A stretch of DNA of 64,000 nucleotides from Ascidia mentula (lineage: Eukaryota > Chordata > Ascidiacea > Phlebobranchia > Ascidiidae), in the NCBI GenBank assembly GCA_947561715.1, contig OX387200.1, positions 11,100,501-11,164,500 of the forward strand. Direction: 5' to 3'. Shown here one piece after another: positions 1-64,000 of the stretch (position 1 is the stretch's first letter; each line of letters opens with the position of its first letter). The translations under genes were made by a program, and so were the position numbers. The notes under the pieces were generated by a model that was not told the origin of the DNA, did no database searches, and saw only the letters and a list, made by a program, of their open reading frames with translations.

Positions 1-3000
1 CTCAGCCCAGTTGGGCTTTGTAAATTCCTCAAAAAACAACTTTGTCTTCTATCATCGACCATCATTGAGGTATAAAAATGGCTATCTAAGGATTATTCAG
101 GACTTTACTGAGAAAAATTTGCAGCAAAATTAATCCGGCTGATTGTGTTGACCTTGAGTGTGATGGAATGAAAAATGCAATCATCACAGACACAGATGGA
201 ACAGTGTTAGGAAAACAAGGAACTATAATTCCCCAGGTAATTGATACGAAAAATATAAAAAATGACTTAAATACTTGAAAGGCAGCAACAAAATATCCCG
301 CAAAAGGATTGGGGTCACTGATTTTTAGTTCTTGAACTATAAATCTCAACGCAATAATCCCAAGAAAACAAAGTTGAGTTCTTAAGATGCTCATAATATT
401 CCCACTATTTCTATTTGGTCAGGCTGAATATGAATGGAATGGTGACAAAAGAAGGGGACTAGGAGATTACAGAATACCAAAAACTCTACTAACTAGATTA
501 GATGGAAGCAGAATACCTGTGGAACAGTTAGCTCCCCATAAAGGAATTTTGAGGTTTGTGCTTGTAAGTATAGTGTAAATGTTTTAATAATTTATTTTGC
601 TTTGGCAGGGCCAACACATCTAAAACAGAGTGTTATGTTAATAATGTTTGGAGAGCCCACCAGTGTCATGGATATAAGCATGAACTTTTAATTATTGAAA
701 GTCTTGATTCAGACACAGAAACAAGACGAATCTCGCCAGTTGCTTTACTAACAGAGCAATTCATTGATATTTTAAATGGTAAAAATAAGCGTTTTTAGTT
801 TAAGAGCAACAACTTCTTAATTTCCACTGCAGGTCCCCAAGACCATGGTTGGTGTGATGGTTATACTTGTCAACAAAGGATATCTACTTTCTGGGCTGTT
901 GTAGCTCTAAACAATACCTATGACTTACATTTTTCAGGTGTCTTATGTGATATCTGGTTTAGTTTTCAATGTAAAATATTTCTTTGATTTTTGTAGGGAC
1001 ACCCCCAAAGGATATTCGTCTTCGTATTCCTATTAATCAGGATTTGTCTGTTATTTTAAAAATATATTATACCACACCAAGGCGGCTTGATGTATATTTG
1101 AATAATGAGTACATTCCAGCCAAAAACTCCATGAAAAACGAAGAGGGTAAATTGGATGATATAACATTTTTAAAAGTGATCAGTTTATAAATACATAGTT
1201 GTGAATTTTAGGGCAGTATATATTGCAAAAGCCCTCTCCTAGCTCTATACCATCATTAGAAGATCCTAATGGAGCCAACTACTTTGATCGTGAAGGACAA
1301 ACATTATATGTCACTTTGCAAGGTGGCGCACCCCTGGACATTGTTACAGCTGATGTTTTGTTTGTTTCATTTCAAGTGCCTCCCATATCACCAGATGACT
1401 TTTTCGATGATGGAAACTTAGTCAACAACCTCGCGTCATTTCTAGGAGTAAGAATAGGCAGACAAAAAATGTAACTGTTTTGATGGTGTTATGGCCTTTC
1501 AGATTGATTCAAGCAAAATAAGAGTTGTCAACATTGTTCGAGCATCACAAACTAGGCGCAAAAAAAGAAATGCATCCCCATCTACAGTACTTTGGACATG
1601 TAGTTAAAATTTAAGTATTATTTATTTAATGTAATACATTAAGGTGACTTTGGAAATTGGGGATCAACCACAACAAAACAAAAGCGAACCAGAACCCACT
1701 GTTCCATTTACCACTGCATCACCTGTAATATACGTGAATTTAAAAATACATTAAAAAATTAACTGGGGCATTGTTTTAGTACAATAACGACTCAATACCA
1801 ACTGGAGAGACACCTGGACAAGGTATTCTTGAAGGCAGTACAAGATTTCAGGTAGTGTAATTAACATATTTTTAGCCTGCACCATACATGGGCCATTATT
1901 ACCTTTTCAGGATTTGACGAACTTGACAAAACAAATTGTGAATGCATTGCAAGATGGAAGCATAAGTAAAAAACTAAATATTACTATCTTATCCCTCAAT
2001 GTCATACCCCCACTGCCACCAACAGGAGGAAACCTATGGAAGGTATTTAACACAGGAATTTGTTGGTGTAATCTACCAAGATGCCGCAAGAGTTTGTTAT
2101 TGGAAATGTCAATGTAATTGCTATATCCTACCCATCGAAAATGTTTAGATTTAAGGTAGTAAAACCTTAAATATATCTTTAAAAATGTCTGAAAGTTTCA
2201 TGCACAAATAAAGGAAATAAAATTTTTTGTTAACCAGCATTTTTCTGCAGGAATTTTCCAAAAATTCTACCTCTGAAACATCCAGTGTATCCTATGTACA
2301 GCCAGATCAAATGAGGCTAATGCAGCACCCCAAGGTTCAATATACTGGAAAACTATTTGAAACTCAGCCTGAAGTAATTAGCATTTATACATAATCTTTA
2401 GAAAAATTAATATTTTATTTCATTTCAATAAAGCTGGAAATTGTAGATGGCACAGGGAAAAGAGTCAACAATTTGGGATTTTCTGATCATTGGAAAGTTA
2501 GTGTAATAGTTGTAGATGAAATAAAAAGGTCATTTTTGATTGGAAGTCTGACAGTACCTGTTGTTGAAGGCATAGCAGTGTTTACTGGTAGGTTTTAAAT
2601 ATTGGTGTCACAACAAATACAACATTTAATTTTTTTGTACAATTCAATTCTTGTTTTGTATACATTGTAGACCTCCATATAAACCAAAGTGGAACTTATA
2701 GTCTGCTTTTTTGGGTTTCATATCCACCAAATAATGAGAGGTTTTCTGAGAACTCTTCAATGCTGATGGTATGTGTTAAATGTTTTAGTAAAAAATCAAT
2801 AACATTTTTAATTCATTTAAAATAGGTTGTAGATAAGCCAGAGCCACTTGATCCTTCAGATGACAGTAATACAAAACTGATAATTATAGTAGTAGCAAGT
2901 ATCGCGGGAGGATTGATAACTATGGTAGTTGTTGCCTTTATCGCCAAAACATTGGTTCAAAGTAAGATTGCATGATATTCTTTGTTAACGATTAACTTTT

Positions 3001-3347
3001 CAATGTTGCTGTTTACAGAAAAGAAATCTGCAAAGGTATCAATTAGTAACATCATACCACAAGGAAGTGTTGAAAAATACACTTCCTCAGTAGCAAATGA
3101 GTACAATACTAAGTCAGGTTAGTTTTTGGACATAATTCACATTTTCACCATAAGAACAAAAACTATGCATGTCTGATGTACTCAAACCAGCATCTTATAT
3201 TCACTGCAGTCGTTATTTTTAGAAATACCTACAGTGACTGAGCCTGATACATCACTACCACATACTGTGGTTGAAGAAAAGACTACTCAAACTGAATGCA
3301 GAAGCAACACGCCACAAAGTTTGCCTCCACCATATGATGAAAAATAA
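1..3347 (+). CDS. PKHD1L1: Fibrocystin-L (PKHD1L1) homologue, 3' end, partial
   Basis: This is the C-terminal part of a giant type I membrane protein; the 5' end lies outside the window. I read about 18 exons, including 1-69, 101-236, 423-553, 609-778, 833-937, 997-1146, 1212-1447, 1503-1586, 1644-1724, 1780-1851 and 1911-2042. The protein follows the vertebrate PKHD1L1 C-terminus block by block: INPADCVDLECDG, YEWNGD followed by GDYRIPK, SRIPVEQLAPHKGI, SLDSDTETRRISPVA, GPQDHGWCDGYTCQ, RLDVY, NYFD, VLFVSFQ and a basic RRKKR stretch. A single membrane segment (LIIIVVASIAGGLITMVVV) lies near 2879-2940. A cytoplasmic tail follows, ending in PPPYDEK, a PPxY motif that could bind WW domains (inference). 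The stop is at 3345-3347. In vertebrates the protein is a large ciliary or stereociliary surface protein. Family assignment is firm; exact splice sites are by eye. Confidence 0.9.
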
Positions 3348-3348
3348 A
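3343..3348 (+). promoter_or_regulatory. AATAAA poly(A) signal overlapping the PKHD1L1 stop codon
   Basis: The hexamer AATAAA contains the TAA stop codon (3345-3347). The 3' UTR of this gene must therefore run into the antisense strand of LRRCC1, whose stop is at 3350-3352. The hexamer and its position are seen directly; its use is inferred. Confidence 0.55.
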
Positions 3349-3349
3349 G

Positions 3350-6300
3350 TCAAATGTTAACAGATATTTCCTGAAATGTTTGTTTGATTGCTTTCATTCT
3401 TGACTCATAATTTTGCTTCTGGATTTCAGCATCTTTGAGGATGTTGCGCATTTCCCCTTCAACTTCTTGTACCTGTACAGATTTTGTTTTTGTTAATACA
3501 CAACTTGCATTCAAATTTGGTAGTTTACAGACAGATATACTTGTTTAGTAAGCACATGTATTTCATTGTCCTTGTCCATTTGTTTGCGTTGCAACTCATC
3601 AGCATGGGCAATCTTCAAGGCTTCCAACTGCTCTTGGTGAAGACTATTGTTGTTTTCAATTTTACTCAAAAGATTTCTGCAAAAAAGGCTGATTTATATG
3701 TGCAAAAAAATCCATAATAATTGAAGAGCTGCAGACAGGGTGTACATGCACTGTTTCGACCAGTGAGGTCTCATTAGTGCAGCTGTTGTGGCACTGTGCT
3801 AGCTTTTACACTAGCGGGAACACTGATTTCCACTTTGTGGTACCTTCGGTCCAGTACCCTATACTGATTACCAAACAACAGAGACGAACCACTGTGGAGC
3901 ATCTTTAGGTATTTCATGTGGACTGTGTTTAAGTATTGGGAAAAATAGTTTTTGAAAACTGTTCTTACCTAGCTGCACAAATTGCAGAATCTTTTTCCCG
4001 TTGCAGCTTTTGTTCTTGTAGTTTGGTGGACTCTGTAAGACACTTTACTTGTGTTTCCAGTTTGCTTAACAGTTTAACCTTTTCCGTCCTTAGTTTTCTG
4101 AAACATGAAAGGTTTGGATTTAGTTTGCAATAGCGTTTTGCAAGCTGTCAAGTTTTATTAAATTGAAAGGGAAGTTTTGTGGGTGATGGGATGAAATGTA
4201 TGTAAGAAATGCACCATTTGGGATCACAAGTACAACATGTTCTGTTCTGATGCAAACAAGTGAGGCAATTGATTTTTGTTCCAAAGGACTTTATTGAACA
4301 AAAATACAAAAATCTGAACAAAATCAGCAATTACACAATCTTAAAGCTCTTCTGACAACAGAAACATTTTGGTTTGTCTACGTTTTGGTCGTCAAGCAAT
4401 CGACCTTCATTAGAACAAATTGGGTGCGTGCAAAAAAAACACAGTAAATTTGAGAAAGCGCTATCAGATAGAAAGGTTAATTGCAGCATTTGTATCGATC
4501 GCTTGTTGGTTTGCCGCAAAATCTTTATAAATTCAGCAGGGGTGCCGTACTCCTATGAAGGTTGGAGAGGACTGGTGTATGCGGTTGATGACGACAATAT
4601 TGTTATCATACTCTCTGCTGACAAAGGGAATTGTCGTATGGTCGTTTTAACTAGAACGGATAACAAGAACCAGCTTACAATAATGTTGGACGGTAAGAAA
4701 ACAAAACGTAAGGTGAAGAGGAACCCATGCAACACAGTCGAACGTAAAGTGAATAAAATTGTTGGTCGCTTGCACAGATCTCTCACGTATAAACTTGCTA
4801 AATATGCGGCCGAGTTTTTGGAGGAATTCTGTTGATTTTGCGAGCTGCAGACAGGATGTGTACACGCACTGTTTAGACCTCATCGGTGCAGTTGTTGCAG
4901 TGGCACAGTGCTAGCTTCTACACTAGCAGGCACTGTGCTAGCTTCTACACTAGCAGGCTAATTTAATCTGTTGATTTAATTTCGCAGGTAAGAGATTTGT
5001 GCTTGGACGACGGAGAGGTTTTGGTAAAGTTTGATGTCGTTTTTCTCTCGTCACTAACGTACGGTGGTAGAGAAGGAAAAACTGGGGAAAGATGAAACAT
5101 TCTGAGAGTCTGGTTCGTGGCCACTACGCGATATCGTAGAATGCACAATCTTTTTTCTTGATTGCTACCTATCTGCGAGCAGATATTTGGAACGGCCACG
5201 GGGTCTCCACCTCTAGTTGTGGTCGCAAACAATGCCAAAGAGTTACAGTGCGTTGAACAAAGAGCGTTGACAACGTTCGCGAACCCTGCACGCTATTTGG
5301 CGACGTTGCGTCGTTGACAAATTTGCGATTATGTATCGCGACCACACTTAGTCGTTGTTCGAACATCTAACTTCCATTGAAACGAGTATTCACCATGCGG
5401 CGCTGTTGCAACATGTAGCGAATACAGGAAATAAGGTGAAATTTGGAAAAACGGCATCGTAAACCTATGAGCACCTAAGAAAAAATCTGGAAGTTTTTCA
5501 TTTGCACACATTTCCTTCGTTTCGTCTTTTCCCACCCCCACCCCCATTTTTTAGCGCTTTCTTATATTTACTATGTTTTTTTGCACTTACGCAATTTGTC
5601 CTGATGTAGGTCGATTGTATGACAACCGAAACGTCGATCAAATAAATAGAATTCTTTGCCAGAAGAGCTTTAAAATCGACTAAATATTATGCCTGGTAGC
5701 GTCGGCACCAATTAAAAAATTTGCATTGTAAAAAAACAAAACGGCCGCATACCCATGATTGTTTTGCAATGTCATGTAGTCCTCATTTACGCAATCCAAT
5801 TCCTCCTTCAATTTTTCATTTTTAATTTGAAGAGAATTCTTTTCTTCTTGTAGGACACCATTTTCCTTGAAACAACTAATTTGTTAAATTTTGGATAAGA
5901 ATCAATTGGGTTTGACATTCTTATAAATGCTCTGACTATTGCACATTGGACAACTAGTGTTATATGCATATTTAGGTAAACTGCTTTTTTGCTCATTAAA
6001 TAGTCTAATTGGCTTTCACAAGCAAAATAAATCTTATATGTAACACATTTTAAAGTGTTTTTTTGTCTAAAGTTTTATTTGTCAGGCACACAAAGTTGAC
6101 CTAAATATTTTCAGTGAAGCTGTTTACAAAGCAAATCAGTTGGTTATTTCGAGAATGTGACTTAATATGATGGAATTTTCAATGAATAACAATGCATAAT
6201 TCTACATGCACACTACAAACATGCGCTGATGGTGTCAAAAATTATGATAACATTAATGTTTAACAAAAACTAGTCTGTTATGATCTATATCCATTGTGAG

Positions 6301-9300
6301 CACATGTAACCATGGTGACAGTTCCTGACTCACTCAAACGGAAGTGGAAATCCCATGACAAAGACAAGGAAATGTCTCTTTGCTCAAGGAAGTAGGAAGT
6401 TATTAGCATCACCAACATATAGGCAAACAAGTTACACTGTGCCACATGGGGTTAACATTGCCAGATTACCACATTTAAGCAGTTATCAAAACACTTTGTT
6501 TGTCAGTTAACTTTGTCAGCATGATAATTTTTTGCAAAATGGTAAAAAAAGTAATAAAATAACGGTTGGTGTTTTGTTTGGCGATATACATTTCTTCATG
6601 AAATTTGTTTTGTACACCATTTTATTTATTCACCAACAAGCTGTTCAATAAAATGTGAGATTACCTGAGTTATGTCATCAATAATTTGTTGTAAGTGTTT
6701 TTGCTCTGTTAACAAGTTGTCCAACTCGCTTTTAATTTCCTTGTCCTTGATACATAATGCCTGCAGATATGTAGATTAAGTTAAAAAGAACAGCAAGTAA
6801 ACAGCATGTAATTGCCTCTTTAAGCTTTAAAATAGTTTGTGTTTGATCATCAATAACTTTGCTTTTTATTTTCAATGCATCCAAATCCTTTTCATTGCAT
6901 TTTTGTAGATTGAGGATTTCTGTTTCCAAATACTCAATTTTCAATTCCATTCTACCCCTATCTTGGGCAAGAGAAGAACCTGAAAAGCATTATTTAGTTT
7001 TTATAAATTGAAGTAATTTTGCCAGAATTGATAACAGTAATTAAATAAAGCTGCTCTAAAATGATTGACACTTGTCATTTCAGGTTGTTATTTTTGTTCA
7101 GCATCATAAATTACTGCTTTTTTTTAAAATGGCAAAGTTTGCATTTGACAAAGTCATAATAAAATTCAAAGAAATTTTTAGGAAGTGGCATTAAATCAAA
7201 TTATTTAAAATTTAAATTTCTACTTGGGATCATAGTTTAAAAACCTTGTTGTGCAAGTTCTTTTCCCCATTGCCTTCTTTCCTCTTTCAGACCTTCTACA
7301 ACTGACTGCATTGCAGTAACTTGAGAAATAAGACGAGACTTTTCTTGTTTGAGAATTTCAACTTGAGAGGATTTATTTTTCATCTCCTCAGTTTCCGCTT
7401 CCAATTTTTTTATACGTGTCTATGAAAGAATATTTTGCTGAAGTGTACACACAACCAAAGTTAAAACTTAGTACACATAACTTACACCATGGGTCTCAAA
7501 CATGCATGATGCATGCACCCTCGGTGCATTTTTGTGCAGCCTGTGAAGCAATTTTAAATTCCAAATTACACTATGTTATTTGTTCTTTTCGGAACCAATT
7601 AAATTGCCCGCAATATAATTGTTGCAATGTTTGAAGAGAGAAAGTTGAAAAAAAAATTTTTTAGAAAAGCTATTGCTATTGTTCATGTAATTGCTATTGT
7701 TTCGCTATATTTTACACCTAAGGTAATTTTACAACTTATACCGAAACATTTCCTAAATGATTGTTAATTTTGACCAAATTTTCATGGCACACATCAGCTC
7801 AAGTAATGGCACACCTTTTCAACATTCCTATTGTGCATTATTTTTGGCGACATTTTACCATTGTCACAAAAGCACAATTCTCATAGTGCGGCCTTCGAGA
7901 AGTTTGAATTTGAGACCCCTGGCTTACACTATCATTAAGAAAGTCAATGAATGTTTAATTCCTGAAAACTAATATAATAACTTCAAACAAAAAGTTTTAG
8001 CTGAATTAATATAGAAGTTGAAAACAGTTACTTTAAAACAACCTTTAACTCAAAAAGAAGGTCTTCTTTACTGCTCGTAGTGACACCAAACTTTAGTTTT
8101 TGCTCCTTGATAATAGATGTTAAATCTTGAATCATATTCTTAGATTTCCCATCCTTCTCAACAGCATCTTTAAGGCAAGATTCCAAATCTTGTGACTTGA
8201 CTCTTAACATCTGATTTTCACTTTGAAGCTGCAGTTTAAAAAAATATTTTCATTCTATTCATAGTGTTTTGAAATTATCTATTTTTGTACATGCAAAAAG
8301 CGTTGATTTTCCATGCGCAGTGCCTCTCTGAACTCATTTTCCAATTTTTTGTAATCTTTATTTAAGACCTGTATTTTTTTATCAGCTTTCAATAATTTAT
8401 TTTGAAATAATTGATTTGCATCTTTTAATTGAATCTCCTTTGCATGCTGAAGTTCATTTATATTCGCTGACATCAAATCCTCCGGTATTTCCCTGTCAAG
8501 TAGCAAGGTACATGAGCTGGCACGTAAACAAACAATTTTTGTGCTATGTTGGATGTACCTTGTTTTGTTCTTTTCCGTCAGTAAATTTTCTAACTTTGCA
8601 ACAGTAGTTTGCAACTGGCAAACATCATGATTTGCTTTGACATATTTCGATTTTACTGCATCAAGCTCAGATTGAAGTGATGAAACCCTTTTCTTCTGCA
8701 AATTGTCTTAAATGGCAAAAAGCTCTTGTTGTAATTAAAATACAATAATACCTCTATGCTTTTAAGTTTGTTGTTTTCAGCACAAACACATTTGAGTTTT
8801 TTATTCAACAACTCAATAGATGTTTCATGTTGTTCATTGGTATTACATGAATATGCCAGTTCTTCTTTCAGTTTGTTCATTTCATTCTGTAAAATTCAGG
8901 ACAAAGTTAAACCATGAAATTTTCACAGGTAGTAACAGTTTCTAGTGGTAAGCGATTTCAGGGGGAGGCAGTCCAGAGAGTCTGGAAAACCATCACCAAT
9001 TAACTGGCGTCTGGCGACAATCTTACATAAACAAACCTGTTTTTGTTTGATTTGTTTTGACTACATAAATGTGTATTTAATTACCGTATTTTACGGACCA
9101 TAAGGTGCAATTTAAATCCTTTTTTTTCCTCATAAATTGATCGTGCGCCTTATAAGCCGGTGCGCCTAATGTATGGATCAATGTATGGATGCTTTATTGC
9201 CTGCACTCAAAACCAGTACCGATACTATTATTATATAAATAAACCACCGTCTTACACAATAAACTACGGTAAAAGCAACTAGCAATTGTGATATTCACTA

Positions 9301-12300
9301 GGCTCATTTTTTCTTTTGCTCATTGTACTATTGTGACTTGCTTACATTTATTACATAACAAGTAAACTTTTATTAATGAGCTTTATACAGTAACCCATAC
9401 TCCTTAAAATATGTTGCGTTCTATAGCCCGGTGCGCCTTATGTATGAACAAAAAACTAATCAAAAGCAATTTAATGACAGTGCGCCTTACAATCGGGTGC
9501 GCTTTATGGTCCGTAAAATACGGTAAATCCTTTTTTAGTTCATATTCGAGGTTTTGGTGTAACACAAGTACACAAAGTCACTTTTTATGTGAAAATTAGT
9601 ACAGCCATGATGTTAAGGCCCCACACAACAGGAAGAAAGGGGATTCCTAAAAAAATTATGAAACCCTAGATATGCCTCTTAATAGGAAGTATTTCTAAAT
9701 CCACCAGTAAAATATATTTTAAGTATTTATTCCTGACAAAAAAAATCGTGGTAATTCTTTTCCTGGTAGGTCAAGCAACATCAAAATATGTTTAACCCCC
9801 ACTTAAGATCATACATAAAAGATGGGCTGTAATTAAAGTACTTACAACAAAATACAGGACATAGCATTTTCCAAAAAAAACATCAAAAAAGTGCATATCT
9901 TCAAACTTGGACACAGCATTTTCAATGTTGACCTTACCCGATTTCTCAGTATTTTTCCTTCAAGTTGAGTATTTATTTCTTTTTCTTGCAAAAGAAAAGT
10001 CTTTAATCTTTCAGTTGTATCAGATGCCATGTTCTAAGATGACAAGCATACACAGATAAGAATGTGTACGTGAAACTTCACACACAATGATGTCATGATA
10101 GTATACCTGCAATGCTTTATCAATCGATGCTTCTGACTGCTTGGTCATTATCACATGTGTAAGCTTTTTGCTTGCCTGCTCTGCTTTCCATCTACGCTCT
10201 CGTTCACTCTCCAAGTCTCTCATTAAATTCTATCAAAAGATTAATACATGATAAATACAAAAATGACTTCATCAAACAATTTCACAAGGATGTAACAACT
10301 CACAATAATACATTAAAAACATTTTCCCTTACTGTCCACTTTCATGTGGAAATAAAATTGATTTTAATTGGGAATTGGGGAAAAAATGCAAGATATCAGC
10401 GAATGTGATTTTTCGGCCAAATGTTTTAGTTTGCCCAAGAGTGCCTACATTTGTTTCAAATGTTTTTTGGGTGTCTTGGCCAATATGTCTTAATTGTTTG
10501 ACCTAATAAAAGTTTAATTTTCATTGGCCTTACTGCATGATTTTTCACTTATTGCCAAATATTTAGAAATATCATTATTTCAGCATCCAACATCTATCTA
10601 ATTTAAAAACAATGCAAAAATTTTGAAGCTGTATATGACATGAAATAAACTTGCCAAATGCACATTTGTTGCAGTTTCATTTTTCTGATCAGCTCCTTCT
10701 TTTTGTGGCCTGAAATACAAAACAGCACTTACACACAAACAGCTCACACAGGTCCAGAATACCCTTAAACTAAAAACATTTAAATTTATTGCAAAAGCGT
10801 TTCAAAAATATTTGTTTGTTTTTGTTGGACAAAATATTGAAGAGTGATATTTGTGAGCCTTATTTAAACTAATTTGCATTTGTTCCGTGTTGCTTGATTA
10901 CTGAGAATTTTTGCATAAAAATTAAGAATCATAACACACACAAACCTGGTTTTCTGTTTCAACTTAGCTTGGTCTCGTTTTGCAGTCAACATACTTGGGA
11001 TTTCAGAATTTTTATTTTGTACTCTGAAAGTAGAATAGTTCACAATTGAAGCAAAAAATTTAAGTTTTAAATTTCTGTGCCACTATATTTGTTTCACACA
11101 TCACAGCTAAAATTAAAAAATCGGGGAAAAAACGGGTTTTTATTATAAAACTGAGGATGCACATTTATATCCTAAGTGCCCAATCTAGGATTCCAATTGG
11201 TTCTTGGAAATTTCGTCTAATTTTCATGTTACATTACTGTTACTTGTGTTCATTTTTTAAACAGTGCTAAATGTCATATGACAGACAGTAGGCTTAAAGC
11301 AAACACAAGTGTGTTTATCCCACAAAATATTGTTCTTGCTGTGATAGAAGCTCTATTTTTTCCCTTCATTTCAAAAGATTTTAGAGGAACCACATATAAT
11401 TAGGTTGTATATCTTGTGGTACTCACGGCACAATACTGATGCAGATTATATTATATTGTATATTATTGTTATACTATTTTGTATTTGAAACAGATAAAAG
11501 CTTGCACATTTTAGTCCACAACTGACAAACTTAACACAAGAATAAAAGCATTAAATGCAGCTCTATTATCATTATTGGTTCTTTTCTTCTTTCGCTCTCT
11601 AACATAAAAATTCAAAAAGAGATAAAAGTGAGCTAACCTGTTTTTTCGTTGTATTTTGGAATGATCTGGTTTTGTTTCTAAGACTGTTTTCTCTTTTTGA
11701 TTTCTAAAGAATGAAATAGAGCATAATCTTGAATGAAATTAGGTTAATTCACCACAGAATTAAATCAAACTGGAGCCACCTGGCAAAATAAAAACTTGTG
11801 TATTCCAGGATATATCCAAATTAGACTTACACTGAGCTATAACATGTTCCACTACTAAGCTCATCAGACAGACTTGTGCAGTTCACAGGTTCTGCTTCAT
11901 GTGAGGTGTCAAAAATAACAGGAGTCTTCTTTGTCTTTTTGAAAAAAGTTTGTCAATACACAGCATGTAAATAATTATTTCACATTTTACCTGCTTTTTT
12001 CTTGAAAAGGGTTGTTCAATATTTTTTTTACCTTGAATTTGTTGTCCATTTTTGCATTTTGAAATTATACATTTCTGCAGAACAGTGCAATATAAAAGCA
12101 TTAAACAACACTAAAACAATTTGGAAATCATACATGTTCAACAACAGACCTTCCCAAACTTCAAGTTTTAACTGAAACATTTGTGCAATACTATGGAACA
12201 CAGGTAAAACATTCTACCAAGTAACAACTCTTCATATCTCATAAACAAAAATGTAGCTATAATTATAATGACACAAAATATGTCTCAAGTGGCAAATGGA

Positions 12301-15300
12301 ATTCATCAACTTCAGTGCCATAAAAACGTAATGAAGAAAGCCAAATAGGGATGGGCAATTCAGAATAGCGAATCTGGAGGATTCGAATCTTACACTATCC
12401 GAAATTGTCTTCAAACCGAATAATAGGTTTTGTTATATATCTTCTATGTACGGTAACTTTATGTATTTGCGCATGCCCTGGTGTTAAAAAAAATAATAAA
12501 AGTCGCCCTCGAATATAAGCCGCACGTAAATGTTAAAGGCAAACTTTGTGACTGCCCTACAATAATTGTCAACAAATCTGTCGTTTAAAATTTTTGGGTG
12601 TGTTTGATAAAACATATTGGTACAACAGAGCAAGTTAAAGGCGAATTTCATTAAAACTCGGAGTCGCAGACAAATTATCGGCTTGACATTTACTAATATA
12701 AGCCGCCCTCGATTGACAAACGGTAGCTTACCCAATTTTATAAGCCGCTGTTTACAATCGAGTAAATACGGTGCGTATCTTTTTTCGTCAATCTCATGCT
12801 ACGTTTGTGACATGCAGGTTTAACGGCCACAAAATTACGTTGTCGCTTGGCAGGCAAGCACACAGAAATCTTAAATATATTACAGTGCAATAAATTTATT
12901 CATTGATTGTGCTTTGTTGTTGAATTCATGTAAAAAAATCTTTTATGTTTATTGTGCTTCAGTGCACAAGCTAAAACAAAAACAGAATAGGATTCAGTAT
13001 TCAGGATTCGATTTAACTATTCTAGAATGTTCTAGAAAAGTGTATTATTCTATATTGCCCATCCCTAAAGCCAAATCACTTAACTTTATTTATCTTACCA
13101 AGTTTAATAATTATACCAAGCGAATTGTATCATACCAAATTTTCAGTACAAAAATATGGAAAAAATTACAACCAGCTTTGCCAGGCATTTTTAAGTAACT
13201 TTCTATTACATTACATGAAATCACCCACACAACAAAATTGTGTTTTTATGATGCAACATACCAATGGTGATGTAGTAAGTATGGGTTCAATCCCATAGTC
13301 ATTAAAACTTTGTTCACATTTTTCCTTTCCTGATCTTCCAAATCCATCTAAAGAAAGAAGCTGTGGTAACCCATTCAGCATAGTTTCTCTGTAATCTGCA
13401 AAAAAACTTCTTTCTTTTATAATTTTTCCTGTGTTTTAGCTTTTACACAATAACAAATAAAGTACTTGAATAATTATACAACACATAGCAAAATTCTAAA
13501 AATAAAAAAGTTAAAAAACATTTTCTTGGTCCAACAAAATATCCTATTCTTAGTCTGTTTAAGCTTCTGGTTTATAAAATAGCCTCGCCAAATCAAATGG
13601 AATGTTATCCTTTTAGCTTGCATCTTTTTTGCAATGGGTTTTGCGGTAGATCATGGTAGATTGTGATGTATAATTATCTTAAATAAATACAAATACACTA
13701 CTGCAGTGGTTCTCAAATGATTTTCAGTGCGAAGCACTTCAAAAAGATTAAAGGCACTATCTATGCAACAATCATAAATCTACCAGGACGTTTGTTTCCA
13801 ATGTTCAGTCACTAAATGCTGACTTTTATTATTTGCCTCTATTTTTCTGTTTAAATTGTTACGAGATGCAAATGAATGCAATTTTATGAAAAAAGAAATA
13901 AGGAAATATTTGGCCAATTATTGGGTCAAAATTTCCCTATTTGTACATCATCTCATTACTTTGTGTAAATATTTTTCAAATCAATATTGTTAATCAATAC
14001 AAAAACAATTAAATTGTACGAATTTTACCTTGCTTCAAGCATATAATAAGTTTAATATGTCACCTGCAGCATTGCATATCGGGTTGTCAGCATTTTTTAA
14101 TTTTAACACTAAATGCTTGAGACAAATTAAGCCCTGAAACCCACAAAATAAATCATCCAAATGCTTCAACTGGTTTCCATGCAACTCAAATGTTTCCAAC
14201 CGACTTTGCCCTAATAACGTAAAAATTAAATTTTTCCAATCAGTTTAACCCGTTTTGATAATATAATTATGCATTTTATGACTTAAAGCAAAGTCCATAG
14301 CTTGCGAACTACTTATAAAACTCGGTTCACAGGTGTACATTCAGCAGACATACTTGTACTCAGTGGCGAATCCAGAAAAAATATGAGGGGGTGTTCGGTT
14401 TCGGTATCTAATTAATAAAGCTGTTAGTTGCGGTTACAATTTTTTACAGACATTTACTACATTACAGTAGTTCACCCGAAATATCGAACAACTTTCGTCC
14501 ACAAAAACACAAGACTTTTTAGTTGCTTGTACACATGTGCTTCAAGTTCCAAGTTTACCGAAAAACGCAAAAACAAACCCTATGTTATGAAACATATGTT
14601 ATGAATTAAAAACATATCGAAACATATATTGTGGTACAATCTTGTCAAACAATTATAACTCTTACAGCGTACAGCCTCTGTAAAGAAATTGTAGCAGAAA
14701 TGAATAACATGTAAGGTCGTGTTTCAAACGGTATTGTTGACCGGTTATTTTGATTAACAGCACGACAAACGATTGTTTCATAAGCGGTCATTGCGGTGTG
14801 AACGTGAATGCAGCGAGCGCGACCGAAACACAAAGCAACTGCGAAGACAAACACTTGGTCATATTGTTCGTTCCTGTGTAGCAGGAAATTAACCGCACTT
14901 TCACACCCCTCAAAACAACATGCTAAAATGCTGAGGGGGATGTTCTGACACCAACCCCCCCTAGATCTGCCACAAGTTGTATATACTGTTATTTTGCACC
15001 TACCATGCAAACCAGAAAGCTCGCTCACAGATGATATCAAGTTGTAGGACAAATTTATGTATCTCAAATTTACCAATGTCCTTAAGCCAGATACAGATGT
15101 GATAAGGTTTGAAGCCAAGTTTAAGCTGCACAATAGTGACAAGCCTTGTAGACCATTTAAACTTGACAGTTGGTTTGATGAGAGATCAAGATGCTGTAAT
15201 TTATGTAATTTATAATATAAGTCAAGCAAACAGTAATAGAAAAAAACAAAAAAAATAACAAAATTATGTAAAGTTAAAAAACTATGAATATACAAATAGT

Positions 15301-15522
15301 TTTAAAACAAAGTAACATTTGAAAACCTGCCTAAACTAGGAGGTTTAAATTACAAAACTACTATATCAAACAAATTACCTTCAAAAACGACAAATTTTGG
15401 AGTTCTGTTAGTTCCTTTATTTCATTGCAATGAACATTTATTGACTGAAGTCTTTTTTCTAGTTTTAGTTCAGAAAAACTTTTTATTGCTTTGTCAATGC
15501 AGATTAGAGTATTCTCAGACAT
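3350..15522 (-). CDS. LRRCC1: Leucine-rich repeat and coiled-coil protein 1 (centrosomal), complete
   Basis: In vertebrates this is a centriole protein needed for spindle poles and cilia. The start codon is at 15522-15520 (MSENTLICIDKAIKSF, like the vertebrate CFMDKGLQSISEL start) and the stop at 3350. SDS22-like LRRs are encoded at 15381-15522, about 15005-15193 (LQHLDLSSNQLSSLNGLQGL) and 14063-14212, with an LRR cap at about 13260-13398. A low-complexity linker occupies about 10680-12080. Long coiled coils follow from 10228 downward with clear human matches: ERERRWKAEQASKKL, KKLENEFREAL, IQDLTSIIKEQK, ALKIKSKVIDDQTQTI. The last exons are near 3966-4097, 3535-3676 and 3350-3475. I count roughly 22 exons. 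Introns are swollen by a Penelope-like fragment, hAT MITEs and other repeats. It converges on PKHD1L1 with 2 nt between the stops. Confidence 0.93.
3709..3866 (+). mobile_element. MITE copy, one end, family with GAGCTGCAGACAGGGTGT termini
   Basis: This LRRCC1 intron copy starts AAAAAATCCATAATAATTGA then GAGCTGCAGACAGGGTGTAC. It matches the intact copy at 60236-60432 read on the minus strand: same order of CACTAGCGGG, then ATTTCCACTTTGTGGTAC, then TTCGGTC. The second terminal repeat is missing, so this copy is truncated at its right end. Confidence 0.6.
4150..5730 (+). mobile_element. Penelope-like retroelement fragment, decayed
   Basis: The fragment is inserted in an LRRCC1 intron, antisense to that gene. 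It encodes recognisable pieces of a Penelope-type reverse transcriptase. The block ILSADKGNCRMVVL near 4611-4655 matches the family ADKG signature. KFDVVFLSS near 5025 matches the SFDVxSLFTNVP block. FGTATGSPPLVVVAN near 5190-5235 matches GTAMGSPLSPVVAN. The copy is broken in several places and is old. Its 3' tail (about 5600-5710), ending in ATTATGCCTGGTAGCGTC, is shared with remnants near 39140 and 58930. A MITE piece lies inside it at 4847-4962. The ends are approximate. Confidence 0.75.
4847..4962 (+). mobile_element. MITE piece nested in the Penelope-like fragment
   Basis: It begins CGAGCTGCAGACAGGATGTG and carries GTGCTAGCTTCTACACTAGC twice in tandem (near 4908 and 4937). It belongs to the same family as 3709-3866 and 60236-60432. 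It interrupts the Penelope-like coding region, so it arrived after that element. Confidence 0.6.
7488..7921. mobile_element. hAT-type MITE with 8-bp target duplication
   Basis: Termini are CATGGGTCTCAAAC and, inverted, TTTGAGACCCCTG, the CAGGGGTCTCAAA type of hAT end. The flanks ACTTACAC (7480-7487) and GCTTACAC (7922-7929) match at 7 of 8 bases. The element is 434 bp, has no coding capacity, and lies in an LRRCC1 intron. Confidence 0.75.
9084..9523. mobile_element. TIR MITE with TA target duplication
   Basis: Perfect inverted ends CCGTATTTTACGG, then ACCATAA, are flanked by TA on both sides (9082-9083 and 9524-9525). Inside, the motif GGTGCGCCTTATG recurs several times near both ends in inverted arrangement. 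The TA duplication suggests a Tc1/mariner-like transposase, but no coding sequence is present to prove the family. It lies in an LRRCC1 intron. Confidence 0.75.
12346..13067. mobile_element. hAT MITE with perfect 8-bp target duplication
   Basis: The ends are TAGGGATGGGCAA and TTGCCCATCCCTA. Perfect direct repeats AAGCCAAA flank the element at 12338-12345 and 13068-13075. It is 722 bp with no transposase. A second repeat occupies about 12442-12778 inside it. It lies in an LRRCC1 intron. The perfect duplication argues for a fairly recent insertion. Confidence 0.9.
12442..12778. mobile_element. Nested repeat with ATATAAGCCGC motifs
   Basis: It lies inside the hAT MITE. The edges carry ACGGTAACTTTATG on the left and GTAAATACGGT on the right. 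TATAAGCCGC-type motifs occur near 12512, 12698 and 12740. It resembles the 9084-9523 element in style (both have TACGGT-like termini and TATAAG/GCGCC repeats). The boundaries are uncertain. Confidence 0.4.
14361..14975. mobile_element. hAT-like MITE, decayed ends
   Basis: The left end is CAGTGGCGAATCCAG and the right end is CTAGATCTGCCAC, an inverted pair of the CAGTGGCGGATC type. The flanking 8-mers CTTGTACT and GTTGTATA match at 5 of 8. It sits in an LRRCC1 intron. The internal open frames look like noise. Confidence 0.5.
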
Positions 15523-17987
15523 AAATTTTTATGAAGTTCATATATACTAAACACTGTGTGTGAAATACAACTTGGAACATTATTATCAAGTTAATTTAAC
15601 ACAAACATCAAATGTTCAAAATGCGTGTTTTTGGATTTGCAAACAGGAAGAGATTTTGTAAAAAATCTGCAACATAAAATGACTAGCTATCTGTGTTAGA
15701 CAATGCAAAAATTAACTACCAATCATGTAAAGATAATTTCAAGGTAAATAGCCCTTGGTTTAATAATAATGCCTTGTCATACAATACATAGGGCTGCCAC
15801 AAACGCTTGCTTTGATTGTGTAATCAAACTTTAAGATATGCTTTAGAAAAACTTTCTTTTTGTTACTTACCTATGAATAAAACCGTGAATATTGGAATTA
15901 TATGCACATTAACTGAAGATTTCTGTTTTGTTAAATTTCTATGGGTGAAATATAACCACACCTATTTGTAAATGAAATAGAAGCAGGTTTTTGTCACAGG
16001 ACTTTTGTTAAACCCCTAAGCAACTTGATGTTGTTAAAACCATGCACAACCACTTATAGCACTAAACCAGTATTTTTCAACCGGGACAACGGACAGTCCG
16101 CAAACCCCTTTGGTGTTAGAGCATATTGTCAGGTCACCATGCCGGGGTTTGTTGTAAGCTCTGAATATTCATGTTAAGTGATTACGGTGATTGATAAACA
16201 GAGGTTCACGAAAAAATATTCACGCATTTTGCAGAAACATTTGCAACATGCACCCCGCACTGTTATCTCTGCAGAAAGAGTTTTCAGAAAACTCGAAAAA
16301 TGGTCTGCTGCTGCTTTGCCGGTTGAGAAACACTGATTTAAAACCAACAGTTCATGGGTTTAAAACTGAGTTGTTTTTTTAAACACCGCGGTCAGTACCT
16401 AAGCGTAACGGTTCAATGCACATACCGTACAGACTTCGCATCATCAATGTGCTCTGTCGTCACAATGCTGCCAGTAAGATTGGTTGAAAATGCATTGGTT
16501 TTGATAGGAAATCTTTATTAAAACACCTGTAACGCAGCTGCAATTCTTTTTCGAAAATTTTGTGTGGAGAATGTGGAGAATGATACCCTCTCAATATGTT
16601 GGTTGTCTTACATATCGGTTCTCTGATACTAGTGACCGCATTAGCGACTAGCCCTTTCACAATGTTATTAATTACTGTGGTTACACCCAGTGCCACCGCA
16701 GGTTCTAATATCATCATAAAAATCATTAACAATGTACAAAGATACGACTGTGTCCATGATAGATTTTGGCAATGTGCGGCAACGGTCAATATTCTGTGGC
16801 ATCCACGGTACTTAAACAAAGTTATTTAACACCGCAGGGTACAAAATGGTTCAACACTCTTCGCTTACTTTTGCCATAAATTGCGCGAATGTGCGGGGAA
16901 AAAATTATCATTCAGGAAAGTGCATAGTAATGTACATCAGAGTCACTTGAGTTTCAAAATGAATAACATTAGGAATCTTGCGGTTGAAAATAAACATGTA
17001 TTTCGTTTAGTTAAACAGAGATGTTTCAAACAAAATAGCCTAAACAAGAAAATGAAATATAATTTATTCGTTCATTTCTTAGGGGCGGCCAGAAGGGTTA
17101 AAGTTTATGAAAGTGGCCTTCTTTCGACTGCGCGTTTCATCTGGGCTGTTTATTGGATATTACAGTATAAATCGCCATAAGATCCAAACAGGCATTGCAC
17201 CTGTATCCGTTAAGGATAACAATTTTGTTGTACTATGATTGACCATCGTATTTTGGCTTAATCAGTACAACGTGCGTAACATCTTTAAAGTAAAATTGTT
17301 TTAGTCTATTTTCACTTTAGTAGGCTATTGTTTCCTCGCTAAATGGTGGGTTATCAGTTTAAGTTGTTCATAATAAAGTGGTTGTCACAATGTATTTGTC
17401 ATCAGTTTCCAAACGCTGTGTACAAGTGACGCAGCTGCATTAACCGTAAAAGGCGAGGAAGTGAGTTCAGGAAATTACGTCCATGGTGTACGCATTGGCA
17501 AGTCAGACAAGTCTGAAAAGGTCCCGAAGTCAGAGGCTGATACCAGCAGTTTAATATGAATCATTGTCTGAAATATAGATTCAATAACCTATTTTCATTG
17601 TGGTTTCGTTTATAATTGAATTTTGTAAGTAGCGTGCTTATCTCGGTGGATGAAATAAGTTAAATGTTTTATTTTTCTAGTGCAAAAGCTTTAATACATA
17701 GAAAACTGACCACATACGCTCATTCTAAATCGATGCATTTAATAGGCTTCTACTTTGGGCTTTACACATTGAACAAAATTATCTAACTTTCAAACCGCAA
17801 GTTTGTGACGACAGAGAACGCCAGTCACTTTAGCCTACACCTGTACAAGGAAGTAGCAATAGCGGAAAGTCTTGAGTGGTGGAAACAGGCAATGCTTATA
17901 GGTCATAAGAAAGTGTGTTTTCAGGGCGTAGCCTATGATGTTTTTGTTTGCAGATCTTCAACCGTATGTTATTAATAAATTTAAAAA
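15523..17987. other. Divergent intergenic region LRRCC1 / integrin beta
   Basis: This 2.5 kb lies between two divergently transcribed genes and should hold both promoters. I see one hAT-like MITE (16068-16335) and short open frames without family resemblance or codon pattern. I recognise no clear TATA box or RNA gene. Confidence 0.5.
16068..16335. mobile_element. Short hAT-like MITE
   Basis: The inverted ends are CAGTATTTTTCAACCGG and CCGGTTGAGAAACACTG. It is 268 bp without coding potential. The target duplication is not convincing (CACTAAAC against ATTTAAAA). Confidence 0.5.
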
Positions 17988-20900
17988 ATGATGCATGTTT
18001 ATCAAGCAGTTTGTATATTTGCATTTTTTCATGTTGCTTTGACACAAACCGCAGGTAAGCAATGTATAACTTAGATGCATTTTAGACTAACCTTTGGAGT
18101 GTTTCTCGAACGTTTACTGTTATGTTCCCCCCATGTTGTAGCTACATTTTATTTTTTGTATAACACATAAAAAAGCGATTCTATTTTAATAAAAAACTGA
18201 TGATTTTTCTAATTATAATTTTGAACACCTTATAAGAGCTGTCTGCCAGATTGATTTTTTCAGTTTATACTTGGCAACTAAAAAAATGTGACGTTTTGAT
18301 GGCGATGTCAAAGATTGCGAATTGTAAAAAATAGCGACCAATATTAGAAATAAGGACAACATGACTGCCAGCCCGACGATGCCGAATGTTAGTTGGACAC
18401 AAAATAGATATCAATAAACCAACTTTTCATTCATCCCTAAACAAATTTCATTTATCCCTAAACAAATTTCATTCACCCTGGTATGAACCATTCAGAATTA
18501 TGAATCTGACGTTCTTCTGGTGAAAAACAACAAATATACACCTTTTGTTTAAAAAAGATTGTATTTTACGTACAGGGGAAACGTCAGAAAATACAATCTT
18601 TTTTAAACAAAAGAAGTATATTTGTTGTTTTTTACCAGAAGAACGTCAGATTCAATAATTCATTATGATACCTGGTGGTCACAACCTATTTTCAATTTTC
18701 ATGAACCATTCATTCGGTTAAGAAACACTGGACTGGCGATAAATAGTGCTTGTAATTCAGGAAACGCTGCTACAGCAATAAAGAAATGTGAAGACACAAC
18801 AATAGCTACTTGTAATCAATGTATACAAGCTCACCCTGACTGCGTTTGGTGTGCAGCTACACAAACGGCTATTTCCATTAAACGCTGCCAACACAAAAGG
18901 TAAATTGACTTTCTGAACCAGTTATGCCTTTTTTTACTGAAGAGACAAAGTCGGAACGTTGCGAATTGCGGTAGCTTGATTGTTCCGTGTTTATATTTGC
19001 AGCAAGGCAACAAACTGCCCAACTCTTGTTGAAAGCCCATCAGGATCAATTAATCGTACAAAAGACGTTCCGCTTTCAACGGCAAACTCTCAACAAAACC
19101 AATCATCTGCCGTTCAACTACAGCCCCAAGAAATTCGCATCAAACTAAGAAAAGGTACTTTCAAAACATGGTCAATGCAGTAAAGAAATTATTTTCACTA
19201 ACAGGGGAGTCCAAAAAGTTTAATGTCACATTCCGGAAGGTGGAGGATTATCCGGTAGATTTGTACTATCTTATGGATTTGTCATTTTCGATGCATGATG
19301 ATTTGCAAGTACTGCAGGGACTTGGAGCTACTTTGGCACAAGAAATAAAAAACAATGTCACGAGCAACATAAAGGTATAACAACTTGTTGTACGAAACCA
19401 CTGTTCGTAATTATGACCAAGCCTAGTAGCTCCGACAAATTTATTGTTGTATCATTTCCATACACACTGATTAAAGGCAAATAGCCACCGCCATTTACAA
19501 TAATACTCGTGTAGACATGATACGTTCGCCCTATATGAGAACCTTTAACTCGCGCGAATTAAATAGTCACAGCACGGACATAACGATATAGGCTACCGGT
19601 ATTGAAAAATTTCTTACACTTCTCCCCGACGCGATTTGATCACTAACATCTCGGAAACCCGCGCAAATTTGTTTATGCCGCCAAATACGGACGAGTCTGT
19701 CGTAATCTGGCGATGAATCATCCATTCTTCCACAGTTGTACAATGAAATACACTGTACTCAGTTGAAAAGAATAGTTGTCACGATACTGAAAATGATATT
19801 GGATTAATTGGTATTTTAAGCCTTACAGGGAAACCTATCATCTCATTACATTATTTAGATTTTTTATTGGCCAATAGTCCTCCCTGTGCGTAGGCTAGTT
19901 ACAAGTAACCTACACTATTTTGCCAATTCTAGATGAAATAAAGTTGTTGCATATTAGGTGCTGGTATTGGTATTCAATTCAGTTTGTTTTCATCATCAAG
20001 TAGCCTATACAATACAAATAAAAACAATGAAAGTAATGAAATGTGACGAGGAACTAATTAAAATCCATGTATGCAATATTGCAGAAACATTTGATCTGTT
20101 TTAAATGTGCCCAAAAACTTTTGGTATATGCATAACCTAACAAATAGTATTATGAAATGTGGTCAGTAGAGTCATCTGTCTATAGATTGGAATTTTTAAT
20201 ACTACTTTTTTTTATACAAGAACAATTTTATTTTTCACTTAAATACACTTTAGATATATGACTAACCAAAGTCAATCCCACAATTTTCTGTTGTTTTTAT
20301 CAAAGCTGTTTGTAATTTAGATGGGGTTTGGAACATTTGTTGATAAAGTGATGATGCCTTTTGCAAGCACAGTACCAGAACAGTAAGAAAAATGTCTCGT
20401 TTTACTGTTTTGTGGTTGTGCAATAATTGACATGTTAAACAATTTATGTTAGACTGAAAAATCCATGTGCAAAGAATCAACAGAATACAAAGTGTGCACC
20501 TCCATTTGGCTTCAAACACCAACAAAATATATCATCAAATCTTGAAAACTTCAAAAACAGTGTGAAGAATACCACAATATCAGGAAACATTGACTCACCA
20601 GAAGGCAGTTTTGATGCTTTAATGCAAATTGCTGTATGCTCAGTAAGTGATTCATAAATTTGAATGTTGTTTAAAGAAAAAGTGTTTGGTGCCTCGCTGC
20701 ACTGAAGTGCTTGGAGATTTAAAATATGCAATAATTTATGTGTACTTGCGCAGGAAAAAATTGGCTGGAGGCCACAAGCAACACATTTGGTGGTTGTCAC
20801 TACTGATGCATCTTTTCACATGGCTCTTGATGGCAAATTAGCGGCCATCTTAGAAGCCAATGATATGCAATGCCACCTTACAAAGGTTGCTACTTCTAGT

Positions 20901-23900
20901 TTGTTTTATGATTACAAGCATTGATTCAAATTGTTAAACAGGGATACAATAAAGAGCTTCCAAATGACATTGTTTACTCAAAAAGTCAAGAACTTGATTA
21001 TCCCTCAATTGGGCAGCTGCGGTCAGTATTTCAGGCAAAGAAGATTCAACCTATATTTGCTGTGACAAAAGAAGTTCGGCCCCTCTATGATGTAAGATTA
21101 ATGTTCAAATCATGTGATACTCAACTTACCCACTGACCTTAAATTCATTATGGTAAAACAAGTTTACTTAAAATTTAGGTTAAACAAGTAATCAGTAGGT
21201 AAGTTGTTTTTTTGGTAACAAACAGGCATTGTTTTAATTTTTGTGTTAAATTGGTCAATAACATTGAAAATTTATAGGGTCTCAGCCAGCTAATACCCAA
21301 TTCCTTTGTTGGAGAGCTTGCAGCAGATTCAGGAAACATTATTACAATTATCAAGACAGCGTATAATGTATGCAATAAAATATTCTCATTTACAAACTTA
21401 ATCAATCATATCCATGTGTGTAGCAACTCAAAGAAAAACTAGAAATGACCCTTGGCGATAATAAGCCACCTGAAATTGACATTAGCTACCGTGTTTTCTG
21501 TCCCAACACAACATCTTGGAAAACAAATGGGGATCTCAGCTGTGATCAAATTAAGATTGGTAGTGAGGTAACATAGATTGTGCAATGACATTTTATATGT
21601 GTAAATAGACATTTGATAACTGCATGGTGTACACTATCCATGTCATTTATATGTCATATGTACATACAATTCATGTTAAGGCCATATAAATATGTTGCAA
21701 CAGTGTATGTGTTTTTTAATGTTTAAAAGTAAAATATATTGTAGGTGGTTTATGAATTTACCGTAACAGCTACTGATTGTCCCACAACTGCACCCAGTCA
21801 ACCAGTTATATTTACATCTAACTCCTTGCAGGAAGATGTCAAAATATACTTTGGTAATTATATACATCGATTGATATTATTTATGTAAAAAATGCTTTAC
21901 CTGTATACACAGTTTACATTTATCAAACCATTTTAGGCTGTAGTAACTTTTTGAAACCAAAATCATTTAACAAAAAAAATCATTTGTGTCTGATGAGTAA
22001 ATAATGTTATGTTGCAGATTTTCTCTGTACCTGTGACTGTTCAACTGCAAGTATGCCAAAAAGTGTTAACTGCAGCATGAATGGGACTTTGGTTTGTGGG
22101 ATATGTGACTGCGATTCCACTCATGAAGGTGCAACTTGTCAATGTTTGAGGGATAAAGTTGACCAGTCGGTTGTAGAAAAATGTCGCAAAACCCAACCTA
22201 ATGGGGATCTATGCGAGTAAGAAAAACTACCAAACTAGTTTTCTGGGGAATTATAAACTGAAATTGATCACAGGGGGCATGGAAAATGTGAGTGTGGAAA
22301 TTGTCTCTGCAATGATGGATACTTTGGTTCTTACTGTGAGTGCAGCAGCAATGGATGTCCATCGAGTGATGACAAAATATGTGGAGGTTGAGGGTTTTAA
22401 TGTCTTGTAAATATTAAGAATATAAATACGACATTTATAATTTTTTAGGACCACAACAGGGTGTTTGCTACAACTGCAACAACAATCCTAAATGCAACTG
22501 CACAAATGGGTGGACTGAATCAAAAATAGGTACATGCACATGCCATGAAAACCTGTGCAAAGCAAATGTTACTGATGTTAAATTATGCAGTGGAAATGGT
22601 TTTTGTGATTGCAGTAGATGTGTGTGTAACTCAGTAAGTAAATTCAAAATGTAATAGATTTTTCAAGTATGTGACAACCATGTTTAAATTATCAGACAAT
22701 ATATGCTGGACAGTACTGTGACAAATGTATTGATCCAAAGTGCAAACCACCTCAGGAACCTTGCAATACACAAATTGCCCAATGTGCTGCATGTCTTAAC
22801 AATGCCCAACAGATGCGACATGTTAGTTGTTTGTATAATGTACAGTACTGTTTACTGTCTTGCTGACATCAAATTTCATTTTTTAAGGATGCCCAGCAAA
22901 CATGCAAACAGCAATGTAATGAAACAAAATATTACCTCGATGACAAAATACCCAATTGTGTTCAATGTACAACCAACTGCCACCCAAAGTGCAGTGAAAT
23001 CGATACGTATGTATCAATATGTATTGTGCAAAATTGTCTTTTAAAGATCTGACAGATTATAAATTACAGGACAAAACTTCCTCCTACTCTCTGCACTCAG
23101 CCACGAACTGATTCACTATGTACAATTAGCTACCAAGTTGTTTGGAGCAAATCAGAAAATGATTATTTGTTGTTAGTCAAGCATTACAATAAAGAAACTG
23201 GTAAATGTCATCTCTAATACAATCCTTGTAGAAGTGTAGAATCTACGATTTTGTTTTGTTCAGATTGCCCTCCACCAACCAATGTTCTTCTAATTGTGTT
23301 ACCTATTGTAATTGGAATTGTGGTCATTGGAGTTATTGCTTTGATTGCATGGAAAATATACCAAACTATCAGAGACAAACGAGAATGGGTAAACTTTGAA
23401 AATGAAATGAAAAAGTCCAAGTGGACAAAGGTAATGTGTACTGGCATGCTTTTTTCAATTCCACTAGTTGCAATGAGATTAACAAATTCAAATATTATGA
23501 AGAAATGCAGTCTGTTGTCTGCTACTGTCACGGTTGCTTGCTGTTGACACAGAAAAATAACTTTTTTGTCAGAATGCAATTACAAGTTTTTCTGACAATG
23601 TGCCACCTTAATTAAATGCAGCATGGGGCTGGATGTTAGGGCTGAAAACTAAACAGAATTACCCATATTTCACTTATGCATGTGTTGTGATTTGTGCAAT
23701 TTTATTACAATCTTATTTTGCCGCTGCAATTCCTAAACAACTTTTATTGATTAGGGGCAAAACCCTATTTTCGAAAAGCCATTTACTAGATTTGAAAATC
23801 CAACCTTTCATGGAAACTGAACAACAAAACATATTGTGGTGAGTTGCCAGATTGAGATTGTGTGCATTGCTATTTAAACTATTTGCTTCCACAGACTGTG

Positions 23901-24131
23901 CAATGATGTTTGTGTGCATTGCAATGTTGTTTGTGCAAAAGCTATCGCCAGGATATTGTCCATTTTCAACTGCACTGTACTCCAGCAAGATTTGTGTTAT
24001 ATTTTTGCCCACTGTCATGGCTATATGGGGAATTATTTGCACCGTTATGTTTTGATTAGGATATTAACCCCGTGTTTCAAAAGCCAACCTCGAGATTTGA
24101 AAATCCATCATATGGAGGGGATGAACAGTAG
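17988..24131 (+). CDS. ITGB: Integrin beta subunit, complete, with two alternative last exons
   Basis: This is a single-pass adhesion receptor subunit that pairs with an integrin alpha chain. Exons: 17988-18054 (signal peptide), 18761-18899 (PSI domain, CxxCIQxxPDCVWC), 19003-19154 ([11 protein letters not shown]), 19205-19374 (beta-I domain with MIDAS DLSFSM), 20321-20382, 20453-20642 ([14 protein letters not shown]), 20754-20885, 20941-21091, 21278-21367, 21424-21567, 21745-21853, 22018-22216 (FLCTCDC start of I-EGF), 22274-22386, 22449-22633, 22696-22821, 22888-23006, 23070-23200, and 23264-23430 (membrane helix, then a [16 protein letters not shown] tail). The last coding exon is either 23755-23820 or 24060-24131, both in phase 0. 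Introns are short except 19375-20320, where I see nothing. The MIDAS Asp and Ser residues are present, so ligand binding should be metal dependent. Confidence 0.95.
18502..18653. repeat. Near-perfect 152-bp foldback (hairpin) element
   Basis: Arms of about 68 nt begin GAATCTGACGTTCTTCTGG and end with the reverse complement. They enclose a short loop near 18570-18585. It lies in intron 1 of the integrin gene and has no coding potential. It is probably a foldback MITE; no clear target duplication was seen. Confidence 0.8.
23755..23820 (+). CDS. ITGB: Integrin beta last exon A (NPIF/NPTF tail)
   Basis: The acceptor is TTGATTAG before 23755. The 22 codons read [21 protein letters not shown] and stop at 23818-23820. 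It joins in phase 0 to the exon ending at 23430. The two NPxF motifs take the places of the NPxY motifs that bind talin and kindlin PTB/FERM domains; neither contains tyrosine. Confidence 0.85.
   Translation, partial: GQNPIFEKPFTRFENPTFHGN
24060..24131 (+). CDS. ITGB: Integrin beta last exon B (NPVF/NPSY tail)
   Basis: The acceptor is TTGATTAG before 24060, nearly the same context as exon A. The 24 codons include NPVF, then [12 protein letters not shown] and a stop at 24129-24131. It joins in phase 0. The distal motif has tyrosine (NPSY) where exon A has phenylalanine. The open frame and both motifs are conserved, so it looks functional rather than a relic. Confidence 0.75.
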   Translation, partial: DINPVFQKPTSRFENPSYGGDEQ

Positions 24132-24668
24132 CCACAAGTTCATTCAACATTGCTTGAATGGGAGCAGCACCCAGTTTAAAAATGTACTTGGACGCAACGT
24201 AATGTCAAGTTCACATTTTATGTGTAATTACTTCTTCACTGCCCTTTTTTTTCAATGTTTGATTACAGCATGTACAACTTTCACTGCATATTTATTGTTT
24301 TTTTTTTGACAAAGGCAGCCACAGGCTTCATAATCAAGTGCACAAATAATCATCACTATTTATATCAACATTTTGGGAAGATAAAATTATTTATCCAACT
24401 AACTTAATAAGTGCACCAAACACAATCACATACTCCAGCAGTGTAATCTTGGAAGTGGCATTATGTTTAAGAAATGTACTACATTCTTGCCAAACTGTCG
24501 AGGTTTTGTAATTAATGCATGATGACACTACCAGCACCAGTCTCTTGAAGATATACATAAAAACAAATTAGGGATTGTGCAATTGATTAGATTTAGCATC
24601 CAGTATTTCTTAATGAAAACGAAAAACACAATTATTACAACTTTTCCTGAAATTCTAGGTAATATACT

Positions 24669-26173
24669 TCATGAATTAGTGTCAGTGCCATCATCAGAAT
24701 CAGACGAATCTGCAATTGCACCAATTGCCAAAAATTTTGAGGTTGATTCATTGTTTCTACCAACTGTTGATGTATTTCCTGGATTCATAACATTTTTGTA
24801 ACATACGTCACAAACCCGCAAAGGTTTTGAAGATTGATGTTGAATGACTGCCTTGTGTGAAGAACATGAATTACACACAACAAAGCCACACTTCCGGCAA
24901 TGGTGTCTTCTTTGAATTGCAGAAAAATGGGTTTTGTTGCACCTCATACACTCCTCAGCTTCTCCATCTGGTACCCAAGCAGGTGCACTTTCTACAACAC
25001 TTCCATCTAATCCTTGAAAGTGCAGTATTACATTTTGGCAATTATAGAAATGATTTTAAAAGTTTAAAAAATAAATAATTACTTGATTAGTTTAAAAATT
25101 ATCAATTTATCAGCTCCACTTTTCACATACTTGTAATATTATTAGCAAGGTCATTAACAGCTTGTACCTCCTTTTTTTCTTTCTTCTTCTATACATCTAT
25201 TCATGTGTGTCATCCATTCCTGTTTTTCCATGGGTGTTTGAGCATAAACAGCAAAAGTTTTTGTTGGAGATATAATTAACCATCCATTTCGAAGGTCATT
25301 TCCTTCATGAATATCTGCACTTGAATTGCTGTCAGGGATTTCTTCCACTCTGACATGCTTCAAGCTGATTATATGTTGTTTGTTGTATCTAAATATAGTG
25401 TAAGTGGAATGTAATTTGCTATATATCTAACCAAAAAGTACCCACATAAACCAATCACAACTAGTCAAAGTCAAGATGTCTAAATGCAACGGTTTTATTT
25501 TTGTTAGCTTGCAACCTAACACAACCAACTAAAGAAATAACTTTCATTTCTTGTCAAAAACAAATGCTTAAGCACAAAAGCAACATGAGAATATATTGTT
25601 TATGTAGTTCAGTTATTCATCTGCAACAGCGCACAGCTCTCACTATTTAGAAGAAAAATCACTGGTATTTGGATTCACACCATGATCATTTCAAAATTAT
25701 TTTCTTGCTCTTAATTTAAAGGATTGGATTATTCTAAATACATTTTATATTTGTTCGTTTTGATGAAATGCATTGTTACATATCCTTCAAGATAAGTTGA
25801 TGAAAGTTATTTATTCACTGTTTTACTGTGATGCCATCACACAAATTTAAATAAATAAACTCAAAATGTTTCCATGTTTTACAATGTTAAAGGTTTCAAA
25901 AAAATAGCCAACTTGGACATTGAGCAGTTGTGAAAAAAAAAATTACTAAACCTACCTCTTTTTTGCAATGACAATATTTCCATAGACAATAATGTCATTG
26001 AAAAGAAAAAATTGTCGTTGCTTAGGTTTCTTTCTACATAGCTTTGTTAAAACACCTTCACCCACTAAAACCCTCGATGGATTGGACAAAGATTTTCCAG
26101 ATGAACCAAAACAAGTTTCAACATGGCTAATTCGCCTAGTATTTATTTCAGTATTGGCTAGTCTTTCAACCAT
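24669..26173 (-). CDS. PLEKHF2: Phafin, PH and FYVE domain protein (PLEKHF1/2)
   Basis: This endosomal phosphoinositide-binding adaptor has three exons: 26173-25956, 25388-25168 and 25012-24669. The start MVERLANTEINTRRI matches the vertebrate phafin start MVDRLANSEANTRRI. The PH domain includes GEGVLTKLCRKKPKQRQFFL, FNDIIVYGNIV and DLRNGWLIISPTKTFAVYA. The FYVE domain has WVPD, CxxC, RRHHCRKCG, CNSCS and RVCDVC; all zinc ligands and the PI3P-binding RRHHCR are intact. The C-terminus is acidic (DSSDSDDG), as in PLEKHF2. The start is only 123 nt behind the ENSA stop on the same strand, and an AG acceptor (26188-26189) lies 14 nt before the ATG. That suggests trans-splicing from an operon. PLEKHF1 versus PLEKHF2 is not decided; the acidic tail favours 2. 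Confidence 0.93.
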
Positions 26174-26187
26174 GATGTAAAAAGTAT

Positions 26188-26189
26188 CT
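26188..26189 (-). promoter_or_regulatory. Splice acceptor 14 nt before the PLEKHF start
   Basis: On the minus strand a pyrimidine-rich run TTTCTTTCATTTATGCTTAG ends here, leaving a 14-nt 5' UTR before ATG. It could accept a spliced leader or an upstream exon. Given the ENSA gene just in front, a spliced leader is the simpler reading (inference). Confidence 0.45.
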
Positions 26190-26295
26190 AAGCATAAATG
26201 AAAGAAATACAACATTTTTGCACAAAACATTGTCCAATAACCAATATACAATAAATTATGCAAAGTGGCCCCCAAAACAAAGAAAATAGAATTGT

Positions 26296-26625
26296 TTATT
26301 GCTTGGCCAGATTACTGTCATGTGGAACCTTTTTAACATTGTGCACTTCTTCCGGACTTGGCATATGGTCACCAGTAATCTTAGTTAATTCTATTGGAGC
26401 ACTTGACGGATTTTTCATTTGAGCACGGGCCATATTATAGTCACCAGAGTCAAAATATTTGCTTGTTTTGTTTCCAAGTCTCTGTTGCAATAAACTATTT
26501 CCTTTCTTTGTTTTTAAACTTCCATACTTTGATGCAAGTAACTTTTCCTGTTCCCTCTCAATATTAACAGGGTTTGAAGGAACTTTAAAAACACTTTCTA
26601 TGTTGTCATTTTCACATTTGTCCAT
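26296..26625 (-). CDS. ENSA: Alpha-endosulfine / ARPP19 family PP2A-B55 inhibitor
   Basis: This intronless 109-residue protein contains the family signature KYFDSGDYNMARA at residues 56-68. Ser60 in FDSGDY is the site that Greatwall/MASTL kinase phosphorylates in this family, turning the protein into a PP2A-B55 inhibitor at mitotic entry. The family also shows in EKLLASKYGSLK and TGDHMPSPEEV. The usual C-terminal protein kinase A site (RRxS or RKxS) is not visible; the end reads VKKVPHDSNLAKQ. A poly(A) signal overlaps the stop (26295-26300). It probably forms the first gene of a two-gene unit with PLEKHF. Confidence 0.95.
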   Translation of the reverse strand: MDKCENDNIESVFKVPSNPVNIEREQEKLLASKYGSLKTKKGNSLLQQRLGNKTSKYFDSGDYNMARAQMKNPSSAPIELTKITGDHMPSPEEVHNVKKVPHDSNLAKQ

Positions 26626-27530
26626 GTTGAAATTGCACTTTGATACTGTTTTTAATTACTTAACACTTAAAACACATCCATAAAATAGATAATAAGCACC
26701 AAAAATTAGGACTTGCATAAAATCAAATAAGCAAATTTTAAATCTTACACATGACCTTAGACAGCTATGTTAATGCAACTTGCTAGTCAGACACTCAAGC
26801 ATGGCAATATACATGCCCAATTGTGCAATTACTAGAAATGCACTATCAAAAGAAAATTTGTGTCTTTGCATTAAAGTTGTGCATGATAGAAAAAAATTCT
26901 TTTTGTTTGCCAAATCTTAGATCCCATAAACAACTACCTTTAATCACTGTACTCATGTAAAACACTAAATTTAGTTAATACCACTTCAAGTTATGGCTGA
27001 CACAGGCATAACAACAAATGCCAGACTATGATGAACATTTGAAGATTGGAGGCCTAACTTCCCGAAAAAGCCAATCAACGCAAATAATCACAAATAAGGG
27101 TTGAATTAAAAACTCATTGTAGTATAAAAAGAAAACTGTTAAAAAACTTCAGCACCATCAAGGTGGCATTCAAAAAAATTAATTTTTTTTTTTTTTAGGG
27201 AATGAGAAAACCAATATAAGCATTATCGTTGCCATAGTTTTATCAGTGACTTTGTATCCAAAATAAAATCATTGCAATGTAACTAAAAAGCTCCTCCAAA
27301 ATCAGGCAACATGACTGAAAAAATAATCTAATGGGCCACCAAAGAGCAGTTTGTTTATGTTTTAATTTAGGCACATTGTAACCTCGAATGTGAGTGACTC
27401 AAGCATTGATGCATTAAACAATCACTTTTTTTTTAATTCCTAAGAAGGGGTGCAGGCGAATGCCACCGCCAACACCACCAATACTGCACTTGCATGTATT
27501 AACTAGTATTATAGTTAGTATATATATTGA

Positions 27531-27700
27531 CCAGATTGAAAAGTTTGTTTTTTGCGCGGAGGATTTTTTCGGCGATCGCAACGTTTTTCCGTATGTTAAT
27601 GCATTAGCTAATTAATATTGCGCGAATTATCGGTAAATTTTCGCAAAAGTGCGTGGAGAATAGGATAAATCCTCCGCGCACGACATTTTTTTCAATCTGG
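27531..27700. mobile_element. 170-bp palindromic MITE
   Basis: The inverted ends are CCAGATTGAAAA and TTTTTTCAATCTGG. Inner arms match as well: GCGCGGAGGATTT against AAATCCTCCGCGC. There is no coding potential and no clear target duplication. Confidence 0.7.
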
Positions 27701-28039
27701 CATATAGACAGTAGTCACAGAACATCGGCTATATACGACACATAAAAATACTTTTTCCAAACAAACGATCATGTAAAATAATCTAAAAGGCAAATTGGCC
27801 AGTGCAATTGACAGCTAGCCTGCTGTAAGACCAATCACAATCAGGCATAGTGGGAACTAGGAAGTGGGTCAATGTACTATTGTAATTCCGGCGAAATAAA
27901 ACAAAATCTTACAAATGCATTCCGCATGGCTTGCCACAAATTTCAAAACATGTTTTGAATTTTTAATTCGGGTAAAGACTTTCTGCAAATTGCCGAAACG
28001 TCTATCTGGCGAACGAGAAAAACATTTCAAAATGAAAAT

Positions 28040-28495
28040 TCAGGGACGTTTTAAACACTTCCCGGGACTAATATCCTACTAAAAATAGCTCTATAGGTAA
28101 AATGCAGCATAAGCTAAATCGAAATAAAATGGAAGACAATCGCCGTTTTCCAACGAAATGAATTTTTCCGTCAACAATTGCGATATGAGGTATATTCCGA
28201 GTTTTATGGACGTTTCAAAACACTTAACAGGACTAATATTTTCCTAATAATCGCCCTATAGGTAGAGTGCAGTATTAGCCAAACGCTCATATCGAAATAA
28301 AATGGTAGACAAGCTCCGTTTTCCAACGAAATGTTTTTTTCCGTCAACAATTGCAACCAAAATAAGGTAAGGCCTACGACGAAATTATTTTAACGTTTCA
28401 AACACTTTCCGGGACTAATATGTAGGTAGAGTACATCATTAGCTAAACTCACAAATCAAAATGAAATGGTAGAAAAGCGCCGTTTTCCAACGTAA
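28040..28495 (+). repeat. Degenerate tandem repeat, unit about 165-185 bp
   Basis: Units start with ACGTTTYAAACACTT near 28046, 28210 and 28393. They share GGGACTAATAT, CGAAATAAAATGG and CCGTTTTCCAACG. About 2.6 copies are present. The third copy is cut by the Harbinger element at 28496. Confidence 0.7.
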
Positions 28496-28933
28496 AGCGG
28501 GATTCACACCAGACGCGGTTAACGGCTGGCGACGCGGTTTCGAAGCGGCGGGGGATTCACACCAGCCGGCGTCATGCCGTGACGGCGTGATTTTCTCGCT
28601 CGAAGCGTCTGACGGCGGAGTTAAATCTGATTTAACTTTTCCGTCAGACGCTTTGTTTGCTGGTAGGTCTGCTGCCTGCAGAAACTTATTTTTGTGGGTT
28701 ATTTGACTTATTTCAGACAATTTTAGCTAGTTTTGTTTGTAAATTAATTGTTTTATGGTAAGTTGGCGTAAATTTTCTGGTTAAAGTTAATGGTTTTGAC
28801 ACTTGTTTTGTTATTTCATCATTATTTAGTCATATGAATATACTGATTACCAATTAAATTTTATAAATTCAATTGTGATTAATATTTGGTGGAGAAATTT
28901 TGTTTGCAGTTTGTTTGTTTAAAAGTTTATTAA

Positions 28934-29880
28934 TGGAATTCAATGAAATGCTAATACAGATGGTACATGGTTCTCCATGTATATATGACTCTGGCAGCAA
29001 ACTATATAAAGACCAGAAGCGAAAAGAAAATATTTGGAAGAACATTAGTGAGTGCACTGGACAGTCAGGTAGGATAAATGTACTGTTGTTGTCTGGACCA
29101 GCAACTAATTAATTGTTGATTCAGTGGAGAATTGCATGAAACGATGGAAAAGCTTAAGAGACCGTTTTGCAAAAGAAAAGCGAAAAATTGAAAATGCACG
29201 GAAGAGTGGGGCTGCTGTTGAAAACCTGCAAATATGGGAGCATTATGAAGCATTAACATTTTTGCAGGATCATTTGAGGCATAAAATGTGAGTGACTTTG
29301 GTATAGGCTAAATTATAAATATATTGCACTTCTAACAAGTATGGTTTGTTGCAGGACTGTTGGAAACTTTTCCCGACCATCAACACCTGTGGTTGATTTT
29401 ACACAAGATGAACCTGTTCCAGAACAAGGTATTTATATATATTTATTTGTGTTTTTATTATTTCAAACAAACATTCAAATGATGTTTGCAGAGGAGATAA
29501 CCCTTGTGGAGGTGGAGGTGGAAGAAGATACAGCTACCCCACCAAGTACATCTCTGCCATCAACTTCAAGGCAGGGCATGAAACGGAAACGCTCTGATCG
29601 ATTGGATTTTCAGGTTAGTGTTTTTAGGTTGAAATGTAATTTATGCCACTCATATATTTCATACTGCTTCAGGAAAGCATTTGCAGCATGCTCCGCCAAA
29701 ATAGTGAAAGCATTTCAAAATTAACAGCATCCAACACCGGACAAGATGATGAATTTACAGGCTTTGGAAATTTTGTTGCTTGCAGCTTAAGAAGCCTGCC
29801 AAAAAAAAGGCATACGAGGCCATGTCTGCAATTACAGAGCATCTGTCATCATTACGAGCTAATTTAATTGACAATGCATA
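28934..29880 (+). pseudogene. Harbinger ORF1: MADF/BESS DNA-binding protein, frameshifted
   Basis: Exons are about 28934-29069, 29125-29286, 29354-29428, 29492-29612 and 29672-29880. The first two encode a MADF (Myb/SANT-like) domain: LYKDQKRKENIWKNI, then CMKRWKSLRDRF and an IWEHYEALTFLQ end. The last exon has a BESS-like FGNFVACSLRSLPKK. An A run near 29800-29808 appears to have gained or lost a base: the natural continuation KAYEAMSAITEHLSSL is in another frame. In Harbinger elements this protein helps bring the transposase to the nucleus and to DNA. Confidence 0.7.
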
Positions 29881-30103
29881 ATGTGTTTTTTACTGTTTAT
29901 TCTTTAATGGTTCTTTCTTTGCTACTTTTCTATTCCAGCAATTTTAAATTGTCATGCACCATGTGTTACCTCACTGTATTCTCTGTTCACTTCTAAACAT
30001 GAAGCCAGATCAAAGAAATTGTATGATTTATTGCGTGTGAAAAAGAAAAAAATATACACCAAACAAGATACTGCACTGAATAGAAAAAAATAACTGAAAA
30101 CAA

Positions 30104-30445
30104 TTATGAACGATTTACAACAGCATTCTGCCAAGGCAGTGCACCATTCTCTGAAATGAAATAATCTTTGTAATGGTCTCCTACTGCAGCAGCACCTCTG
30201 GTATACATATTTGTACCCATGCGACCAATAGATTGGAAGTTTGAATAACTCTGCATTTCAGATCTCCATTCTCCCATAATTACATTACCCATTCTGTCTT
30301 CTCGGTCAACAAACAAAGCAGTACAATAGAACTTTTCATTTTGCACACATTGCCTATTTTTGATCTGCAAAAAATTATGTAAACAGCATGCAGCTTTTGT
30401 TATAGCAACAACTCTGTTTGACACATAAAGTTCATTTTGGAGCAA
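30104..30445 (-). pseudogene. Harbinger transposase, C-terminal remnant
   Basis: The remnant reads SNRVVAITKAACCLHNFLQI, the conserved A-x-x-LHNFL end of HARBI1-like DDE transposases, then a tail to the stop at 30104. The upstream catalytic domain is absent: fewer than 400 bp remain before the terminal repeat. The element has lost most of its transposase. Confidence 0.75.
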
Positions 30446-30849
30446 CCAATATACAAACCAACTTACCTTCTGGGGTACAAAATGTTGTACATCAGTGCCA
30501 CTATCAATATCACTTGCTGATTTAGCAGTAATATCACAACTAAATCAAAATTATTCATTTTACACTTGTGCTAAGGAAACACACTAGACATAAATATTTT
30601 ATTTTATCACAGATTTAAACGTTCAAACGATAATTGGCTTTGTCACAACATTTTACGATGCAGAGACGCTGAAATTGGCTGGCACATTGGCCTAGTTTTC
30701 GTGGCAACAAAAAATGATTTATTGCCGTCAGCGCCAACCGCTCTGCGGTGTGAAGCCCCCTGCCGCTTCGAACGACGCGCGAAAAAAACGCGACGGCACC
30801 GCATCGCCAGCCGCTACCGTCAACCGCGTCTGGTGTGCAGAGCCCTTAA

Positions 30850-32284
30850 AGAATACGCTGTGAAGTATTTATTTATGATACATAAAGAATTTTTTGGTTT
30901 GGCATGGCATTTGAAATATTTTTCCTCGTCGGACAGTTAGACGTTTTGGCCGAATTTGCAGAAAATTTGCCTTCCGGGAAAGACAAAATTGATCTACACT
31001 CGAAATATAAATTCAAAATATTATTTGAAATTTCTGGCACGTCATGCGGAACAATTTTCAAAGATTTTTTTTTATTTGCCAGAATGACAAAAGTGCAAGT
31101 ATTTTTGAAAAATTGCTCTGCATCAATAAACAATATTGCATTTAATTATTTAAGAAATTCAAGCAAATTATGGAGTGTTTAAACGATTTTCGATTGCATT
31201 ATCTCGTGATTAACAAACTTTTTGTCAAACTATGACATAAAAATTTAAAACAAAAAATATTTCGCCTCAAGAAGTGTTTTAAAAACTGTGAAAATAAAAT
31301 GAATTATGTGCTGATCAACCTAAACCTAATTAAAGCCGATTAACAACTGTGTGTAAGGTTATTAAAAGTAATACAGCGTTAGTTTACAATTTACATGCAA
31401 CATTTTTATTCATCAATGCCACAACTACGGTATTCTCTGTCAAGGCAAACAAATACTTGCAGTTGTATTGGTGAATGCAAACTTATTTTTGGACTGTAAT
31501 TTGCAAACTGCATCATAAGCAATTTTTTAAATGACATATCCGTTACTAATTTCAAAAAAATTGCAAGCAAGTGTATAGGCCTATAATAATTTTGCCTGTT
31601 GTCCGGTCATTTGTCTGACTTAAGGCAACTGACGACAAAGCCGTAAGATACTTTTACACCGGGTCACAATTTTTTGAGCGTATTTACATATCGGGCTTTG
31701 TCGGAATTTTTTATGCACCGGGTCACTTGATCCACATATAGGCATACATCTAACATAGAAATCTGTGCAAATATTAACGCTACGATTTCGTGTAGTATTT
31801 TAACTCAAATTTATAACCAAAAAACAGGACCTATTTACACCTAATCATTAAATTCACACAGATTCCTGTTTCACACAGGCTTATATGTGGATCAAGTTCG
31901 GAAAAAAACTTTGTGACCCGGTGTGGTAGTATTTTTCGACAAAGCCCGATATGTAAAATACGTTCATTCAACCGTGACCGATCTACAGTGAATTGTATTG
32001 TAGAATATTTTGTATGGCGGTATTGTGTATTTGCCCACTGATCTCTATGTTTAATAGAGAACAGTGGTATTTGCCGTGTTGTTTGTAAAAATTGTTAGGA
32101 ACAAGTCATGCGTAACTTTTATTCAGAAATTTCTTATTTCTCCCAAAAGGACAATTGACAATAATGTTGTTGGGTGCAATATAGAAAACTATAAATACAG
32201 AGTGTAAAAACTACAGGTTCCGTGATAGTCCTTTCGTGTTTTTGTCTTGGGCACATAAGTAACAGTTTGGTGCAGAGCAGTGAT
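30850..32284. other. Intergenic region before the zinc-finger gene
   Basis: No gene is recognised. A 290-bp inverted-repeat MITE lies at 31676-31965. An acceptor-like TACAG at 32214-32218, just ahead of the next coding block, suggests that gene may have an upstream 5' exon somewhere in this stretch. Confidence 0.4.
31676..31965. mobile_element. 290-bp long-TIR MITE
   Basis: Ends GAGCGTATTTACATATCGGG and CCGATATGTAAAATACGTTC are inverted. The arms continue through GGCTTTGTCG, ACCGGGTCAC and TTGATCCACATATA. A partial related piece (GACAAAGCCGTAAG, then CACCGGGTCACAAT) sits just to the left at 31633-31669. Confidence 0.75.
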
Positions 32285-34399
32285 ATGAAAAGTTTATGCA
32301 TACCTGAAGCAAGAATTCCTGATTTAGAAAATGGGAATGCTGAACTTGGTGCAGAAAAGAGCGATTCATTTGGGAAGGAAATTAATCGGGAGGAAAAACA
32401 AGTAAACTATTTAAATAACCCTAAGCGTGCCAACAAGGACTCAATGACCAATGGAGTTATAAGTAAACATCTTCAAATTTGCAATGCTGAAAAAGTTACA
32501 AGAAAACCGTTTAAAAAAAATGTACAAATATTTGATGATAAAGCAAATCTTTGTGAAGAGATGAATTTTGTGATTGGATCATCAGCCAAGGTAGTATGTG
32601 ACTGTGTATATCGACATCAAGTATGCAAGAAACATATGTATACTTGTGACAAGAAGTTGACAGTTTCTGAAACTGGTTTATTTGCCAGATCATTAGTTTC
32701 AAAATCCGACAAACATGTTTTAAGAAATGGATTTCACACCAATTATGTTCATCACCAAAAAGCTCATGGAGACACCCTTCATGCTAAACCATGTACTTAT
32801 CACCCTTTTCCCAAGTCACATGTAACAAATGGGACTGTTTTTACATGTTCTTTTGTATCAAACTCTGTCCTCAACCATAAAGTAGTTGAAAACGATTGGA
32901 AAGCTAAAAGATTGGAAAGAATACAAAAGCCAAACCGTTCTCTGCAATGTGCCAGAAAAAGACAAGCTGATAACAACATATCTCAAGCAAAAAAGATGCG
33001 AAAGGTTGATATAATGGAACTGTGTAAACTGAATGATGTACCTCAACCAGAACATTTCTCCACATACTGGTACAAGATTGCATGTTCAAGTTACATGTCT
33101 AAGTCTCTGCTGGCAGCAAAATGTGCAAGTATGTATCCATGCACTGAACAAAGCCAAAAACAATTTGTTCAAACAGGAAAATGGCATGTTAAAATACCTC
33201 TTTTGTTGGATGATCAAATTTCAACTGAACTGGAGTATTACAAAAATGTCTGTCAAAACCGTAATATGTCAGGGAACAGTCTGCCGTATAATTGGTATAT
33301 TAATAGACCAAATTCATCTCAAAAGCCTTCTTTTCAAAATGATTTGTTTGAGGTACTGGAATTAGCTTCACCCAATGAGGACCCAGACGTAAACAAAGAT
33401 AAGGATCAAGTTTGCAAAGACATATTTGAGCCATCAAGAAAATCTAAACGATTGGAGAAAAAAAGGGATCTGGGTGTGCTGGGACCATATCAAACAGATT
33501 ATTTGGTTGAAATTCCAAGTGTTAAAAAGAATAAAAAAACATGCACATCTTTTGGTAGCAACTGTTTCTGGTACTTTTACAGCAATCTTAAGGAAACCAA
33601 CCATAGCACATGGAAGAAAGTTTGTGCCAAGTATATGCAAAAGCTAATGCAAAGACCTATCCCACAAAACATGCATTGGTCTAAAACTAAAATTGAAGAC
33701 TCATTTGGAGGTTTAGTTCAACTCTGCTCACCATCAATAAACAGAAGTATGGCACAGATAAAATTCCTACTGTAATAAGTATAAACCTGTAAGGTGTTTT
33801 TGTTACCAAAATTTTCTTTGATTTTGTCAAACCCAACTGGTACTTGTATGTATAGCTTTTTTACAGTTTTGATCAATTTCTTCATAAAAGGATGGTACGT
33901 CACATAGTGTGCTTTGTGATTTGTTTTTTTTTATAAATGGATGTAATAAATGTCTAAAATAGATTGTTTATCACAAGTCATGTGCTAAATATTTGTATTT
34001 CTTTTTTCAACAGACTCAACGTCTTCTGGAACATGCCCATATTGTACTTTGCCTTTTGACGATATGTCAGACTCTTTTAAAGATGAGCATATTAACAGAC
34101 ATAAATGCAGTGATGAATGGACTTTAGTGGCTCCAGTTTCTGCCACCCAAAAAAATAAAGCAAAAAGGAATAACTACAGTTCAAAAAAAGTTGACCGAAG
34201 CTGTTTTCAAAAGAAACTGGTAAAAATCTCTAAGTATAATGGTAGAAAGAAACACTTTGATTCACAGTTAAAAAAATCTGGAAAATCATTTTGTTCTTCT
34301 GCATATACCCTTTGGAATTCTCAACCAAACTATTTTTCGTTCAACCGCAACCCATATAAACGTGCAACTGCGCGAAAATCTCGGATACAACTTGTGTGA
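32285..34399 (+). CDS. Unrecognised protein with C-terminal UBZ-like zinc finger
   Basis: Two exons are visible: a very long one (32285-33746) and 34014-34399. They join in phase (AGA A|AC). The first methionine in the open frame is at 32285; an acceptor-like AG before 32219 leaves room for an upstream exon. The protein is about 620 residues, basic and rich in Lys, Ser and Cys, without a signal peptide or membrane segment. Near the start of exon 2 is CPYCTLPFDD, then HINRHKC: C-x2-C-x14-H-x3-H-x-C, close in spacing to UBZ1 ubiquitin-binding fingers of TAX1BP1 and CALCOCO2. KSKRLEKKR and RKRQADNN look like nuclear localisation signals. I do not recognise the family. A poly(A) signal lies at 34442-34447. 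Confidence 0.75.
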
Positions 34400-34630
34400 G
34401 AGGACTGTTGTTTACCCATTTCGTTAACCTTCAGGTGTCCGAATAAACCCAGTCACTTTTCAAAGCTTGACCAGTGATAATGAGCGTAGATGAAAGTATT
34501 TTGTTTATGCCTCTCGCACGATTTTATTCAAACGATGTCTCGGTTGATCGCTCATGCAATACGAAACCTAGCTGTGGTTGCGTTGGCGCCACGACACGAG
34601 CATTGCCTTTGCACTATGCCTTCCTTGCGC

Positions 34631-34640
34631 TATTTAAGAT
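34631..34640 (+). promoter_or_regulatory. TATA-like box for the CCP/EGF/HYR gene
   Basis: CTATTTAAGAT lies 85 nt before the ATG at 34716. The position is plausible for a promoter with a short 5' UTR. This is a weak call. Confidence 0.3.
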
Positions 34641-34715
34641 AATAAAGTACAATTATACTTTGTGTGATTGTGATTCAAGTATACAGACAGGTATAAGGCA
34701 TCAGTTTAATCGAAC

Positions 34716-47846
<13,131 letters not shown>

Positions 47847-47852
47847 AATAAA
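47847..47852 (+). promoter_or_regulatory. AATAAA poly(A) signal directly after the stop
   Basis: The hexamer follows the TAA stop (47844-47846) with no gap, so the 3' UTR is probably only a few tens of bases. Its use is inferred. Confidence 0.55.
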
Positions 47853-47949
47853 TTGCAATTCTGAAAAATGTGCCAGTCTCTTTGTATTATCAGCATTATT
47901 TGCTGTGAAAAAGTTATTTGAAAAGCACCAAAATGTTTTTAAATGTTCA

Positions 47950-48255
47950 TAGCTCAAAATTGAATCACAGAAGTACCTTAATTTGTGCTTTTATGTTAGA
48001 CCCACCTCTTGTCTACGCGTTCAGGTCAAAATTAGTTGCAGGATAGTTGCCTAAAGTGCTCCCCAGGGTCGCCCCCCTGGTCGTACATTATTTTAGTTGA
48101 ATAGGCTGCAAAAAATGTAAGTTGGTTTTGCGAAAAACTGAACCACAAAAACCTCATCCAATTTGCAATTTAATGTTGGCCCCAACCATTTTCTACGCAA
48201 TGGGAAAAAAAATTGTCACAGGAAAGTTGCTTTGGTTGCCCCCTGGGACTGTTTT
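47950..48255 (+). repeat. Degenerate tandem duplication, about 150-175 bp unit
   Basis: Two diverged units share the order TTGAATCAC/CTGAACCAC, ATGTTRGMCCCA, TCTACGC, AGTTGC and GCCCCC(C)TGG. Divergence is high, so the duplication is old. Confidence 0.5.
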
Positions 48256-49039
48256 TGCTATCATATAAGACGAGGCTCCTCAAATCCTTGCTGTGTCTTG
48301 TCCGATGCAGCTGCAATAAAAAATTTTCTCTTTGAATAGTACCAGTAGATCTTCATGGGTCACCGACCACAGGAATTGTTGTGGGCAAACGAGCAAATCA
48401 CTCAGTATAGGTATTAATGTTAATGGCCTTCAAAACTTGATTTTTGGGATTTAATACTGATATGAGGCCTTTAATCACGGACTGTTTTTTAGTTCACGGT
48501 TTAGGAACCCGCCAATGTTTACACTATTGCTTTACTTCATGTAGTTATAACGCACATTGTGCCTTGTAATATTAAACTACTATAAAACTTGTGAGGCAAA
48601 GGCAGTCAGGTGCTCGCAAATGTTTCCACGTACTTCTACTCCACACTCCATTCGATGAATTAACGCAACATTTTGCAGCCTATATTGCGGCGCCAGGATT
48701 AACGTAGCCTAAGGTGGCGATAAATTGGTCATAGCCTATAGTGGCTGTACATAAAAATTGTGCCTGGGCATTAAATGTATTACACAGCTCTGTTGCACAT
48801 GCTAAATGCCAAAAAATATAAACCATAATATATCGTTTCTGGTGCCCAGACAAACAAAACAGAAACAGTGTCTGACTAATGACCTTATAGGAATATTAAG
48901 TTACCACTCTTTTCTCTAAAGTATATGAAACTATTGCCTAAAACGCTTCGGCCTGCGGCGAAAAAGAACGCGCGTAGTTTTATTTAGGACCAACCTTGTT
49001 AACTGTTGACTGCGCTATACTGCAACCATAAAAACGAAG

Positions 49040-49049
49040 CTATATATAG
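49040..49049 (+). promoter_or_regulatory. TATA box candidate for the trefoil/CCP gene
   Basis: CTATATATAG lies about 150 nt before the ATG at 49197. The match to TATA consensus is good; use is inferred. Confidence 0.4.
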
Positions 49050-49196
49050 TGAGCGTAACAAACAGAATTTTTACGTAGAAGTTTTGGTCGTACAATTACA
49101 TAGCAAGCAACGCTTACAATTTGTTTGTTGGTTAGGTTCTTTCCGCACTGACGTTGCTTTTACGATCTGATCTGTAGTGTTACTTACTTTGAAAAA

Positions 49197-52100
49197 ATGA
49201 AAGTTACAATTCCGATACAGTTAACTGTGATTTTACTTTTGGAAAGATTTACCGGTAAGTAAAAGAACAAATTAAGTAGGTATATGATTTGTCGAACGTT
49301 CTTACTGAACTAGTGCTATCATTTACCAACTGTAACCAAGTTTATATTGTTTATACCGAACACACTTCTATTTTTTGTGGTGTGGATGTGTAAAGTTACT
49401 GAAATCATTTACCTATTTATCTTGCATTTTGAACTGTTGACAAAGTGGTTTGAGAAAATTTCTACGAGGAATACATATTGGTTTCGTTGAAATCCAGTCA
49501 TCACCCCTCGCAATTCTTTAATATAGCCTAGCCCCGGGCGGAACATGTGATGTCATCACACCGTTTTTGATAAAATAGTTTTCGAGCCCAATGATCTATA
49601 TTTAAACAGGAAAGTTATAAACCTGAGACCTAAGCCAGTTCTATTAATTTTCCCCGTACCGTCCCCTGAAGACTTTGGCGATTTGGAAACGCTATTCAAT
49701 TTCCTAATATGACGAAAAATTCATTTGGCGTTTTCATTAAGGGCAGTGTCGGAGGACGGGGCTGTGACTTGCGCAAAAACGTCCAGTACGGCGACATATA
49801 ACCAAAAATCTGTATTTAATGTTCAAATAAGCACGATTTCGGACGAAAACCTAAGCATTCAAGTACAAAATAAGCACATTTTTTGGAAATAAGCAAATTT
49901 GCATTTTTTGAGACACTGCTTGTGAAAACATATAAAGTGCGGGTCCAGAAAATTTTCTCTAGAGGGCGTCAGTGACTACCCAAAACGCATTATTGGCGAT
50001 TTTGGTCGTTAGACGGGTAGATTTTGCAACAAAATATCTAAATATCACTGTCAAAGGGGTCGCGGTAATTGTAACTATAGTGAAAAGGGGTCGTCAGCAA
50101 AAATTTTTGGAAAGGCTAAAAACAACGCTCAATACAAACGGCAATAACCTTTTGCCTGCAAATCTCGATCAACTTGTCTTTCCTAACAACAACACCTTTT
50201 TATGTTGGTAACCAAAAATTTTCCAAATTTTCCCAATTGACCAAAAGCAAAATGTAAATATACAGGTTTGAAAATTTGGGCCGTAGCTATATTTTAAGCA
50301 AGTATCATGAATATTATATTTTAAAGTGATTACATTCATTTTACCTTTTTCAACCACATTCATTGGTGATCTTACTGAACAAACATAGCTAATTTATTAT
50401 TTTTTAATTCGAAACATTTACGGCCCCGCAACGTATCATGTGATAGCTTCTCGCGAAGAAAAAATACGATGGTTCACCTTAACTTCAAGTCCAGGATTTC
50501 AACGGCATTAAACAAAATTTAAAAACGTTTTATATTGCAATCCGGTTTTGCTTGCTTGTTTTAGCAAAACTGAGGAAAATGAGACGTATTTTCTTCATAC
50601 CTTGAAAATGCGTCATTTTAGCACATTAGCCACAGCAGAAAGCCGGATTTAAACAAACACGTTGGGCATCATCAACCCATAATATTACCATACTTTCGCA
50701 TAGCAAGGCACGATCGCCCACTGTGCAGGCCCTTTGTATTTGACGATCTCAGCTCTCTTATTTTTAAGGTTCACAGGCTTTTTAAAGGGCCTGTGCAGTG
50801 GGGCGATCCTGCCTTGCTATGCGAAAGCATGGTGATACTTCTGCGCAATTAAAATTATTGGCACTAGTATGTTTAAATTAATGCCATTTTATAATGTTAA
50901 GAATGGAAGAACTTTTTCCAAATCTTTGGCAGTTTTCGAGATACTCTGTTAACTAACTATAACCCTCGTTGACACGATCATTCAAATCAAAAAGAATATT
51001 TTTATTAAAGTTATAACTTAGCACACTGCCTTAATTACAGATTGGTAATAACGTCTGCAGAGGTGGACATAGGTAAAATAGATAAAAATCCCCCAAAAGA
51101 AAAAAATCCTCTTGATGTGCTGTTAGAGGGCATAATATATGGATTGCCAAAACGTCAGTTAGAAAATAGACTTCGGCATCCCCGAATCTGAATTTCAGCA
51201 CTATAAAAAGAAGCAAAAAACAACAACAAAAGAACAGTTGCACAGAAATGAGGTTAATGTTAAATGGAAAATGATCAAGTTCAGCATTTGCAAATCTCGT
51301 TAAGGATTTACATTGACTTGACACCAGAACAAGTATTTAGCGTTTAAACTCGTTTCCTAAAACACTTAAAAATGTTACAGACTTGGGTCGAAAACCGTAC
51401 AGAAAAAATATTGGAAAGCTTATTTTCATTTCAAGTTTGATGTGAATGAAACGCGTATTCTTGGGCAGAGAATTTTTTGCCAGGCTGCTACCCGTTATAC
51501 GTAAGATAAGTCAAGCAATTACAATGAGCCACTGCATTTTAGTACCAGCAATCTATTTCGTCTTGCTACTAATACTTATTTCCTATTTTGTTTTTTAGAG
51601 ATACAGGGAGCAAAGTGTTCTACTGCCAACTGCAAATTGGCATATTCAGGAATACCCAAATCGATTTGTCTAAATTTTGGATGCTGCTGGGACGCTGTTA
51701 ATATTCAATGCAAGGAAGGTAGTAATAAGTTTGGAAGTGTGAAAACGACGAGGAGAACTATATAATTTTTTGCAGTCAATAGAAAAAAATGCCCAAGTGC
51801 ATATCCTGGTGCACCGAGAAGATTTTGTGAATCCAAGGGATGTGTATTTGATCCAGATACTAACGGTTGCTATGCAGGTTTTAATTTGCAAATTCTCAGT
51901 GCGTCCAAGTTATCGTTGATAATATATTTAATTCCATAGAATCCGAAGATGTTACTGCCATGAACTTAACATCGACCCCAGAACCGGGATTAGGTAATCT
52001 AACATATGATGTTACGTTTCACGTCAAGCAGATTTTTTATCAATAAAATTGACAGATTATTAAGCTACTAAAATAAACAAATTCACAAGCGCTTGTTGTT

Positions 52101-55100
52101 TTATTATTGACAGAAGTTCGTGACAGGTCCGGATTGAGCATTAGTACGGAAGAAAATCCGGCTACGGCAACAGGTATTTTTCGAAAAAAGTTATTAGTCG
52201 TCACCGACGTTTTAAGTCAGGAATTCTAGTAGCAGCATTATCTTGACAATTTTTGTCTTCACGTATTCTATGACAAAACACAGTTGTCCTAAATATGATC
52301 AACGTTTTTACTTGTTTTAAACAACATTTGCATTATACCCTAATGTTTTTCTGGATTACAATCAAGCAAATACGGTTAATAAAATTTTGATAGATGTCAC
52401 AATTGACCGGTCTCACACGTCACAATGTAATTTATCTTTAACTTACCTGTTGTGTTTCTTTGGTTTAGTTACGTCTAACATTGCGTGTGACAAGAAACAT
52501 TGCACACTTGCATATCATGGAATCCCTAAAGCTAAATGCATTCAGTTTGGTTGTTGCTGGGATTACGGTACCAAACAGTGCAAACAACGTAAGTTAAAAA
52601 TATCTGGTTTGTTTAAAATAGCAATCAATACTATATTATTCAGCATTACGCCATCCGTGTGTCGTGGCATATCCAGGTGCCCCAAGAAGCGTTTGCGAAG
52701 AATGGGGATGCGTTTATGACGAAGCACACAATACATGTCTAGCTAGTAAGTTTATGATTATCTTGACTTTGTAAGTTTATGATATACACGCCCGCAACAA
52801 ACTTTGTAAAAAAAAGCGCAAGTGTGAAGTGTAGGCTAAGCTTATTTGTGATGGAATTTGTAAATTGATTTCTAGCAACAACTGGAAATGATGCCAATTC
52901 GGCAACCACCACAGGTTCAGTGGTTACGTCAACGTCGTCTATACTCCTACCTGGGTCCACCACAGGTAAACAAACTTGGAAAAAATTTTGCAGGATCCTA
53001 TTTTCTGCTCTGCACTTATAATAACGGCACAAACGGAGCCCTTTTCTGGAAAAGAATGACGTTTATGGCAGTGATTTTCAATCATTTTGCTAAATCCACC
53101 CTTTTCCGAGTTTGGCAACAAACCTTGATAAAAAACAACAAATTCAATAAACAAGAGAAAACACACTTGTTTGCCCCCTATAACTTAGTTTAATCTAATT
53201 GGTTAATTGCTTCGACAACATTGAAAAAAATAAACGACCAACCCGGTGAAGTGCATGCTGGTAGCCGGTTTTCGCTCCAACATAGGAAACCTATAGGGAC
53301 CTATGCCAAAACCTTGGCAACGGCGTTAAGCACATGACTTTGTGACAATAGGCTACATGGCAATAAGTTAGAGATAGACGTAAAATACATTTTTTTTAAT
53401 CTCAAAACCATTATTTTATCCTAATACGGAACCCCACGCAAAATCAAAATGTTTCGCGGCACCCAAGGCGATGTAAAAAGTGTCCACTCATCTAAACATT
53501 ACCTTATGAATATGAAAGTTAAAGCTTCCAAAATAGGTTGTGTTTGTAATCCTTCTTCATTTGCATTAAACGTATAATGCGAAAAGCACCGATTTCCTTG
53601 CAACGCGCAAAACAGTACTCTGTTTCAAGCAACACAACTAAATCCAAACCTTTTGGAACACATTGAAATTCTAATACCGTCATGCTTTTCTTCATAGACC
53701 AAAATATTTCTATTTTAGAGGAACGGGCACAAAAACAACTGTTTCTACAAGTTTAATATGAATGTTTTACTCAGGAAAATTTAATATATGTTGCCCTTTT
53801 TTCGTTTAGTTCAAACAACTTTGAAAGCAGTGGAAGGAAGAACTGGTAACACTGATGATTCTGATGGTCATCTAGGTAAATAGGTTACTGGTTTCTAAAA
53901 CTAAATAAATATCATGTAGCATACAGATTACACACTGGGGATCACGAGACATAGTAAGAGACGCCAAACAGGGCGCCCGTATTTTAGATTGTTTCAAAAT
54001 GTTCGGAATAATGCATTTACAACGTTAACTATCAAGCCCAGTGCAATGAACACGTAGATAATTAAATTGAACCAGGCCGAAATCAACAGTTTTTCATAGC
54101 AAACCGATAATGCTTCATTCAAGGTGTTCAGTGTCCACCTTTACCTAAACCGGAAAATGGAATATTTGACTGCATTTCACAAACACCGGATAAATTGGGT
54201 TGCTTCTTGTTTTGCAACGCCGGCTACTATGCAACCGATCTAACGAAAGTGACTTGTGAAAAAAATAGAAAATGGTCACCTACAACTTTACCGCAATGTG
54301 AAGGTATGACAGACTACACACAAGTAAAATTCGTAAGTATGCAAGACGATTTATTTTTATTTTAGAAATCGAGTGTCCACCATTGACATTGGACGGCAAT
54401 AAATCACAAACCAAAATTAACTGCACCAAACAGCGAAGTTATAATTCAACCTGTATGCTTTCATGCCACGAAGGTTACGTCGCTCAAGGAAACAATACGA
54501 AAGTTTGCAAAAGTAATGGAAAGTGGAGCAAAGGACAGTTCAAATGTTTACGTCAGTATTGACTGTCTTTTAAAAATTTAGTGTAACTCCTGGTTTTGAC
54601 GTTTTTACAGCGGTTTCCCAATGTGATGACTTTAAATCATCTCCTGTTGCTGACTGGAATTTACTTCAAATGACTTGCACACATAATGATTTACGTGTGG
54701 GCACAAACTGTCGATTCAAATGCACTCAAAATTTCGTTTTAAATGGGGCAGAATCTCTTGCATGTAATCTCAACTTAAAGTGGAGCGGTAACCTACCGAC
54801 ATGCACACGTAAGTTTTGTTGTTTTATTGCATCATTATTATTGTTATACTGAAGGGTGTTAGGTGCAAGTTCTTGTTAAGCCAAACAAACTGTTTCCTTT
54901 TTCAACAATTATCAACACACAACTAAACAGCGGCAACATGAAATTTTGCAAAGCTCTGTCGTACAGCATATATTTTGTGCTTAATAAGTATACCAGAAAA
55001 TACAGTAAATGACTTTTTGGAAATCTAGGGTGATTTTTTTGGTTACAAAAAACATCAAATAAGCATTGTGAAAATCAAGTAAACACGCATGATGCAGTTT

Positions 55101-56530
55101 AAAGGAAAATAAACATGCTTATGAACTTACTAATGTGTCATACCAGTTCTTACATTATAAACAAAACTTTTTAGCAATGCTCTCAGCATTGTCTCAAGTG
55201 GCCTACCAGCTAAATCTTAAAAGTGGAAGAAACGATCCACATCCAGATGAAAGATTTCATTTGCTCAGCAAGCAAAGACCATGGTTTTCTTTTTCGTCTT
55301 GCTCCTATCAAGCTGTGGTCAAAGTAAACATAACATCACTTAAGGTACTGAAAATGATTCAACAATAGTGGGTATTGAAGGTAATTTAACATTATTTTTC
55401 TAAACCAGAGTTTGACAGTTGCCCTAGATTATCAAATTCCATCATTTGAACACTTTCAGCTAATAGCACCTGGCACAAGCCTTTCACTAAAAGGGGATTT
55501 TACCAGAATGCTAAGGTAAGAAATACAGAAAAGTTTTTAAGAGGAGCATTTAAATTGTAAAATGAAATTCCCTATTTTGCAATTGTAATACTGCTAGTGC
55601 TGGGATATAAAATAATGATGCCTGCAGTAGTCATCCTATAAAAAAGGAGGTTTGTGTATATGTTATGTTATCAAAACTTAAATGTGTATATTAAACCATA
55701 GATTGCTTTTACAGTTGTACATCGGTCATAGATTTTTTTTTTGCTGTTCCCTTAGAAGGACTTGCCCCTGTTAGGATTCAAAAATGTTTTCTAAGGGCTC
55801 TTTCTTCAAACTATTAAATTAATAAATTACTATTAAACTACTAAATTTCTTCAAGTCAAAAGGTCCTGAGGTTCATAATTAGTGTTGTATTTATATTGCA
55901 AACTAGAACAAAAACTGTCCCTAGAAAACGGCATAACACATAAAATTATAAAAAATTAATTTTCCTTTTATACAAAAGCCCTGAGAAATGGTTTAGTCAT
56001 GTTGTACCAATGGATGCAGATAAAAAAGGGACTTTGCAGGCCAACAAACCACATGAAATTTGAAATCATGTAATAGGATAACTGTTTAACAAGCAACCTA
56101 CAAATGCTGAAGGATACATGCAGATCAATATTTAAAACTTAAAAAAAAAATGTTTTTAAAAAAAAATCATAAATGGTTTATAAAACAATTCATGCCCACC
56201 AATTTGTAATTTTAAATGAAAGCCAAAAAAACATTACCAACAACTATCAAGTAACAAAAAGTTTGTTTTTTTGTTTTTAGTGACCACCCACTGCAAGTCA
56301 TTAACAACAATGTGTTTCGCACTCGTCACACAGTCATAATTCATGTTGTTCCAAAAACGGAAAAGGTGCATTACCTGGTACAAAGGGCAAATCGCAATAT
56401 TCCTGTTCTGAGCAGCATTCACAACTATACTGGAAAAGCATCAGAGCTAATATTTGGACTAAATCGTTATGCGTCAAATGCAAATTTTGCTAGTGGACTT
56501 TGTAAAGTAACCTTTTCCTACAACATGTAA
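49197..56530 (+). CDS. Secreted trefoil / CCP protein with unknown C-terminal domain
   Basis: A signal peptide (MKVTIPIQLTVILLLERFTG, 49197-49254) is followed by a trefoil (51599-51718, six cysteines, GIPKSICLNFGCCWD) and a four-cysteine trefoil variant (51776-51877, AYPGAPRRFC, GCVFD). Two linker exons (51940-51993, 52114-52173) precede a second trefoil (52469-52588) and a second variant (52644-52745, AYPGAPRSVC, GCVYD). Thr/Ser-rich linkers (52876-52965, 53810-53875) lead to three CCPs (54124-54303, 54366-54551, 54611-54808). The C-terminal region is 55175-55344, 55409-55515 and 56281-56530. The domain exons up to the third CCP are phase 1-1. The last block joins in frame but resembles no family I know; it could instead be a separate short gene starting at an ATG near 55177. 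Trefoils and CCPs suggest a mucus, matrix or recognition role (inference). It converges on POP5, 123 nt away. Confidence 0.8.
50682..50838. mobile_element. 157-bp hairpin MITE
   Basis: The arms of about 54 bp are TTTCGCATAGCAAGGCACGA plus CGCCCACTGTGCAGGCCCTT, and their inverse. A solitary related piece (GACCTGCTCAGTGGGGCGAT) sits near 62112. It is in the long first intron of the trefoil/CCP gene. Confidence 0.75.
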
Positions 56531-56653
56531 CACTATTTTACTATACACCCTGTATTCTAGATTGCAGTTTTATGGGATTTAAGTTTACGACATGACAACA
56601 TTTAAACCTTAAATTGGACAGTTTATCACATGGATTGCATGTATCCCCAATAG

Positions 56654-58077
56654 CTAAAAGTAATAATGAATTTCAATTTTTTTTCGTGCTAAAACTAAAC
56701 AATTATTCTGATCAAGTGTAAACTTACTTGCAAATGTGGTTTGCATGTTTGTAACATTTTTGCAAGACTTCTGCCTCAGCCTAAAAGAGCAGGGTAAATT
56801 ATTTTGACACATTAATATATGGAGTCAATAATCATTATATTTTACCTTAAAACAAATTTTTGTGCACTTCTTATTGTTCCAGTTACATAAAGTGTTCTCA
56901 AAAATAAATGATGGTCAGACAAATTAGTTTTACATCCACTATTTTCCAGTGGAGTCACAAATGGTAGAACAGAAACCAACATGTTGCTAAACTCCCTTCT
57001 ACTACGAATGATGAGAGTGTTCGTGTAAATGTTGAGATATTTTACTGCAAGAAAAACAGCACCACGATCAAAAAATTACAGAAAAAAAACATATTTTTAC
57101 CTGTCAGGTTTGATCTAAAACATGCTAGGGCAGTATCCCCATAGAAGTTTTTCAATTGAACTTTAATTTGATCACAAATTGTTCTTGGTTTAACATTCTG
57201 CCTTGAACTTTTATCAGATTTGACTAATTCTAAAACAATGTATCTGAGAGGGCATTAGTACTTTCAAATCATGTGTGTAGAACAGTTCTGGATAGTAATT
57301 GTCAGAAATTTTGTCCCAAAGTGCCAAATTTTAGAATACAGGTATATAATAGACACATTTACATTTATCAATTGGTATAACTTACTGTAGAAAAAATGTC
57401 AAAAGCAAATACTCCAACTACAATAAATAAATCAATAGTTTAGGTCAAGGTTCTTCAACAGAGGTGATATTGCCCTTTGTCGGGGTGATTTTGTTCAGTG
57501 AGGGGCAATTTAAGAGTAGTTGTGCAGTTGAATGGCGAATATTTATTTTAGGGGAGTGATTTCTACAAAAAATATATGCTGAACATTTCAAGTCTCATCC
57601 TTAGGCCATTATGATTTTGCAGATATGATATGGCTGAACCAGATACCACTGTCCACTATTTACACTTTTTGTGATATGTTTGTTGTCACAATTAAGCATA
57701 TAGGCCTATACAAACATCATGTGGGTTTTAGTATGGAAGCTTGACCATAAAGTTTAGTTACATTTTGTGAAATGGTGTGAGGTAGAGTATTATATCAGGT
57801 TAGCTTATCAGGCAATGAGAACTGCCCTATGTTTTTACTGTACACTTGATCATAAAAAGTCCAACATCCACAAGGGTTTTTGGAAGTTGCGAGCAATAAA
57901 CAAAATACATTGAACCTGGTAGTTAACAAAGTGAGGGATTTTGTTACCAAACTTGAAAAAGGCAAAACTGGTTAAAGCCACTAGTTTAGGCCAACATTAG
58001 TTGGTAAAAAAGTGTAAGAAGGTTTAGTCAATGTAAAGTGGCTAGAAGATAGTTTACCTGTTCTTTATTCTGACCAT
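56654..58077 (-). CDS. POP5: RNase P/MRP protein subunit POP5
   Basis: This core protein of the tRNA- and rRNA-processing ribonucleoproteins RNase P and RNase MRP binds the RNA as a dimer with RPP14/RPP30-type partners. The first coding exon is only 20 nt (58077-58058, MVRIKN, matching vertebrate MVRFKH). Exon 2 runs from 57243 down to about 57115 (RYIVLELVKSD, TICDQIKVQLKNFYGD). Exon 3 is about 57047 to 56855 (VKYLNIYTNTLIIRSRREF, LPFVTPLEN, LYVTGTIRSAQKF). A last exon from about 56787 to 56654 encodes a C-terminus (LRQKSCKNVTNM onward) that I cannot match to vertebrate POP5. A hAT MITE sits in intron 1. All joins keep phase. Confidence 0.92.
57446..57983. mobile_element. hAT MITE in POP5 intron 1
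   Basis: The ends are CAAGGTTCTTCAAC and, inverted, TAGTGGCTTTAACC, decayed forms of CAGTGGTTCTTAACC. The flanks GTTTAGGT (57438-57445) and GTTTAGGC (57984-57991) match at 7 of 8. It is 538 bp and non-coding. Confidence 0.7.
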
Positions 58078-59540
58078 TGTTGTCTTGAAGTAAACGATTG
58101 CCAGCTTTTAACAAAGCGATTTTATATGTTAGAAAGTTACAGTATACTGGACACAGGACTGCTATATAAACATATTTGTTCATGCATGTAATTATGTTTC
58201 TTCTCACCACCACACCACGTGTGTTCGCCAAAGCGTAACGAGATTGCAATTGTTTTTTTGTAAAATACGCCAAAAATAACCAAATATTGATGGGATCTGT
58301 GGGTAATAGTCTAAGACCATTTTAATGTTAAGTTGTCTATGGTTTAATTTTGCTTATCTACATTTGATATCTACAATATCAGTATGTTTTTATATTTTTC
58401 GTGAAGATTCGCATAAGGTATAAAAAGAAAGGTATTTAAAAACAAAGCAATACATTTTAATTCAAGAAGCAACATTAATTCTTCGCATTTAGTCGTCGGT
58501 AGGTTTCCAATCTTTAAATTTCGAAACGATCAAATTTATCAAAATGCCCAATACAACCGAGGCGGTGGTAACGCCAAAGCAAAAGTTTTTTGCGGTTGAA
58601 TTGGATTCCCAGCAAAATAAAACCGATCGACGGAACTTCCACGCAATCTACCATTCAAAAAAATGTAGATAAAAAAATGGGTATTTTTGACACCTATTGT
58701 AAATTTGAAGTCCTCTAGGTTAAATGATTCCAATAACTCGCAAAGTAGGCGTGATAACATTGTAATGTAGGCCTAATTAAATTTTTTTTACAATCAAAAT
58801 AAGATTGATCCTTGAAATGTTAGGTCATTATTCCTTAACTGCTAAACCTAAATAAAAGAAATGACTTTGTTTGTGTTTCCGGAATCGTATCATAGTAAAC
58901 TTGTCTAAATAATAAATTACTACTGATGTTGCCAGGCATGTTTTATTGCTGCAATACGGCTTTTCTGGCAATAATTTTATCGCATCGACCTTTCGGCCGA
59001 CATGCAGCAGCCTACATCAGCATGTAAAAATGCGAATAATACAAAAAAAATGCGAATAGCCTATTGATGGACAATGTTAACAAGGCGTCTAAATATTATG
59101 AAAAATATTATTGTGTCGCCTTACTAGACGGCGAAACAAGCGTATAACGAATTCCAAATTTTGGTAGAGCATAAAATTCCAAGTTCTTAAATACCGCTTC
59201 AATATTTCTGTCTTTAGTGATTTTCATATTGTTAGGGTTCTTTAGAGTAGATGCTGGTAGTTAATCGACAACGTGTTGCCAGATTCTTTTTTCAGATTGC
59301 ATTGTTAACTTTGCTTTTACGTTGCTGTTTTGCCAACCCTTCTTGTTCCCTCGCGTTCTACAGTTTGCTGCAATTCCAGTGAAGTTTTTACCATGTCGAC
59401 GCAGGCTTCTTGACGCCTGACGCTTGATCATGAGGTTCTCAGATAACTAGGAACTTCTTGACTGTCTTTGAGGTCGTTTCAAGGCTTATAAAATGCAACA
59501 TTTTACCACGCTGAAACTATTCCTCACATTTACTCAACCT
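58078..59540. other. Region upstream of POP5
   Basis: No convincing gene. On the minus strand, 58631 down to 58483 reads IAWKFRRSVLFCWESN and ends in a membrane-like FCFGVTTASVVLGILINLIV then KFKDWKPTDD. It has no phase-compatible upstream exon that I could find, so it is only a candidate for a small membrane protein. A Penelope-like 3' end lies at 58930-59040. Confidence 0.35.
58930..59040 (-). mobile_element. Penelope-like 3'-end remnant
   Basis: Read on the minus strand it gives CTGATGTAGG, then GGCCGAAAGGTCGATGCGAT, TATTGCCAGAAAAGC and CATGCCTGGCAAC. This is the same order as the 3' tail near 5600-5700 (CTGATGTAGG, CGAAACGTCGATCAAATA, TTTGCCAGAAGAGC, TATGCCTGGTAGC). It is a solitary old remnant. 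Confidence 0.6.
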
Positions 59541-59961
59541 TTAAATTCGACTATCCTTCTGACTCCAGCTCATCATGGATGCTAAACGTTTTTTTGATCC
59601 ATTAAAGTGATAAAAAGTCGTTGACTTAACCCCACAACTCGCATAGTCGAGGTCGAGTTGCATACTTGCTCCAACATGAGGCAAGTTTTTGCAACTTTTT
59701 GGGGGGCGTGGTTTTCTAAAACAAACGAAATTGTTCAATATGTACACAGCACAGTGTAATCTATACTGTATAGGGATTATGCAGGTTAAATAATTCCCCA
59801 ATGGCGCATCCAGCTGACAAGTCTCGATAGCGGTCCCTGACCTGGTAAGCTCTATGTCCTCTGGTCAAATACCCAGGTCTCAAAAAATTCTCCGGATAAA
59901 TATTGAATTCATATACGTCAAATATACGTTCAGCTGGTGATACCTCGGCATAACAGTACAT
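59541..59961 (-). CDS. Doubtful small gene, unrecognised
   Basis: A first block, 59961 down to about 59770, starts MYCYAEVSPAERIFDVYEF and includes PGYLTRGHRAYQVRDRYRDL. A second block, about 59723 down to 59541, follows an acceptor GTTTGTTTTAG. I could not find a donor that gives a matching phase. The composition looks like coding sequence and the Tyr/Arg/Pro/Gly pattern recalls small axonemal microtubule inner proteins, but I cannot name a family. The start of the second block is part of a local duplication (see 60695-60752). Confidence 0.3.
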
Positions 59962-60235
59962 CGTTGACTTTAGTAGAATTGGAAATTGTTTCGATGTTGA
60001 TTTGGATAAATGTAACCAATTTACAGATGCACACAGGAGTTTTTATGCTCTCGGTTTCGGAAGCTGATTGGTTTGTTTAGTCACGTGCTGTTATGCAACA
60101 CTTAGTACAATTTTATAACCACAGACACTTTAACAAGTTGTCTATGATTTAACACGAGAACAAGGATGAAAGGTAACAAAACATTGAGGCATCGTTGGTA
60201 TGTGGTAAGCAGGATAATATGTAGGTGTGCAAAAA

Positions 60236-60432
60236 AGCCATAATAATTGAGAGCTGCAGACAGGGTGTGCACTACCCAACGGATCGACGTTGACCGAAAA
60301 GTACCACAAAGTGGAAATTAGTGTGCCCGCTAGTGTAATAGCTAGCACAGTGCCACTGTCAACAGCTGCACTGATGGGACCTTACAGGTCAAAATAGTGC
60401 GTGTACACCCTGTCTGCAGCTCTCATGATAAT
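60236..60432. mobile_element. Complete long-TIR MITE, GAGAGCTGCAGACAGGGTGT ends
   Basis: Inverted ends CATAATAATTGAGAGCTGCA and its match (GCAGCTCTCATGATAATATG) enclose about 150 bp. The core at 60249-60424 is the best preserved part. Copies occur at 3709-3866 and 4847-4962. There is no coding sequence. The superfamily is not known to me. Confidence 0.75.
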
Positions 60433-60694
60433 ATGTACTTCATGTTAAGTTATCAAGTCATTGGGCACACCTTTCGGGGTTATGTTAACACAAAATAGGT
60501 GATCGACAGGATATGGTATGTTTTACAGTATCGGAAGGCATTGTAGATATTAATCGTGAAGGCACTATATTTGGTAAAGTAGCGCAGGAGATTGCAATGG
60601 TATGGGGCCTCTACAATTCTGCAAACGTTATGACGTAATCTGGGGTTTACATTAGATACTGTTACAATGACTATCCGGATCCCTTTTTGGCCAT

Positions 60695-60752
60695 TTTTCT
60701 TTTTTGGGGATGCGGTTTTCTAAAAACGAAATCGTTCAATATGTACACAGCA
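60695..60752 (+). repeat. Copy of 59690-59755
   Basis: Both places read TTTTTGGGG, a short variable part, GCGTGGTTTTCTAAAA or GCGGTTTTCTAAAA, then CGAAATCGTTCAATATGTAC (one change) and ACAGCA, on the same strand. They are about 1 kb apart. Either a local duplication of part of the doubtful small gene or a dispersed repeat. Confidence 0.6.
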
Positions 60753-61279
60753 AAAATATCCCACCCCAAAATTAGGCAATCTAACCGAAGAATAACGTTT
60801 ATGACGTAACGATACGTACGTTGTGGAAACTGCAAACAACATCAAACGGCGGGAATTAATCGAGATATTAAATCTATGTATTTTCCATAGACGCCTTATT
60901 TGTCCTGTAGCGTTTAGGGTTCTTTTCTTTGTTGCTACTGTAAAATCTGCTTTGCGCGTTTTTGACAATAATAACCAACTATTTTGATAGTCCTCTTCGC
61001 ACCTATAGAGTTAATTCCTTCACAAACTTGGCTTCAAAAAGTATTGTTGGATTTGTCGGTGTGTTCTAGTTGATGTTTTTAATTCAAGGAGATAATTTTT
61101 AAACGGGTATTTGGCAATAAAAATTCGGGTTACAGCAAAAAAACGCGATGTCTTCTGCTAAAACGGTTTAATTCTGTTATAAAAATCCGATTATCAGTAA
61201 ATGTTTCGTCGGCGGGACTTTCGAACTCTGTCACCACAGAGACTACACACATTTGATACTAAAGATTAACATTTATTTG

Positions 61280-62027
61280 GAAAGTACTTCCAAACCCATA
61301 TACAAAACCCTTAAAATTCTAAAACTTCCTGAAATTGTTAAACTAAAAACAGCTCAAATTATGCACAAGCATCACTTTAATCAATTACCTTAGTTTTTCA
61401 ATAATATTTTTACTCAGCCATGGCACAAACACTCCCATTTCACTAGACTTGCAGATGGCTTAAATTATGTTATTCCAATAATGAAGTCTCTATTTGCCCA
61501 GAATACGCTGCTGTACTAAGGTCCCCAAATTTGGAATGAATTGCCGCAAAAAATGAAAAACTCTGGAAAATTTGCTTTAAAAAACACTACAAACAACATC
61601 TTGAGCAACTATACAACTGAAAGTATGTTTAATGTTGACATCCACGTGCACATGTGCCACCCACGTGCTTTTTTTTCTGCCGCTAGAGCATGCACGCATC
61701 TGTTCGTACTCATGCGTAACTGAAGTAGTTTGTTGATTGTTTTTTCTCGTTATTTACTATTTATGTTTTCTACAACGTCTTTACATCTCCTTATTGTAAA
61801 ATTTCCTTATTTTCATTGTTCTCTTTTGCAGAATTTTCGTGTTCGTCTTTATCTTTATGTTTTCGTTTTCATTTTTCATCTTGTGTTGTTAAGTAATTAG
61901 ACCAAGGGTGACGCTTGGCACCGAAAACCTGAAGGTCAATCCAGCGTCCCCCTGCCCATACTCTCGCATTCCCCATCTTTTTATTGCTGAAATACTTTGG
62001 GCAAAAATAAACCAATGAATGAATGAA
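61280..62027 (+). mobile_element. LINE 3' end (CR1/L2/Jockey-like), 5' truncated
   Basis: 61280-61620 encodes the typical post-reverse-transcriptase end: KPIYKTLKILKLPEIVKLK, then IMHKHHFNQLP, HSHFTRLADG and PQIWNELPQKMK, as in CR1/L2-type LINEs. There are in-frame stops (near 61383 and 61517), so it is dead. A 3' UTR follows to a short tail of AATG repeats (62015-62027), the tail type of L2/CR1 elements. Confidence 0.75.
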
Positions 62028-62995
62028 GTACTTAAAACACCGGCAAACAGTCAGTTTGGCATATACATATAAGTATGTATAACATAGAAACACAATAATC
62101 TCGATACGATAGGACCTGCTCAGTGGGGCGATTCCGCCAAAGAATGAAGGATCGCTATCTTTTTGGCTACATGGTAGTCTTGTGCAGAAAAACGTAATTT
62201 GGTTTGGTCGCAAGAGATGTATTTTGACCATAGCAACCCTGATTGTAACAAAGCACATCATAGCAATTATTGATGGAAAACTGTAACTACACTTTGGTTC
62301 TAAAAAAAACAGCAAAATATAGCTTGGTTTTGCAGAAGAATGAATCACAAAAAGCACACACTTTTCAATAACCTCGTCTCTAAACTGTTCTAACTTGCTC
62401 GTCCGCCCTGACATGCCTCCACCCAATCTGTTGTGATTCCATTACTAATGGTTTCATTTGGACTGCTGCCGTACGTTTCAGCCATCTTAATAAAAGATTG
62501 TTTATACCGAAATAGTGTCAGATCTATAATACGGAGTTTTCCGAATACAGAACACGTATCTACAAACGCAGCAATAACACGTTTTCATTAACGTCCCTAC
62601 ACGCCCCTCTAAGTCACAGCTAAGAGCAATAGTTTTCTACAAACAAGCGAACAGTCGGTGTGTGTATTAATAAAGATGACCTCGTGAACTGGACAATCTA
62701 GATCTAATGGAAGTTCTCTTTTTCAATTTGTTGGTCACAAAATTTGAATTCTGCTTGAGCACTATAGTAACTAATACACAGAAAATCAAGATTAATCACA
62801 AATCCCATTACATACAAAAACAACGCATTGCAAAGAGTGAGCAAAAATACAAAGCTTTTACCTATTCTAAAAAATCATGAAGACAGAATGTCCATTCCCA
62901 CTGTTCAAACTAGTGTGAAGCATTATTTTATAGCAGTTGTTGCACTCCACTCTACTACACTGCATTGTGCATTGTTTATTGTCAAAAACAAAGTA
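62028..62995. other. Intergenic region behind POLR2B
   Basis: It holds a solitary MITE piece near 62107-62140 related to 50682-50838. A long minus-strand open frame (61869-62426) overlaps the LINE tail and that MITE and shows no family resemblance; I do not call it a gene. Confidence 0.4.
62975..62980 (-). promoter_or_regulatory. POLR2B poly(A) signal
   Basis: AATAAA on the minus strand, 15 nt after the stop codon. It indicates a very short 3' UTR. Confidence 0.6.
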
Positions 62996-63680
62996 TCACA
63001 CAACCATCATTCGCGGAGCAATTGACATTGACATCAATTCTTGGAAAAGAAGCTTGCATGCATAAGGCAAACGGACCTAATGATAAGCAGGTTATCATTA
63101 AATTGTTTAAATTGATACACTTAAACAAAAATACGGCTAACCTTTTAAATTCCTATATACTTGATGTTTTGATCAAATTAAAAAAACAGAGAAAAACATG
63201 GTACCTGTGAAATATGGGTCTTGTTCTTGCAGCCTCGGCATTCAAATGTATGAGATCGAAGATTGGCAATGGCAATTAAACCACACAAATTGCAGACATG
63301 GACACGATATGGGTCAGATGCCTCAAAAAGGCGCTCACGGAGGAACTGGGCAGCACCATGAGCAATTTGACAATCTCTTTCCATTTCCCCAAATCGAAGA
63401 CCGCCATCTCTGTATATTATTGGAAAGAGATTATGTGCAAATACAACAAAATAAACTTCCACAAATGTAGGTGATTAGCATTTTTAACACCTGTCTACTT
63501 TTACTAGAGTTGTTTATACCTAGATCGTCCTTCCATTGGCTGTCGATTTAAAATTTGAACAGGACCTCTTGCTCTTGAATGTATTTTGTCATCAACCATG
63601 TGCTTTAATCTTTGATAGTATGTTGGACCAAAAAATATCTGTGTATTCATTTTTCTCCCAGTGTGACCATTGTACAAAAC
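62996..63680 (-). CDS. POLR2B: RNA polymerase II subunit RPB2, 3' exons, partial
   Basis: This is the second largest catalytic subunit of RNA polymerase II. Three exons are seen: 63680-63520 ([39 protein letters not shown]), 63409-63205 ([20 protein letters not shown], then the zinc site CNLCG and CRGCKNKT) and 63076-62996 ([20 protein letters not shown], ending RMMVV). The match to the animal RPB2 C-terminus is near identity; the four zinc cysteines and the hybrid-binding and clamp residues are intact. All joins keep phase. The rest of the gene lies beyond 64000; I found no further exon between 63681 and 64000. Confidence 0.97.
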
Positions 63681-64000
63681 CTACAAGAACCAAATTTCAA
63701 ATAATGACCATTCAGGTTCTAGATACAGAATATATTGGACATTACATTGCAACCCACACAAGAATTTACAAAACAATAGAAAAATAAACACTTATAAACA
63801 CTTCTTCTTCTGGTCAGTATGTTAAAAACCTATCTTGTTATTTTAGCCAATAGTTGATGTCCCAGGTAGGTAGGAAACCTATTCCCCAGTAGGTAAAATT
63901 AAAAAAAATTGTCAACACAGTTTTACCATGAACTATCTTACTGATGTAAATGTGAAAATTCTTTTCATTTGGCCGAAAATAGAACAGTTCAACATTTGCC

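Follow-up and report, generated by a model that had tools for sequence, protein, structure and literature searches.

Two diverged copies of the last coding exon in an integrin beta gene of Ascidia mentula and the alternative cytoplasmic tails they would encode

The window analyzed here, a stretch of 64,000 nucleotides from the genome of the ascidian Ascidia mentula (assembly of 195.8 Mb in 79 contigs), contains an integrin beta gene whose last coding exon is present in two diverged copies. Both copies lie on the plus strand and are referred to below as exon A (23755..23838) and exon B (coding part, 24060..24131). We consider it probable, from the sequence of the locus, that the last coding exon of this gene was duplicated long ago and that exon A is now a cassette exon carrying its own stop codon, so that splicing would yield a receptor with either tail A or tail B. 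With exon A included, the receptor would end in NPIF..NPTF and exon B would become part of the 3' UTR; with exon A skipped, it would end in NPVF..NPSY. Both exons, their phase, their stop codons and their splice-site-like ends can be read in the DNA, and we infer that each of the two exons is used.

The shared coding region of the gene (18708..23430, plus strand) was built by hand as 17 modelled exons and 16 GT-AG introns and forms a single open frame once spliced; its first position, 18708, is an arbitrary point within an open stretch and not the coding start. In the spliced protein, the Pfam families over their cut-offs were Integrin_beta, I-EGF_1 and Integrin_b_cyt. The integrin beta VWA domain and the I-EGF repeats are present, with 338.1 bits for PF00362 (cut-off 24.8) and 30.1 bits for PF18372 (cut-off 26.1), and PF23105 (EGF_integrin) reached 21.6 bits in the shared region, under its cut-off of 27. 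When the head region was compared with solved chains, integrin beta-1 was the top match (319.7 bits), followed by beta-2 (313.1 bits) and beta-3 (309.8 bits), and because these scores are so close no vertebrate orthologue was assigned. The last shared exon (23264..23430, plus strand) encodes the transmembrane segment and the membrane-proximal tail and ends with KWTK in phase 0. Its donor (AAG/gtaatg) scored 6.1 with a splice-site matrix derived from the 16 introns of the gene itself. Two further features were observed at the edges of the gene. An inverted repeat (18501-18567 and 18588-18654) closely precedes the first modelled integrin exon; its arms are 67 nt long, 96% complementary and separated by 20 nt, and it looks like a small hairpin-type mobile element. 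At the other end, on the minus strand (24669-25426), exons encoding a FYVE zinc finger (74.1 bits) and a PH domain (25.9 bits, cut-off 25.1) belong to a convergent gene facing the 3' end of the integrin beta gene.

Exon A is 84 nt long and encodes 21 residues up to a TGA codon (23818-23820), followed by 18 nt, and the coding part of exon B encodes 23 residues up to a TAG codon (24129-24131). Each is in frame with the exon ending at 23430, and the same TTGATTAG stands directly before both, at 23747..23754 for A and at 24052..24059 for B (plus strand). A sequence-only reading of the window had described two in-phase tail exons behind the same acceptor context, and this description held for coordinates, phase and acceptor. 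The alternative tails that it had proposed were likewise recovered. Tail A reads GQNPIF..NPTF and tail B DINPVF..NPSY, with two NPx[Y/F] motifs in each, and each completes the PF08725 domain when joined to the shared part (69.2 bits for A and 67.1 bits for B, cut-off 23.4). On the exon alone, A obtained 23.4 bits, just at the cut-off, and B 22.2 bits, just under it. An earlier tail-profile scan contained A and B and was therefore circular for the window. A profile built independently from two paralogs and three human tails, with A and B left out, ranked B (29.4 bits) and A (27.3 bits) as the top two of 127,888 positions on both strands, the next one scoring 12.9. Further tail exons were also sought on the plus strand of the window with the profile that included A and B, and only these two scored above 12.1. 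A search for an allelic copy that could reveal polymorphism returned the window itself as the sole match. In viral contigs, 27 stretches fit the pattern searched for, and none of them encodes a relative.

The acceptors of the two exons are mid-range among the real acceptors of the gene, with a score of 6.2 for A, above 7 of the 16, and of 6.8 for B. Directly after exon A stands a candidate donor, GTG/GTGAGT (23839..23844, plus strand), the sole GTRAG in 23201-24300, with a score of 4.0 that exceeds those of 7 of the 16 real donors. Exons A and B do not stand out by their splice-site scores. Within 23431-24300, four unused GT sites scored above the donor of A, seven acceptors scored at least 4, and acceptor-like sites of at least 6.8 other than that of B were found at 23573 (7.6), 23622 (6.8) and 24269 (9.0). 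By the matrix of the gene, sites as good as the donor of A occur about once per 100 nt. Another acceptor-like stretch can be seen by eye between A and B, at 23880-23895 (CTTCCACAG), 56 nt past the candidate donor of A; it scored 2.7 with the matrix and, if joined to 23430, would lead to a tail stopping after three residues.

The region from 23701 to 25100 was scanned for nine polyadenylation hexamers. The first polyadenylation-like hexamer after A was GATAAA (24380..24385, plus strand), a weak candidate for a common 3' end, and none of the nine types was present in 23701-24379, a range that covers the stretch between A and B. On this count we rejected a reading of exon A as a terminal exon polyadenylated at a signal of its own. 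Since GTGAGT directly follows A and no polyadenylation hexamer precedes B, the best reading of exon A is a cassette exon that brings its own stop codon. Of the duplicated last exon as first read, the two tail exons stand; it is less likely that A and B are competing terminal exons than that A is a cassette exon carrying both a stop and a donor, and the evidence for that donor is modest. The two acceptors might also compete with no second splice involved, in which case A would be a long terminal exon extending through the A-B stretch and through B to the common 3' end, giving the same proteins from another mRNA. The donor after A has a middling score and is unusual for this gene, as G at +3 was found in 0 of its 16 real donors and is present in GTGAGT. 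Yet GTRAGT occurs only 52 times in 128,000 positions, meaning that about 0.016 copies are expected in 40 nt, and one stands 18 nt past the stop of A, which makes such read-through unlikely in our view. If the donor of A were unused, the same two proteins would be made anyway. With A as a cassette exon, its stop lies 18 nt before the exon end, so that a transcript including A would escape nonsense-mediated decay under the mammalian 50-nt rule.

Several comparisons bear on the duplication itself. The A/B pair is the longest direct repeat in 22500-25500 (56 nt, 73% identical, 305 bp apart), and the local alignment of acceptor and exon between A and B scored 55, the best of 300 dinucleotide shuffles reaching 31. 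By these alignments, A and B are a real duplication. The two copies share 39 of 63 nucleotides and 11 of 21 residues, with a dN of 0.38 and a dS of 1.92 (NG86), a dS near 2 being rough for 21 codons in a pair chosen for its resemblance. The surrounding intron had also been read as duplicated, within a local tandem duplication of about 300 bp, and this part did not hold. Once the 8-nt acceptor was removed, the upstream introns scored 25, below the shuffle mean of 30.8, and 268 of the 300 shuffles reached that score; a recent tandem duplication of about 300 bp was rejected because the introns are not alike. The downstream flanks scored 39; in both of two overlapping versions of the test, 6 of 300 shuffles did at least as well, and a wider comparison was matched by 74 of 300, so the similarity of the downstream flanks is at most a weak signal. 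As the introns have no detectable similarity and A and B agree at as many residues (11 of 21) as A does with the last exon of a neighboring paralog, the duplication is taken to be old.

Duplicated exons often decay, and one of the two could be a relic that splicing now skips, leaving the gene with a single tail. Both exons, though, keep their frame, their acceptor and both NPx[FY] motifs, and neutral decay rarely does so. When decay was simulated with 24 random substitutions and no indels (20,000 trials from each exon), the frame remained open in 0.44 of the trials starting from B and in 0.52 of those starting from A. Both NPx[FY] motifs survived within an open frame in only 0.0007 or 0.00055 of the trials; the fraction with at least 11 agreeing residues was 0.0144 or 0.0082, and that reaching the observed BLOSUM score was 0 or 0.0001. 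The upstream introns have also lost detectable similarity and the exons have not, a contrast that would look the same if one copy were constrained and the other were young in its decay. On balance, a relic exon is quite unlikely. The changes between the copies follow a pattern consistent with selection on each of the two proteins, and each copy looks like a selected protein sequence. Under the favored reading of two functional tail exons, A and B would both be spliced in, with the choice presumably regulated by tissue or stage.

The genome also offers three integrin beta paralogs for comparison. The first, L008 (G000:C67:11045500-11051500), shares contig and strand with this gene, lies about 76 kb upstream of it and has a single last exon, GVNPIF..NPAY. 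The second, L009 (G000:C72:4796000-4803000), has the tail NPGY..NPKF, extended at its C-terminus by a stretch with many acidic residues, and the third is designated L010. At the proximal site, A, B, L008 and L010 carry NPxF and L009 carries NPGY; at the distal site, B, L008 and L010 carry NPxY, and A and L009 carry NPxF. A distal NPxF is therefore not unique to A in this genome, given the NPKF of L009, and among the five tails only A is without tyrosine in either motif. The last exon of L008 agrees with A at 11 of 21 residues and aligns with it at a DNA score of 45, reached by 0 of 300 shuffles; its DNA score with B is 26, reached by 8 of 300. Because A is closer than B to the L008 exon by DNA, the duplication could predate the split from L008, and it may have been followed by the loss of one copy in L008. 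Plus-strand scans of 6-7 kb around each of the three paralogs, with a profile that included A and B, found no convincing second tail exon. The L008 scan (6,001 bases) returned only its known tail, and the L010 scan (7,001 bases) its own tail and one match of 10.0. In the L009 scan (7,001 bases), the own tail scored 14.6, between a match of 18.6 upstream of the transmembrane exon and one of 12.9 about 4.3 kb downstream, both extra matches being tentatively read as chance.

The human ITGB1 gene includes an 81-bp alternative exon D, the inclusion of which produces the muscle form beta1D (PMC6156287). Four variants of the beta1 tail have been described, with beta1D found in striated muscle and its NPxY kept, in a source whose reference list names papers on beta1D from 1996 and 1997 (PMC3412830). 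The arrangement, of which the sequence-only reading knew no description, is thus already on record for ITGB1 exon D in these two sources. In both genes, homologous alternative tail exons start at the same place, directly after KW-x-x (KWTK/GQNPIF and KWTK/DINPVF here, KWDT+GENPIY and KWDT+QENPIY for beta1A and beta1D), both tails carry two NPx[Y/F] motifs, and the exon is short (81 bp there and 84 nt here). The human exon D lies before ITGB1 exon A and has its own stop. A cassette layout of this kind is the likeliest reading here, with a stop at 23818-23820 and GTGAGT at 23839, a candidate donor of middling score. The two genes differ in that beta1A and beta1D have tyrosine at both sites, whereas here the proximal site is Phe in both tails and the distal site of A is Phe too.

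A switch already present in the common ancestor, with the A/B pair homologous to the vertebrate beta1D/beta1A pair, would account for the same tail position and the same order, D preceding A in the human gene. Among solved chains, beta1D was also the best match of both tails, B reaching 39.2 bits and A 36.4, ahead of beta3 at 33.0 and 32.5; in this ranking the E-value of the beta1D structure entry is helped by its short chain. Part of this likeness comes from two residues between the motifs, a proline and a phenylalanine, that are also common to A and B. Common descent, however, predicts that A should resemble beta1D and B beta1A, and the BLOSUM pairing gave 82 for this combination, 104 for the swapped one and 125 within genes, values of little signal over 21 residues. 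This order, together with the outcome of the paralog scans above, leaves homology to the vertebrate exon D unsupported and, to our mind, highly improbable, and it weakly favors a duplication independent of exon D. The layout with A as a cassette exon would work like human ITGB1 exon D but more likely had an origin of its own.

Terminal exons have been duplicated in other genes as well. Among human duplicated-exon events, 77 of 236 are C-terminal, and the 3' exons of tropomyosin were duplicated independently in human, fly and worm, according to a study whose main text does not name ITGB1 (PMC9741552). Such tandem-duplicated terminal exons resemble the present case in their homologous alternative C-termini and differ from it in the genes concerned. 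KRAS exons 4A and 4B have a similar layout. Outside vertebrates, no report of the arrangement was found in searches of an open-licence library, aimed in part at tunicates, invertebrates or duplicated exons, and a paper on Ciona integrins does not contain the string 'splic' in its main text (PMC1145181).

Because the proximal site is Phe in both tails, the distal Tyr is the sole tyrosine difference between them. A splice choice between Phe and Tyr had been proposed to switch a phospho-regulated tail on or off; the difference at the distal site is there, and "on or off" overstates its effect. Mammalian beta2 has NPxF at both sites, and mutating either motif stops podosome rescue (PMC4179490). 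In beta3, the change from Tyr to Phe perturbs platelet function (PMC4179490), and Dok1 recognizes phospho-Tyr in the proximal motif of several beta subunits, whereas in beta2 it recognizes phospho-Ser (PMC4479986). Tail A resembles beta2 in having Phe in both motifs, docking being kept in beta2 according to these two sources. The two differ in that beta2 is a separate gene with no splice choice and has a threonine triplet between the motifs, compared with a single threonine in tail A. Since the NPxF motifs of beta2 work, Phe should remove phosphorylation and not docking. By this analogy, both tails would still dock talin and kindlin, tail A would lose tyrosine control, and regulation by tyrosine phosphorylation at the distal, kindlin-side motif would be restricted to tail B. 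A linker of four residues joins W to the first motif, and its last two residues also depend on which exon is chosen, giving TKGQ with A and TKDI with B. This linker tunes talin1 binding in beta2, beta3 and beta7 (PMC12637224), and beta1D has a threefold preference for talin2 over talin1 (PMC6032930). By comparison with these integrins, the difference between TKGQ and TKDI may tune talin binding.

As this type of arrangement is already known, the surprise is limited, and the new part is the chemistry, with one NPxY tyrosine in B and Phe at both sites in A. We put forward only tentatively, as a possibility that may well prove wrong, that an exon-D-like switch evolved independently outside vertebrates, that it removes the only NPxY tyrosine, and that splicing sets which cells have tyrosine regulation on the kindlin side. 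If both tails are made, this single gene would offer a natural comparison of Tyr with Phe at the distal docking motif, and it would probably be a convergent counterpart of the beta1A/beta1D switch. The role of tail choice in adhesion could then be asked in a setting where docking and phosphorylation come apart.
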